Source of the DNA: Microcaldota archaeon
Lineage (GTDB): Archaea; Micrarchaeota; Micrarchaeia; Micrarchaeales; CABMGC01
Direction: 5' to 3'
NCBI GenBank assembly: GCA_021801225.1
Contig: JAJYYF010000007.1
Location: 1-61,019, forward strand
Length of the DNA stretch: 61,019 nt
Shown: piece by piece, positions 1 through 61,019 of the stretch
Layout: each line of letters opens with the position of its first letter
How positions within the stretch are numbered: position 1 is the first letter of the stretch
Notes under the pieces: generated by a model
What the model was told of the DNA's origin: nothing
The model's input: the letters and a program-made list of their open reading frames with translations, nothing else
Databases searched by the model: none
Made by a program: the position numbers and the translations under genes

Positions 1-340
1 CGTAGCGCTAGGGCCCTTGTCTCAGTGCCCTTCTCGGGGCTCATACTCACATATCCCCTACGGGTCAAAGGTATGGTGGGCCGTTACCCCGCCATCTGCC
101 TGATCCGACGCAGTCTCATCGTAGAGCAGTAATGCTCCAATTCACAACTTTTTCGCTTAAAACTCCTTCCAGATGTTTTAAGCTATATGGTATTAGCCTC
201 AGTTTCCCAAGGTTATCCCCTTCTCTACGGTAGATTGACCACGCGTTACTGAGCCGTACGCCATACTCTCAAGTGAGAATATTGACTTGCATGGCTGTCG
301 AAATCTGATAGCAGTGTCCTCCAGCAGCATCGACTGGAAT
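1..340 (-). rRNA. 16S ribosomal RNA, 5' portion (gene continues off the left edge)
   Basis: Reverse complement begins ATTCCAGTCGATGCTGCTGGAGGACACTGCTATCAG...CCATGCAAGTC...GTAACGCGTGG...GGCACTGAGACAAGGGCCC, collinear with the archaeal 16S 5' domain. Confidence 0.95.
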
Positions 341-620
341 TTTTGGTTTGTTTTGTCTGCAAGATTTAATTAATTGCAATTGCGTTGCGAGCCTCTTTAC
401 ACTCTCAAGACTACATCCAATTCCAAATAGGAATTTTCACATCCAATAAATAAAAGTATGCAACATAGCGCATACAAATTAAGTATAACATTTTTATGGC
501 AGTGAACATGCCATTAAAGTGCTGAGGTATATTATACAAATAAAGGTTTATATAGGTTACCATTGCTGTTGTGAATAAGTATACAAATTACTGTAATCAG
601 TAGTTCAGAAACGATTCTAA

Positions 621-788
621 ACTTCCGATAATCCAAAAGTTTCTTACTTTTTTTGTGTACTTGAATCAGACGACAGGCATATTGATCTGAAGAAGAAATT
701 AGAAAAGGAGAGATTTAAAGTTAAGTTTAAGAAACCAATATATTATTTTTTATCTAATAAAATCAATAAAGATATGTGGGGAATTTAA
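621..788 (+). pseudogene. Remnant of an unknown gene (C-terminal coding-like fragment, no start codon)
   Basis: Frame ...NPKVSYFFCVLESDDRHIDLKKKLEKERFKVKFKKPIYYFLSNKINKDMWGI* follows an in-frame TAA at 618 and has no start. Its TAA overlaps the ATG at 788 (TAATG). Confidence 0.4.
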
Positions 789-1258
789 TGCAGAAAAATT
801 CGTATAATGATGGTGTAACTATGGATAGTAGATTTAAGGTAAGATCAGGTGTTCACTTGATTTTTAGGAAAGATGGTAAAATATTATTACTTAAGAGGCG
901 CAGTACAGGTTATGATGATGGCAAATTTGGTCTTGTTGCGGGGCACTTAGATGAGGGAGAAACACTAACGCAAACTGCTATAAGAGAAGTTAATGAAGAA
1001 ATAGGAGTATTAATTAAATCTGAAGACTTACAGCCAATTCATTTTCTAAATTCAATTGATAGTGAAAAGAATGAATATGTATTAGTATTTTTTGCTATTG
1101 ATAAATGGATTAATGAGCCTAAGAATATGGAACCAGAAAAATGTAGTGAAATGATTTGGGCAGAAGAAAGTAAATTACCAGAAAATATATCACCTTTGGT
1201 AAAACATGTCATAAATAAAATTAAGCATAGAGAACTATATAGTGAATTTGGTTGGTAA
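788..1258 (+). CDS. NUDIX hydrolase
   Basis: Nudix box GHLDEGETLTQTAIREVNEEIGV. ATG at 788 preferred over GTG at 776. Confidence 0.9.
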   Translation: MQKNSYNDGVTMDSRFKVRSGVHLIFRKDGKILLLKRRSTGYDDGKFGLVAGHLDEGETLTQTAIREVNEEIGVLIKSEDLQPIHFLNSIDSEKNEYVLVFFAIDKWINEPKNMEPEKCSEMIWAEESKLPENISPLVKHVINKIKHRELYSEFGW

Positions 1259-1281
1259 ACTTAATCATATTCAATTTTATT

Positions 1282-1436
1282 AAAAAGGTTTCCACAAACA
1301 GCATCGCAAATATCCCATGATGAAAAATCAGATGCCCATCTATCCATTTGCTCTTCAGTAACAAGTTTTGTTGTAGATAAATACAGCAATTATCATTGCT
1401 TCATGAACCTTTGTGTTCCACAATTGAATTGATAAA
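1282..1436 (-). pseudogene. Decayed partial tandem copy of the adjacent alkD-like gene
   Basis: Nearly identical to 1851-2007 inside the intact ORF, with substitutions and a 2-nt net deletion that breaks frame. Confidence 0.85.
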
Positions 1437-1502
1437 CATAGTAGTGATAAAAAATATAACATACCTATTCATAATTTTTTAGAGGTAGAGTTTATATTTT
1501 TT

Positions 1503-2189
1503 CTATTTTTTTAAATTGTTTAATTCGTATAATGCGTTATTACCTATCCATTTTGCACTTTTGCTTTCTGAACGGGATAATTTTAATGCTAATGCAATGC
1601 TTTCTTGCTTTAATGTTTCATTTCTTTTACCAATCTGACGCAACGCCCAGTTCACTGCTTTCTTTACAAAATTTCTTTCATCTATTGACTCAGATTCAAT
1701 CAAATCAAAAAAATTTATAAACTCAGTATTCTGCATTTTTTTATTATGAACTGCAAGCTCTGCCATTAAAACAAAACCTGCGCGTTTTTTAAACTCTTTA
1801 GATTCTTTAGCCCACTTTCTTGCAGTTTTATAAGCATACTCGGTTTTGTCAAAAAGATTTCCACAAACAGCATCGCAAATATCCCATGATGAAAAATCAG
1901 ATGCCCATCGATCCATTTGCTCTTCAGTGACAAGTGTTGGATCGTCGATAAATGCAGCAAGTATCATTGCTTCATGAACCTTTGTGTTCCACAATTGAAT
2001 TGATAAAGTATGATCTGTTCCTATCTTTTTTGAAAGTTTTCTAAGCTTAGGAATTGATACGCCCAACGTAATTGTAGAGGTAGTATTTATTCCAAATCTT
2101 TTCATTCCTTCAAGATACTCTGTGGATTTAAGAAGATTAAGCTCATTCAATACGCCTTTTGAGGTAAAGCTTTGCCTATTTCTTGGCAT
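1503..2189 (-). CDS. DNA alkylation repair enzyme (AlkD-like HEAT-repeat DNA glycosylase)
   Basis: ORF 228 aa; VPKLRKL-like segment, 'MILAAFIDDPTLVTEEQMDRWASDFSSWDICDAVCGNLF', C-terminal 'KWIGNNALYEL'. Confidence 0.85.
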   Translation of the reverse strand: MPRNRQSFTSKGVLNELNLLKSTEYLEGMKRFGINTTSTITLGVSIPKLRKLSKKIGTDHTLSIQLWNTKVHEAMILAAFIDDPTLVTEEQMDRWASDFSSWDICDAVCGNLFDKTEYAYKTARKWAKESKEFKKRAGFVLMAELAVHNKKMQNTEFINFFDLIESESIDERNFVKKAVNWALRQIGKRNETLKQESIALALKLSRSESKSAKWIGNNALYELNNLKK

Positions 2190-3088
2190 CAGTACATCTT
2201 CTTTAATCTGTTTATCCTTTCATCTATAGGTGGATGCGTAGAAAATATATTCATTAAACTTTTGCCTCTGAAAGGATTTGAAAAGTACATAGAGCCATTT
2301 ACCTCATTAGCAGCTTTCACTCCCTGTGCGTTAGGCTGTGCGGTATAATTCTTTATTTTTGTAAGTGCATCCGCAAGTCCTTCCGGATCTCTAGTTAATC
2401 GTGCTCCATTTGCATCTGCCATATACTCTCTTTTTCTTGAGATTGCAAGTCTTATAAGAAGAGCAAATATAGGCGCGAGAATTCCAACAACTAATGCAAC
2501 AACAAGTAAAATTAAACCTGCTTCGCCTTCAGCACGTCTGAAACCTCCAAAGAATAATGACATTCTTAGAACTGCGGCTATAAGTCCTATTGCTCCTGCA
2601 AAAACTATGGCTATCATCATAAATTGAACATCATTATCAGCTATATGTGACATCTCGTGTGCTATTACTCCTTCAAGTTCTCTTTTATCCATTATTGCGA
2701 GTAAACCTGAGGTTACTACTATTGCAGATACTTTTTTATTTCTCCCAGTAGCAAAGGCATTTGGATTAGGGTCATTGACTATGTATACTTTAGGCATTGG
2801 AACCTGTGTTGCGGCTGAAAGACCTTCTACTATAGAGTATAAACTAGTGTACTTTGCTTTATCAGCTTCTTTAGCTCCTGCGAACTTCAATGTCATTTTG
2901 TCGCCATAGAAATAAACTATTGCTGCGTAAATAAGTATGATCAATAATCCAATAGAAAATCCAAATATTCCTCCGCCGAAGACCCATACAAAAACATAAA
3001 CTATAGCTGCAAAGAATGCAATAAAAATTGACATCAATAGTATAGATTTGAATTTATTCCTAGATATTTCATCAAAGAAACTTGCCAT
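2189..3088 (-). CDS. htpX: HtpX-like M48 zinc metalloprotease
   Basis: HEMSH motif (GVIAHEMSHIADND), ADANGARLTRDPEGLADAL, C-terminal STHPPIDERINRL. Confidence 0.95.
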   Translation of the reverse strand: MASFFDEISRNKFKSILLMSIFIAFFAAIVYVFVWVFGGGIFGFSIGLLIILIYAAIVYFYGDKMTLKFAGAKEADKAKYTSLYSIVEGLSAATQVPMPKVYIVNDPNPNAFATGRNKKVSAIVVTSGLLAIMDKRELEGVIAHEMSHIADNDVQFMMIAIVFAGAIGLIAAVLRMSLFFGGFRRAEGEAGLILLVVALVVGILAPIFALLIRLAISRKREYMADANGARLTRDPEGLADALTKIKNYTAQPNAQGVKAANEVNGSMYFSNPFRGKSLMNIFSTHPPIDERINRLKKMY

Positions 3089-3099
3089 CTACTTCACAT

Positions 3100-3783
3100 T
3101 TAACTGTTCTTTCCTTTAGATTTATTTCCTTTTGACGGAGCAGATTCAGGTGGACCTGATTTTGTACTTGGTGAATTTGATTTGCTTGCAGAATTTGTTT
3201 TTGTATTTGAAGGTCCGTTAAGATCATCGAAGTTAACCTTTACAGGTTCACGCTCTGCTTCACTTTCTGTCTGGAAAAAGTCATATTTAACAAAATGAAA
3301 TGCATTTGCAAATACACTGCTTGGAAATTGCTGCAATCCGTTATTATAATCAAGAACATAATCGTTATATGAAGTTCTTACAAATGCTATTTTATCTTCA
3401 GTATCTGTTATTGCTTGTTGAAGCTGTTGAAAGTTTTGTGATGCTTTTAAATCTGGATAGTTTTCTGCAACTGCAAAGATGCTTTTGAATGCTTGTGTAA
3501 GCTGATTATTTGCTTGTGCTTTATCTTGAACTGAACCGTTTATAAGAGATGACCTGAGTTGTGTTACTTGAGTAAGAACACCTCGTTCATACTTTGCATA
3601 ACCTTTTACTGTGTCAAGCAGATTAGGTATAAGATCGTATCTTCTCTTTAATTGAACGTCTATCTGCGCCCATGCATCCTGCACTCTATTTCTTTTAGAT
3701 ATCAAACCATTGTAAATTGCAACAATCACTGCAATTATTACAATAATTATTAAGGTAACAATACCAATTAATAATAAGCCCAT
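3100..3783 (-). CDS. lemA: LemA family protein
   Basis: N-terminal TM then KRNRVQDAWAQIDVQLKRRYDLIPNLLDTVKGYAKYE; adjacent to htpX. Confidence 0.93.
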   Translation of the reverse strand: MGLLLIGIVTLIIIVIIAVIVAIYNGLISKRNRVQDAWAQIDVQLKRRYDLIPNLLDTVKGYAKYERGVLTQVTQLRSSLINGSVQDKAQANNQLTQAFKSIFAVAENYPDLKASQNFQQLQQAITDTEDKIAFVRTSYNDYVLDYNNGLQQFPSSVFANAFHFVKYDFFQTESEAEREPVKVNFDDLNGPSNTKTNSASKSNSPSTKSGPPESAPSKGNKSKGKNS

Positions 3784-3900
3784 TTAATCACAGTATATTA
3801 ACACATGTAGAATTTAAAAGACTTTCTAAGCCATTTGGTTGAAATTAAATTAAAAAGTATTATAAAGTTTAAGTAGCAAATATATTGAGTAATTATATTA

Positions 3901-3973
3901 GCGAGTGTAGTCTAGCCTGGTAGGACTTTGGCCTTCCAAGCCAAAAACCCGGGTTCAAATCCCGGCGCTCGCA
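3901..3973 (+). tRNA. tRNA-Gly (anticodon TCC)
   Basis: Acceptor GCGAGTG/CGCTCGC, anticodon loop CTTCCAA, T arm CCCGGGTTCAAATCCCGG. Confidence 0.95.
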
Positions 3974-4005
3974 CCTTTATTATATCGTAAATTTTAAGTA
4001 TAGAG

Positions 4006-4392
4006 TTACTGATCTCTTTTTGGAACTCCTAAATGTAACTTTAATTTTTTCTCAATTCTTTGTGTATCTGCTACCTCGCCATATTCATTATATAGAGTTA
4101 ATGCTTTGCTTAAAAAATAGATTGTTTGATTACTGAAGGTGGTACCTGCAACTTCGTATAACTGTGCTGCCTTTATTTTATGACCCAGTTGTTCAGCTAC
4201 TTCTGCCACATCTCCAATTAAAATAGGTTTACCCTTAAGCTCCAATGCTTTATCTACTATAATACTGAACAATGAATTTGCTGTTGTTTTGTCTTTTTTC
4301 AAAATACGATCTTTTATTTCAGGCAATAAAACTTCAACGTCTGTAGTATTTGTAGTTTGACTAATAAACGTACCTTTTCTTAAAAATGACAT
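4006..4392 (-). CDS. Hypothetical protein, helical/TPR-like
   Basis: 128 aa ORF with GTGATTTT-ATG start context; no family recognised. Confidence 0.6.
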   Translation of the reverse strand: MSFLRKGTFISQTTNTTDVEVLLPEIKDRILKKDKTTANSLFSIIVDKALELKGKPILIGDVAEVAEQLGHKIKAAQLYEVAGTTFSNQTIYFLSKALTLYNEYGEVADTQRIEKKLKLHLGVPKRDQ

Positions 4393-4511
4393 AAAATCAC
4401 AAAAAGTATTGATAGGTTATGATATAAATATTTTACTAAAAATGAGCAATTGTGAAGTATTTACTAAAAGTTATTACAAAATAAATTAATTAATAAATTA
4501 AAAAATAAAGT

Positions 4512-4624
4512 GTCAAACAGCAATATGCTTTCCCACTATTACAGCAGTATTTCATATCGCAACAGGCTTAGCTTCCGAGTTCGGAATGGGTTCGGGCGTT
4601 TCCCTGTTACTGTGACCGTTTGAC
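4512..4624 (-). rRNA. rrf: 5S ribosomal RNA
   Basis: Reverse complement GTCAAACGGTCACAGTAACAGGGAAACGCCCGAACCCATTCCGAACTCGGAAGCTAAGCC...GTTTGAC; terminal stem GTCAAAC/GTTTGAC. Confidence 0.95.
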
Positions 4625-4645
4625 AAGATTATTTAATATGAAAAG

Positions 4646-4653
4646 ATATATAT
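4646..4653 (-). promoter_or_regulatory. TATA box of the 5S rRNA gene
   Basis: TATATATA centred about 25.5 nt upstream of the 5S 5' end at 4624. Confidence 0.6.
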
Positions 4654-4745
4654 AGTTTTTTATATTACTGAAAGGACTTGAATAATAAACTACTTACTAT
4701 CCAGTACACAAAAGTAATTTAAATAAGAAGGAGCAAAATTAAAAT

Positions 4746-6083
4746 ATGTACTCCGATAAACTTGAAACCTTATTTAAAAAAAATAAAATAGAGATAGGGG
4801 ACAAGATAAAGATAAATAATAAGGGAAAGTTACTTGAAGGCATTTTAATGCCCAGACCAGAACTAGGAGATAATAATATCATAGTAATAAAGTTAAACAA
4901 TGGTTATAATATAGGCATAACACTTGATGAAAAAGGTACAGTAGAAAAATTAGTAGAGCATACTAAAGAAGAGTTTTCTTTTCCTAAAATAAAAAGTGTT
5001 GAGAATTTAAAAAATAATAACAGGATTTCACTTTTATATACAGGAGGCACGATAGGCAGTAAGATAGATTATGTTACAGGAGGAGTTTATATGCTCACTA
5101 AGCCTGAAGAACTTTTACACGAGGTTCCAGAGCTTAAAGAAATTGCTAGCATAGATGTTAAAAATTTAATGAGTATAGCTAGTGAAGATGTTTCTTATTT
5201 TGATTGGCAAAAAATGGCTGAGGGCACTGCTGAAGCGTTTAACTCAGGCGCTAAGGGTGTTGTTATAACACACGGAACAGATACTATGCATTATACATCT
5301 GCCGCTTTGAGCTTCATGCTAAAGGATATTAAAGGACCAGTTGTTTTGACTGGAGCCCAAAGAAGTAGTGATAGAGGTTCTAGTGACGCTTTTATGAACT
5401 TAATTTGTGCTTCAAATATAGCCGCAAATACCGACATCAGACATGTAGGGATATGTATGCATGCGACACATAGTGATGATTACTGTAACTTCATAAAAGG
5501 AACAAAGGCTAGAAAGATGCACACTTCTAGTAGAGATGCTTTCAAATCAATAAATGCAAGGATACTTGCGAAGGTATACCAAAACGGTAAAATTGAAGTT
5601 CTAGAAAAAATTGATGAGATAGAAAAAACAAAGAATAAAACAGTTGCAAATACAAAATTTGAACCTAAAGTGGGATTAGTAATTTCATATCCTGATTCTG
5701 ACCCCGGAATATTAGAGTATTATAATAAAAAAGGTTTTAAAGGAGTTATAATCGAAGGAACAGGATTGGGACACACACCTGTTTCTACATCTCATAAAGA
5801 GTATAATTGGTTATCCTCAATAAAAGATGCAACAAGTTCCGGAATGGTAATAGGAATAACTTCTCAGTGCATTAATGGCAGGGTAAACGGAAATGTTTAT
5901 AGAAACGGAAGACTTATGCAAGAAATGGGAGCGGTTTATTGTGAGGATATGCTTCCAGAGGTTGCTTATGTGAAGTTGGGATTTCTTTTAGGCAATTATA
6001 ACAAAAAAGAAACTGAAAGATTGCTTCCAATAAATATTGCAGGAGAGATAACGAAAAAAACAGATGTAGAGATAGATGAGTAA
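4746..6083 (+). CDS. gatD: Glu-tRNA(Gln) amidotransferase subunit D
   Basis: N-terminal beta domain plus asparaginase-type LLYTGGTIGSKID and THGTDTMHYT; followed directly by gatE. Confidence 0.95.
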   Translation: MYSDKLETLFKKNKIEIGDKIKINNKGKLLEGILMPRPELGDNNIIVIKLNNGYNIGITLDEKGTVEKLVEHTKEEFSFPKIKSVENLKNNNRISLLYTGGTIGSKIDYVTGGVYMLTKPEELLHEVPELKEIASIDVKNLMSIASEDVSYFDWQKMAEGTAEAFNSGAKGVVITHGTDTMHYTSAALSFMLKDIKGPVVLTGAQRSSDRGSSDAFMNLICASNIAANTDIRHVGICMHATHSDDYCNFIKGTKARKMHTSSRDAFKSINARILAKVYQNGKIEVLEKIDEIEKTKNKTVANTKFEPKVGLVISYPDSDPGILEYYNKKGFKGVIIEGTGLGHTPVSTSHKEYNWLSSIKDATSSGMVIGITSQCINGRVNGNVYRNGRLMQEMGAVYCEDMLPEVAYVKLGFLLGNYNKKETERLLPINIAGEITKKTDVEIDE

Positions 6084-7925
6084 ATGACAAAAGATTTTGA
6101 TTATGAAAAGTTAGGATTTAAATGTGGCCTTGAGATACATCAAAGACTTTCAACTAAACATAAATTATTTTGTAAATGTTTAGCGAATTATTTTAATGAT
6201 ATACAAATAAAAAGAATAGAAAGAAGACAAAGGGCAGTTGCTGGGGAGTTGGGAAAGATAGATAAAGCAACAAGTTTTGAAAGCAAAAAAAATAGAGTTT
6301 TTAATTATCAGATTTTTGAAAAAAGTAGCTGTTTAGTAGACATAGATGAAGAACCACCGCATATACCGAATATAGAAGCACTTAGAAGTTCATTAAGTAT
6401 ATGTACCTCATTTAATTGCGAGATTCCAGATGAAATACAAGTTATGAGGAAGGGAGTTGTTGACGGAAGTGATCCTAGTGCTTTTCAAAGAACTATGTTA
6501 GTTGGTTATGATGGAAAGATTGTTGTTGAAAATAAAGATATACCTATATCAACAATATTTTTAGAAGAAGAATCAAGTGGGATAGTAAAGAATACAGAGG
6601 AGTATGTAGAGTATAGTTTGGATAGGTTAGGCATACCGCTAATAGAAATAGATACTGATCCTGTAATTAAAACACCGCAAGAAGCAAAAAGAGTTTCTAT
6701 GGAGATAGGTTTGCTCCTTAGATTAACCAATACGGCACAAAGAGGAATTGGTTCTATAAGACAAGATGTAAATATATCTATAAAAAATGGTTCTAGAGTA
6801 GAGATAAAAGGTTTCCAAGAATTAGATAGTATGGATCAGATAATTGATTCTGAGATAGAACGTCAATTAAATCTTATAAGTGTAATTTCAGAGTTAAAAG
6901 AAAGAAATGCGAAGGTAGAGACCGCAATAAATATAACTGATATTTTCAAGCATACAAAAGCAACATTGATAGAAAATCAATTAAAACAAAATGGAGTTGT
7001 TATTGGTGCTAAATTATCTGGTTTTAGAGGCATAATAGGAAAGAATTTAACAAATGATTTGAGATTAGGTACTGAGTTGAGCGATTATGCAAAAAGTTCT
7101 GGAATTAAGGGCATAATACACAGCGACGAAGATATGGACAAGTATGGTATAACAAAAAAAGAACTTGAAGAGATAAATAAAAAATTAGAGTTAGGAGAAA
7201 ATGATGCTTTTGTAATAATTGCCGAAAAAAAAGATAAAGCAGTTTATGGAATGGAGTTGGCTCTTGAAAGAGCAAGAATGGCAATGGTAGGAGTACCTTC
7301 AGAAACAAGAGGTGCGGATAGTAAAAAACTTAATACAAGATTCTTAAGGCCAATGTCAGGAAAGTCTAGGATGTATCCTGAAACAGATATATTGCCAATA
7401 GAGAAATATCAAGTTTTAAAAGAGTTTAAACCAGAAAAGATAGATGTTGAAAAGATAAAAAATACACTTAAAGATGAAATAAAAAATCCTCAGTTAGCTG
7501 AACAGATGCTGTGGTCGAAGGATTTACAACTTTATAGAAAAATAATAAATTTTGTTGATATATCACCAACTATAGTTTCATCAATATTACTTGAAAAGAC
7601 AAAGGAGTTGAGAAGAGCCGGAGTTGATGTAGAAAAGATTAATGAAGATACATATTTGGAGATATTTAAAGAGTATGCAAATGGAAGTATAGTTAAAACA
7701 GCAATAGGGGAGATTATGTCTTTAGTTCCTAAAAGCCCCGATGATGTACATAATATAATAAAACAGAGATCATTGTCAAGAATAAAGGGGAAGGATCTAG
7801 AAAAGCTTGTTAAGAGTTTTAACATCGATGATAAAACAAAACTTCTCAAAGAGATAATGAGCAAATATAGGATGAACATAGAAGGAGATGAACTTAACTA
7901 TTTAATAAATAAAAAAGGTTCTTAG
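6084..7925 (+). CDS. gatE: Glu-tRNA(Gln) amidotransferase subunit E
   Basis: GLEIHQRLSTKHKLFCKC; ETRGADSKKLNTRFLRPMSGKSRMYPETD. Confidence 0.96.
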   Translation: MTKDFDYEKLGFKCGLEIHQRLSTKHKLFCKCLANYFNDIQIKRIERRQRAVAGELGKIDKATSFESKKNRVFNYQIFEKSSCLVDIDEEPPHIPNIEALRSSLSICTSFNCEIPDEIQVMRKGVVDGSDPSAFQRTMLVGYDGKIVVENKDIPISTIFLEEESSGIVKNTEEYVEYSLDRLGIPLIEIDTDPVIKTPQEAKRVSMEIGLLLRLTNTAQRGIGSIRQDVNISIKNGSRVEIKGFQELDSMDQIIDSEIERQLNLISVISELKERNAKVETAINITDIFKHTKATLIENQLKQNGVVIGAKLSGFRGIIGKNLTNDLRLGTELSDYAKSSGIKGIIHSDEDMDKYGITKKELEEINKKLELGENDAFVIIAEKKDKAVYGMELALERARMAMVGVPSETRGADSKKLNTRFLRPMSGKSRMYPETDILPIEKYQVLKEFKPEKIDVEKIKNTLKDEIKNPQLAEQMLWSKDLQLYRKIINFVDISPTIVSSILLEKTKELRRAGVDVEKINEDTYLEIFKEYANGSIVKTAIGEIMSLVPKSPDDVHNIIKQRSLSRIKGKDLEKLVKSFNIDDKTKLLKEIMSKYRMNIEGDELNYLINKKGS

Positions 7926-8612
7926 ATGGAATATAAAATTATTGGAAACTCTATGCAAGCACTAAATATTAAGTTAGATGAAGGAGAATTAATTTATTCT
8001 GATTCTGGAAAGTTATTGAGCAAAAGTGGAAATATAAAAATGACGCCTAAACTTTTTGGAGGTATTGCCGGTGCAATTGAAAGGAAATTGACCGGAGCAA
8101 CTGCAATGCTTACTGAATTTAAGTCAGTAGATGGATCTGGAAGTATATCAGTTTCGGGAGTTCTTCCTGGAAAAATAAAGGAGATATCATTAGATGAAGG
8201 TGAGGAGTTCATTGCAGAAAAAAACGCATTTATAGCTGCACAGGATAGCGTTAAGTTTACAATGCAAGCAGTTGGAATAGGCGCAGCGTTTTTTGGAGGA
8301 ACTGGTTTAATCCTTCAAAAATTTGTAGGTCCTGGAAGTGTTTTCATACATGTAACAGGAGATATAATTGAGTATGATCTTGATGGCACCTTGTCGATTG
8401 AGGTAGATCCTGGACATATAGCCGGTTTTGATGCTACGTTGCAGTATAAAATAAAATTTGTAGATAATATAAAAACAGCTATGTTCGGAGGAGTTGGATT
8501 ATTTTTAGCTACATTTTCCGGCAAAGGAAGGATAATATTACATAGTGTTTCAAGATATAAATTATCTTCAGAAATTTATAGGGAAGGAGAGGAAGAAACA
8601 AAAGATAAATAA
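7926..8612 (+). CDS. AIM24/TIGR00266 family protein
   Basis: Glycine-rich repeated beta pattern, e.g. GSVFIHVTGDIIEYDL. Confidence 0.8.
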   Translation: MEYKIIGNSMQALNIKLDEGELIYSDSGKLLSKSGNIKMTPKLFGGIAGAIERKLTGATAMLTEFKSVDGSGSISVSGVLPGKIKEISLDEGEEFIAEKNAFIAAQDSVKFTMQAVGIGAAFFGGTGLILQKFVGPGSVFIHVTGDIIEYDLDGTLSIEVDPGHIAGFDATLQYKIKFVDNIKTAMFGGVGLFLATFSGKGRIILHSVSRYKLSSEIYREGEEETKDK

Positions 8613-8731
8613 TACTTTAATTATAAATTTTATTTTTTAATTACTTATTTTTAATTATTGTTTGTAAAAAAAGAATATTTTTATGAGTAGAGTATTTAAA
8701 CTTTGTCATTAATATAGTAAATGGTAGTTTT

Positions 8732-9529
8732 ATGATGGATATCGTACCATTAATTTTACAGACACAGCCTATATTAAATACATTAGCTGCTAACTCAACA
8801 ACTTATTTAAATGCAGCTACAATTTATACTGAAAATACAATAACAGTATTACTTACATTATTAACTATATTAGCATTATCAATACAGGTAGCTAGAGGTT
8901 ACTTTTTAAGAGTGTTAAAAAAATTTACATTGAGAGTAGCTGCAGATGTATGGTGGCTCATTTATGTAATACTGCGTGATGCAAGTATCTTCCTAATAGT
9001 TTTCTTTGGATTTATGCTTTTTTATCCAGGAATTTTCCAAGATTTTCCAATAGCAGTGCCATTTATGCCTCTTGCAATAGATATCTTTGCAATAGCATTA
9101 GTAGTAATGCTCGTAAAGGATACTGATGAGGATATAAAGTATAACAATATACTAACGATACTCATAGCTATTGGAACATTTATGTATATTTTTGGGACCA
9201 TATTTGTTACAGAAAGCGCTACACAGCTTGCAAAACTTCCACCTACAGTCTCAAACTCACCAACAAATATTTGGGGTTTTACGAACTTATATTTTAACTC
9301 TATTAATAATCCTGCATTATCAATATACAGCTTCTATGTAGGAATAGCAATATTAGTGATTGCAGGTTTAGTTGCATTGAAATATGGATTACAGTTCGGA
9401 GTTCCAAGAAGTTCAGTAATAACAAATCCAAATCCAATAATAAAAACAACACAACAACCACAAACACAAGATAAGAAACAAACAACCGATACAGATGCAA
9501 CAAAGACAGGACCTAAACAAAACACGTGA
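8732..9529 (+). CDS. Hypothetical polytopic membrane protein with low-complexity Q/T/K tail
   Basis: About six hydrophobic segments; tail TTQQPQTQDKKQTTDTDATKTGPKQNT; followed by a ferredoxin gene. Confidence 0.75.
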   Translation: MMDIVPLILQTQPILNTLAANSTTYLNAATIYTENTITVLLTLLTILALSIQVARGYFLRVLKKFTLRVAADVWWLIYVILRDASIFLIVFFGFMLFYPGIFQDFPIAVPFMPLAIDIFAIALVVMLVKDTDEDIKYNNILTILIAIGTFMYIFGTIFVTESATQLAKLPPTVSNSPTNIWGFTNLYFNSINNPALSIYSFYVGIAILVIAGLVALKYGLQFGVPRSSVITNPNPIIKTTQQPQTQDKKQTTDTDATKTGPKQNT

Positions 9530-9535
9530 TATAAA

Positions 9536-9967
9536 ATGCCGTTCAAATATACATTTGATAATAATGTTTGTATACAATGTGGAATTTGTGGAGACGTTTG
9601 TCCGGTCAATGCAATTGATTTTACTAGAGCAGTACATAAAAATCCAGAAGACAGTAAAAATTCTTCAGATAATAAAGAGGATATGACAGAGTTTCCTATA
9701 CAGGTAGATAAATGTATAGGATGCATGATCTGTCCAGAGGAATGCCCAGTTTCTTGCATTACAATATTAAAAACAGATAAAGAACCTGTTTATGCGGAAA
9801 AACAAGGCTCTATGTTAACAGAAGAGCCTACAAAGGACGAGTTTAGTTTGTCTAAATATACAAAGGTAAGGCCGACAAGAATTAAGACTAAGGATCCATG
9901 GGGTAAGGTTTATATTTACAAACCTAGAAGAAGAAAATCGCAAACTGGAACATGGGAAAATATGTAA
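9536..9967 (+). CDS. 2x[4Fe-4S] ferredoxin-type protein
   Basis: CIQCGICGDVCPVNAI and CIGCMICPEECPVSC. Confidence 0.9.
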   Translation: MPFKYTFDNNVCIQCGICGDVCPVNAIDFTRAVHKNPEDSKNSSDNKEDMTEFPIQVDKCIGCMICPEECPVSCITILKTDKEPVYAEKQGSMLTEEPTKDEFSLSKYTKVRPTRIKTKDPWGKVYIYKPRRRKSQTGTWENM

Positions 9968-9969
9968 AC

Positions 9970-11232
9970 TCATATTGGTTTAGAGATAATGCAGGCATAA
10001 GAAGTATCAGTAACCTCAACGGTTACTTTCTCGCCAAGATTAAGTTTTTTTGACAAAACAGCAACAGGCCTGTAATATATGTCTCTTCCTGAAAATAGAC
10101 CGTTATTATTTTCAGTTATAACTACATCTTCTTTAAGGCCTATAAATTTATTATATTGAGAAACCTGCATCTCACGGATTTCTCTTGATAGTATTGTACT
10201 TCTTCTTTTTATCTCATTTGCAGTTATTTGTTGTAATTTTGAAGCTTTTGTATGGGGTCTCTGCCAAAACTTTGAGATGTTTGTTATTGCGGGCTTTATC
10301 TCGAATAGAAGATCCTCTGTTAATTTAAAATCATTAATGGATTCAGTCGGATAGCCAACTATTATGTCTGTACTTATAGTTATATTGGGTATTTTACTAC
10401 GGATATACTCAAAATAATATCGCACCTCATCTACAGTATAATTTCTTTGCATATCTTTTAAGATTTTATTACTTCCTGATTGTATAGGTAAATGTAAGAA
10501 CTTGAATACCTTTTTTTGTTTTAATGCGTCTATTAATGAATCTAGATACTTATGCAAATGTTCTGGATTTAACATTCCTATACGTAGCATAAAATCACCA
10601 TCTAATGAAGCAGCATGAGTTGCTAGCTCAGCTATATTTGTTTTTTTATCTGCCCCGTATGCACCTATATCCTGAGAGGTTAGTTCTATCTCATAAGAAC
10701 CATTATTTATGGATCTAGATATTGCTTTTAAGATTACATTTTCATCAAAACTTTTTAACGGACCTCTTGCAAATTTAGTTTCACAAAAAGAACAGTTACT
10801 TAAACAGCCTTCACTGATTGGTATTCTTGCTATTATTCCATTACTATTTATGAAGGAAGGTTTTTCTGCATCTTCAGTTTTTTTTATGTTAGGATTTAGA
10901 GTATTAAGAATTTTTATTGTTTCGCTTGTCTTTAATATTTTTGCTGTTGGAGAGGCTTTTTTAATTATGTCAGGGGTAGCTGATGCTAAACAACCCGTAA
11001 CAACTAAATTTTTATTTAGATTAGAAATCCTTTCTAATTTGCTTATTATTTTTTGTTCTGTTGGCTTCTTCACTGTACAGGTGTTTAAAATTATATAATC
11101 ATATTTAGCAGCTTCATTCAACCTTAAAGTACCTCTATCTACAGTGTGTCCCGCAGATTCTAAAATGTTGTTCATTACATCGCTGTCTGCATTGTTTAAT
11201 GTGCAGCCATATGTTTCTATGAATACTTTCAA
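9970..11232 (-). CDS. MiaB-like tRNA methylthiotransferase (archaeal t6A-modifying type)
   Basis: METYGCTLNNADS-type N-terminus, radical-SAM CLSNCSFCETKFARG, TRAM-like C-terminus. Confidence 0.92.
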   Translation of the reverse strand: MKVFIETYGCTLNNADSDVMNNILESAGHTVDRGTLRLNEAAKYDYIILNTCTVKKPTEQKIISKLERISNLNKNLVVTGCLASATPDIIKKASPTAKILKTSETIKILNTLNPNIKKTEDAEKPSFINSNGIIARIPISEGCLSNCSFCETKFARGPLKSFDENVILKAISRSINNGSYEIELTSQDIGAYGADKKTNIAELATHAASLDGDFMLRIGMLNPEHLHKYLDSLIDALKQKKVFKFLHLPIQSGSNKILKDMQRNYTVDEVRYYFEYIRSKIPNITISTDIIVGYPTESINDFKLTEDLLFEIKPAITNISKFWQRPHTKASKLQQITANEIKRRSTILSREIREMQVSQYNKFIGLKEDVVITENNNGLFSGRDIYYRPVAVLSKKLNLGEKVTVEVTDTSYACIISKPI

Positions 11233-11332
11233 GCTATCACTAGATATTGTAAAATATAAGTTAAATTATTATTCTATCCTATTTATATATTTTGTTATAC
11301 ATATATATTGTCATAAATTTTCAAGTGATAGA

Positions 11333-11521
11333 ATGCTTTGCGAAAGATGTGGTAAAGAGATACATAAAAATGTTAGTTGTGGCTACTGCAACAAGAAAAT
11401 TTGTTATAGTTGTCTTAAAAGCTCAAAAAGAGTTACAAAAGTAGAAAAAGCGTTTATATGTAAAGACTGCTGGAGCAATATGAAAAAAAGAAAGAAGTAC
11501 AAATCATTAATAGGAGAGTAA
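11333..11521 (+). CDS. Small zinc-finger protein
   Basis: 62 aa from internal ATG: MLCERCGKEIHKNVSCGYCNKKICYSCLKS...CKDCW. Confidence 0.7.
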   Translation: MLCERCGKEIHKNVSCGYCNKKICYSCLKSSKRVTKVEKAFICKDCWSNMKKRKKYKSLIGE

Positions 11522-11581
11522 CTACTTTTTAATATTAAAATTCAGATAACTTTATATATCTTAAAATAACTTGTAATTAGT

Positions 11582-12502
11582 ATGAGATATCAAAAATCTT
11601 TTTATCTTCTAGGTTTATCTATTTTTATAGTTATATTACCTTTTTCACATACTGGAGGTTTTTACGCACCTTCTGGAGGATACGTCCACGGATTTAATAT
11701 AAGTAATACTACAATAAATGTAAATACTACTGTGAATTATACAAAACAAAACATAAATTTCAGTAATAATTACTTAATAGGATTGTTTGGCAATGATTAT
11801 TACTTAAAGTATATAAAATTCTCAAGTTACAATACAATAAACAAAACAACAACTGTAAATTATAATTATATGTTGCCTATGAAAAATGGTACAATTTTAC
11901 AGGATAACAACTCTTTATTTTCATCGAACAATACAATAGAAAAAGAATTATCTATAATTACAATTGTTAAAAATAATAAAACATTATATTACTTTGGACC
12001 AAATAAAGCGTATTATTTAAATATAACTGCAAAACAGGCATTAAACATTAGCAATAAGTATGGATTTAATGCTACTTTAGATGGTATTCAACCAATATAT
12101 GAAAATTATAGTAAAAATTATACTTATTATTTAGTTTGGAAAGTAATAAACAACACATATTACTATCCAAGATTAACAAACACAACTGAGTATTACTCAA
12201 AACTCTATAAGGGTATTTATGTAGATATAAACAATGGAAGCATAGTTGGAGAATTTTTGTATAGTCCTACAAAGACAGTGCAAAGTTACCAAAATAATAT
12301 CACAGGAGTTGCAGGTATATTTTCTTTGTTTCCATTGAGTATTTACAACTCAACAGTTCAGAAATTGCCATCTGGATATAATAGCACCGTTTTGTTACAG
12401 TTTAACCCAAACTACCTCTTAATTGAAATGGTATTTATTGTTACAGTGATAATAGTAATCGTAGCTTTTATAATTTTCAGATATTTAATGCATCATAAAT
12501 AA
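11582..12502 (+). CDS. Hypothetical secreted/membrane-anchored surface protein
   Basis: N-terminal signal-like segment, many N-x-S/T sequons, C-terminal TM helix. Confidence 0.7.
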   Translation: MRYQKSFYLLGLSIFIVILPFSHTGGFYAPSGGYVHGFNISNTTINVNTTVNYTKQNINFSNNYLIGLFGNDYYLKYIKFSSYNTINKTTTVNYNYMLPMKNGTILQDNNSLFSSNNTIEKELSIITIVKNNKTLYYFGPNKAYYLNITAKQALNISNKYGFNATLDGIQPIYENYSKNYTYYLVWKVINNTYYYPRLTNTTEYYSKLYKGIYVDINNGSIVGEFLYSPTKTVQSYQNNITGVAGIFSLFPLSIYNSTVQKLPSGYNSTVLLQFNPNYLLIEMVFIVTVIIVIVAFIIFRYLMHHK

Positions 12503-12507
12503 TTAGT

Positions 12508-15500
12508 TTATAGAGTTTTTATTTGAATAACTAGTTTTTCTCCTTCTATTTCAAATTCTTTGATTTGTAAGTTTTCATTTGATAGTTCTTTGTACATTTT
12601 TTTAGCGTTTACATAATTCATTATCTCATTTTCAAATAAATCAATTGCTTCCCTTAATTCGCCAGATGCTGAGTAAAATAACTCAATTTTATCTTGTTTT
12701 TTAAGTGAGTTTTCTTTCCTTAAGAGTTGTACTCTTCTTTCAAATTCTCTAACTAATGCTTCATACTTAAGTTTTTGATCTATATGTGAATCTATATAAA
12801 TAAAACCATATTTAAATTTTACACCGTTTTCAGCAGTTAACTTTTCTATTACTGTGAAGTGTGTTTCATTAATTTGAACTGGACCCTTTTCTGTATGTAG
12901 TATGTAATAACCAACAGCGGATAACTCTTTTCTTATTTTATTATAATCTTCAGTCTTTAATGCTTCAGATACTGAAGTACTTTTATCTTTAAACTCTGGC
13001 CCTATTTTTGAGAAATTAGGTTTTATTTCTATTGAAACTGACTCTACTTTTTTTAGCGTAATCTCTTTTACGTTTGTATAATCACAAATTAGTCCATTAA
13101 ATTTTGCAATGATGCTCTCTAATTCAGGATATGTAGTTTCTATTGTAACTTTAGATACAGGCCATCTTAATTTTATTCCAGATTGTTCCCTACTGTTAAG
13201 AACACCGGTTATTATCTCATCGACAATTGAAAAATCTTTTTCTAAATCTAAATTAATAAAATCTTTAGGAAGTTTTGGCCATGTATTTAAGAATATGCTT
13301 TCTTTATCGCCACACATTTTTTTGTTTACTTCTAGATATAAATACTCTGAAGAAAAAGGAGTAAATGGAGATATCATTACATTTAAATTGTATAAAATAT
13401 AATTCATTAAATCCACATAGTATTTTGCTTTGCTCTTTTCAGCAAAAAGTATCTTCTTTTTGAATATTTTTAGATAGAATCTACTCAAATCATTTAATAA
13501 AAAGTTGCTAATCGAGTTATTTGCAATTTGAATTTTATAATTAGTTAAAGCTTCTGTTACAACCTGCAAAGTAGATGAAAATCTTGAAAGGATCCATAAA
13601 TCCTCAATATCTTTAATTTTTTTAATGTTTGGTTTTTTAATTTTAGTAGGGATATATCTTGTTAAAGATGTGTACTCATTGAATAGATTAAACATATTAT
13701 ATAATGTGCCTATTTTCTTTTCAGATTCTTTCATTTCATCTTTTTTAAATTGTAAGTCTAACCACTGTGTATGACTAGAACACCATAATCTATAACCATC
13801 TGCAGATGTTATTTTTAAAAGTTCTTCTAATGAAATGTAGTTTCCTAAACTTTTGTGCATCTCTCTTCCATCATCTGATAAAAGCATCCCATCAATCACT
13901 ACATTTTTAAATGGTGCTTTTCCATAAAGCATAACGCTTATTTTCAAAAGTGTTGAAAACCAACCACGCAGTTGATCTTTGCCCTCGAGTATAAAATCTG
14001 CTGGAAATAGTTTGTCAAACTCTTCTTGTGAAAGGCTTGCTTTGAAAGCTATTCCAGAATCATACCAAACATCAAAAACGTCACTTATTCTTGAAGCTTC
14101 GTCGCCGCATTTTTCACATTTGATTTTTATTTGATCTATGAATGGCTTATGTAGATTTGTGATTGCATTTGCTTTTTCCTTGTCTATTGAGTTTGAGACT
14201 AACTCCTCTTTTGAGCCTATAATTTTATCAGTGTTGCAAGAGGAACAATGCCAAATTGGAATAGGTATCCCCCAGTATCTTTGACGAGTTATACTCCAAT
14301 CTGGAGAGTTTGTTAAAACATCTTCCATCCAGGATTTCGCTTCTTCTGGATGCCATAGTACCTTCTTATTTTCAGCTATTAATTTATTTTTAATTTTTTG
14401 AATATTAAAAAACCATTGCTTTGTGACTAAAAAGAGAAGTTTTTCTTTACATCTCCAGCAATGTGGATAACTATGTTTTACCTTGAAATTTCCAAAAAGA
14501 ACATTAATTGATTTAAGATCATCGATTATTTTTAGATTTGCTTGCTCAGGCACTTTTAGATTAACATAAGAGCCTGAATCGTTGTTATAATTACCAGATA
14601 GATCAATTGGCGAGAATATAGGTAGATTATTTTTCAACCCTATTTGATAATCCTCTAGTCCATGACCAGGAGCTATATGTACAATTCCACTACCTTCTTG
14701 AGAAGAAACAAGTGTTTCTGCAGAAACTACTTTATGGACATTTCTTAATTCCTTTTGTTTTGGTATTTTATTTTCAAGAGGATTTATGTAAAAAAGGCCT
14801 TCTAATTCACTTCCGTAAAACTCTGCTTCTATTATGAAGTTATCTTTTGAGATTTCGGATAAGTATTCTAAACGGGATTTCATAAAAATAAGGGATTTGT
14901 TATTCATTTTTACCTTTACGTACAACTCTTTTGGATTTATCGCTATAGCTATATTAGAGGGTAATGTCCAAGGTGTTGTTGTCCAAATTAAGAAGTATGT
15001 ATTTTCAGATACCTCTATTTTAGGTTTTGACAACTCTTTGTTAATTTTAAACTCTACAAAAATTGAGTTGTCAGTTTCATCTGAGTACTCTACCTCTAAG
15101 GTCCCCTGGGCAAGAACAGTTCCGCAATGAGTACAATAAAGCATAGGCTTAACTCCAGAATAAAGTAAACCTTTTTCATTAATTTTCTTAAGTATATCCC
15201 ATGCAGATTCTATGAAAGAATTTTCATATGCCAGATAAGGTTTTTCAAAATCGAGAGATGCTCCAAATCTAATAAAATCTTTTGTCATTGAAGGAATTAA
15301 TGAAGTCACATATTCTTTACAGTAATTTGTAAAGTTCTCAACACCTATCTTAATCTCTATATCTTTTTTTGAAGTTAGTTCCAGAGTTTTTTCTACTTTA
15401 TTCTCAATAGGAAGACCATGTACATCATAACCTGCTTTATCATGGACATCGAAGCCCTGTAATCTACGGAATCGTATATAAATATCTTTAATTGATTTAA

Positions 15501-15660
15501 CCCAAATTTGACCAGGATGTAAATACCCACTTGAGTAAGGAGGCCCATCTAAAAAGAAAAATGTTTTATTGCCTTTATTCAAAGCCCTTGTTTTTTGTAG
15601 GATATCCATTTCCTTCCAATATTGAAGTATCTGTTCTTCGTTTTTTATGAAATTGAACAT
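12508..15660 (-). CDS. ileS: Isoleucyl-tRNA synthetase
   Basis: PPYSSGYLHPGQ, GYDVHGLPIE, EMHKSLGN signature; 1050 aa. Confidence 0.96.
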   Translation of the reverse strand: MFNFIKNEEQILQYWKEMDILQKTRALNKGNKTFFFLDGPPYSSGYLHPGQIWVKSIKDIYIRFRRLQGFDVHDKAGYDVHGLPIENKVEKTLELTSKKDIEIKIGVENFTNYCKEYVTSLIPSMTKDFIRFGASLDFEKPYLAYENSFIESAWDILKKINEKGLLYSGVKPMLYCTHCGTVLAQGTLEVEYSDETDNSIFVEFKINKELSKPKIEVSENTYFLIWTTTPWTLPSNIAIAINPKELYVKVKMNNKSLIFMKSRLEYLSEISKDNFIIEAEFYGSELEGLFYINPLENKIPKQKELRNVHKVVSAETLVSSQEGSGIVHIAPGHGLEDYQIGLKNNLPIFSPIDLSGNYNNDSGSYVNLKVPEQANLKIIDDLKSINVLFGNFKVKHSYPHCWRCKEKLLFLVTKQWFFNIQKIKNKLIAENKKVLWHPEEAKSWMEDVLTNSPDWSITRQRYWGIPIPIWHCSSCNTDKIIGSKEELVSNSIDKEKANAITNLHKPFIDQIKIKCEKCGDEASRISDVFDVWYDSGIAFKASLSQEEFDKLFPADFILEGKDQLRGWFSTLLKISVMLYGKAPFKNVVIDGMLLSDDGREMHKSLGNYISLEELLKITSADGYRLWCSSHTQWLDLQFKKDEMKESEKKIGTLYNMFNLFNEYTSLTRYIPTKIKKPNIKKIKDIEDLWILSRFSSTLQVVTEALTNYKIQIANNSISNFLLNDLSRFYLKIFKKKILFAEKSKAKYYVDLMNYILYNLNVMISPFTPFSSEYLYLEVNKKMCGDKESIFLNTWPKLPKDFINLDLEKDFSIVDEIITGVLNSREQSGIKLRWPVSKVTIETTYPELESIIAKFNGLICDYTNVKEITLKKVESVSIEIKPNFSKIGPEFKDKSTSVSEALKTEDYNKIRKELSAVGYYILHTEKGPVQINETHFTVIEKLTAENGVKFKYGFIYIDSHIDQKLKYEALVREFERRVQLLRKENSLKKQDKIELFYSASGELREAIDLFENEIMNYVNAKKMYKELSNENLQIKEFEIEGEKLVIQIKTL

Positions 15661-15747
15661 TGAATCTCCACTTTAATGTTTTAGAATATATCAATTAAAC
15701 TTATTAAACCTTTTCAACTAAACATTATTGTAAAATATTGTGTATTT

Positions 15748-16386
15748 ATGAGAAAAGCTGATCTTGCCACAATTTTAAGAGTATTACTCGTATTTTTAGT
15801 AGCATATTTAGTTATATTAAAAATAAATCCTATATACTCCATATTAATATTGATAATAGCTTTCTTATTAGATGGTGTTGATGGATATCTTGCAATAAGG
15901 GAAGCTAGCTCTAATAAAATATCTTTCTTGATGTATATAAAAACGGTTAAAGGAGATTCAAAATATAGAAAAGAAATAAAGGAATTAAAGGAAAGCATAT
16001 CTAAAAAATATCCACATGGTCCAAGAATGGATGTTGCCGGAGATAGAGCAGTAGAGTATGCTCTTTGGGCCGTCTTTACATATTTAAATATATTGCCTTT
16101 GTTTATAATTTTAATAGTTATATTTAGGCACTCTTTTGTAGATGGATTAATGGCTGCAAAAGGAACATCAAATAAAATGAAGAGTAAGCTAGCAAAGATT
16201 ATTTACTCTTCAAATATAAGTAGAGGTGGAGTGAATGTTGTCAAGTTCGTAACATTTTCTTATTTGATTTTAGTTTATACATCAAAGTTTCCTATAATTT
16301 ATGGTTACATTTTAACAGGAATTCTCCTTTTATATATAATTTTAAGAGGAGTTGCTGAAGTTTATGAGGTATTTCAGAATGAATAG
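15748..16386 (+). CDS. CDP-alcohol phosphatidyltransferase family protein
   Basis: DGVDGYLA...GPRMDVAGDRAVEY resembles the DG...AR...G...D...D motif. Confidence 0.8.
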   Translation: MRKADLATILRVLLVFLVAYLVILKINPIYSILILIIAFLLDGVDGYLAIREASSNKISFLMYIKTVKGDSKYRKEIKELKESISKKYPHGPRMDVAGDRAVEYALWAVFTYLNILPLFIILIVIFRHSFVDGLMAAKGTSNKMKSKLAKIIYSSNISRGGVNVVKFVTFSYLILVYTSKFPIIYGYILTGILLLYIILRGVAEVYEVFQNE

Positions 16387-17089
16387 TAAAAAACCGTATA
16401 TTAGTGTTATTGTTCCTGCAAAGAATGAAGAAAAGTATATAATGAATGTTTTTAGAGGTTTGAAAAAACAGAGTTTTAAGGACTTTGAAGTAATAATAAT
16501 AGATGGAGGAAGTACTGACAATACGGTAAACATATCGAAAAAATATGCAAAAGTTATTGTTGATAAAAGAAAGGGGATAGGAAGAGCTAGAAACATTGGT
16601 GCAAAAATTGCAAAAGGAAAACTTTTAGTATTCATAGATGCAGACACCATGCCTTCAAAAAACACTCTTGAAGAGTATAAAAATATAATAAATGATAAGG
16701 TTGTAGCTGCTACAGGTCCGATACTCCCACTTGAAAAAACAAACTTAAGAATAACATTAGGATTTAAATTTGTTTCAATATTTTTTGTAAAGTTAGCAAT
16801 AAAAATAGGAAAACCAAGTATAGTAGGTTCAAACTTTGCCATATCAAAAAAGGCTTTTAATAAAATTAATGGCTTTGATGAGAAATTGATAACTTATGAA
16901 GACTGGGATTTATCAAATAGAGTTAAAAAATATGGGAAGATAGAGTTTGTAGATGACGCAGTTGTTTACACAAGCACAAGAAGGGTTGAGAAGTGGGGAA
17001 TTTCTGGCTTCTTTATGTTTCATGTAGGAAACATGATACGCTATAACTTATTCAAAAAGTCAAAGGACCACTATGAAGAAATTAGATAA
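16379..17089 (+). CDS. Family 2 glycosyltransferase
   Basis: ISVIVPAKNEEKYI, IIDGGSTDNT, DADTMP. ATG at 16379 preferred to 16352. Confidence 0.9.
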   Translation: MNSKKPYISVIVPAKNEEKYIMNVFRGLKKQSFKDFEVIIIDGGSTDNTVNISKKYAKVIVDKRKGIGRARNIGAKIAKGKLLVFIDADTMPSKNTLEEYKNIINDKVVAATGPILPLEKTNLRITLGFKFVSIFFVKLAIKIGKPSIVGSNFAISKKAFNKINGFDEKLITYEDWDLSNRVKKYGKIEFVDDAVVYTSTRRVEKWGISGFFMFHVGNMIRYNLFKKSKDHYEEIR

Positions 17090-17094
17090 ATAAA

Positions 17095-17925
17095 TTAAAA
17101 TAAAGCAAGAATAGCAAGCGAATTTTCTAAAATATGTGCAACTATTGATGGATATATAGAGTTTGTTTTTTTGTATGCATAACCTGCAAGTATACCAAAT
17201 ACAGTTGCTGCAGTTATCAAAAGAACAAAAGAAACAAGATCTATTGATGAGTAATAACCAGAGTGTAGTAATCCGAATATAATTGCGCTAGGAACTATCC
17301 CAATTCTTTTGACCAATAACCCTCTGAATGTAATCTCTTCGATTATTGGAGCTATTATTGCCACAAAAAAGTAAAACCATATTGGTGGTGGAGCTGGAGT
17401 ATTTTGAAATATTGAACCGGTATTCCCAGTTATATTTGAATTAGTCGCATAGGATAAAAATGATGACAAAATTATTGTAAAAAATACTAATGTTATGAAT
17501 ATTCCCACCCCCAGTAAAAGATTTTTAGGGGTTAATGTATGTAAAGAAAGACCAAGCTCTTTTGCAAATCCTTTGTTCATTTTTTTAACAAGAAATAGGT
17601 ATGACAAAACAGTAAGTATAAATGTTAACTCAGTTGCTACTGAAGATGCAGCTTCTAAATTAGGTATTATATTAACAGCGTATAGAAAACTGAAAACTAC
17701 ATTAGTTAATAATAGAAAAACTAGTCCAAGGAATAAAAATATAATACTGTTAAGTACTTTGCTTTTTATTGAAGTTTTAGTTTTAAAAGTAAGATCTTTT
17801 TTTGTTTTTTTCTTTGAATTTAAGGTATATTTATTTGAAGATAAAGCTTTATTTTTATTATTTTTTGATGTTAATTTTGAGTAAGGAGATTTCTTTGATT
17901 TTAAGTTCTTACTTTTTTTAACTAT
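17095..17925 (-). CDS. CPBP-family intramembrane metalloprotease, probable AUA start
   Basis: C-terminal EEITFRGLLVKR and GLLHSGYYS. Manual reading extends the frame 106 codons upstream of the listed TTG to ATA at 17925, directly after an in-frame TAA. Confidence 0.8.
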   Translation of the reverse strand: MVKKSKNLKSKKSPYSKLTSKNNKNKALSSNKYTLNSKKKTKKDLTFKTKTSIKSKVLNSIIFLFLGLVFLLLTNVVFSFLYAVNIIPNLEAASSVATELTFILTVLSYLFLVKKMNKGFAKELGLSLHTLTPKNLLLGVGIFITLVFFTIILSSFLSYATNSNITGNTGSIFQNTPAPPPIWFYFFVAIIAPIIEEITFRGLLVKRIGIVPSAIIFGLLHSGYYSSIDLVSFVLLITAATVFGILAGYAYKKTNSIYPSIVAHILENSLAILALF

Positions 17926-17929
17926 TTAA

Positions 17930-18076
17930 TCACTTTTTAAGTTCAGTATAATGACACTTACCACATGCATATCTATTTGCATGAGACGCCATCCTTACTC
18001 CACATTTAGGACAAAACTTTTCTGCAGCTTTGTAAGGTGTCGTTTTCTTTGCTTTTGTTTCTTTTTTTTCTGCCAT
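17930..18076 (-). CDS. rps27ae: Ribosomal protein S27ae (eS31-type)
   Basis: Manual translation [48 protein letters not shown]; not in the ORF track. Confidence 0.92.
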
Positions 18077-18135
18077 TTAATCAAATCTCATTGAATATTA
18101 ATTTATAATTATTATTGCTTTTCTTCTTTAGCTCC

Positions 18136-18528
18136 TTATTTCTTTTCCTCCTTAGGAGCTTCCTTTTTCTCTTCTTTCTTTTCTTGCTTTGGTTTTTCTG
18201 CCTTAGCCTCTTCTTTCTTTTCCTCTTTTGGCTTTTCTTCTTTTGGTTTTTGTGTTTCTTCTCCCTTAACTGACTTTTCGTACATCATCATTTCTTCTTT
18301 TTTATTGTAAGAATTAACAGATATGTTACATTCCTGAACTCCGTATTGTTGGTCTATTCTGGTTATAACAGTAAGAGATGGATTTAAGTTTTGTAATTTA
18401 CATATCTCTTCTTTTATCTTTCCTTTGCTAGGTGTCTCTCCTTTATAGTAAGCTGTGAAGGTCAACTCATGTCTTTTCAAAAGCTTATTCTCTTTCTTAT
18501 TATCTAATTTTAATTCTAAATTTTCCAT
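18136..18528 (-). CDS. rps24e: Ribosomal protein S24e with charged E/K-rich tail
   Basis: LLKRHELTFTAYYKGETPSKGKIKEEICKLQNLNPSLTVITRIDQQYG; order aIF5A-S24e-S27ae. Confidence 0.88.
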   Translation of the reverse strand: MENLELKLDNKKENKLLKRHELTFTAYYKGETPSKGKIKEEICKLQNLNPSLTVITRIDQQYGVQECNISVNSYNKKEEMMMYEKSVKGEETQKPKEEKPKEEKKEEAKAEKPKQEKKEEKKEAPKEEKK

Positions 18529-18933
18529 CTAAACACTTCCTGTTACTCTAGATATAGCCCGTTTTTCTCCATAAATCATTATTTCTATCTCTGCACCTGG
18601 CTTTACTGTGTTTTGTAAATCCTCAGGTATAGGTATTTCAAATGTTTCATAAGACTCTAAATCCATTATTTGAGCACTATTTCCTGAAATAGAAACGACT
18701 TGTGCTTTTTTCTTACTTATTAATGGTATTTCTATATCCCCGCTGCTAGGTTTTAGTAATGTCCTTTTATTTCCATCAAAAACTCCTATTCCAGTGATAC
18801 GCATTTTAGCTGCTCCATGTTTTCCTGGTGCGGATGTTTCTACATCTACCACTCTACATGGGATTCCATCTATAAGAATAAATCTTCCAGTCTTAACTTC
18901 TTTCATTGATGCATATGATATTTCTTCAGACAT
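18529..18933 (-). CDS. eif5a: Translation initiation factor aIF5A
   Basis: SAPGKHGAAKMRITGIGVFDGNKRTLLKPS hypusine-loop region. Confidence 0.95.
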   Translation of the reverse strand: MSEEISYASMKEVKTGRFILIDGIPCRVVDVETSAPGKHGAAKMRITGIGVFDGNKRTLLKPSSGDIEIPLISKKKAQVVSISGNSAQIMDLESYETFEIPIPEDLQNTVKPGAEIEIMIYGEKRAISRVTGSV

Positions 18934-19033
18934 TTAACCACAGTACTTTCTAATTTCAAAATATGAATTAGTATAGTAAATATTATATACAAAAATATTT
19001 AAACCCTTTTAGTTTTTGTTTTTTATTGAATAT

Positions 19034-21004
19034 TTACTCTTTACTTTCTGCGCTCCAGTCTATTTTATCATTATATGAATTATTTGATTCATAAGAATCA
19101 ACTGATTTTTTCGATAATGAAATAGGTGATTCATTTGAGAACTCACTTTCTTTCATTTTTGGCTTATTTCCATTTGAAGTTGAAGGATGATCGTCACCAT
19201 TATTACCATTAGAAGACCCAGTATCGCCGTTATTTCCTTTGTAATAAGAACTTCCTGAATCATTCTCTTTTGAGCTATACATGTAATCATAGTCATCTGA
19301 TCTTCTTCTGTATAATAAGTAAGCTACTATTATGATTACTACAATTCCTACAATATATAATGGAGGTATTGGCAACTTTATTCCAGATATTGAAAAGCCT
19401 TGATTATTTTGCTGTGGAGAATTTATTTTTAAAGTAACATTGCTAGAACATTGTTGAGGGTATGATGTTACATCACAAGCTACTAGATTGTAAGTTCCAT
19501 CTTGCATTAATGAAGTACTATATGTTATATTTCCAATTCCCGTAGCTATTAAATCATTGTTTGCAAATAAAGCGACTTTGTCCAAACCGAAATTTGTTGA
19601 AGCATATATTGTATTTTTTGTACCATAACTTACATTATAATAATTATTATTTACATTGTCTACATTTAATTGAACTTCTGGAACTCCTGTGTACGTAGTT
19701 GTGTTTATCTGTGGTCTTGCGCTAGGTTGAATTACCTTAATTGCAGAACCACATATCAATAGTTGAGATGTCAATTGAGTGTAACCAGATATATTAACTA
19801 ACTTAATTGAGTAAGCTGAGTCATTTATTTGACCTATATTTACACTTTGTCCTACACCTAAAAAGTAAGAAATGTTATTAACAGATACACTAGCTCCATC
19901 TTTGGTGAGTAATGTTTCTGCTACCTTGAAATCATGTGAATAGACATTAGTTGTATTATAAGTTCCCTGTGATAAAGTAATAGTATTACATATGGGATTT
20001 GTTAACGTAGTAGAAGGTTCTTGTTGTGGTATCTGAGTTGTTGGAGATCCTACATTTATGTAAACTAAGTTTGATTTGACTGGTTTACTATTTGAAACTG
20101 CAGAGTCATAAACCATAACATAATACTGAAAATGTCCTGCAGTAAATAAATTAAGGGTTAATGTGTTTGAGTTTGAATTACTTATTAAAGCTTGTTGATC
20201 GTTAGTGTTATTATACCACATATAAGTATAAGTTCCAGAACCTCCTTTTGCAGTTGCATATAATGTTTGTTGTGATCTTATCGCATCATTTGTTACATAC
20301 GGAGATGCTTTTACTGTAAGTGGTGAGCCAACAACCGTTACCTTAGATATTGCAGAAGTTACTCTGCCTAATGAATCAATAACTGTAACTTGTACGCTAC
20401 CATCTTGTGTTGCACTAAATGTACATGTATATGTATCACAAGGCAATGTTATTTGAGCTCCTGAAAGTGGAATAAAGTTCCAGTTATAAGTATATGGAGC
20501 TGATCCACTTGATACTGAAACTTTCATAGTAATATTTTGTCCAAAATCTGCTGCTTGATTATTTGGGCTGACATATGCAGTAAAGAAGTTTGGATTTTGA
20601 ACATATATGTAATTTGTGACGTTTGCTATATTGTTATATTGATCAATAACAGTTAATGTAACGTTACTATAACCAATTGTTGATGAGTTTCCATTAAAAG
20701 TAAGTATTCTTGAATCTCTTCCAACAGGTTGTCCATTTACTGACCATTCATATAAATAAGGAGGATAACCACCAGATACTGAAGCAGTTACTGTTTCATT
20801 ATTACCTATTGAAAGTACAGATTGTTGAAAGTTTAATGTTGCAGATATACTTTGAAAAAGTTTAAACGATGCAGCACCTACTGTAGAAAATAAAAACATT
20901 GAAAATAATACTAATAAAAATATATTCTTCGTTTTGTCACCAGCAATGAATACCATAGTATATATTTTGTGTTTTTTGATATATAAAGCTTTGCTATATC
21001 TCAA
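19034..21004 (-). CDS. Large surface protein with repeated Ig/PKD-like domains and C-terminal TM
   Basis: Repeats of SVSGGYPPYLYEWSVNG / SSGSAPYTYNWNF / KGGSGTYTYMWYNN; signal-like N-terminus, TM IPPLYIVGIVVIIIVAYLLYRR, Ser/Asn/Asp-rich tail. Confidence 0.8.
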   Translation of the reverse strand: MRYSKALYIKKHKIYTMVFIAGDKTKNIFLLVLFSMFLFSTVGAASFKLFQSISATLNFQQSVLSIGNNETVTASVSGGYPPYLYEWSVNGQPVGRDSRILTFNGNSSTIGYSNVTLTVIDQYNNIANVTNYIYVQNPNFFTAYVSPNNQAADFGQNITMKVSVSSGSAPYTYNWNFIPLSGAQITLPCDTYTCTFSATQDGSVQVTVIDSLGRVTSAISKVTVVGSPLTVKASPYVTNDAIRSQQTLYATAKGGSGTYTYMWYNNTNDQQALISNSNSNTLTLNLFTAGHFQYYVMVYDSAVSNSKPVKSNLVYINVGSPTTQIPQQEPSTTLTNPICNTITLSQGTYNTTNVYSHDFKVAETLLTKDGASVSVNNISYFLGVGQSVNIGQINDSAYSIKLVNISGYTQLTSQLLICGSAIKVIQPSARPQINTTTYTGVPEVQLNVDNVNNNYYNVSYGTKNTIYASTNFGLDKVALFANNDLIATGIGNITYSTSLMQDGTYNLVACDVTSYPQQCSSNVTLKINSPQQNNQGFSISGIKLPIPPLYIVGIVVIIIVAYLLYRRRSDDYDYMYSSKENDSGSSYYKGNNGDTGSSNGNNGDDHPSTSNGNKPKMKESEFSNESPISLSKKSVDSYESNNSYNDKIDWSAESKE

Positions 21005-21084
21005 TTACTGTATACTTAATTAATAAAAACATTGAATAAAACCAGTAAAACTATAAAAATTTAAAAATAAAAAACAACTTTAAA

Positions 21085-21579
21085 TCACTTTAGAGCTTTT
21101 ACAAGGTTGAGTAATTTATCTAACTGCTGATTCCACCCCATAGTCATACCTTGTATTGCAGATGGTGCTTTTGGACCTTCCATTTTAGTTACAATTAAAT
21201 CTACAGATAACTTTGTCTTATTGTCGATTTTTTCAAATGTAACAGTAACTTCCTGTTCTATGAAGGTATTACTGCTTCTATCTACATCATCAAGAGCCCC
21301 GCTTGTATAGACTAATTTACTATTTGGAATTACCTCTTTGAATGTGCCATTCATTGGCCATTTTATTCCTTCTGCAGGACCAAGCTCCTTTCCTGCCAAC
21401 ATAACTATATATATTTTACCACCTGGTCTTGCATCCCATTCACAAGTAGGATTTGTTACCCCAGTAGGACCCCACCATTTTTGAATCAGATTTTTATCTG
21501 TCCATGCCTTCCAAACTAATTCCACAGGTGCATCTAACATTCTCGTTAAATGCAGTTCTTTTATAAGTTCGTTTTCCAT
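21085..21579 (-). CDS. SRPBCC/AHSA1-domain protein
   Basis: RMLDAPVELVWKAWTDKNLIQKWWGPTGVTNP. Confidence 0.9.
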   Translation of the reverse strand: MENELIKELHLTRMLDAPVELVWKAWTDKNLIQKWWGPTGVTNPTCEWDARPGGKIYIVMLAGKELGPAEGIKWPMNGTFKEVIPNSKLVYTSGALDDVDRSSNTFIEQEVTVTFEKIDNKTKLSVDLIVTKMEGPKAPSAIQGMTMGWNQQLDKLLNLVKALK

Positions 21580-21583
21580 TATA

Positions 21584-21895
21584 TCACTTAGTATTTTCTT
21601 TTTGTAATAATTTTTCTAAATTATCTAAACGTGAGTTCCATTGAGTTTCAATTTTTTTAGCCCATTCTTCTACTTCGACAACTTTTGAGGTATTTATAAA
21701 ATAAATGTGCTTTTGTGCTTTCTTTTTCATCAAAACAACTTTAGCTTCTAATAATACATTTAGATGTTGAGAAATTGCTTGTGCAGTAATATTAAATTTT
21801 TTTGATATTTCTCCAGAAGTTAACTGACCGTTTATCGCCAGTAACTCCAAGATCTTTCTTCGCCTAGGTTCTGCAAGTACATAAAAAGTGTCCAT
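21584..21895 (-). CDS. ArsR-family winged-helix regulator
   Basis: AEPRRRKILELLAINGQLTSGEISKKFNITAQAISQHLNVLLEAKVV; paired with the SRPBCC gene. Confidence 0.9.
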   Translation of the reverse strand: MDTFYVLAEPRRRKILELLAINGQLTSGEISKKFNITAQAISQHLNVLLEAKVVLMKKKAQKHIYFINTSKVVEVEEWAKKIETQWNSRLDNLEKLLQKENTK

Positions 21896-21941
21896 AGTTA
21901 TATTATAAACTAATTACTTTATAAAGCTTCTGCTTTAATAA

Positions 21942-23057
21942 TCATTTGAGTAACTCGGTTTTAATAATTAGGTCAGAACCAATAAAATTACCATACAACT
22001 TAGATGATTCTAAAAGCAAATTATTTTCTTCTTTTGAAAGTTTTTTAAACATTATATTAGTCAATGCAACTTTATTTCTATAACTTTGTTTCTTCCAAGT
22101 TCCCACAACTTTTCCATTTAAAACAATTATCGGTTTAAAAATTCCATTGCTATGTATTAGTGATAACTTGCCACTTTTAAGTAAAGACTGTGTATTTTTA
22201 TCTTCTAGAATTATCTTTCTATCTGAGTAGCTAATTAAATACTCATCAAAAGCAGGAAGTAAGTACACGGAAGGTTCTTGTTTTTTAACGTTACTGAATT
22301 TTTTATTTAAATAAAATACGGTATCTTCAATTTGAGTTGATGTAATTTCTTTTGATAACTCAATACCTAACTTTGCATCAGATGTTGTTAATCCAGACCA
22401 CCAAACAAAATCTTTTATTGTTGCAGGACCATGACTTGTAAAGTATGTAAGAGTTAATTTTTTAATTGCTTCTTCTCTAGACATAACATTATCTTTTTTA
22501 GGTATGCAATCTTCAAGAAGCATAAATGTTTGCTCATTTTCTTGATAACTTCCAAAGCATATTAAGCCATCCCAAGCTGCACGATACAGCATGTGATAGC
22601 CAAGATTATTTTTTGATGGAATGCCAGCTTTATCCATTATTGAATACATTTCTTTACGAGATAATTGTTTTTTTAATTTTAATGCATTTTTAAAAAGAGT
22701 TAATGTTTTTTCAACTGTAGAGTTAGATAAGCCAAGAGATTCATCACGTCTTATTGCTGTTTTATGCAAACGTGGACCGAATAAATTTAGCATATACTTT
22801 ATATCAGAGCTGCGGCCAAAATGAATAGTGCCCCTCATTAACCATGTGCGTATTATTTTATGATTAGATATAACAGTTTCAACATCTTTTTTTGTGGTGC
22901 CTTTTTTTGATCGTAGTGCAATAGCGTATAATGCAGATTGATAATCTTGTGCTTGAATAGCACCCATAGATGAAACTACATCTTCAGGAGAGTTGAAAAG
23001 ATTTGAAGAAATACCTTGTGTCTTTAATCTAATTTCAAGTATATTGTTAAGTTCCAT
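21942..23057 (-). CDS. Winged-helix DNA-binding protein (AlkZ/YcaQ-related)
   Basis: SMGAIQAQDYQSALYAIALRSK, RTWLMRGTIH, LLPAFDEYLISYSDR. Confidence 0.85.
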   Translation of the reverse strand: MELNNILEIRLKTQGISSNLFNSPEDVVSSMGAIQAQDYQSALYAIALRSKKGTTKKDVETVISNHKIIRTWLMRGTIHFGRSSDIKYMLNLFGPRLHKTAIRRDESLGLSNSTVEKTLTLFKNALKLKKQLSRKEMYSIMDKAGIPSKNNLGYHMLYRAAWDGLICFGSYQENEQTFMLLEDCIPKKDNVMSREEAIKKLTLTYFTSHGPATIKDFVWWSGLTTSDAKLGIELSKEITSTQIEDTVFYLNKKFSNVKKQEPSVYLLPAFDEYLISYSDRKIILEDKNTQSLLKSGKLSLIHSNGIFKPIIVLNGKVVGTWKKQSYRNKVALTNIMFKKLSKEENNLLLESSKLYGNFIGSDLIIKTELLK

Positions 23058-23137
23058 CAATAAATAATAAAAATTAAACTATAAAGAGTTATCCTTGTTT
23101 TTTATTTAAATGATTTATTTATTGAAAAATAAGTATT

Positions 23138-23212
23138 TGCTCCGACTGGGATTTGGACCCAGGTTTAAGCCGTGAGAGGGCTTCGTCCTTGACCGGGCTA
23201 GACGATCGGAGC
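23138..23212 (-). tRNA. tRNA-Glu (anticodon CTC)
   Basis: Reverse complement GCTCCGATCGTCTAGCCCGGTCAAGGACGAAGCCCTCTCACGGCTTAAACCTGGGTCCAAATCCCAGTCGGAGCA. Confidence 0.93.
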
Positions 23213-23263
23213 TAGAAAGTATTAAGTTATTTGTTGCTAATTATATATAAGTTTTGTGATTGC

Positions 23264-24487
23264 ATGCTAACGGATAAATACACTCCTAAAACAGTTAATG
23301 GCATAATAGGAAATAATGATGCAGTTTCAAAATTAATCCAGTTTGCAGGAAAAATCCATAATAAGGAAAGGCCAAGACCTATGCTTCTTTTTGGACCTTC
23401 AGGAACCGGTAAAACTGCTTCTGCTCATGCTGTAGCTTATGGAAATGGATTTGAGTTATTAGAGTTAAATGCAAGTGATTATAGAGATATTGAAACGCTT
23501 AAAAAAAGATTAAAACCAGCAAGTGAAAGTAGAGGTTTATTTAATAAAAATATACTTATTTTATTAGATGAAATTGATGAATTATCTAAAAAGTTGGACA
23601 GTGGAGCTGAACGAGTAGTTAGAGATTTAATAAAAAATTCTAAGCAGCCTATAATATTTACAGCTACTGATTTTTGGAATAAGGACATAAGCTACTTGAG
23701 AATGTCAGTAGATAAGGTAGAATTTAAAAAAGTAACTCCGGATGAAATAAAAAAACATTTATTGTATATTTTGAAGGAGGAAGGCATCAATATGAAAGGT
23801 ACTGTAGTAGAACAGATAGCACTTAGATCTAATGGAGATGTTAGAGGCGCAGTTAACGATCTAGAGATGATGGTAAATGCAGATGAAGCACTTATTGAGA
23901 GTATAGGCTTAAGGGATAGAAAAATAGAGATTTTTGCTGTTTTAGATAAGATATTTTTATCAAATAATTTTGATACTTCTAGGAATGCCATGGCAAGAAG
24001 CGATTTGGATATAGGTATGCTAATAAATTGGATTGATGAGAATATAACTAAAAGATACCCTAGTAAAAGGGATATAAACGAGGCATACAGTAACCTTGCG
24101 CTAGCTAGTAAATACTTTGAAAGGGCGTCTAGGACCAATCATTACGAGTACTTCAAATATGCTAGTGTTTTAGCTTCAGCGGGAATATCTATATCAAATA
24201 AAGGAAGAACAACTATGCTTAAACAGTATTCTTTTCCATCTAATATCAGATATATGAGCAGTACTAAAGACGAAAGAGTTACACTGAATAACATTGCCGA
24301 TAGATTATCTCCATTGTTGCATACTAATAGGAAAAAAATAATAAGTAGCTACTTACCCATACTTAAAATTGCAATAGAAAACTCAATTAAAAAATATGGA
24401 AAAGATGAAACATTAAGCAGAATAGCCTTCACGATGGGTCTTTTTGAAGAAGATGTAGAGACCATTTTAAATAAAAAACTTAAATAA
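23264..24487 (+). CDS. rfcL: Replication factor C large subunit
   Basis: DKYTPKTVNGIIGN, GPSGTGKTASAHA, LLDEIDEL. ATG at 23264 preferred (TGTGATTGC-ATG). Confidence 0.95.
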   Translation: MLTDKYTPKTVNGIIGNNDAVSKLIQFAGKIHNKERPRPMLLFGPSGTGKTASAHAVAYGNGFELLELNASDYRDIETLKKRLKPASESRGLFNKNILILLDEIDELSKKLDSGAERVVRDLIKNSKQPIIFTATDFWNKDISYLRMSVDKVEFKKVTPDEIKKHLLYILKEEGINMKGTVVEQIALRSNGDVRGAVNDLEMMVNADEALIESIGLRDRKIEIFAVLDKIFLSNNFDTSRNAMARSDLDIGMLINWIDENITKRYPSKRDINEAYSNLALASKYFERASRTNHYEYFKYASVLASAGISISNKGRTTMLKQYSFPSNIRYMSSTKDERVTLNNIADRLSPLLHTNRKKIISSYLPILKIAIENSIKKYGKDETLSRIAFTMGLFEEDVETILNKKLK

Positions 24488-26123
24488 AGCTTAATGAAAG
24501 TTCAAAGGCAGTAGTTGGTTCTTCTATTCCAAAATTTCTTAGAACAACAGGATGTACTTCCCCGAATACACCAAGTTCTTTTCCATTAATTAAGATTGAT
24601 GCGCACCTGCCTTCTATAAAACTATTGTGCTTACATTCTGCAATGCTAAAAGAAATTCTAAGCGTAAGCAATACACTATAAATAATACTTTTCATATCAT
24701 TGAAGTTTTGCTTGTTATTAGTTGATACACAAGCAATATGATAATCTTCTACTGGTTTATTTTTATCAATAGAAAAAATTAAATCCAGTTCAAAGATCTT
24801 TTGTGGTAATTTTTCATGCTTACTTAATGACAAAACATGTAGAAGGGATGGAAGAATATGAGTACGCGCCATAGTTATAGAAGAAGATTTTGAGTCCTTT
24901 AAGAGTATATAATCTTTTTTATTTGGAATATCTAACCTCATTTTTGTGAAATTTTTATCTTCGTTGGTAAGATAAGTTGATATCAATTCAGTGAATCCAA
25001 CTCCTATAAAAGCATCTGAAATTCTATTAAAGAGTATAGTGTTATCTAAAAGTTTTCCCTTGGTAATTGATGGTACAGGAGTTGCAACTATATATTCATA
25101 GCCATAGCCTATTGCAATATCTTCAATAACATCTTGTTCATTTAAGATATCGATTCTATATGCGGGTATTGAGAATCTAATTTTTTGATTTAGTACTGCA
25201 GCTTCGTATCCCATTTTATTTGCAAGAGAAATAATAATACTTGAATCTAATTTAATTCCAATTTCAGCTCCTATTTGAGATACAGGGATTGTTACATAAT
25301 TTTCAGGAAAACTTAATGAAGTATAATTTTTATTATTCCCTGAAATATTTATTTGGTATATTTTTGCACCTAATTCATGAAAATTTATTGCAAGCATTTC
25401 GTTTATTTTTTTAACTAAATCTTCAGAAGTTCCAGTAACTTCTACAAAAAGATTAGTTGTTTTTTTAGTTACAGCAGTACGTTTTGAGTTTATTATTGGT
25501 ATTAAGGCCAATACGCCTTTTGTATCTTCTAAAACTGGAAACATGTTTGTTTTTGGCAATGCTGTTGAATACATTTTACCTTTTTCGGTGTTTTTTAATA
25601 CATCGCTAAAAAGTTCAGGTTCATTTCCTTTAAGATGAATAAATTTTTTGTCATTTGAAAGCTTAAACTCTATTGTTTTATCTATCGTATCATAATCATG
25701 TATACCTATTGATAATTTTTTCCTCATTCTCCCCAATGTATCAGATAATTTTTCTGAAAAATTAAATATATCAGCTAATGAGTTATCATCAAGTTTTATG
25801 TCTTTTGCGACAAAGCCATAGATAAATAATTTATTTTTTATGTTAGGATTTATAATTAAGTTCAACTGTGTCTCTTTTGTATCTTTTATTATATTATAGT
25901 GAAAGTTTTTATTCTGATGTAAAAAATTTCTGAGGTAACGTGCTAACCCAACTACTGAAAATAAATCGGGTCTGTTAGGTGTTATTTCTAAAGTCAAGGA
26001 ATTTTCTTCTTCATGTTCTACCTCGATACCTAATTTATAAAGAATTTCATTCAGTTTCTGCTTCTCTAATTTTGAACCGACCAGTTTCAGCAAATAATCA
26101 ATATTAAATGTAACATTTGGCAT
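24480..26123 (-). CDS. pheT: Phenylalanyl-tRNA synthetase beta subunit
   Basis: LTLEITPNRPDLFSVVGLAR, DVIEDIAIGYGYE. Confidence 0.95.
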   Translation of the reverse strand: MPNVTFNIDYLLKLVGSKLEKQKLNEILYKLGIEVEHEEENSLTLEITPNRPDLFSVVGLARYLRNFLHQNKNFHYNIIKDTKETQLNLIINPNIKNKLFIYGFVAKDIKLDDNSLADIFNFSEKLSDTLGRMRKKLSIGIHDYDTIDKTIEFKLSNDKKFIHLKGNEPELFSDVLKNTEKGKMYSTALPKTNMFPVLEDTKGVLALIPIINSKRTAVTKKTTNLFVEVTGTSEDLVKKINEMLAINFHELGAKIYQINISGNNKNYTSLSFPENYVTIPVSQIGAEIGIKLDSSIIISLANKMGYEAAVLNQKIRFSIPAYRIDILNEQDVIEDIAIGYGYEYIVATPVPSITKGKLLDNTILFNRISDAFIGVGFTELISTYLTNEDKNFTKMRLDIPNKKDYILLKDSKSSSITMARTHILPSLLHVLSLSKHEKLPQKIFELDLIFSIDKNKPVEDYHIACVSTNNKQNFNDMKSIIYSVLLTLRISFSIAECKHNSFIEGRCASILINGKELGVFGEVHPVVLRNFGIEEPTTAFELSLSFI

Positions 26124-27601
26124 TAAATCAACTCTCTGCTTCTTAACCAGCCTAAATCACTATTATAGTACTCAGTTATGCTTTTCATATTTTTGTCCTT
26201 AAGCAATAACATTCTTTCTATCCCAAGACCCCATGCAAGAACGGATATATCTTTTCTTTTTATTCCGGTTATTTCTCTTCTTATTATGCCTGAACCTCCA
26301 ATCTCTAGCCACTCTCCTTTTTCACCTAACTGAGCAAATATCTCTGCTCCAGGTTCTACAAATGGAAAGTAGGCAGGTTTAAACCTAATATTTACATTAA
26401 ATGCTTTGTAAAAAGTGATAAGTGTATCGAATAGATTTGAAAGAGTAAGATTTTTACCTATTATTATTCCATCAGTTTGATAAAAGTCAGTAAGATGTTT
26501 ATAATCAAGGTTTTCATTTCTAAAAACTCTCCCAACAGTAAATAACTTTTTAGGAAGTAATTGATTTTTATCTTTTGCAAATTGTTTTATAAATTCTCGA
26601 ATATATCTTACTGATACACTTGTCATTTGTGTTCTTAATACAGCTGATTTTGCATCATTATCATTCCACTTAATTTTCCAGGCTTTTGTATTTGTTTTCT
26701 TTATTTGTTTTAGGTACTCTTGCTCTTCTATATCTAAAAATTCAGGATTTGAAAGATGGAATGTATCTTGAGTATCTCTGGCAGGATGATCTTGTGGTAC
26801 AAATAATGAATCAAAAACCCAAAAAGATGGCTCTATTATAGGGCCAGATATTTCATTAAAACCCATCTGTGAAAATGTTATTTTTATGTCGTTTATTAGT
26901 GATCTCAACGGATGTCTCATTGAAACTATTTCAGATGGGACTCCTACTGAAATATCGTATTTTTTAAATTTCAAGGACTCAATATTTTTGCTTGTTATTA
27001 TTTCCTTTGTTAATTCGTCTATATGTTCGGAATCGGAAAAGTCCTTGAACTCTAGACCTTTTTTAGAGATTTTTATACTTAGTATATTATTTTTTTCTTT
27101 TATCTCTAATAATTTTCTTGACTTAAACTCATCTATTGAGCTTCTTTCTTCAGCAGATATATGTTTTGGCACTACTTTTAGTTTTGAAAGAGAATTTAGA
27201 AGTATAGACTCATTTGATGGCACCTTATTTTTTTCCCCAGAAGGAGTAATTATTAGATATCCGTCTTTAATTTGAGCTAGTTTTTTCTTTATGCACCATT
27301 GTAAAGCTATTCTATCTTTCTCAGATATGAGAGTTTTTAGCTCTAGCTTTTTTTGGGACTTCAACTTTTCTAGCAGTGAATCTTCTGGAAGTAATGAGTT
27401 TGCATAAACCTCGCCCTCTGGAAAAAAGCTTATAGCTAGCTCTTTTTCTCTTTGTAATTCTATTAGAGAAATGTTGCTAAGATTTTCTATAGCCCAAAGC
27501 AACTCATCCTTCCCAAGATTTACTTCCTCCATTAATTGTTCAGGCGTTTTACTTTTCCCATCTTGAAGCGATTTAATTATTGCTAATTCATATTTATGCA
27601 T
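26123..27601 (-). CDS. pheS: Phenylalanyl-tRNA synthetase alpha subunit
   Basis: HPARDTQDTF, FTVGRVFRNE, FVEPGAEIF, GLGIERMLLL. Confidence 0.96.
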   Translation of the reverse strand: MHKYELAIIKSLQDGKSKTPEQLMEEVNLGKDELLWAIENLSNISLIELQREKELAISFFPEGEVYANSLLPEDSLLEKLKSQKKLELKTLISEKDRIALQWCIKKKLAQIKDGYLIITPSGEKNKVPSNESILLNSLSKLKVVPKHISAEERSSIDEFKSRKLLEIKEKNNILSIKISKKGLEFKDFSDSEHIDELTKEIITSKNIESLKFKKYDISVGVPSEIVSMRHPLRSLINDIKITFSQMGFNEISGPIIEPSFWVFDSLFVPQDHPARDTQDTFHLSNPEFLDIEEQEYLKQIKKTNTKAWKIKWNDNDAKSAVLRTQMTSVSVRYIREFIKQFAKDKNQLLPKKLFTVGRVFRNENLDYKHLTDFYQTDGIIIGKNLTLSNLFDTLITFYKAFNVNIRFKPAYFPFVEPGAEIFAQLGEKGEWLEIGGSGIIRREITGIKRKDISVLAWGLGIERMLLLKDKNMKSITEYYNSDLGWLRSRELI

Positions 27602-27687
27602 AAAGGCCCTTAATTAAAATTTATAACAGATAATATTCAATAAATAAGTATTAAAAGATTTGTTGATTAAACGTATTATGTGAAATT

Positions 27688-28587
27688 ATGCTAAAAGACT
27701 ATTTAATAGAAGTTTTTGAGCCTTCTTTGCTTTTTGGATTACTTTGTTCAGCAGTAGGGTTATTTGCAGCAATTTATTTTAAAATGATCAATTTATATTT
27801 AGGATTAATAGCAATTTTTGGGGTAATTATATTACAAATAGCGGTTAACTTGATAGATGATTATGTTGATTACAAAATAGGAATAGACAAAGAAACAACA
27901 AAAACAAAATTTAGTGGTGGAAGCATTTTAGTTACAAGTAATAAAGTAACCACTAAAAACATAATAATTATAGCGGTTTTTGCAATTTTAGTTGCGGGTT
28001 TATTAGGAATATATATAATTGGATTTTTAAGTAGTTTCGTAATAAATTTCATAATATTAAGTATGATTTTTGGGTTAATTGCTACTGTTTTTTATGCAAG
28101 ATATTTAACACATGTACCGTTTTTTTCTGAACCGTTTGTCAGTTTATCCTTTGCTTATGTAGGATTAGCTGTTTTTGTAGTAGCTAGCAATAATTTTTTA
28201 AATGCTTTAGGGCTATTTTTCTTTGTTTTTATACCTTCAGGAATACAAGTCGGAGTGGCTATGATCGCAAATGAGTTGCCAGATAAAAAAGCTGACAAAA
28301 AATATGGAAGAAGAAATACCGTAATAATGTTATCAGATAATAAAAAATCCGGATTGCTTTATTTATTATATTATGTTATAGCATACTTTTTAATTTTTGC
28401 AGGAATTTTTATCGGATTTTTACCCATAACATTTTTAATAACTTTAATCGTACTTCCAGGAATTTATAAGGTTTGGAAAGGAATAAGTAATTATAAAAAT
28501 CCAAAAACCCATGAAAAAACAATGGGTATTAATACATTTACTGCATTTTTATTAATAGCTTTATTATCTTTAGCTTTTATAATATAA
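27688..28587 (+). CDS. UbiA-family prenyltransferase (MenA-like)
   Basis: NLIDDYVDYKIGIDKE...SGGS and second motif NELPDKKADKKYGRR. Confidence 0.88.
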   Translation: MLKDYLIEVFEPSLLFGLLCSAVGLFAAIYFKMINLYLGLIAIFGVIILQIAVNLIDDYVDYKIGIDKETTKTKFSGGSILVTSNKVTTKNIIIIAVFAILVAGLLGIYIIGFLSSFVINFIILSMIFGLIATVFYARYLTHVPFFSEPFVSLSFAYVGLAVFVVASNNFLNALGLFFFVFIPSGIQVGVAMIANELPDKKADKKYGRRNTVIMLSDNKKSGLLYLLYYVIAYFLIFAGIFIGFLPITFLITLIVLPGIYKVWKGISNYKNPKTHEKTMGINTFTAFLLIALLSLAFII

Positions 28588-28598
28588 TTGGTCATTAA

Positions 28599-29453
28599 TT
28601 GTACACTGATCAGAAATTAGTATCGATAAAGGAGATTTCTAAGGGCATAGAGTTAACTAATAAAAAACTTTTGGCTTTAGGTAAAAGTGATTTTTTAGAT
28701 AAACAGCTTTCTGATGCGGCTGTGCATTTAATTAGAAGGCATGGAAAACTTATAAGACCAGGTTTAGTTTTTTTTGGAGCGCTTTATTCTGGATATGACA
28801 TAGAAGATGTAGTTGATTTAGCTGTTTCTATAGAGTTGTTACATACATCATCATTAATACATGATGATTTAATAGATAGAGATCTGGAAAGAAGAGGTGT
28901 TAATACAACTCATCTTGAATTTGGAGAAGAGTTAGCTATACTTGCCGGAGATGTTTTAATTTCTAAGGCCATACAAACTTCTGCAAGATATGGAGAGGAA
29001 GTAATAAGGTACATGTCGAATACTGCAATGCAGATGTCTGCCGGAGAGACACTTGATTTTAGGTATCAAAAATCGAAAAAGATACCTAAATTAACTGAGT
29101 ACTTCAAAATTTCTGAGTTAAAGAGCGCATCTCTGATAAAAACATCTGCTGCAATATTTCCTTTTTATAAAAAATCTAAAACAATTAAAGAATTGGAAGC
29201 TTTTGGCTTGAACTTTGGTTTAGCATTTCAGATAAAAGATGATTTAAATGATTATCTAAATGAAGGCAGAAATAATGATATTAATAAATTTAGACCTAAT
29301 ATAATAAGTTCTTTGATAAGTGAAGGCAATACCATTGAAAAATCAATTGAAGAAACTAAATTACTTAATAAAAAATATCTTAACACTGCAATTAACTCAT
29401 TAAAAAATGACTCAGATGAGTTCTCAAAATATTTTAAAATGGCAGAGATATAA
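28599..29453 (+). CDS. Polyprenyl diphosphate synthase
   Basis: First Asp-rich motif LIHDDLIDRD; second Asp-rich motif QIKDDLNDY. TTG start. Confidence 0.92.
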   Translation: MYTDQKLVSIKEISKGIELTNKKLLALGKSDFLDKQLSDAAVHLIRRHGKLIRPGLVFFGALYSGYDIEDVVDLAVSIELLHTSSLIHDDLIDRDLERRGVNTTHLEFGEELAILAGDVLISKAIQTSARYGEEVIRYMSNTAMQMSAGETLDFRYQKSKKIPKLTEYFKISELKSASLIKTSAAIFPFYKKSKTIKELEAFGLNFGLAFQIKDDLNDYLNEGRNNDINKFRPNIISSLISEGNTIEKSIEETKLLNKKYLNTAINSLKNDSDEFSKYFKMAEI

Positions 29454-29456
29454 TCT

Positions 29457-30155
29457 TTATTTTTTACCATAAACGATATACGCTATCCCAGTTTTTAATT
29501 CTAAGTAATGAATATCTTTAAATCCAGTATCCTTAAGAATTCGGAGTAGCTTTTTCTTGTCAAATTTACTTATGCTATTTGATAACCATGAGTATGCCTT
29601 GTAATCTACAAAAAAACCAATTATTTTCATGAAAATAGAGTATGCTTGAAAAAATAAACGTTTTGAAAAACCATCTGGCATTGCCATATCAAGATATAAA
29701 AAGTATCCGTTTTTCTTAAGTATTCTCTTCTGTTCTTTTGCGAAAACTTCTAAATCATCAAGATTTCTAAGTGCAAATCCGGATATAGACAGATCAAAAG
29801 ATTCATCAGGTAACTTTGTTTTTAATGCGTCTTTTACCTCGAAAGATATATTTTTAATCTTGAGTCTTTCTGACTTTTTTTTGCCTAAAAGAAGCATTTC
29901 TTTATTAAAATCTATTGCTATTATTTTATGAAATGATTTTTTATTAGATAATTTTTTTGATAACTCTATTGCCAAATCTCCAGTGCCTGTAGCTACATCC
30001 AGTATTTTCGGTGATTGAATTTTATCTAATAATTTTACAGATAAATCTACTGCTTCTTTTCTCCAATTTTTATCTACACCGAAACTTAGGAGATGATTCA
30101 TAAAGTCATAATGCTTAGAAACATCAGTAAAGATTTTATTTATTCGTTCACTCAT
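29457..30155 (-). CDS. UbiE/MenG-type quinone methyltransferase
   Basis: HYDFMNHLLSFGVDKNWRKEAV, DVATGTGDLAIEL, FALRNLDD. Confidence 0.92.
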   Translation of the reverse strand: MSERINKIFTDVSKHYDFMNHLLSFGVDKNWRKEAVDLSVKLLDKIQSPKILDVATGTGDLAIELSKKLSNKKSFHKIIAIDFNKEMLLLGKKKSERLKIKNISFEVKDALKTKLPDESFDLSISGFALRNLDDLEVFAKEQKRILKKNGYFLYLDMAMPDGFSKRLFFQAYSIFMKIIGFFVDYKAYSWLSNSISKFDKKKLLRILKDTGFKDIHYLELKTGIAYIVYGKK

Positions 30156-30167
30156 TTTAGTACCAAA

Positions 30168-30788
30168 TTATAATGCTAAGACAGGTAGAAAAATTATTAT
30201 AAATTCAATCCATAATACATGTGCAAACATTGAACTTATTATCCCATATTTTTCAGCTAAAATACTTGTAATAAAACCAACAAACAAAGCAGCAAGAACT
30301 AATATAGGATTTAATGTTGAGAGGTGTATAAGACCATAAAATAATGCAGCCCCTAACCAGGGTAAATTTTTAAATAATTTAGAATGCTTTCTTATTAGTG
30401 CTTGTACTCCTCCTCTCCAGTATATTTCTTCACATATACCGATTATAGCAAGTAGAATGAAAAGTAAAATTGTTTGAGCTTGTAGGTATATTAATGAATA
30501 AACTTCTTTAACATAAAGTACAGTTCCTGTCAGTAATGTTAGATAATAGCCACCTAGAAAAATTAGATATAGAACTAGGGCTCCCAATAAACCAAACAGT
30601 ATCCCCTTTATTAATTTACCTTGTGATATTCTTAGTAATTTTTTATATTTTAATAATGTTATTGAAGCGAGTAGGACTGTTGAGAACGTCATTGCATATA
30701 CAAAGTAATTGCTAAAAACAATAAATGTCAAAGGCCATAGTATTAATGGTAATCCCAAATAGATATAATCAAACCTTTTTAATTTCAT
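30168..30788 (-). CDS. CPBP-family intramembrane metalloprotease
   Basis: GICEEIYWRGGVQALI, ALFYGLIHLS, FAHVLW. Confidence 0.88.
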   Translation of the reverse strand: MKLKRFDYIYLGLPLILWPLTFIVFSNYFVYAMTFSTVLLASITLLKYKKLLRISQGKLIKGILFGLLGALVLYLIFLGGYYLTLLTGTVLYVKEVYSLIYLQAQTILLFILLAIIGICEEIYWRGGVQALIRKHSKLFKNLPWLGAALFYGLIHLSTLNPILVLAALFVGFITSILAEKYGIISSMFAHVLWIEFIIIFLPVLAL

Positions 30789-30789
30789 T

Positions 30790-31827
30790 TTAGAACCTAT
30801 TTTTAAGTATTATTTTTCCAAAAATTTCATGCTTTTCAAATATGCTTTGAGCTTTAGATGCATCCTTTATGTTATATGATGAATTAATTATAGGGTGTAT
30901 GTTATTTTTTGAAACAAATTCTAAAGCTTCGTCGAACTCTTGTTTACTTGCGTTGTGAGTGCCAAATATTGATATGTTTTTAAGGTATAATTTCCTAACA
31001 TTTAATGAAGATTCAGCTCCGGTAAGCACACCGAATGAAACAATTCTAGCGTTGTATGCCGCTAAATCCACTGAATTGCCTAATGTAGAGCCAAATGACT
31101 CTAATATTATGTCAACGCCTTTGCCATTTGTAATATCTAAAATCTCTTTATTCAGTTCAGTAGCAGATTTATTACTAGATAGTACAGTTATCTTTCCTAA
31201 TTTTTTAAGTTTAGATTCTTTTTCTGGTGAACCAGATAAAGCTATAACATTCAATTTTAAAGCTAATGAAAATAATATTGCAAATATCCCTACATTTCCA
31301 GAAGCTCCTCTGATTAATATGCTTTCACCTTCTCTGGCCTTTGCTAATTTTTTAATATTCCTCCACGCTAATGGAACATGGAGTGGCATGGCTGATAGTT
31401 CCTCATCTGAAAAACCAGCAGGTACCTTTGATACAGAACTATGAGGAACTGATATCAACTCTGAATAACTTCCATTTACATGTAAACCTAGACATTGCCA
31501 CAATGGACATTGTGCCTCATATCCTGATTTACATTGATAACATTTTCCACAACCATATACAGTATTGACAATTACCTTATCTCCTATTGAAAAGTCTTTA
31601 ACATTTTTACCGACTGCTTCTATTTTACCAATTACATCAGAACCAGGAACATGTGGTAAATTAAAATTAAATCCTGGTATGCCGTTTCTTGTCATTATAT
31701 CTAATGTGTTTATTGAGGTCATTTCTATTTTAATTAAAACGTCGAGATCTGAAACCTTTGGGTCATCTATTGTAAACTCTTTTATTACTTCGTAATTTCC
31801 ATGTTGAGAAAAACCCATCACTTTCAT
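30790..31827 (-). CDS. Zinc-containing alcohol dehydrogenase/quinone oxidoreductase-like protein
   Basis: VPGSDVIGKIEAVG, CGKCYQCKSGYEAQC, GASGNVGIFA. Confidence 0.9.
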   Translation of the reverse strand: MKVMGFSQHGNYEVIKEFTIDDPKVSDLDVLIKIEMTSINTLDIMTRNGIPGFNFNLPHVPGSDVIGKIEAVGKNVKDFSIGDKVIVNTVYGCGKCYQCKSGYEAQCPLWQCLGLHVNGSYSELISVPHSSVSKVPAGFSDEELSAMPLHVPLAWRNIKKLAKAREGESILIRGASGNVGIFAILFSLALKLNVIALSGSPEKESKLKKLGKITVLSSNKSATELNKEILDITNGKGVDIILESFGSTLGNSVDLAAYNARIVSFGVLTGAESSLNVRKLYLKNISIFGTHNASKQEFDEALEFVSKNNIHPIINSSYNIKDASKAQSIFEKHEIFGKIILKNRF

Positions 31828-31836
31828 AAAAACACA

Positions 31837-32409
31837 TTATTGTATTAAATATTTTTGATACTTTTTATTTTTAAATTCTTCCAGTAAATCATATTCTTTC
31901 ATTATAACTTTTTTGCCTTTTATTATTTTAAGTGAGTCGCCCAACACTAGATTTCTACTTCCTAGTAGTTCATATACTTCACGGTAATTTATCCTTGCGT
32001 TGTTTCCACAATAATCAAGAGCTTCTGAAAGAATATTTTCACCTAATTTAAATTCAGGATACTTCCTTTTTTTGAGCCTCTTTTCCAATTCATCTAAATG
32101 TGATCTCAAAACGATAACTTTTGCATTTGGCAATTTAATATCTGAAAGTATATGGCCTTCTATTATTATATAATTTTTATTTTCCTTTTTTGCAATTTTA
32201 ATTTCTTTAAGTAGTTCATTTTTTAATTTTCTCAGATTTAAGATATATACGCCATCGTAGTCTTTTTTTGAGTATAACTTCCTTTTTTTTGATAACTCGT
32301 TTGCACTTATTAAAGATGCATTTTTAAGCAATTTAGAAAGTTTTTTAGACAGAGTAGTTTTTCCAGTTCCTGGAACACCTGTAATTACAATAACTTTTGT
32401 TATTTCCAT
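31837..32409 (-). CDS. Fap7-like adenylate kinase / P-loop NTPase
   Basis: ITGVPGTGKTTLSKKL, EGHILSD, LRSHLDELEKRLKKR. Confidence 0.85.
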   Translation of the reverse strand: MEITKVIVITGVPGTGKTTLSKKLSKLLKNASLISANELSKKRKLYSKKDYDGVYILNLRKLKNELLKEIKIAKKENKNYIIIEGHILSDIKLPNAKVIVLRSHLDELEKRLKKRKYPEFKLGENILSEALDYCGNNARINYREVYELLGSRNLVLGDSLKIIKGKKVIMKEYDLLEEFKNKKYQKYLIQ

Positions 32410-33075
32410 TTAATTAACTTTAGTTTCTTTTGAACTTTTATAAAGATTAATCTCATCTGAAAATGATGATAAATAATCATTTAATGTTGACTGTGAATTT
32501 TCTACATCTATTATTATGTTTTCAGGAGGTTTTATCGTTATTATATGTATTTTATCAGCTGAAAATATCCATGAACCTAGAGTATGGTCTTTATATTTTG
32601 TGGATATTTCTGCAACATAATTTGATGAAGATATTAACTTTGCAATAAGCGTTTCCAAAGATGTGTTATAAGAATCTATAATTATATTTTCTGAGTTACT
32701 TTCCTTTATGTCTATAGTATAAGGAGTTATTAGAGGGATTTTTAATAACTCAGTTTTTTCATTTATTATAGAGGTGATTTTTGAGTATATTACAGATATG
32801 CTTTCTAATTCTAAGTTCAATTTGTCAATTTCAGAAGCGAAGGTGTTTTTTACTTCTGAAAAATAGGCATCTACTGCAGACTGCATTTTTTTAAGAGTTG
32901 TAGTTGCATCTGATTTTTGAGCATACTTTGAAGGGTTGCTTAGTACATCTCTAAGTTTTATTTCAGAATTTTTCAGTATACTGTCATCTATGCCTGTTAT
33001 AAAGCTATCAGTTAACTCATCCCAATTATTATTACTATTATTATTTTCAGATTTTGTATCAGATTTTGTCGCCAT
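32410..33075 (-). CDS. Hypothetical protein, N-rich N-terminus, coiled-coil-like
   Basis: 221 aa ORF; start context GGTGTTTAAAT-ATG. Confidence 0.6.
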   Translation of the reverse strand: MATKSDTKSENNNSNNNWDELTDSFITGIDDSILKNSEIKLRDVLSNPSKYAQKSDATTTLKKMQSAVDAYFSEVKNTFASEIDKLNLELESISVIYSKITSIINEKTELLKIPLITPYTIDIKESNSENIIIDSYNTSLETLIAKLISSSNYVAEISTKYKDHTLGSWIFSADKIHIITIKPPENIIIDVENSQSTLNDYLSSFSDEINLYKSSKETKVN

Positions 33076-33170
33076 ATTTAAACACCACTATTTATAAAAT
33101 TGAACAGTTATATATAAAATATCTTCCATAATATGTTTTTTGAAGATTATTAAGTATAATAGATGAAAAG

Positions 33171-34091
33171 ATGCAGATAAACCATTTAGAACTTGAATTT
33201 GCATACAAATATCCTTTTTCATTAGAATCAAGAAGAGTAATCTCTGAAAGCGGAAAGGATTTAGATTATAAACTTTTTAATTACGGATTATTAAGATTGC
33301 AAAACTCAATTGATAAAAAAAGTTTAGCTATAGATGACTCATTATTAGATAGTACAATGCTAATACATATTTTAAGTTATGTTTATGCAAGAATGATAGT
33401 TAGTGCAAATGGAAATCAATCTATAATTAAGTTGTTTTGTTATTACGAGGCAAAAAGATCTATATATGCTCTTTTGGAGGACAAACAACAGAATATAGAA
33501 AAAATAACTGGAGAGCTCGGTATAAAAATACAAAAAAATAATAATTTTTTCTTAATTACTTTTGAAGATTATTTAAAAAATATGCCAAAAACAGAAGAGT
33601 TCAGATTAATTAAACAAAACTTAAAGAATGGAAACATTACAGTGAATAAGGATCAACTATCTAAATTTTTACTTAAAAGGATAGAGCTAGAGATAAAGAA
33701 AAATCTTCCAATACCCAAAAAAGATCTTCCTAAGGAAGCATTTGAGTACTCTAAAAAATTAATAATACCTGTTGAAAAGATTGGTATAAATTTAAAAAAT
33801 GATGTAAAATATGAATGGATAAATAAACTACTATCAAAACCAATAGCTGATGTGAGACACAGAACAGTAAATTTAATACTTGCCCCTTATTTGAGTAATG
33901 TTTTAGGTTTATCTGAAGAAGAAGCATTTAAAGTTATAAATACTTACATAAATAAATGTAAAGAAATTAATCCAGATACGAATGTCAATGAGTCATATAT
34001 AAGATATCAAGTAAAATACTCAAAAACTAAGGGTATGAAACCATTATCTTATAAAAAAGCTAAGGAGCTATTAGGTGATGAGATAATTTAA
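33171..34091 (+). CDS. DNA primase large-subunit-like protein (PriL/PriX-like) without Fe-S cysteines
   Basis: N-terminal FAYKYPFSLESRRVI PriL-like; C-terminal DVRHRTVNLILAPYLSNVLGLSEEEAFKVI..YIRYQVKYSKTKGMKPLSYKKAKELL PriX-like; only two Cys in the protein. Confidence 0.75.
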   Translation: MQINHLELEFAYKYPFSLESRRVISESGKDLDYKLFNYGLLRLQNSIDKKSLAIDDSLLDSTMLIHILSYVYARMIVSANGNQSIIKLFCYYEAKRSIYALLEDKQQNIEKITGELGIKIQKNNNFFLITFEDYLKNMPKTEEFRLIKQNLKNGNITVNKDQLSKFLLKRIELEIKKNLPIPKKDLPKEAFEYSKKLIIPVEKIGINLKNDVKYEWINKLLSKPIADVRHRTVNLILAPYLSNVLGLSEEEAFKVINTYINKCKEINPDTNVNESYIRYQVKYSKTKGMKPLSYKKAKELLGDEII

Positions 34092-34103
34092 TGTGTGATT
34101 AAT

Positions 34104-34235
34104 ATGGTAGCGAAATTATGTCATATTTGTAATAAATTGGCTGATGATATTTGTAAGTTATGTGGAAGGCCCGCATGCAAAAAACACATGAATAAGCATA
34201 ATGTTTGTGAGTCGTGTGCTACAGGATTAAAGTAA
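34104..34235 (+). CDS. Small zinc-binding protein
   Basis: Manual translation MVAKLCHICNKLADDICKLCGRPACKKHMNKHNVCESCATGLK (43 aa). Confidence 0.75.
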   Translation: MVAKLCHICNKLADDICKLCGRPACKKHMNKHNVCESCATGLK

Positions 34236-34317
34236 TATTCAAATTAAATTATTTTTTAAAAATACTAGACTTTTTAGTATATATACTCAAATAATTTGTT
34301 ATTTTATAATTTTTGAG

Positions 34318-34884
34318 TTATTTGTTTTCTGATTGAGTTTCTGAGTTAACTTGATTTGAATTATTAGTAATAGTTTCTGAAGTTATTTCTTCTGATGAAT
34401 CTTGTTCATTATCTTGTATAATTTGATTATTTTCTGTGTTTTCGAGATTATTTTTAGTAGTGGATTCTGAGTTTACTTCATTCGATTTTTCTTGTGTTTC
34501 TTTATAATTCTCAATAATAGTAGTATTAGTATTCTTCGTTTGTTCTTCTGTATTTTCAGTATGAATTTCAGAGGTTTTAGCCGTTTCAACGTCTTCTATC
34601 TTGTAATCTTCAGCTGATTTACCTTCAGGAAATGCTATTGCATTTTGAGCAGCTACCGGCAACTTTAATTCTTCAGCGACACGTTTAAGTTCTGAAATAT
34701 CAATAACTCTGTCAGTAAACAACTCAACATACTCAATATTTCCGGACTTTATTTTTTTAACTGAAAATGTTATTTGTTGATACATCCCACTTCTAATTAC
34801 CCTTACTTTAACTGTACCTCTTTTGAGTATAGCTTTAGAAATCTCAGGTATTTCCACATGATTACCAAAAGTATTTTTGAACAA
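34318..34884 (-). CDS. Hypothetical protein with acidic, disordered N/T/E-rich C-terminal half
   Basis: Globular ~100 aa N-terminus, then TENTEEQTKNTNTT...NSETQSENK. Confidence 0.65.
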   Translation of the reverse strand: MFKNTFGNHVEIPEISKAILKRGTVKVRVIRSGMYQQITFSVKKIKSGNIEYVELFTDRVIDISELKRVAEELKLPVAAQNAIAFPEGKSAEDYKIEDVETAKTSEIHTENTEEQTKNTNTTIIENYKETQEKSNEVNSESTTKNNLENTENNQIIQDNEQDSSEEITSETITNNSNQVNSETQSENK

Positions 34885-35157
34885 AAATATTTATGACTAA
34901 TGCTAAAAAAGTCTTATATTAAGTAAGAGCCTCAAATCTCCTAATTGAGTAGTTTACAATAATCTTTTGAGAAGTAATCGTGAAACATTTAATTTGCTTA
35001 TTATTAAAGTAAACAACTCCATCAATATTGTACAACAAAAATATGCTCATGTTAAATGAAATGGATGAATTTTACAACAATGTGAATAAAATTGTATTTA
35101 CAATTGAGTTAACAATCTTGAAGATAACAATAATAAACTATTCTACTACTTATAATC

Positions 35158-35526
35158 ATGCCTTCAAACTACATAGCAATAGGAATTTTTATTGTTTTAT
35201 CACTGATAATACCTTCTTCTTTGGTATTAAGTTCAATATTTTTAGGACACAGAAGAGAAGGGAATAAGGTATCAGAAAAGAACTTTGAAAGTGCGGAGGT
35301 CAGTGTAGGTTCTAATACAACCATTATGAAAGAGTACTTCCATTACTTTACAGGATTTTTAGCCTTTGAGATTCTTACTGGGTTGGTATTAGCATGGGCA
35401 TACGTTATAAGAACAACTAGCTATTTAGGAAGTATTTATTTTATTTTATTAGTGATTTTAGCAATGGTTTTTGAGGTTTTTATTATGCTCTTTTCACTTA
35501 AAAGATTTTCAGGTTTGGATGAGTAG
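35158..35526 (+). CDS. nuoA: NADH-quinone oxidoreductase subunit A-like
   Basis: Three TM segments, YFHYFTGFLAFEI, first gene of nuo cluster. Confidence 0.8.
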   Translation: MPSNYIAIGIFIVLSLIIPSSLVLSSIFLGHRREGNKVSEKNFESAEVSVGSNTTIMKEYFHYFTGFLAFEILTGLVLAWAYVIRTTSYLGSIYFILLVILAMVFEVFIMLFSLKRFSGLDE

Positions 35527-36084
35527 ATGGATGAACAAGAAAAAGTTTTAAATGCTAGACAAGAAATGGATCAGCTAGTTGTAGATTCCCTAAAAGGTAG
35601 AAAGATAAAGCCAAATGTTGTTTTTGCAAAGTTATCTGATTTAAGTAAAGTAATGTCAAAGGGAGTAGTGCATTGGTCAAGAGTAAACTCAGTTTGGCCT
35701 TTACAGTTCGGATTAGCATGTTGTGCCATGGAGCTTATGGACTTTGGTTCTGCAAGAATTGATGCTGAAAGAAAAGGATTTCTGTTATTTAGAGCGACTC
35801 CTAGACAAGCTGATGTTATGCTGGTAGCTGGATGGGTAACTAAATCAATGATACCAGAAGTAAAAAGATTGTATGAACAAATGTCAAAACCAAGATATGT
35901 AATAGCTTTTGGTGAGTGTGCAACATGCGGTGGACCTTGGTGGGAAAGTTACAATATAGTAAAGGGTATAGATCAGGTTTTGCCTGTTGATGTTTACGTA
36001 GTTGGTTGTCCTCCGAGACCTGAGAATTTATTTTCAGCTGTTATGAAATTACAGAAAAAAATAGGTGGAGATGTTGAGTATTGA
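35527..36084 (+). CDS. nuoB: Complex I subunit B
   Basis: LACCAMELMDFG, GECATCGGPWWESYN, VVGCPPRPENL. Confidence 0.97.
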   Translation: MDEQEKVLNARQEMDQLVVDSLKGRKIKPNVVFAKLSDLSKVMSKGVVHWSRVNSVWPLQFGLACCAMELMDFGSARIDAERKGFLLFRATPRQADVMLVAGWVTKSMIPEVKRLYEQMSKPRYVIAFGECATCGGPWWESYNIVKGIDQVLPVDVYVVGCPPRPENLFSAVMKLQKKIGGDVEY

Positions 36085-36439
36085 AAGAAAAGACCTACTT
36101 AAAAATATTGAACAATCATATGCAGAAGGTTATACTTATTTAGTTAAAATAACTGCAGTAGATTATGTAAAAACAATCAACCTAATTTATATTTTAAGAT
36201 CATTAGATAAAAATCAGGATAAAATATTGGAAGTTATATTAGACCCAGCTGATTTATCAGTAGAAACTATTACCCACATTTATCAGGGTGCAGATTGGTA
36301 CGAACGGGAGATGCAAGAGATGTTTGGCATTAAGATAAAGGGAAGAAGAGCAAAAAGATTGCTATTAGAAAAATGGGATGGTAAAGGATACCCACTTAGA
36401 AAAAACTTCGAGTGGGGAAAGAGTTATGAAAAGGAGTAG
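36065..36439 (+). CDS. nuoC: Complex I subunit C (short)
   Basis: ADWYEREMQEMFGIKIKGRRAKRLLLEKWDGKGYPLRKNF. Confidence 0.93.
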   Translation: MEMLSIERKDLLKNIEQSYAEGYTYLVKITAVDYVKTINLIYILRSLDKNQDKILEVILDPADLSVETITHIYQGADWYEREMQEMFGIKIKGRRAKRLLLEKWDGKGYPLRKNFEWGKSYEKE

Positions 36440-36441
36440 AT

Positions 36442-37542
36442 ATGGCAATAACAAGAATAAATATAGGCCCAGTACATCCAAGTACACATGGAGTTGCTAG
36501 ATTAGTTGTAGATTTAGATGGCGACACCATAGTAAATGTAGAACCGCATATCGGCTATTTACACAGAGGTGTTGAAAAACTAGTTGAGAATAGAATGTAT
36601 ATGCAATCACCGCCATATATGGAAAAGATAGATTATGTAGCTCCTATGGCGGTTGATGAGTTATATGTAGCAACAGTTGAAAAGGCTCTGAATGTTGAGG
36701 TAAGTGAAAAAGCAGCTTATGCAAGAATAATTTTATTAGAGCTTCAAAGGATAGCTAGTCACTTATTTTTCATAGGAAGTGTTACTAATGATTTAGGGCA
36801 ATCATTTACAGGATTCATGTGGGGCTTCATGGATAGAGACAAAATACTCAAACTTTTAGAGAATGCAACAGGACAAAGAATGTTTTATGTAAATATGAGA
36901 TTAGGGGGCATAAATAGAGAGTTTCCTCAAGATTTTGAGTATCAAACAAAGGAATTTTTAGATTACCTTGAAAAAAGATTGAAGGATTATGAGAACTTCA
37001 TAGAAAAAAATCCAATATTTATTCAAAGGATGAAAGGTATTGGAGTTTTAAATATAGATGATGCAATAAATTTAGGAGTTACGGGACATGTATTAAGAGC
37101 ATCAGGTGTAAAGTATGATGTTAGAAAGAATAATACTTATTATAAATATTCAGAACTTAATTTCCATACAAAAATATTAAGTGATGGCGATAATTTATCA
37201 AGGTTTAGAATAAGAATGATGGAAATTAGAGAAAGCATACGTTTGATAAGGGATTCTTTTTATAAAATACAAAAAGCTGATGGAAGTATGATTGGTATGC
37301 CAGTTAAGCTCTTTTCTCCTAAACCTACAAATAAAATTTCAATAGTTAATAGAGAACTGCCGAGAGGAGAAGGACTTATGTATATGGTTGCAGATGATAA
37401 AAAACCTTACAGACTTTCTATCAGGGCGCCTACATTCATAAATTTAGCTGCTTTAAATAAAATTGCCAAAGGACATAAACTTGCAGATTTATTTTCTATA
37501 TTTGGCACATTAGATATGGTGATGGCTGATGTCGATAGGTAG
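36442..37542 (+). CDS. nuoD: Complex I subunit D
   Basis: GPVHPSTHGVARLVVDLDGD, HIGYLHRGVEKL, RAPTFINLAAL. Confidence 0.97.
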   Translation: MAITRINIGPVHPSTHGVARLVVDLDGDTIVNVEPHIGYLHRGVEKLVENRMYMQSPPYMEKIDYVAPMAVDELYVATVEKALNVEVSEKAAYARIILLELQRIASHLFFIGSVTNDLGQSFTGFMWGFMDRDKILKLLENATGQRMFYVNMRLGGINREFPQDFEYQTKEFLDYLEKRLKDYENFIEKNPIFIQRMKGIGVLNIDDAINLGVTGHVLRASGVKYDVRKNNTYYKYSELNFHTKILSDGDNLSRFRIRMMEIRESIRLIRDSFYKIQKADGSMIGMPVKLFSPKPTNKISIVNRELPRGEGLMYMVADDKKPYRLSIRAPTFINLAALNKIAKGHKLADLFSIFGTLDMVMADVDR

Positions 37543-38533
37543 TTTACTGAATTATTTTTATACAGGATTAAACTCTTCAAATCTTTTAATTAGTATAATC
37601 TTCATAATAATATACGCAATTTTAATCTCAATAATGATGAGTATTTTTGCATACATGTTCGGTTGGATTGAAAGAAAGATAATCGCTAAGGCACAGAGAA
37701 GACATGGTCCGAATCGTGTTGGAAAGTGGGGACTTCTTCAAAATCTTGCTGATTTAATAAAGTTAATAACAAAGGAAAAAATAATACCTGAAAATGCAGA
37801 TCCTTTACTTCTAAACTTAGCTCCTATACTTTTAGTCGGAATTGTAACATTTATAATTTTACTAGTACCATTTTCTTCTTACTTACAGGCAACAAACTTA
37901 GGATTAGGATTATTAATTATTTTTGTAATTTTAGGGTTTACCCCTATTTTATTATTTATAGCTGGGTACGCAAGCGGAGGAAAGTTTGCTGAGTTGGGAG
38001 CACAAAGATCTGTACTGATGCTCATAAGTTATGAGATACCTATGATAATAGTAGTTGCAACAGTAGGGATAGCCGCAGGATCGTATAACTTAAGTAGTAT
38101 AATGAATATGCAAAGTAGTTTATTCAATGTATTTTTAATGCCGATAGGTTTCTTCATATTTTTTGTAGTTATGCTTGCTGAACTTGAAAGACCTCCTTTC
38201 GATTTAAGGGAAGCTGATTCAGAACTTATTGCCGGTTGGTTAACAGATATAAGTGCACCTTATTACGCAGTGGCACTTATGCTAGATTATACAAGAATGT
38301 TCATGGGTTCACTTTTAATAGCAATATTATTTTTTGGAGGATGGACAGGCCCGTGGTTGCCAGGAATATTTTGGTTAATCATAAAGGCTGTCATAATTTC
38401 ATTATTTATAATATTGATAAGATTAGCTGCGGTAAGGATGCGTATAGATAAGATATTGAAAACAGGCTGGATGTATCTACTCCCTTTATCAATAGTAAAC
38501 CTTTTATTAACATTAATAATAGTATTAAAATAG
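37529..38533 (+). CDS. nuoH: Complex I subunit H
   Basis: GWIERKIIAKAQRRHGPNRVGKWGLLQNLADLIKL; ERPPFDLREADSELIAGW. Confidence 0.97.
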   Translation: MSIGSLLNYFYTGLNSSNLLISIIFIIIYAILISIMMSIFAYMFGWIERKIIAKAQRRHGPNRVGKWGLLQNLADLIKLITKEKIIPENADPLLLNLAPILLVGIVTFIILLVPFSSYLQATNLGLGLLIIFVILGFTPILLFIAGYASGGKFAELGAQRSVLMLISYEIPMIIVVATVGIAAGSYNLSSIMNMQSSLFNVFLMPIGFFIFFVVMLAELERPPFDLREADSELIAGWLTDISAPYYAVALMLDYTRMFMGSLLIAILFFGGWTGPWLPGIFWLIIKAVIISLFIILIRLAAVRMRIDKILKTGWMYLLPLSIVNLLLTLIIVLK

Positions 38534-38541
38534 TAGATTAA

Positions 38542-38904
38542 ATGATAAATCCAATTATAGAAGTTGTAAAGGCTCTTGGAAAGGAAAGGTTTACAGTCCA
38601 GTATCCAGAAGAAAGAGAGTCATTACCAGATAGTTACAGATCAATGTTTAAACTAGATGTACAAACATGTATTAGTTGCTCTGCTTGTTCAATAATATGC
38701 CCCAATAATACAATAACAATGGTGAACATACTTACTGACAAAGGGCAAAAGATAATGCCGCAGATAGGAATTGAAAGATGTTTATTCTGTGCTTTGTGTG
38801 CAGAGGTATGCCCACCAAAATGTCTTACTCTTACAAAAAATTATGAGGTTCTAGAAGCTTATGATAAACGTGATTTTATAAAAAGGCCTGAGGAACTAGA
38901 GTGA
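38542..38904 (+). CDS. nuoI: Complex I subunit I
   Basis: CISCSACSIICP and CLFCALCAEVCPPKC. Confidence 0.94.
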   Translation: MINPIIEVVKALGKERFTVQYPEERESLPDSYRSMFKLDVQTCISCSACSIICPNNTITMVNILTDKGQKIMPQIGIERCLFCALCAEVCPPKCLTLTKNYEVLEAYDKRDFIKRPEELE

Positions 38905-38908
38905 AAAA

Positions 38909-39385
38909 ATGATTGAGATTATAAGTTTTGCAATAGTAAGTTTCATTATGTTATTATCGAGTATAATGATATTTTATCAGAGAAGTATAATGAGAGCAGT
39001 CATATTACTTACAATTTCTTTTGGTTCTAGTTCTGCAATATTTTTTATATTAAATCAGAACTTTGTAGCTCTTTTACAACTTTTTATATTTGTAGGAGGT
39101 ATGTCTACTTATTTGATAATTTCGGTTTTTTCAGAGTATAAAAAAATTAATCAAGTTGATTTCGTAAAGATCTGCATTGTAGCTGCAGTTATATTCAGTG
39201 CGGTGTTTTTGTCACTTATCGGAATAACAAATAACAACACATTACAAAGCACAAATATGAGTACGTTTTTTGCTTATGCATTTGAAAGTTACTTCCCCTT
39301 GATTTATCTAGCAATAGTTATGTTATTTCTAACTTCAATTGGAAGTATATTGATAATAAGGAAGTATGTTAAATTGATGATATGA
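38909..39385 (+). CDS. nuoJ: Complex I subunit J
   Basis: Position, TM pattern, LNQNFVALLQLFIFVGGMSTYLI. Confidence 0.88.
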   Translation: MIEIISFAIVSFIMLLSSIMIFYQRSIMRAVILLTISFGSSSAIFFILNQNFVALLQLFIFVGGMSTYLIISVFSEYKKINQVDFVKICIVAAVIFSAVFLSLIGITNNNTLQSTNMSTFFAYAFESYFPLIYLAIVMLFLTSIGSILIIRKYVKLMI

Positions 39386-39690
39386 TACCATTATTTTATA
39401 TTTTAAGTATTTGCGTAGCTCTCGTAAGTATTGGGATAGCAGGAGTTGCAATTGAAAAAAATTTCATTACACTTATGTTAGCAATTGAGTTAATATTTTT
39501 AGCAAGTACTATAGCTTTTGTTGGGTTTTTTAGCTACTCGTTGGCACCTAACGCATCAGGTTTTGTAGGATTGATTACAGTTTGGGCTGTAGCTGCAGTA
39601 GAAATAATTTCTTTGATAGCGATATATATTTACATGAAAGCTAATGGCTTTGATTTCGATATAGCGCTCCTTTCAAAGTTAAAGTGGTAA
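39382..39690 (+). CDS. nuoK: Complex I subunit K
   Basis: 102 aa, three TM, NFITLMLAIELIFLAS, TVWAVAAVEIISLIAI. Confidence 0.92.
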   Translation: MIPLFYILSICVALVSIGIAGVAIEKNFITLMLAIELIFLASTIAFVGFFSYSLAPNASGFVGLITVWAVAAVEIISLIAIYIYMKANGFDFDIALLSKLKW

Positions 39691-41457
39691 ATGATGTTAG
39701 TACTTTTCATTTTATTGCCTTTATTTGCTTCTATAATGTTAATGCAATTCTTAGAACAGAGATTTTCTAAGTATGTTGCATTAATTGGTGCTGTTGTAAG
39801 TTTAGTAATTTTGCCGTTTGTAACTCAAGGAAGCTACTCTGTAAATTTATTAAATATAGGAACATATGTGGTAAGTTTTGCAACAAATGTACTTCCGTTA
39901 AATTTAATGCTTTTAGGAATAGTTTTAATTATTGCTCCATTAGTTATTTTGTACTCATTTGGATATATGTCAGTTACAAGTGAACAAAAACGTTTTTACA
40001 CCGAGATACTTGCCTTTGAGATCTCAATGCTTCTTTTTTCAGTAAGTTATAGTTTTATAACTTTGTTTATTGCATGGGAATTTTTAAGTTTAACTAGTTA
40101 TCTACTTATAGGATTTTGGAATACTAAAGAAATAGCAAATAAAGCAGCAAGAAAGGCGATAACTACTGTATTTATAGGAGATTTGTGCATTTTGGGAGTT
40201 ATAGCTATATTATTATCAACTGCAGGATCAGTTACATTTAACCAAGTATTTTTATTTATAAAAACAAATCAGAGTGTAGCCATTTTAATTTCTGTGCTTC
40301 TTTCAATAGCAATATTTACAAAATCAGCACAGTTTCCATTTAGTGAGTGGCTGCCTGATGCAATGGAAGGTCCAACCCCAGTATCTGCATTCTTGCACTC
40401 AAGTACTATGGTAAAGGCGGGGGTATTTTCAATACTTTTATTATTCCCGATATTCTATGCTAGTAACTTACTAGGAGTAATGTTTATAATCGCAATAATA
40501 ACAATACTTTTAGCAACATTAAATGCGTTAAAGGAAAAACATATCAAAAAAGTAATTGCTTACTCGACAATACAGGAGCTCGGATTGATGATGTTAGCTT
40601 TTTCTGGAGGAGCTATAGCCGCAGGAGTTTACTTCTTTTTTGCTCAGAGTTTCTATAAAGTTTTACTTTTCTTTAGTTCAGGAGTGGTTATGGAGTCTAC
40701 AGATAAGATAAATTTAGATGAAACCTCTGGATTAAAAGTAAATAAAATAATTTATATAACTACATTATTTGGAGTATTGTCTCTTGCTGGTTTTATACCA
40801 TTCGATGGATTTTTTGCAAGTATAGGGATGAGTTCCTCATTTTATAATAATATAATAATTTATGTACTGTTGAATATTTTTGGCATAATGACAAGTTTGT
40901 ACTCCTTCAGATGGCTATTTTTAAACAGTAAGAAAACAACACCTTATGCGAGGATAAAGTATGAATCAGTATCAAAAAGTATAATGGTAAGTATGATAAT
41001 AAGCAGTATACTTATACTTGTAGCTTCTGCAGGTTTCTTCTATTTAATAAAACCGGTTTTAGGAGGAACATATAGTAACTTTACATTACAAACTCTTAAT
41101 CCAATAGATGTAATAATAGAAACAGTTTTGGCAATTTTAGGATTAGTGATAGCATATGTAGCAGTTAGAAGATCAATCTCAATTAAATCTAGTTTATTAA
41201 CAAAATTACTAAATAATGGAATAATTACAAACCTTATCTACATGTATTTTGCAAAAGGAATTTACGCTGCTTCAGAAGGATTTGCATACTTTGAAGAGGT
41301 ATTAAATAATTTATTAGATAGTTTTGGAAAAGGAGTTGTTGATTTGGGAAAAATAATAAAGAAGATCTCAGTAGGTAATATAAACAGTTATGCCTTAGTT
41401 CTTTCAATAGGTATGATATTTTTATTCTTATTAATATTTGTATTAAAAGGTGTATGA
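39691..41457 (+). CDS. nuoL: Complex I subunit L
   Basis: WEFLSLTSYLLIGFW, PFSEWLPDAMEGPTPVSAFLHSSTMVKAGVF. Confidence 0.95.
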   Translation: MMLVLFILLPLFASIMLMQFLEQRFSKYVALIGAVVSLVILPFVTQGSYSVNLLNIGTYVVSFATNVLPLNLMLLGIVLIIAPLVILYSFGYMSVTSEQKRFYTEILAFEISMLLFSVSYSFITLFIAWEFLSLTSYLLIGFWNTKEIANKAARKAITTVFIGDLCILGVIAILLSTAGSVTFNQVFLFIKTNQSVAILISVLLSIAIFTKSAQFPFSEWLPDAMEGPTPVSAFLHSSTMVKAGVFSILLLFPIFYASNLLGVMFIIAIITILLATLNALKEKHIKKVIAYSTIQELGLMMLAFSGGAIAAGVYFFFAQSFYKVLLFFSSGVVMESTDKINLDETSGLKVNKIIYITTLFGVLSLAGFIPFDGFFASIGMSSSFYNNIIIYVLLNIFGIMTSLYSFRWLFLNSKKTTPYARIKYESVSKSIMVSMIISSILILVASAGFFYLIKPVLGGTYSNFTLQTLNPIDVIIETVLAILGLVIAYVAVRRSISIKSSLLTKLLNNGIITNLIYMYFAKGIYAASEGFAYFEEVLNNLLDSFGKGVVDLGKIIKKISVGNINSYALVLSIGMIFLFLLIFVLKGV

Positions 41458-42846
41458 GTGATTACATTTGATGTTTTAGGACTTTTATTTTCAATCATGT
41501 TATTTGGTAATTTATTTTTAGCATTATTTTCTAAAAAAAAGTTACACCTAATTTTTAATTTGCTTGTTTTTTCAGCAATAATAATTTTTGTTCTTTACTT
41601 GTACATTAACAATATTTCTTATTCGTTATTGAGTTTATTCTCTTTAAATCCATTTTCTGAGTTCTTCATCTTATTGTTCACATTAGGAGCAGTATTGATA
41701 AGTTTGTTATACTTTAGTTTTTCAAAAAAGTATAATGAATTATCATTGTTTCTTTCATTTTCCCTTTTAGGAATGTATGCGGTTTCTATGTCAAACACAA
41801 TTCCAGGAGTTTTTGTTGGATTAGAAATGATAAGTATACCGACTGTTTTTTCAATTCTTTTATCTAAAAAGAGCCTTGAGGCTGCAACAAAACTTTTCAT
41901 AATGGCAGCGGTTTCTATAGCAATATTTTCTTTTGCTATGGCTATGAGTTATGGTGGTTTAAATACAATATCAATAGTAGAGTCGCAGTACTCCTTAATT
42001 ATGTTGATTGCATTTGTTTTGTTTGTAATAGGATTGGGATTTGAAGCATCAATCTTCCCATTTAATGTTTTAATACCTGATGTTTATGAAGGATCTCCTT
42101 CGTATATAACTGCATTGATGGGCAGTATGAATAAGAAAGCAGGATTTGTTGCTCTTATTCAGATAGTAATACTTATGTTTATAGCTTTTCATTCTGCATT
42201 TCAAATAATTGCGATTCTTGCAGTACTTACTATGTTTTACGGAAATATAGGTGCACTTGTTCAGAAAAACTTAAAGAGAATTATGGCTTACTCCTCAATT
42301 TCACAGGCAGGTTATATCTTAATAGGAGTGGCAACAGCAACAAGTTATGGAATTTCTGGTTCAATGTTCCAGATCTTTGCCCATATGTTTATTTTTATAG
42401 GCATAATGGCGATATTGTTAGTTTTAGAGCTTAAAAACAAAAAAACAATAGATGACTTAGTCGGTTTATATAAAGAAAATCCATTCATTGCAGTTGCATT
42501 GAGTATATTTATGCTTTCATTAGTTGGTTTGCCTTTAACAACAGGATTTGTTGGAAAGTTTCTAATATTTTTGAGTGCAATATCGGCAGGTTTAGCCATA
42601 CTTACATTTTTAGGTATAATAAATAGTATAATATCTCTTTATTATTACTTAAAGATACTTTTAAGCGTATACGCCAATGGAAAAACAAATTCAAAGATAG
42701 TAGTAAGCAAAATTGCCTTTTCAGTAATAGCGGTTTGTTTAGCTGTAACAATAATATTTGGGATTTATCCACAACCATTCATAAATTTTATAAACTCAGC
42801 TTCATCATATCTTTTTAGCATTGCGGGAACTGGTCTCTTAAAATAG
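41458..42846 (+). CDS. nuoN: Complex I subunit N
   Basis: GLEMISIPTVFSI, FNVLIPDVYEGSPSYITALMGSMNKKAGFVALI. Confidence 0.93.
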   Translation: MITFDVLGLLFSIMLFGNLFLALFSKKKLHLIFNLLVFSAIIIFVLYLYINNISYSLLSLFSLNPFSEFFILLFTLGAVLISLLYFSFSKKYNELSLFLSFSLLGMYAVSMSNTIPGVFVGLEMISIPTVFSILLSKKSLEAATKLFIMAAVSIAIFSFAMAMSYGGLNTISIVESQYSLIMLIAFVLFVIGLGFEASIFPFNVLIPDVYEGSPSYITALMGSMNKKAGFVALIQIVILMFIAFHSAFQIIAILAVLTMFYGNIGALVQKNLKRIMAYSSISQAGYILIGVATATSYGISGSMFQIFAHMFIFIGIMAILLVLELKNKKTIDDLVGLYKENPFIAVALSIFMLSLVGLPLTTGFVGKFLIFLSAISAGLAILTFLGIINSIISLYYYLKILLSVYANGKTNSKIVVSKIAFSVIAVCLAVTIIFGIYPQPFINFINSASSYLFSIAGTGLLK

Positions 42847-42919
42847 AATAGCTAGGTTTTAGATCTTTATTTTTCCTTTCCAATTTTTGATATCTTTACT
42901 TGATCTCAATGAATTACTT

Positions 42920-44311
42920 TTAATGGAGCAGTATAAACGGTGCTATTCCTAAAAGTATAGTGAAGAATAATAAGAAAATCTCTGAGTAAAATACTGAGTT
43001 TATTACATAGCCATTAGGAGTTGCTCTTCCATTCAAGAATACGCGTTCTATTACCCAAAACATTACACTTCCTAGAAGTATTATACTAATTAAGGGAATT
43101 AAACCGAACAAACCAAATGAGGTAAATGCGGCACCGAATATTAAAATATCTGCTATGAATCCTACAGTAAGAGGTATTCCTACTGTTGCAAAGACCCCAG
43201 CTATAAATAAATAAGCTAGGGAGGAATAATCCTTCATTATACCCTTCAATACAGATAAATCTAATGAACCATAAATCTCCTTTAAGGTGCCTGCTAGTAA
43301 GAATAACATACATATTGAGATTGCATGGCCTAACATTCCATATAAGGCTCCATTAATTCCTATACTAGAACCAGAGGCTATCCCTAGTGATATTATTGCC
43401 ATATCTGTTATGCTGCTATAGGCTATAATTCTCTTTAAGTTTTTTTGTCTGATTGCGACCAAAACCGAGTATAAAGAAGAAAATATGAAGATACTAGCTA
43501 AATATAATGAATACTTGCTAAAGATAGGAAGCATTAGACTAGTTAATATTAAACCATAACCACCAAACTTTAGTAGTACACCTGCTAATATCATACTACC
43601 AGTTGTTGGAGCCTCTGTATGTGCATCAGGCAGCCAGTTGTGGAAAGGAAATATAGGTATTTTTATCATAAAAGAAAGTACAAGAAACAGAAGAACAAGT
43701 TCCTGTATAAAAATAGGTATAGTGTTCGAATAAGTTATTATCTGTGAAATTTGAAATGTATTAGGTGTAATGTTTGCGTATATGAGCAATATTGCTATAA
43801 GAAGAAAAAGGCTTGATATTAATGAGTAAATAATGAACTTTATTGATGCGTACTTCCTATTTGATGAGCCATATAAGTATATTATAAAGAACATTGAAAA
43901 CTCTGCAATTTCCCAGAAGACATATAGCAACAATAAATTAGATGATAAAAACAAAGCAATAGAGGATCCTTGTATTAATGCAAATAAAATACTATAAAGT
44001 CGTATGTTGTCTTTAATAAAATAGCCAATGCCTATAGAAGAAGCTGCAAAGACTATTGCTGACATCAACTCTAATATGAGAGTAGTTTGGGTGACTTGAA
44101 AACCTCCTGTGAAGCCTAAATAACTGAATGTAATTGGTTGAGTAAGTGATTGAATATTACTTGAAAAACTAAAAACCAGAAGTAATGATAGGATTAGTAC
44201 TATTATAGAGGATAACTGTTGAATAGTTTTTGATAATTTTTTTGGTAGAACTATTAGTAACAGTATTGAAAGAAATGGTATTGCAACTATAAAAAGCAGT
44301 AGTGGGAACAT
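42920..44311 (-). CDS. nuoM: Complex I subunit M (inverted relative to cluster)
   Basis: FWEIAEFSMFFII, FPFHNWLPDAHTEAPTTGSMILAGVLLKFGGYGLI. Start reset to MFPLLLFIVAIP at 44311 (AGGTATTTA-ATG). Confidence 0.93.
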   Translation of the reverse strand: MFPLLLFIVAIPFLSILLLIVLPKKLSKTIQQLSSIIVLILSLLLVFSFSSNIQSLTQPITFSYLGFTGGFQVTQTTLILELMSAIVFAASSIGIGYFIKDNIRLYSILFALIQGSSIALFLSSNLLLLYVFWEIAEFSMFFIIYLYGSSNRKYASIKFIIYSLISSLFLLIAILLIYANITPNTFQISQIITYSNTIPIFIQELVLLFLVLSFMIKIPIFPFHNWLPDAHTEAPTTGSMILAGVLLKFGGYGLILTSLMLPIFSKYSLYLASIFIFSSLYSVLVAIRQKNLKRIIAYSSITDMAIISLGIASGSSIGINGALYGMLGHAISICMLFLLAGTLKEIYGSLDLSVLKGIMKDYSSLAYLFIAGVFATVGIPLTVGFIADILIFGAAFTSFGLFGLIPLISIILLGSVMFWVIERVFLNGRATPNGYVINSVFYSEIFLLFFTILLGIAPFILLH

Positions 44312-44374
44312 TAAATACCTAATTGATATATAATTGTTCTTTTTCAAAAAGTATATAAACAATAGGGTGAAGAA

Positions 44375-45166
44375 ACGGAAAATAATAAACGTTTTGAAAA
44401 TGACAATACAATAAACAAAATAATAGATGCGCATAGTGGCATGATTGGAAAAAATATTGCTGCGAAGATAGAATCTAATAAAAATTATAGCAAAAGTAAT
44501 GTTAAACAGCTTATTGCATTAAGTCCAAACGATAATGAGTTAGTTAGTATTGAAGACACAGTATATAGGATTTTTAATAAAAATAGGATAGAAAATAATG
44601 GAGTTACAAGATTAAGGAGAGATTTGGTTTTAGGTGAGGAAGGCAGTACATTGACTGTTGTTTTATGGGATAAAAGTTGTGAATTAGTTGATACACTTCT
44701 TGTACAAAGAGGTGATAAAGTTTTAATAAGCAATCTTAAGGTTAGAACTATTCAGGACTCAATAGAACTAATTAATACAGCAGGAACTTATATCTCAAGA
44801 GTTATTCCAACAGAGATTGATGTTAAAACTGATTTTTCAAGTTTAAATGGAAATGAAAAAAATATAGATATATTAGGAAGGATACTTTCAGTAAGTCCAA
44901 TTAGATACTTTAAAGATTTAGATGGAAAACAAAATGGTATATCCGAATGCACCATAAGTGATGGTTTTGTTGAAGGAAGAGTTACATTATGGAAATCTTC
45001 GAGTGGTTATGCAAATGAAATGCACCCTGGTTCATATATTAAAATAGAATACTGTTCAATTAAAAAGATAGAAGATAAGTTAGATATAACTGCAAATGAT
45101 TACTCAAGAATTTTGTTAGGCCAGGGGCTTACACCAAAAACAAATAGAAAAAATATTAAAAAATAA
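44375..45166 (+). CDS. RPA-like OB-fold single-stranded DNA-binding protein, possible non-canonical (ACG) start
   Basis: Two OB-like repeats. Open frame extends upstream of ATG 44441 without ATG/GTG/TTG to TAG at 44363; ACG at 44375 has GGTG five nt upstream. Confidence 0.7.
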   Translation, partial: TENNKRFENDNTINKIIDAHSGMIGKNIAAKIESNKNYSKSNVKQLIALSPNDNELVSIEDTVYRIFNKNRIENNGVTRLRRDLVLGEEGSTLTVVLWDKSCELVDTLLVQRGDKVLISNLKVRTIQDSIELINTAGTYISRVIPTEIDVKTDFSSLNGNEKNIDILGRILSVSPIRYFKDLDGKQNGISECTISDGFVEGRVTLWKSSSGYANEMHPGSYIKIEYCSIKKIEDKLDITANDYSRILLGQGLTPKTNRKNIKK

Positions 45167-45195
45167 TATTAAAATAAACAAACAGTATAGAAAGC

Positions 45196-45205
45196 TTTAT
45201 AAATA
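45196..45205 (+). promoter_or_regulatory. TATA box for the candidate ncRNA
   Basis: TTTATAAATA centred 25.5 nt upstream of 45226, the same spacing as for the 5S gene. Confidence 0.55.
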
Positions 45206-45225
45206 CTAATTTATAAGTTGTATAG

Positions 45226-45323
45226 TTTTCTGGGGGACAGGTTGAGAACTTATTTTTATCCCACCCAAATCCCAAAATCTTTTCTCTAAGTTATGCAGTA
45301 TGCATAACTCCACCCCCAGAAAA
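45226..45323 (+). ncRNA. Candidate structured non-coding RNA of unknown class
   Basis: 11-bp perfect closing stem TTTTCTGGGGG/CCCCCAGAAAA, internal hairpin AGTTATGC-AGTAT-GCATAACT (45289-45309), GC-rich island between convergent genes, upstream TATA box. Confidence 0.6.
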
Positions 45324-45329
45324 ACATAA

Positions 45330-46079
45330 TTAGAATACTTTCTTAAGATTTGGTTTTGTTTTTAAATTTGGTTTTATACCAGCATTAGTTATTTTTACAG
45401 GATATCCATTTCCAACTGCTTCTTTTATAATTTTAGAGTCATGTTCTTCTTGGAAAGTATTATTTGTATTTGACATTATTGTAAAGTTTCTAATTCCTAA
45501 AGCGGATCCTGCTAACTGAACATCACAAGTAGAACTTGAAACATTATTTCTTTGTGATACGTATGTTGAGTTTAAAGGCAAGCCTAGTTTATCACATAGA
45601 GTAGAGTATTTTTCAGTAGAAGGTTGCAGTAGCAACATATGTTTTTCACCAGTTACAACAGTATTTGTTTTTGCTAATTCAGTAGATATTTTCAACTCAG
45701 GATACCTTGTTTTTAAGAAAGTCGTGCCTAATTTTTGAAGTAGCTCAATTATATCTTGCGAAGAGTTAAAAAGTTTTATATCTTGAATATTTGATCTTAT
45801 TGTGGAGACAAGACCATCCTCTATTTCTGTTGTTGAGCTTTCTCCCTTTGTAAGTAAGGAGTAAGTAAATTTACAAGCGCCACAGTCAGTATGTGGTATG
45901 AATATTATCTGTTTTATAGGATAATTAGAGATAACCTCATCAAGTGTTGGAATAGCGCCGTAGGGATTACCTGCAGCATTCCTTATAAATATGCTTTTTC
46001 CATCGTTTAATGAATCAGCTATTACATTCATTCGTGCATCCATACACATTAGAAATAATTTATTTGGTTGGGTTTCCAT
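45330..46079 (-). CDS. Beta-carbonic anhydrase-like protein
   Basis: CMDARM, IRNAAGNPYG, PHTDCGACKF. Confidence 0.75.
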   Translation of the reverse strand: METQPNKLFLMCMDARMNVIADSLNDGKSIFIRNAAGNPYGAIPTLDEVISNYPIKQIIFIPHTDCGACKFTYSLLTKGESSTTEIEDGLVSTIRSNIQDIKLFNSSQDIIELLQKLGTTFLKTRYPELKISTELAKTNTVVTGEKHMLLLQPSTEKYSTLCDKLGLPLNSTYVSQRNNVSSSTCDVQLAGSALGIRNFTIMSNTNNTFQEEHDSKIIKEAVGNGYPVKITNAGIKPNLKTKPNLKKVF

Positions 46080-46259
46080 TTCATAACCTTTTTAAAAAAT
46101 ATTAAATATGATATTACGTTTTTTAGAGTAGGTATAGGAATTACTTTTGTTTAGAGTATTAAGTGAGTAGATAAATTTACCAGATAATGAACTTTTCATT
46201 TGTTTCACACTTTAGCGGATAAATATAGACTAAATATTATATTACACTAGTATTTAAAA

Positions 46260-48035
46260 TTATTTGTTTATAGATATCCCAAAGTCATCCTTTAGTCTTT
46301 TGCTATTTATCTTTGTAGGTGAACCATCAATTAGAGACTCAAATTTTTTATTCTTAGGAAATAGTATAAAATCACGTATATTTTCTGAATTTGATAATAA
46401 AGCAACAAGTCTATCAAGGCCTAATGCTATTCCCCCATGTATTGGTGCGCCATACTCAAGAGCCTCTATTAAGAATCCAAATGTTTCATCTATTGTTTTA
46501 TCTGACATGCCCATCATTTTTAAACTGTTTCTCTGAACAACAGGATCAATTATTCTAATAGAACCACTAGCTATCTCAACACCATTTAAAACTAAATCAT
46601 ATTGACGTGCAACTGCTTTTTCTGGAGCTGTGTCCAAGTACTTAAGTGTTTCTTCTTTTGGAGCTGAGAAAGGATTATGTGCAGGTTTTAATTTACCGGT
46701 TACCTCGTCTTTTTCAAACATTGGGAACTCGTCAATCCATAGAAAGTTATACTCATCAGAATATTTACCTATTTTATCTCCTAATATTTTCCTTATTTTG
46801 CCCATTGCATTTAAAAGAAGTTTTTCTGATACATCAGAGAATATTAAGATTATATCTCCTTCTTTTGCATTTAACTTTTCTTTTATTTTTTCTGCAATAC
46901 TTCCAAAAGATATAACTATGCTTTCAGGTTCTGATGACAACTTATTTGAAGCTACAAAGAGCCATGTCATACCACCTAGGCCCAACTCTTTTGCAACTTC
47001 TATCAATTTTAACATGTAATTTTTATCTACTTTTGATTTTTCGGAGTTGAAATCGGCATTAAAAACCATTGCCTTTACCTTTCCATTCATTGATATTACT
47101 CGTTTTAACATATTATAATTACTAAGTTTAACTTCTTCAGTTATATCAATTATTTTCGAATCAAATCTTAAATCTGGTTTATCTGAACCATATTGTTCAA
47201 CAGCATCTTTATACAACATATGTCTGAAGTTTGCTTTGATTTTTTTATTTAGTACTTCATTGAAAACGGTGACAAATAAATCTTCAATTAAAGATTGAAT
47301 ATACTTTTCATCTTTGAATGACAACTCAAGGTCTATTTGTGTGAACTCTGGTTGCCTGTCTTCCCTAGGATCTTCATCTCTATAACAACGTGCTACTTGA
47401 AAATATCTTTCTAAACCAGATACCATACATAATTGTTTGTAAATTTGTGGAGATTGAGGTAATGAGTAAAATGTTTCAGGATTTGTCCTTGAAGGTACCA
47501 AGAATGTTCTAGAACCAGTTTCATAAGTGTCTTTAACTAGTGTAGGAGTTTCTAGTTCCAAAAAATCACGAGACCATAAAAATTTTCGTATAGATTTAGT
47601 CAATTTATCTCTAAACTCAATATTTTTTATCATGTCTCTTCTTCTTAAATCTAAGTATCTGTATTTTAAACGTAATTCTTCATTAGCTAAGAATTTTTTC
47701 TTTTCATCTATCAACTCGAAAGGAGGAACCTTTGATTTGTTCAGTATAACCAATGATGTTACAAAAAGCTCTATTTTTCCAGTAGAACTATCTTTATCTA
47801 TCGTGTCTTGATCTCTTAAACGTATTTTGCCTTTTACGTGTAAAACATACTCTTTACCTATATTTGATGCTTTTTCAAGTATCTCTCCTTCAAATACAAG
47901 TTGTATATAGCCATGCCTATCTGCAAGATCTATGAATAATTTGCCTCCATGATCACGAATATATCTTGCCCAACCATAAAGTGATACTTCTTTGTTTACA
48001 TCTTTTTCATTAAATGAACCGCAGTTTAACTCCAT
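46260..48035 (-). CDS. aspS: Aspartyl-tRNA synthetase, bacterial type (GAD-domain length)
   Basis: 591 aa; GSRTFLVPSRTNPETFYSLPQSPQIYKQLCMVSGLERYFQVARCYRDEDPREDRQPEFTQIDLE; VEQYGSDKPDLRF; GGIALGLDRLVALL. Confidence 0.96.
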   Translation of the reverse strand: MELNCGSFNEKDVNKEVSLYGWARYIRDHGGKLFIDLADRHGYIQLVFEGEILEKASNIGKEYVLHVKGKIRLRDQDTIDKDSSTGKIELFVTSLVILNKSKVPPFELIDEKKKFLANEELRLKYRYLDLRRRDMIKNIEFRDKLTKSIRKFLWSRDFLELETPTLVKDTYETGSRTFLVPSRTNPETFYSLPQSPQIYKQLCMVSGLERYFQVARCYRDEDPREDRQPEFTQIDLELSFKDEKYIQSLIEDLFVTVFNEVLNKKIKANFRHMLYKDAVEQYGSDKPDLRFDSKIIDITEEVKLSNYNMLKRVISMNGKVKAMVFNADFNSEKSKVDKNYMLKLIEVAKELGLGGMTWLFVASNKLSSEPESIVISFGSIAEKIKEKLNAKEGDIILIFSDVSEKLLLNAMGKIRKILGDKIGKYSDEYNFLWIDEFPMFEKDEVTGKLKPAHNPFSAPKEETLKYLDTAPEKAVARQYDLVLNGVEIASGSIRIIDPVVQRNSLKMMGMSDKTIDETFGFLIEALEYGAPIHGGIALGLDRLVALLSNSENIRDFILFPKNKKFESLIDGSPTKINSKRLKDDFGISINK

Positions 48036-48037
48036 GA

Positions 48038-49333
48038 TTATACCTTAAACTCATTTGATAGGACATACTCTAATCGTTCTGAGATAACTCTTGGATTTGC
48101 TTTAAATTTTTTAAGAACCATGCCTATTACCGAATTCATAGCTTTTTTATTAGTTTTATAATCCTCTAAAAGTTGTTTATTTTTCTTGATTATTGAACGA
48201 ATTTCAGAGTCTATTTCATCAGTATTTACTATGTTGCTATTTATATTTATTTCCTCTCCCTTTTCCAATGCAGATACAACTTCAGCATCGAGATAAGAAC
48301 CTTTCTGGACTAATTGAATTGCTTTTTCTATTATTTTTTCTTTTATCTCTGATTTGCTATATCTTTTAAAGGATAATAATGCATTTAGTATCGCTTTCAT
48401 TTCATACTTTCCAGCAAATGTTTGAATAATTTTTAATGAATTTTTATCGAACAATATTATTTCTAGTAACTGCAGTTCACTTACTCCGTATTTTTTAGAG
48501 TAATCTTTTGCAATAATGCTTGTATATATAGGCTCTTTTGGTTTAATATTTTCTAAATTATATACAGTAAGATCAGGTTCAAAAATAAATCCGTATTCTT
48601 CATCACTTTCTTTTTCTCTGGAAGATATAGTAGAAAGTTTAGCTTCAGAATAAGAACGTGTTTCTTGAAGTATTTGTTGCTTTGTTTGAATTAACTTTTC
48701 TTGCCTTTGTACTTCATACTTTGCAGCATCAATCAAATTTTTTAAACCGGTTACATTTTTAATCTCAACTCTAGAATCAGACAATGAAATATTTAGGTCT
48801 ACTTTTATATCTTGATCTATATCCGCACCTAAATAATAAAGAATACTTTTTAACTCATTCATGAAAAGTTTTAACTCTTCCTCAGAGTTTATATCAGGTT
48901 CTGTAACTATCTCTACAAGTGGTTGACCGGATCTGTTGTAATCTATTAAAGTATAATTATCCTCTCTGAGTATTTTTGCAGGATCTTCTTCAAGTTGTAT
49001 CCTTCTAATACGTACAGTTTTATTATTTATTTTTAGATTTCCGGAGTGGCCGACAGACATGTCTTTTTGTGTTATCTGAAATGATTTAGGAAGATCCGGA
49101 TAAAAATAAACTTTTCTTACAAAGGATGTTTCTTTCTCTATAATGCAGTTTAAAGCATTTGAGATATCTACTGAAATTTCTAATGCTTTTTTGTTAAGCA
49201 TTGGCTTTGCTCCTGGCAAACCAGTACATATTGGGCATATTGCAGTGTTAGGCTCTGTTGCATAAGCCTTACATCTACAAAATAATTTAGTCTTTGTTGG
49301 AAGACCTACATGAACTTCTAAACCTATTTTCAT
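48038..49333 (-). CDS. gatB: Asp/Glu-tRNA amidotransferase subunit B
   Basis: GLEVHVGLPTKTKLFCRC...CPICTGLPGAKPMLN; NRSGQPLVEIVTEPD. Confidence 0.96.
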   Translation of the reverse strand: MKIGLEVHVGLPTKTKLFCRCKAYATEPNTAICPICTGLPGAKPMLNKKALEISVDISNALNCIIEKETSFVRKVYFYPDLPKSFQITQKDMSVGHSGNLKINNKTVRIRRIQLEEDPAKILREDNYTLIDYNRSGQPLVEIVTEPDINSEEELKLFMNELKSILYYLGADIDQDIKVDLNISLSDSRVEIKNVTGLKNLIDAAKYEVQRQEKLIQTKQQILQETRSYSEAKLSTISSREKESDEEYGFIFEPDLTVYNLENIKPKEPIYTSIIAKDYSKKYGVSELQLLEIILFDKNSLKIIQTFAGKYEMKAILNALLSFKRYSKSEIKEKIIEKAIQLVQKGSYLDAEVVSALEKGEEININSNIVNTDEIDSEIRSIIKKNKQLLEDYKTNKKAMNSVIGMVLKKFKANPRVISERLEYVLSNEFKV

Positions 49334-49342
49334 AATTTATAC

Positions 49343-50695
49343 CTAAATTGAACCTAAATTATACTTAAAGTTATATTTAAAGTTATTTTCCCATTCTGAA
49401 ACAATATCAATTATCGCGTAATCATTCCAATGTTTTGTGATTAACTGTGCTCCAACTGGCATTCCATTTAAGTATGCATATGGAAATGCAATATGAGGGA
49501 AACCACATAGATTTGGAGGTATTGTTAACATATCTGTTTTATACACTTCCAAAGGTGAAAAATTATTTATTTCATCAAACTTAGGAGTTTTAATAGGCAT
49601 TACTGGAGATAGGATAAACCCTTCATTCAATACTTTGCTGAGCTCATTTATTAACAATGTTCTTGTTTTTAACGCTTTTGAATAATACATATCCTTAACG
49701 CTTGCACTTCTTACAAAAGTTCCGAGAACAACTCTCCTTTTTGCTTCTTTCCCGAAATTTGATCTAGATGTTGTGAAAAACTGGTTATATTTTTCTGATA
49801 TATTTTCATTCTTAAAACCATATTTAAAACCTGTATACTTTGCCAGATTAGTTGATGCTTCTGCCATTGCAATTATGTAATAGGAAGCTATAGCTTTTTC
49901 TATGAATGGAATAGATTTGTGTTTTATGACATAGCCCATTTTAGAGAATTTATCAACCAACTCTAAAAATAATTTTTCTATTTCAGGATTTATTTCTTTT
50001 ATTAACTCATCGATTAATATTATAGTTTTATTATTTTGATTATTACAATTTATATCGACAGATGTTGTATCGTAAATATCCTTTCCTTTTATTATATCAT
50101 ACATAAAACGTATGTCTTCAGATTTTCTAGCAATTATACCTATTTTATCCAATGAGTTTGAGTAGTCTATTAGACCATATCTTGAAACTGAGCCATAAGT
50201 TGGAGTAAAACCTACTACACCGCAAAAAGCAGAAGGAGTAGATATAGAACCTCCAGTTGATTCAGCTATTGATATATGGTACTTTAAGATTGAGGTAGCT
50301 ATTGCAGAACCACTACTTGAACCACCAGAAACATAAGAAGTGTTGAATGGATTTTTTGCGCATTTCTCTGAGTTTACTCCAAAACTACCAAAGCCAAACT
50401 CATCCATATTTGTTTTTCCTAAAAATGAAAAAGTATTTTTTTCTCTGATTTTTGAAACTACAGTTGCATCAAAAGGAGGTATATAACCTTTAAGTATCTT
50501 TGAAGATGCGGTAGTTTCTACATCTTTGGTGCAGATATTATCCTTTACAGATATTGGAAAGTTAGTAAGTTTTGATAGATCTGATATTACATTAAATGCA
50601 TTGAGTTCTTCATTAAGTTTTGATAGTGTTTCTGATAATTTAATAAAATAATCAGTAGGTTTATCTTTTTTTGAAAATTCTTCGTAAGAGTTCAT
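49343..50695 (-). CDS. gatA: Asp/Glu-tRNA amidotransferase subunit A
   Basis: ISVKDNI, GGSSSGSAIA, STGGSISTPSAFCGVVGFTPTYG. Confidence 0.96.
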   Translation of the reverse strand: MNSYEEFSKKDKPTDYFIKLSETLSKLNEELNAFNVISDLSKLTNFPISVKDNICTKDVETTASSKILKGYIPPFDATVVSKIREKNTFSFLGKTNMDEFGFGSFGVNSEKCAKNPFNTSYVSGGSSSGSAIATSILKYHISIAESTGGSISTPSAFCGVVGFTPTYGSVSRYGLIDYSNSLDKIGIIARKSEDIRFMYDIIKGKDIYDTTSVDINCNNQNNKTIILIDELIKEINPEIEKLFLELVDKFSKMGYVIKHKSIPFIEKAIASYYIIAMAEASTNLAKYTGFKYGFKNENISEKYNQFFTTSRSNFGKEAKRRVVLGTFVRSASVKDMYYSKALKTRTLLINELSKVLNEGFILSPVMPIKTPKFDEINNFSPLEVYKTDMLTIPPNLCGFPHIAFPYAYLNGMPVGAQLITKHWNDYAIIDIVSEWENNFKYNFKYNLGSI

Positions 50696-50964
50696 AAATC
50701 TGGCCCCACTACATAAAAGCGATAAGTTTTTGTATTTTTAAGTATCCCCTCAGTATTCTTAAACTCAAATACAGTGTCATCGTGGGTTTTCTCAGGTATT
50801 TTTATTGGATGATATGCTTCTAGAACACCGGATGTATCCAACTCATTAAGCACTTTAAAGTACTCTAATATCTCATTCACATCTTTTTTTATAGAGTCAT
50901 ACTCTGATTCTTCCAATTTTATTCTGCATACTTTTAACAGTCTATTAAATTCATTATTGTCCAT
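50692..50964 (-). CDS. gatC: Asp/Glu-tRNA amidotransferase subunit C
   Basis: Position and 'VNEILEYFKVLNELDTSGVLEAYHPI'. ATG at 50964 preferred. Confidence 0.88.
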   Translation of the reverse strand: MDNNEFNRLLKVCRIKLEESEYDSIKKDVNEILEYFKVLNELDTSGVLEAYHPIKIPEKTHDDTVFEFKNTEGILKNTKTYRFYVVGPDL

Positions 50965-51037
50965 CAGATAACACACAGAAAAATAATTTAAAATTAGATT
51001 AATTTATACTTTTTGTATTAATTCACTTATATACGTA

Positions 51038-52222
51038 TTATCCAGTTTTTAGTCGTTTAGATTGTTGAATTGTTTCTCTAGGTTTCCTAAATAAAGAGTT
51101 CATCTCCATGAAAAGCCCTGATTCTGAATAATTAGAGATTTTTTCAACAATTTTTTTGTAATTATTAGATTTAATTATATACTTTTGATTTAATGCTAAT
51201 TGTATATTTTTATTGAATATTTCTTCAAATTTATTTAATTTATCTTTAGGATTTGTTCTTTGGACACGTAACATTCCTAAAGAATTTGCCATGTTTGCAT
51301 AATCAAATGAGTATAAACCTAATCCCGAAGTAATCCCTAGTTCTTCAGCAACTTTATTTATTTCGTAATTACCGTGTCCTATGTGTAGAGAGTTTACTTG
51401 AGATGACAGCACTACAGGTATTTTCCTTTCTATCAATTGATGTATTGTATTTACATAATGTTTAGGCACACCTGCAGAACCATAACTTAATAAAATGACT
51501 CCGTTATGCCTTTTATCTATTTCTTTTACTGACAACTCTTGACAACTAGGAGAAAGAGTCACTGTAAGTATAGAAGAATCAAAATTTGTATTCAATAAAG
51601 GAGGTAATAATGTTTTTGCTTCAGAAATCTCTACTTCAAATATTAATTTGTTGTTCTTTAATGTTGCAACGTTTCCTACTGCACTTTTAAATGTTAAACC
51701 TAAATCAGTGGTTGTTTCATAAGCCAATGAACCTGGAATTAAATTTCCATGGAAAAATATGAATACACCGCTTAATTGTGATTTAGCAGATATTATAGCA
51801 CCCATAAGATTTTTGCTTGCATCGGTATTTTGATCTTTTATTGTTTTCATAGAACCAGTAAGTACTATAGGTACATCTGGAGACTCTAACATTATTGATA
51901 ACATTGATGAAGTAAATTGCATTGTATCTGTACCGTGAGTTATCACAATACCATCATATTTTTTATCTAAGGAAAAAATTTCATTGGCTATGTGTGCTTG
52001 ATCATATAAAGTTATATTAGTGCTATCTTTATTTAAGATAGGTATTACCTTAACCTCTGTTTCTTTGTCTTTTGAGACCATAGTGTCTTTATCAAATGAA
52101 AGCCCTTCTAGGATATACTCTATTACTCCTTCAGCAGGTTTTAGGCCATTAGGGGAGTTTAAACTAGAGATAGTCCCTCCAGTAGTTAGTATTCCAATCC
52201 TTTTTCTTTCCGTTAATATCAC
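51038..52222 (-). CDS. L-asparaginase type I/GatD-related amidohydrolase
   Basis: GILTTGGTISSLNS, VITHGTDTMQFTSSML, VLTGSMKTIKDQNTDA. Confidence 0.92.
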   Translation of the reverse strand: MILTERKRIGILTTGGTISSLNSPNGLKPAEGVIEYILEGLSFDKDTMVSKDKETEVKVIPILNKDSTNITLYDQAHIANEIFSLDKKYDGIVITHGTDTMQFTSSMLSIMLESPDVPIVLTGSMKTIKDQNTDASKNLMGAIISAKSQLSGVFIFFHGNLIPGSLAYETTTDLGLTFKSAVGNVATLKNNKLIFEVEISEAKTLLPPLLNTNFDSSILTVTLSPSCQELSVKEIDKRHNGVILLSYGSAGVPKHYVNTIHQLIERKIPVVLSSQVNSLHIGHGNYEINKVAEELGITSGLGLYSFDYANMANSLGMLRVQRTNPKDKLNKFEEIFNKNIQLALNQKYIIKSNNYKKIVEKISNYSESGLFMEMNSLFRKPRETIQQSKRLKTG

Positions 52223-52280
52223 CTTATGGTCAGTGTATTTAGGTAGTTTAGATTATTATGTTTTGTTATTTAATATTAAA

Positions 52281-52862
52281 TTAGAAAGATATGGATTTGT
52301 GATGTTTATCAGAAAAAAACAGAAGTTCTGTGCCTATTCTTTCTATTTGCATTCTTGCAACATCTTGCTTTTTTCTAAAATCAGGAAGTATCGAGTTAGC
52401 AAATCTTAATGGAACTGTAGAGTCATAAATTTCTAGCATTAATTTATAGTATCTTTCTGTCTTTTTTGTATCTCCGTTTCTTAAAGAATCAAAGCCTTGC
52501 CTTTTTAACTCGCCCACAGAATCTAAAAGTCCTAAAAGATAACTACCTTCATCTACAGCAATTTCAGATAGAGTAGGTAATCTATTTTCAGTAACCATAG
52601 TATACAATGAATAAGCTTCGACATATTCCTGATGCGCTTGTTGTGAGTTATACTCAAAACCTTTTTCTATTGAGATTAGTTTTTTGTTTAAAGATGTCAA
52701 TAAAACAAGGGATTTTTTAGCGTTTTTTAAATCTTCTGCATGTATCTGAGTTATGATTTTACCAGATAGTCTTACTATGTCTCTTGACAACTCAATTACT
52801 CTGTCTTTTTGTTTATGTAAAAGCAATAACTTTTTTTCTATGTTTTTGATATTTTTTATCAT
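52281..52862 (-). CDS. Translin-family protein
   Basis: QEYVEAYSLYTMVTENRLPTLSEIAVDEGSYLLGLLDSVGELKRQGFDSLRNGD...FRKKQDVARMQIERI. ATG at 52862 preferred. Confidence 0.85.
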   Translation of the reverse strand: MIKNIKNIEKKLLLLHKQKDRVIELSRDIVRLSGKIITQIHAEDLKNAKKSLVLLTSLNKKLISIEKGFEYNSQQAHQEYVEAYSLYTMVTENRLPTLSEIAVDEGSYLLGLLDSVGELKRQGFDSLRNGDTKKTERYYKLMLEIYDSTVPLRFANSILPDFRKKQDVARMQIERIGTELLFFSDKHHKSISF

Positions 52863-52866
52863 AAAA

Positions 52867-53775
52867 TCAACCACTTTCTAAAGAATTTTTTCCATGCCAG
52901 TAAAGATACTGTTGTGCGTACCCTGCAAAATCTCCCCATTTATTATATGCAAAATCATGTATGTAATTAACATTTTTCTTTTTACCTTTTAAGTATTTAT
53001 TTTCTACAACTCTTTTTATCCAGACATCTATTGGAAATGACTCGACGTGTTTATAACCAAATAAAAGAATACAGTCAGCTACTTTATCCCCGACGCCGTC
53101 AAGTTTAAGTAGTTCTTCCTTTGCTGTTTTGTACTCTAATCTGTTTAAATGATCGAATGAAAAACCATTTTTAATATTTGTTGAGACGCTTTTGATGTAC
53201 TTTGCCCTAAACCCAGTGCCACATGACATTAACTCAGAAATTGACGCTTTTGATATTCTTTCAGGAGTAGGAAAAAGAATTGTTTTTTTACCATCAATAT
53301 AGTAAGGCTCTCCGAATTTATTAATTAAGTTTTTCATTATTAACCTTATTCTTTTAAGATTATTAAACTGCGAAACAAGAAAACAAAGAGTTGTTTCCCA
53401 AGGAGGATTTTGAGTTACTCTCATGCCATAAAATCTATTTATTGCCTCTTCCATAAATTGATCTGTTTTAATTCTATTGTAAATTTTATTCATATCGTCA
53501 GTTATGCTTAAACGCTTTGTTATTTCCTTTTTTGCTGAGTTAGATGAATAATCGCCAAAGTAATCTAGTCTCAATATCCCATCTAAAGAGTTTTTACTAA
53601 CTAAAATTACACCTTTTTCAGTAGTATAACGAAGTATATCCCAATTATTTTTACGTATAAAATCTGAATAAAAAGTAAGTGGCTGTCCGCTCTCTATAGT
53701 ATCCTTTATGTTAAGGTCATGTGCCTCTATTTTTATCGGTTTTCTTAGCGATTCAAATGTTCCATCTAAATATAT
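52867..53775 (-). CDS. 8-oxoguanine DNA glycosylase (OGG family, HhH-GPD), probable AUA start
   Basis: HhH-GPD LLKLDGVGDKVADCILLFGYKHVESFPIDVWIKRVV. Extended N-terminus YLDGTFESLRKPIKIEAHDLNIKDTIESGQPLTFYSDF lies upstream of the listed TTG at 53574. Confidence 0.85.
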   Translation of the reverse strand: MYLDGTFESLRKPIKIEAHDLNIKDTIESGQPLTFYSDFIRKNNWDILRYTTEKGVILVSKNSLDGILRLDYFGDYSSNSAKKEITKRLSITDDMNKIYNRIKTDQFMEEAINRFYGMRVTQNPPWETTLCFLVSQFNNLKRIRLIMKNLINKFGEPYYIDGKKTILFPTPERISKASISELMSCGTGFRAKYIKSVSTNIKNGFSFDHLNRLEYKTAKEELLKLDGVGDKVADCILLFGYKHVESFPIDVWIKRVVENKYLKGKKKNVNYIHDFAYNKWGDFAGYAQQYLYWHGKNSLESG

Positions 53776-53785
53776 TAAAACACCT

Positions 53786-55264
<1,479 letters not shown>

Positions 55265-55397
55265 ATAATCAACATTATGTTTTTAAATGTACATTTATTA
55301 TAAATTACAAAAATATAAATTTTTTGTTTTTATTTAATTTATTAATTATAGCGATAGATATTTAATCATAAAGAAATAGAATATAATTGGTGTAATT

Positions 55398-56348
55398 GTG
55401 CCTAGTGATAATAAATTTAAAAAGTTTAAATCAAATAAAAGGTATACTCATAATTTTAAAGATAACTTTAAAAATAAAAATAACTACAAAGATAGACCTA
55501 GATATGATAATCAAACAGATAGAGACGATAGAAGAAGTAGATTTATGAAAAAGGCCAAAGGAGAGGTAATGATGGCATATAAAGCAACTGCCGTTGATCA
55601 CTCCATAATAGAAGCAATTAAGTCTTATAATGAACTCGAAAAGATAAGGAATATAATTTATGAAAGATTAGAAGAGTGGTATGGTGCTTATTTCCCAAAT
55701 TTAAAGTTAAACAACCATGAGACTTATGCAAAGATAATAACAAAAATCAACAATAAAAATGTAGATATAGATAACCTAAAGGAGATAGTTGGAGAGGAGC
55801 ATGAGAAAATACTTAAATTAATAAAGTCTTCAGAAGGATTTCCAGAGATAGAGTTAGATGAATACAAAGCAATGAGTGAACTCGCAGAAGAGGAGCTAGC
55901 AATAATTAGAGTACAAGATAATTTAGGGACTTTTCTAGAAATGCAGACAAAAAAATTAATGCCGAATGTAGTTTATTTGATAGATTATAAAATAGCTGCA
56001 GAGATGTTGAGTAGAGCTGGATCCTTAGAACATTTAGCTATACTACCAGCTAGTACTATACAGTTATTAGGTGCTGAAAAGGCACTCTTTAAGCATGTTA
56101 AGTTTGGAAGCAGGCCTCCTAAGTATGGCTACTTATTCAAATTACCAGAGCTTGCTAATCTTGATAAGAAAGAAAAGGGAAGGATGGCAAGAGTATATGC
56201 TACAAAGATTAGTATTGCTGCTAGAGCCGATTATTATACTAAAAGATTTATTGCAGATACATTAAAGGAGCAGATAAACAAGATTTTAAAGAAAAAGCCA
56301 TATCTTCAAAAAAATAATTCAGATGAAAATACCATTTCAGAAGATTAA
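55398..56348 (+). CDS. nop5: Nop5/Nop56/58-type C/D sRNP core protein, without canonical N-terminal domain
   Basis: KATAVDHSIIEAIKSYNELEKIRNIIYERLEEWYGAYFPNL and Nop domain ILPASTIQLLGAEKALFKHVKFGSRPPKYGYLFKLPEL...GRMARVYATKISIAARADYYT. GTG start (GGTGTAATT-GTG). Confidence 0.93.
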   Translation: MPSDNKFKKFKSNKRYTHNFKDNFKNKNNYKDRPRYDNQTDRDDRRSRFMKKAKGEVMMAYKATAVDHSIIEAIKSYNELEKIRNIIYERLEEWYGAYFPNLKLNNHETYAKIITKINNKNVDIDNLKEIVGEEHEKILKLIKSSEGFPEIELDEYKAMSELAEEELAIIRVQDNLGTFLEMQTKKLMPNVVYLIDYKIAAEMLSRAGSLEHLAILPASTIQLLGAEKALFKHVKFGSRPPKYGYLFKLPELANLDKKEKGRMARVYATKISIAARADYYTKRFIADTLKEQINKILKKKPYLQKNNSDENTISED

Positions 56349-56419
56349 ATTGTAAAAAATCCGAATAAATCTATAAATTTAGTAAAACTTTTTAATATGT
56401 CTGAAATACTTTGGTATTT

Positions 56420-56917
56420 TTACCAAGGAACCTCTTTTAATTTTGCCTTATGTGCAATCTTATTTGTAAACTTATGCAAAACACCGGTTAGTATAAATAT
56501 AAAGATTAATCCATATATGCTAGGAAAGTTGCCTAGCGGAAATGCAAATAAAAGTGCAAATATAAGAAAAAGGTACTGATCCATAAGAAATATATCCTTT
56601 CCTTCTTTATGCCCCATCTGCCTCTTTATAAAACTGCCAAACATATCTCCAAATAAAGTTCCGAAACTTAATACTATGCCTATTACAAACATAAATGGTA
56701 GTGCAAGAGAGAACAGAGCGCCTATTAAAGTGCCTGAAAGCATTCCAAATACGAAGCCGCGTATGGTTTTATGCTTTCCTAAAATAGGTTTTCCACGAAA
56801 CTTTTTACCTAAATCTATAGGCCTTCCTCCACCAAATATTACGGGTGCTCCGTTAGCAACATATGCAGGGAAGATATAAATTAAGGGATAAAGTATTATT
56901 GTCCAAAGATAATCCAA
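56420..56917 (-). CDS. carS: CDP-archaeol synthase
   Basis: PAYVANGAPVIFGGGRPIDLGKKFRGKPILGKHKTIRGF. TTG start with TGTGATTTA spacing. Confidence 0.93.
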   Translation of the reverse strand: MDYLWTIILYPLIYIFPAYVANGAPVIFGGGRPIDLGKKFRGKPILGKHKTIRGFVFGMLSGTLIGALFSLALPFMFVIGIVLSFGTLFGDMFGSFIKRQMGHKEGKDIFLMDQYLFLIFALLFAFPLGNFPSIYGLIFIFILTGVLHKFTNKIAHKAKLKEVPW

Positions 56918-57062
56918 TAAATCACAGTAATAATTGTAAAGATAAAGAGAACAATTATTAATATATTTCTATAGTAAAAAAATATTAGAATTTGATGTTT
57001 TTATCATAAATTTTTTTCTTTTGTATATTCAACTTGTTATTTTATTTTCTTAGAAGCTCTTT

Positions 57063-59747
57063 TTATCTACTTATTATACCTTCTGCACTTTCCTTTGAAC
57101 CTCCGCCTTTGAATGTAGATCCTATGTTTTTTTTAGCGAACTCCAAAGCTCCATAATCTGAATTAGAACCTGCGATACATACTACCTCTCCTTGTTTGTT
57201 TTTTGCAAGTAAAGTAAGAGATGGCCTTTGAAGAATTACATATGATAATGCCTTTCTAAGTATCTCCCTGCTTCCTTCTTGTTCAACCACAGCCGTACTC
57301 TTTGATGTATCTATATCACTTAAAAGCTGCTTTGCTATTACCTGAGCTAGCTCTTCATCCTTATCCCTTGATGACTTGAGCAACAAAGAGTAATCATTTC
57401 TCATTTTTTCTATCTTAAGATTAACACTTTCAAGATCTGAGTTAAGAGATGTTGCAATACTGCTTAGTTCATTGTGTTCATTTTGAATATACTCAAGAGC
57501 TGCTTTGCCCGCAACAAACTCTATTCTATCTACTCCATCGTGTATTCTTGATGTGTTTATTATCTTTATCATCCCTATTGAGCTTTCGTAAGAAGCAACA
57601 TGAAGTCCTCCGCATGCCTCAGCATCTATAAGTTTACCATTTTTATCAGTAATTATTATTATGCGCATAAGCTTTGCAGGAACTCCATGACCTTGATATA
57701 TTGTAAAGCCGTAACTTTGCTCTGCATCTGCACGGCTCATCTCTTTTACCTCAACCTTTATTCCATTGAAAAGTATTGTGTTTGCAAGGTCCTCTATAGC
57801 TTTTACATCTTCTGGAGTTAACTTTTCGTAATGAGCTATATCTATGTGTGCTTTATCCTCATCCTTTCTTGCGCCTTCCTGCCATGCGTGCTTGCCAAGT
57901 ATTGTCCTTGCAGATGCACTTATTATGTGAGTTGCTGTATGATGAGCCATTAATTTTTTCCTTCTTTCTGTATTTACAATACACTTTACAACTTTACCCT
58001 TTGATATATTTGCATCTGGAAGTTTTTTGAGTATATGGACTATAATGTTCCCTACCTTTTGTACATCCTCTACATCTATGCTATTTATAGTTCCTGTATC
58101 TGATGCTTGGCCTCCTCCTTCAGGATAGAAAGGGGTTTTGTCAAGTACAACGTACCTGTCTTTTACATAAAGAACCTTTGAACTTGACTCTGATTTTAAA
58201 TCATAATATAACTGCTCAGTTTTTGGCAGCTCTTCGTTAAAGTCTATATTTAATTTTTTTGTTTTTTCCTTTACTGCAAAGTCTCCTTTTATTATATCTT
58301 CATATGCATTATCAGGAAGTTCTATTTTTTTATCCTCTGCTGTGGCTATAGATGTAATAAGCTCTGGTGTTACGCCATTGCTTTCATATAAAACACGTAA
58401 CTCATCCTTTGTTATGCTTGATTTCTTTGATAGTATATTTGTTATTAGCTTTCCTGCTTTGTTTATTGAGGACTCATATCTTTTCGCTTCTACATCGATT
58501 ATTTTTGAGAGTATGTCTAAATTATCATTCAACTCAGGATATAGGCCTTTAAGCTCTACGGCTTGTTTTTCTGCTATCTCCATTATGCTTATATCCATTT
58601 CATACTCTTTTATGAATGCTAGAGCTCTACGTAGTATTACTCTTAGATTATAACCGCCGCCTATATTCGAAGGCAGTGCACCATCTGATACTCCAAACAA
58701 CAATGTTCTCGTATGATCAAGTATTGAATAAAATGCCTGCATCGGCTTTATTATCTTTGTATACTCATCACTGCTCAGTCCTGCTTTCTTAAGTATCTGT
58801 GTTTCTAATTTTTTGTACTCCTTTGTTTCGGTTACATCGAGCTCGCTTGCGTGCTTAGCGAATTTTTTAAATGCTACATTATTCATTTCGAAAGGTAATT
58901 CTTTCTTTGTTTTGCTTATTATGTCATGAAATACCGCATCGTATATATTGTCGAATCCAGTATAAAACCATAATAACCTCTCAAACCCCCAACCTACATC
59001 AACAACCTGGCCTTTAAGCTCGTGTACCTTACCATTTATGCTCTCGAATTGAGTAAATACATTGTTGACCAGCTCAAGTCCGTTTGAGAAGCCTTCTAAG
59101 CATGGGCCAAACTCTGAGAAATCTCCCATTGCCCATACGTCCTCGTTATATACAAGCTCCTCCTTTTTAACTCCTAGTATTCCAGTTAAAAATTTATAAT
59201 CAAGCTCCATCGTCCTGTCTCTCCAATAACCTTCTTTTGGATAGTTAAAGGCATGCTGACCTGCCATCATGAAGCTTGTAAGATGTCTTCCAGTAACACC
59301 TACATTTTCAATATCTCCAAACCTCAAGCAGATCTGTGGAACTATAAGCGGATTAGCGTTGTATTCAAAGTGCATAGCTCCGTTTTCTATTCTTTGAAAA
59401 TCTTGTATGCTAGCTATAGTGAAATAAAGATCCTGTCTCCATCTGCTAACAACAGGATATCTTTTAATGGAAGCATGATTATTCTCCTCAAAAAATTTAG
59501 AAAACTTTTTCCACATCTCTACGTATGAAATAGGAGTAGGTTTATCCTTGAAAAATGAGTACTCGGTATGCTCTGGATCTTGACAGGTATCCCTTTCTGA
59601 TATACTCCAGAAGTTCTTTCCACAGAGTTTGCAAGTATATCTGTTAAAGCCTTCCTTTTCGAATATCTTTGTTGAGTAGTAGGTTTTAGGATTTTTTGAG
59701 AACTCCTTTCTTAGCTCTTTTTTATCGAGTTTTATTCCATCAAGCAC
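57063..59747 (-). CDS. alaS: Alanyl-tRNA synthetase
   Basis: VSRWRQDLYFTIASIQDFQRIENG, HHTATHIISASARTILGKHAWQEGA, C-terminal GGGSKESAEGII. GTG start. Confidence 0.96.
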   Translation of the reverse strand: MLDGIKLDKKELRKEFSKNPKTYYSTKIFEKEGFNRYTCKLCGKNFWSISERDTCQDPEHTEYSFFKDKPTPISYVEMWKKFSKFFEENNHASIKRYPVVSRWRQDLYFTIASIQDFQRIENGAMHFEYNANPLIVPQICLRFGDIENVGVTGRHLTSFMMAGQHAFNYPKEGYWRDRTMELDYKFLTGILGVKKEELVYNEDVWAMGDFSEFGPCLEGFSNGLELVNNVFTQFESINGKVHELKGQVVDVGWGFERLLWFYTGFDNIYDAVFHDIISKTKKELPFEMNNVAFKKFAKHASELDVTETKEYKKLETQILKKAGLSSDEYTKIIKPMQAFYSILDHTRTLLFGVSDGALPSNIGGGYNLRVILRRALAFIKEYEMDISIMEIAEKQAVELKGLYPELNDNLDILSKIIDVEAKRYESSINKAGKLITNILSKKSSITKDELRVLYESNGVTPELITSIATAEDKKIELPDNAYEDIIKGDFAVKEKTKKLNIDFNEELPKTEQLYYDLKSESSSKVLYVKDRYVVLDKTPFYPEGGGQASDTGTINSIDVEDVQKVGNIIVHILKKLPDANISKGKVVKCIVNTERRKKLMAHHTATHIISASARTILGKHAWQEGARKDEDKAHIDIAHYEKLTPEDVKAIEDLANTILFNGIKVEVKEMSRADAEQSYGFTIYQGHGVPAKLMRIIIITDKNGKLIDAEACGGLHVASYESSIGMIKIINTSRIHDGVDRIEFVAGKAALEYIQNEHNELSSIATSLNSDLESVNLKIEKMRNDYSLLLKSSRDKDEELAQVIAKQLLSDIDTSKSTAVVEQEGSREILRKALSYVILQRPSLTLLAKNKQGEVVCIAGSNSDYGALEFAKKNIGSTFKGGGSKESAEGIISR

Positions 59748-59804
59748 ATGAACACCAATAAATGTGAATATTATAAATTAAATCTATAAAATATTATGTA
59801 TTTT

Positions 59805-60695
59805 TTAAGAGTTTGCAGGTTCTTTCCACCATGTAGTACATTGTTTTCCAAAAAAATTGCACATTTTACAACGCCAAGAATTTTCTTCTAATACAGGTCT
59901 TGCTTCTCTATCACCTGACCAATAAGCCATTATATCGATTAAATTTTTTAAGAGCTCTTCCTTTGAGTAATTTATAGATAATTCTGATATCAATTTTCTA
60001 TTTGTTCTGTCAATATATCGTAATTGGATTGTATCATTTAACTGTGGTAAAAGTTTATATGAATTAAACATTAGTTTATGAATAGAGGTAAGAGATTGAT
60101 TCTCTTTTTTAATGCCTATAGAGTCCAAACCTTTTACAAAATTATCTGATAGATTCATTTTTTCTAAAGAATAAACATTTGAGAAGTTCTCATATGTATA
60201 ATTATTATTCTTAATATCAGATAAAAGAAGTTGATAAATAGACAATTGAAGTTTATCTGACTCTAACCTTAAACCTACAACGTTGTTATTTTTCCCATTT
60301 ATTGTTTTGTCTTCGGCTATAGTAACTTTACCGTTAGCTAAACGTAGTTCATCTATCTGACCTGATATTCTAAAACCATTTATAGAGCCATAAATTTTTA
60401 ACTCCCTGCAGTACCCATCCTTAAAGATATTGCTAATTCCCATATACGTTTCATATGCCCATTTGTAAAGTCTATCCGCATATGTTATTGGTTCTATTGG
60501 TAGGGCTCTAAGTACAGGTGCCTGTATTAAAGCGTGAGTAGCTGCGCCTTTGTTCATAGCTACTGTGTTGTAACCTCCGGTAGTTATAAATAACTCCATC
60601 TGCTTTTCGCACCACAACTGACTAGCTATATCCTTTACAGATATGCTTGTCTTCTTAAGACGTGCTAGCGCGCTTACTTTCTTATTTGAATCCAT
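59805..60695 (-). CDS. EXO5/Cas4-like PD-(D/E)XK nuclease with Fe-S cysteines
   Basis: ISVKDIASQLWCEKQMELFITTGG, GQIDELRLANGKVTIAEDKT, WRCKMCNFFGKQC. ATG at 60695 preferred. Confidence 0.78.
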   Translation of the reverse strand: MDSNKKVSALARLKKTSISVKDIASQLWCEKQMELFITTGGYNTVAMNKGAATHALIQAPVLRALPIEPITYADRLYKWAYETYMGISNIFKDGYCRELKIYGSINGFRISGQIDELRLANGKVTIAEDKTINGKNNNVVGLRLESDKLQLSIYQLLLSDIKNNNYTYENFSNVYSLEKMNLSDNFVKGLDSIGIKKENQSLTSIHKLMFNSYKLLPQLNDTIQLRYIDRTNRKLISELSINYSKEELLKNLIDIMAYWSGDREARPVLEENSWRCKMCNFFGKQCTTWWKEPANS

Positions 60696-60707
60696 TTTTA
60701 ACACTTT

Positions 60708-60765
60708 TCAGACCGCCTACCTATCTTCATCGCAATAAAGCTCCGCGATCACCAGATCTCATCAT
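60708..60765 (-). ncRNA. Candidate C/D-box sRNA
   Basis: Minus strand ATGATGA(C)-GATCTGGTGATCG-CGGA(D')-GCTTTATT-GCGATGA(C')-AGATAGGTAGGCGGT-CTGA(D). Confidence 0.6.
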
Positions 60766-60800
60766 ATACATTTTTATTATTTAATAACATTAATAACACT

Positions 60801-61019
60801 ATGTTTAAACTTCAAGATAAGAAACTATTCATCTTTGATTGGGATGGAACCTTAAGCACATCAACATTGATTGTTGCCGGATCAAGGATATTTAGAAAAA
60901 GTTATAATATTAAAAATATAGAAAAAAACGCTAGCTATTACGAAGGTATAGGTAAACGTACAATTTCTTTAGAGTTAAAGGAGGATACTAACAAGGCATT
61001 TGCGCGCTTATATGATTTA
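60801..61019 (+). CDS. HAD-superfamily hydrolase (5' part, runs off right edge)
   Basis: MFKLQDKKLFIFDWDGTLSTSTLIVAGS: DxDGT motif. Confidence 0.85.
   Translation, partial: MFKLQDKKLFIFDWDGTLSTSTLIVAGSRIFRKSYNIKNIEKNASYYEGIGKRTISLELKEDTNKAFARLYDL

Follow-up and report, generated by a model that had tools for sequence, protein, structure and literature searches.

A probable new family of small non-coding RNAs in Micrarchaeota with a near-constant U-rich and CCCACC loop

The question raised by this locus is whether a short self-complementary stretch between two convergent genes encodes an RNA and, if so, how such an RNA might work. The stretch lies in a window (the whole piece of DNA that was analysed, 61,019 nucleotides) from a Micrarchaeota assembly of 0.96 Mb. 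The window is archaeal: SSU_rRNA_archaea, tRNA-Gly, 5S and tRNA-Glu are present in it. The original prediction, which was made from the letters of the window, proposed a novel ncRNA with its own promoter at this position.

The element in the window

The features of the locus are collected in Table 1. The perfect 11-bp closing stem, the 8-bp internal hairpin and the C-rich runs that had been described are all present at the positions given for them; in the window, CCCACCCAAATCCC occupies 45260-45273 and GAGAACTTA occupies 45244-45252. Apart from P1, the 61-kb window has no 11-bp inverted repeat that reaches 50% GC and has a spacer of at most 120 nt, and shuffled sequences contain 0 such repeats on average. 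The + strand of the element folds at -29.9 kcal/mol (z = -4.9 against dinucleotide shuffles). The fold is a three-way junction of P1, P2 and P3, in which the C-rich core sits in the open loop of P2. One point of the earlier description needs correction. The pairing of GAGAA with TTCTC is real, but it forms a third conserved helix (P2) and is not merely an alternative pairing. Furthermore, the element is richer in GC than the window (41% vs 30.5%), but 4.5% of the 101-nt windows are equally GC-rich, and the GC contrast, taken alone, is modest. No ORF of at least 50 aa overlaps the element.

The 3′ end of the predicted RNA adjoins the convergent carbonic-anhydrase-like (CA-like) gene. The OB-fold protein gene on the other side is co-directional with the RNA, and the TATA box stands between them. 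As a separate observation, the CA-like protein carries a CMDxR motif (window 45330-46079 (-); L035, L043, L044, L046 and L047). In genus g4, two CMDxR-type genes stand in tandem beside the RNA.

Table 1 Features of the locus in the window
Feature	Position	Strand	Remarks
Upstream neighbour, OB-fold (RPA/POT1-like) protein gene	44441..45166	+	PF01336 match weak and under the cut-off; also the neighbour in most genomes of g1 and g4
Promoter: purine-rich BRE-like stretch and TATA box GAAAGCTTTATAAATA	45190..45205	+	TATA box 45196-45205
Probable ncRNA gene, three-way-junction type	45225..45325	+	About 101 nt; ends predicted from promoter spacing and closing stem
P1, closing stem TTTTCTGGGGG/CCCCCAGAAAA	45226-45236/45313-45323	+	Perfect 11 bp; both-side changes in 11/13 model pairs
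P2, GAGAA/UUCUC	45244-45248/45282-45286	+	95.8% of cells paired; double changes in 5/6 pairs
P2 open loop: U-rich stretch, then UAUCCCACCCAAAUCCC	45250..45273	+	CCCACC at 45260-45265
P3, hairpin AGUUAUGC/GCAUAACU, 8 bp	45289-45296/45302-45309 (hairpin 45289..45309)	+	Double changes in 6/7 pairs; 95.6% of cells paired
Convergent downstream neighbour, beta-carbonic-anhydrase-like gene	45330..46079	-	PF00484 E = 5.7e-5, just below cut-off; conserved in g1 and g4

Homologues, covariation and promoters

With blastn, a full-length copy (88%) was found in G002 and two copies (about 85%) were found in G001. The matches in G009, G035 and G031 covered the core only. In these three genomes, the core UUUUAUCCC(C)ACCCAAAUCCCA...CUUUUCUC is near-identical, and the stems differ yet stay complementary. 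Further homologues, namely G072-G075, G003, G005 and a group in genus g24, came from a pattern search that tolerated one mismatch, and the homologues from both searches span the window's genus and two further genera. When genome contigs were scanned with the pattern, 35 stretches were obtained: the true ones belong to Candidatus Micrarchaeota MAGs (one of them labelled 'bacterium'), and the others are without stems.

A covariance model (CM R1) was built from genera g4 and g26 only, the window's genus being left out. In a search of the window's own genome, CM R1 recovers the window element at E = 1e-4. It also recovers the other members of the window's genus and, in addition, G004, which every earlier search had missed. 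The one genome of the genus with no CM R1 match, G006, is 59% complete. In an alignment of 14 members, which is fitted to the CM, 88.8% of cells pair vs 67.2% in shuffles, and two-sided changes occur in 22 of 26 pairs vs 13.7 in shuffles; sliding the pairing partners abolishes the covariation signal. RNAalifold on a plain MAFFT alignment (13 members) also recovered P1 and P3 with compensatory changes. Thus, the covariance check that had been proposed for this locus was run, and compensatory changes are present at the homologous loci. The stem sequences are entirely different between genera with their pairing kept, and the P2 loop barely changes across members while the stems covary.

A second model (CM R2), run on 40 further genomes, gave a second junction type (G032) and, among its weak matches, simple hairpins with the same loop. 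CM R3, which was built from five of these hairpins, found many more hairpin elements within the order and gave no convincing match elsewhere in the phylum. The compiled set holds 47 elements from 40 genomes and 13 genera (11 in the window's family and 2 in the sister family), with one to three copies per genome. The hairpin type is a plain hairpin of about 45-60 nt, GUGUUAAGG/CCUUAACAC, whose stem is kept but mostly sequence-conserved (GTGTTAAGG). G017 and G087 have three hairpin types each, which correspond between both genomes, and G032 has two hairpins beside one junction. In all 47 elements, a U-rich run precedes CCCACC (CCCAACC in one element), although this invariance is somewhat inflated by the fact that the members were partly selected by the motif itself. 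CCCACC and the U-rich run before it are constant, in contrast to the stems, the C-tract lengths and the junction type. The junction and hairpin architectures are probably homologous, judging from the short shared motif and the promoter geometry. The weakest members are those of G013, G023, G041, G064, G097 and G131. The CM matches L129, L133, L137, G046, G120, G122, G155, G028 and G030 and the second G094 match were judged to be due to chance or were not accepted, and the CM match G249 was left out of the assessment. Within the genomes searched, the family is found only in Micrarchaeota.

All 47 elements have a TATA-like box whose start lies 22-34 nt ahead of the closing stem, as compared with 12 of 188 control windows, which had the same width and lay further upstream. 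This evidence is largely independent, since the CM searches made no use of the promoter. In the window, the TATA box TTTATAAATA (45196-45205) is centred 25.5 nt before 45226, exactly as had been calculated. This spacing probably places the 5′ end of the RNA at the foot of the stem. The transcript would begin where the closing stem begins, about 22-34 nt past the strong TATA box, and would continue through the 3′ strand of this stem. A run of at least four T within 35 nt past the stem was found in 20 of 45 elements, which is no firm terminator signal. Based on the covariation, the TATA box of 47/47 elements and the blank Rfam result described below, we are highly confident that 45225-45325 (+) is a stand-alone ncRNA gene of a real, new Micrarchaeota RNA family. 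The original prediction of a novel ncRNA with its own promoter is upheld in this sense, its transcription being predicted from these signals.

The locus had also been considered as a possible MITE-like mobile element with 11-bp terminal inverted repeats. The inverted-repeat ends and the fixed-size interior fit a MITE, as do the two copies in G001 and the up to three relatives in G017, G087 and G032. However, the copy-number check gave one copy in the element's own genome, so that it is no dispersed element. Moreover, in most genomes of g1 and g4 the element lies between the same two genes. In G001, both copies sit in duplicated blocks that comprise NuoM-like, OB-fold, RNA, CA-like and AspRS genes (L031, L032). 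The stems differ wholly between genera yet pair, and the promoter spacing is constant. The single copy, the synteny among relatives and the unvarying distance to the promoter contradict a MITE, and we regard it as extremely improbable. The duplicated blocks of G001 have themselves diverged in sequence, and they represent either a real duplication or a mixture of strains in the MAG.

A terminator or a DNA-level regulatory palindrome, with no RNA gene, would suit a site between convergent genes, and the sequence conservation of the hairpin-type stem would also suit such an element. In contrast, the T's are on the 5′ side of the stem and the A's on its 3′ side, which is the reverse of an intrinsic terminator, and the left gene points in the same direction as the RNA with a TATA box in between. 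The hairpin-type copies adjoin unrelated genes in varied orientations. In addition, both the covariation and the conservation of an unpaired loop are signals at the level of RNA. Such an element without an RNA gene is therefore very improbable.

Possible working of the loop

Rfam gave no match at the window element even at E = 10, which agrees with the earlier statement that the element could not be matched to tRNA, SRP, RNase P or C/D-box RNAs. In a scan of 16 related loci, the only match at the elements was a chance one to a miRNA family, on the opposite strand at L008 (E = 8.2), and a literature search found no description of this RNA. Neither a tRNA nor an rRNA accounts for the element. 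RNase P RNA was likewise rejected: RNaseP_arch does not match at the element, and the true RNase P RNA is at G000:C1:9229-9469, G000 being the window's own genome. Archaea_SRP does not match at the element either, and a likely SRP RNA, which falls short of the gathering score (E = 1.9e-14), is at G000:C9:33061-33356. SRP RNAs of the window's genus score under the Rfam gathering threshold in four of the five genomes that have one. An H/ACA guide was rejected since neither an ANA box nor a 3′ ACA is conserved and the sequence past the stem is not conserved.

The element could also be a guide that directs the modification of rRNA or tRNA, or else a housekeeping RNA in divergent form (RNase P, SRP, H/ACA, C/D); its small size, its TATA-driven promoter and its conservation are what one sees in guides. 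Against this, the RNase P and SRP RNAs are found elsewhere in the same genome, Rfam is blank and the 3′ ACA is not conserved. The pairing energy between the loop and the LSU rRNA was no better than that of shuffles, and GGTGGG was absent, in a search that covered the available LSU rRNA, which for the window's genome was the 5′ two thirds. Furthermore, a guide would be expected to keep a constant C-tract length if its rRNA target is conserved, but the C-tract lengths differ from genus to genus. We consider this explanation improbable. During this work, we observed that the peptidyl-transferase region of the G034 LSU rRNA (L245, offset about 2560-2600) looks diverged and carries CTCTGGAGGTAACCGGTTCGTGG; at this place, GGGGATAACAGGCTGAT would presumably be expected.

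The main rival explanation is a trans-acting sRNA that blocks translation, its open C-rich loop base-pairing with mRNAs at G-rich stretches, mostly ribosome-binding sites. C-rich loops are a known base-pairing device in AT-rich bacteria (IsrR, PMC9410917; LhrC, PMC8079631). The element resembles staphylococcal IsrR (PMC9410917) in its open C-rich loop, its variable C-tract length and its AT-rich genome; its C-rich stretch is unpaired in a stem-loop, and, as with LhrC (PMC8079631), a genome can have several paralogs. In the first sample of G000, three of 296 genes have GGTGGG at exactly -9. However, among held-out genes, GGTGGG was found at Shine-Dalgarno sites in 0 of 203 (G000), 0 of 258 (G001) and 1 of 268 (G003), that is, with no enrichment. 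Because the held-out samples failed to reproduce it, the hint from the first sample is not counted as support. Occurrences of GGTG upstream in these genomes conform to the usual anti-SD pattern of archaea. In seven genomes of the genus, the counts of the core complement were near those of a reversed-pattern control. No conserved target complementary to the core was found across the genus, and the sole match that different species share is part of a coding region, where it encodes the motif RFGWGGSL. Among SRP, RNase P, 5S and tRNA, GGTGGG was found only in the SRP RNA of two species, with no consistent presence. Taken together, we think it rather unlikely that the RNA acts by base-pairing. Short seed pairing of 6-7 nt with a few mRNAs would evade these tests, and individual targets are possible. 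Three unrelated genes of the window's own genome have an unusual sequence around the start in common, with GGTGGG at -9 and then (A/T)TGGTA (L249:6102-7013 (+), L254:429-1070 (-) and L259:6823-7665 (-)); they are a possible co-regulated set.

Because sequence change is tolerated in the stems but not in the loop, the loop appears to be the working part of the RNA. The fold would hold open one pyrimidine-rich loop, a U-rich stretch and then CCCACC, and in many relatives the whole RNA would have been cut down to one hairpin of about 45-60 nt. Because the base-pairing tests were negative (rRNA, targets in the genus and held-out Shine-Dalgarno sites), we prefer, tentatively, a loop that binds a protein. 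The loop would be the binding site of an RNA-binding protein, and the RNA would serve as a small-RNP scaffold or as a decoy that keeps the protein off other RNAs. Taken by itself, this protein-binding role is a plausible proposal that may well prove wrong. The whole statement, a new ncRNA family together with a protein-binding loop, has in our estimate a little better than an even chance, a figure that is a compromise. In G094 and G098, there are two motif copies in one loop, and a genome can have up to three paralogs. Both features are compatible with a protein-titrating RNA.

An RNA gene that is kept in 13 genera with a near-constant loop is likely to be important. Small-RNA regulation in DPANN archaea, whose genomes are strongly reduced, is almost unexplored. 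The family supplies a defined motif (U-rich and CCCACC), predicted 5′ ends and a minimal version of about 50 nt, so that the putative partner can be fished out directly. RNA-seq data that exist for a cultivated Micrarchaeon (PMC8975820) may already allow the RNA to be measured.

Comparison with known systems

Among known RNAs, several share part of this architecture. We take the Y RNAs of Ro60 RNPs to resemble the element in their length of about 100 nt, their ends paired in a closing stem and their pyrimidine-rich internal loop. In contrast to them, the present family has no Rfam match, and its reduced hairpin types are too small for Ro-binding elements.

The Methanosarcina RNAs sRNA154, sRNA162 and sRNA41 are, like the element, stand-alone archaeal sRNAs (PMC5867862). 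sRNA154, which is described as conserved in Methanosarcina, acts via two exposed loops, one of which has an anti-RBS sequence (PMC5867862). Unlike these RNAs, to which it has no Rfam relation, the present family was found in Micrarchaeota only.

IsrR and LhrC of Firmicutes are, as the Micrarchaeota RNA appears to be, small intergenic RNAs with their own promoters in AT-rich hosts. Their stems hold single-stranded C-rich stretches with a variable number of C, and LhrC is multicopy. However, they belong to another domain of life and have no sequence relation to the present family. The Micrarchaeota RNA is without the rho-independent terminator architecture, its motif is fixed (CCCACC with a U-rich 5′ flank), and targeting of ribosome-binding sites is not detectable.

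CsrB and RsmZ differ in their motif (GGA, as compared with CCCACC) and in its many copies per RNA, as compared with one or two here, where the partner protein is putative. They are similar in that a short single-stranded motif, repeated or invariant, is shown in hairpin loops, with several paralogs per genome. We venture a speculation that we hold to be rather unlikely as a whole: a lineage-wide regulatory RNP of DPANN archaea, in which one to three small RNAs per genome would offer the loop UUUUAU(C)CCCACC to a dedicated putative protein and thereby titrate or guide it. Such an RNP would be an archaeal counterpart of Csr/Rsm that can shrink to a hairpin of about 50 nt.
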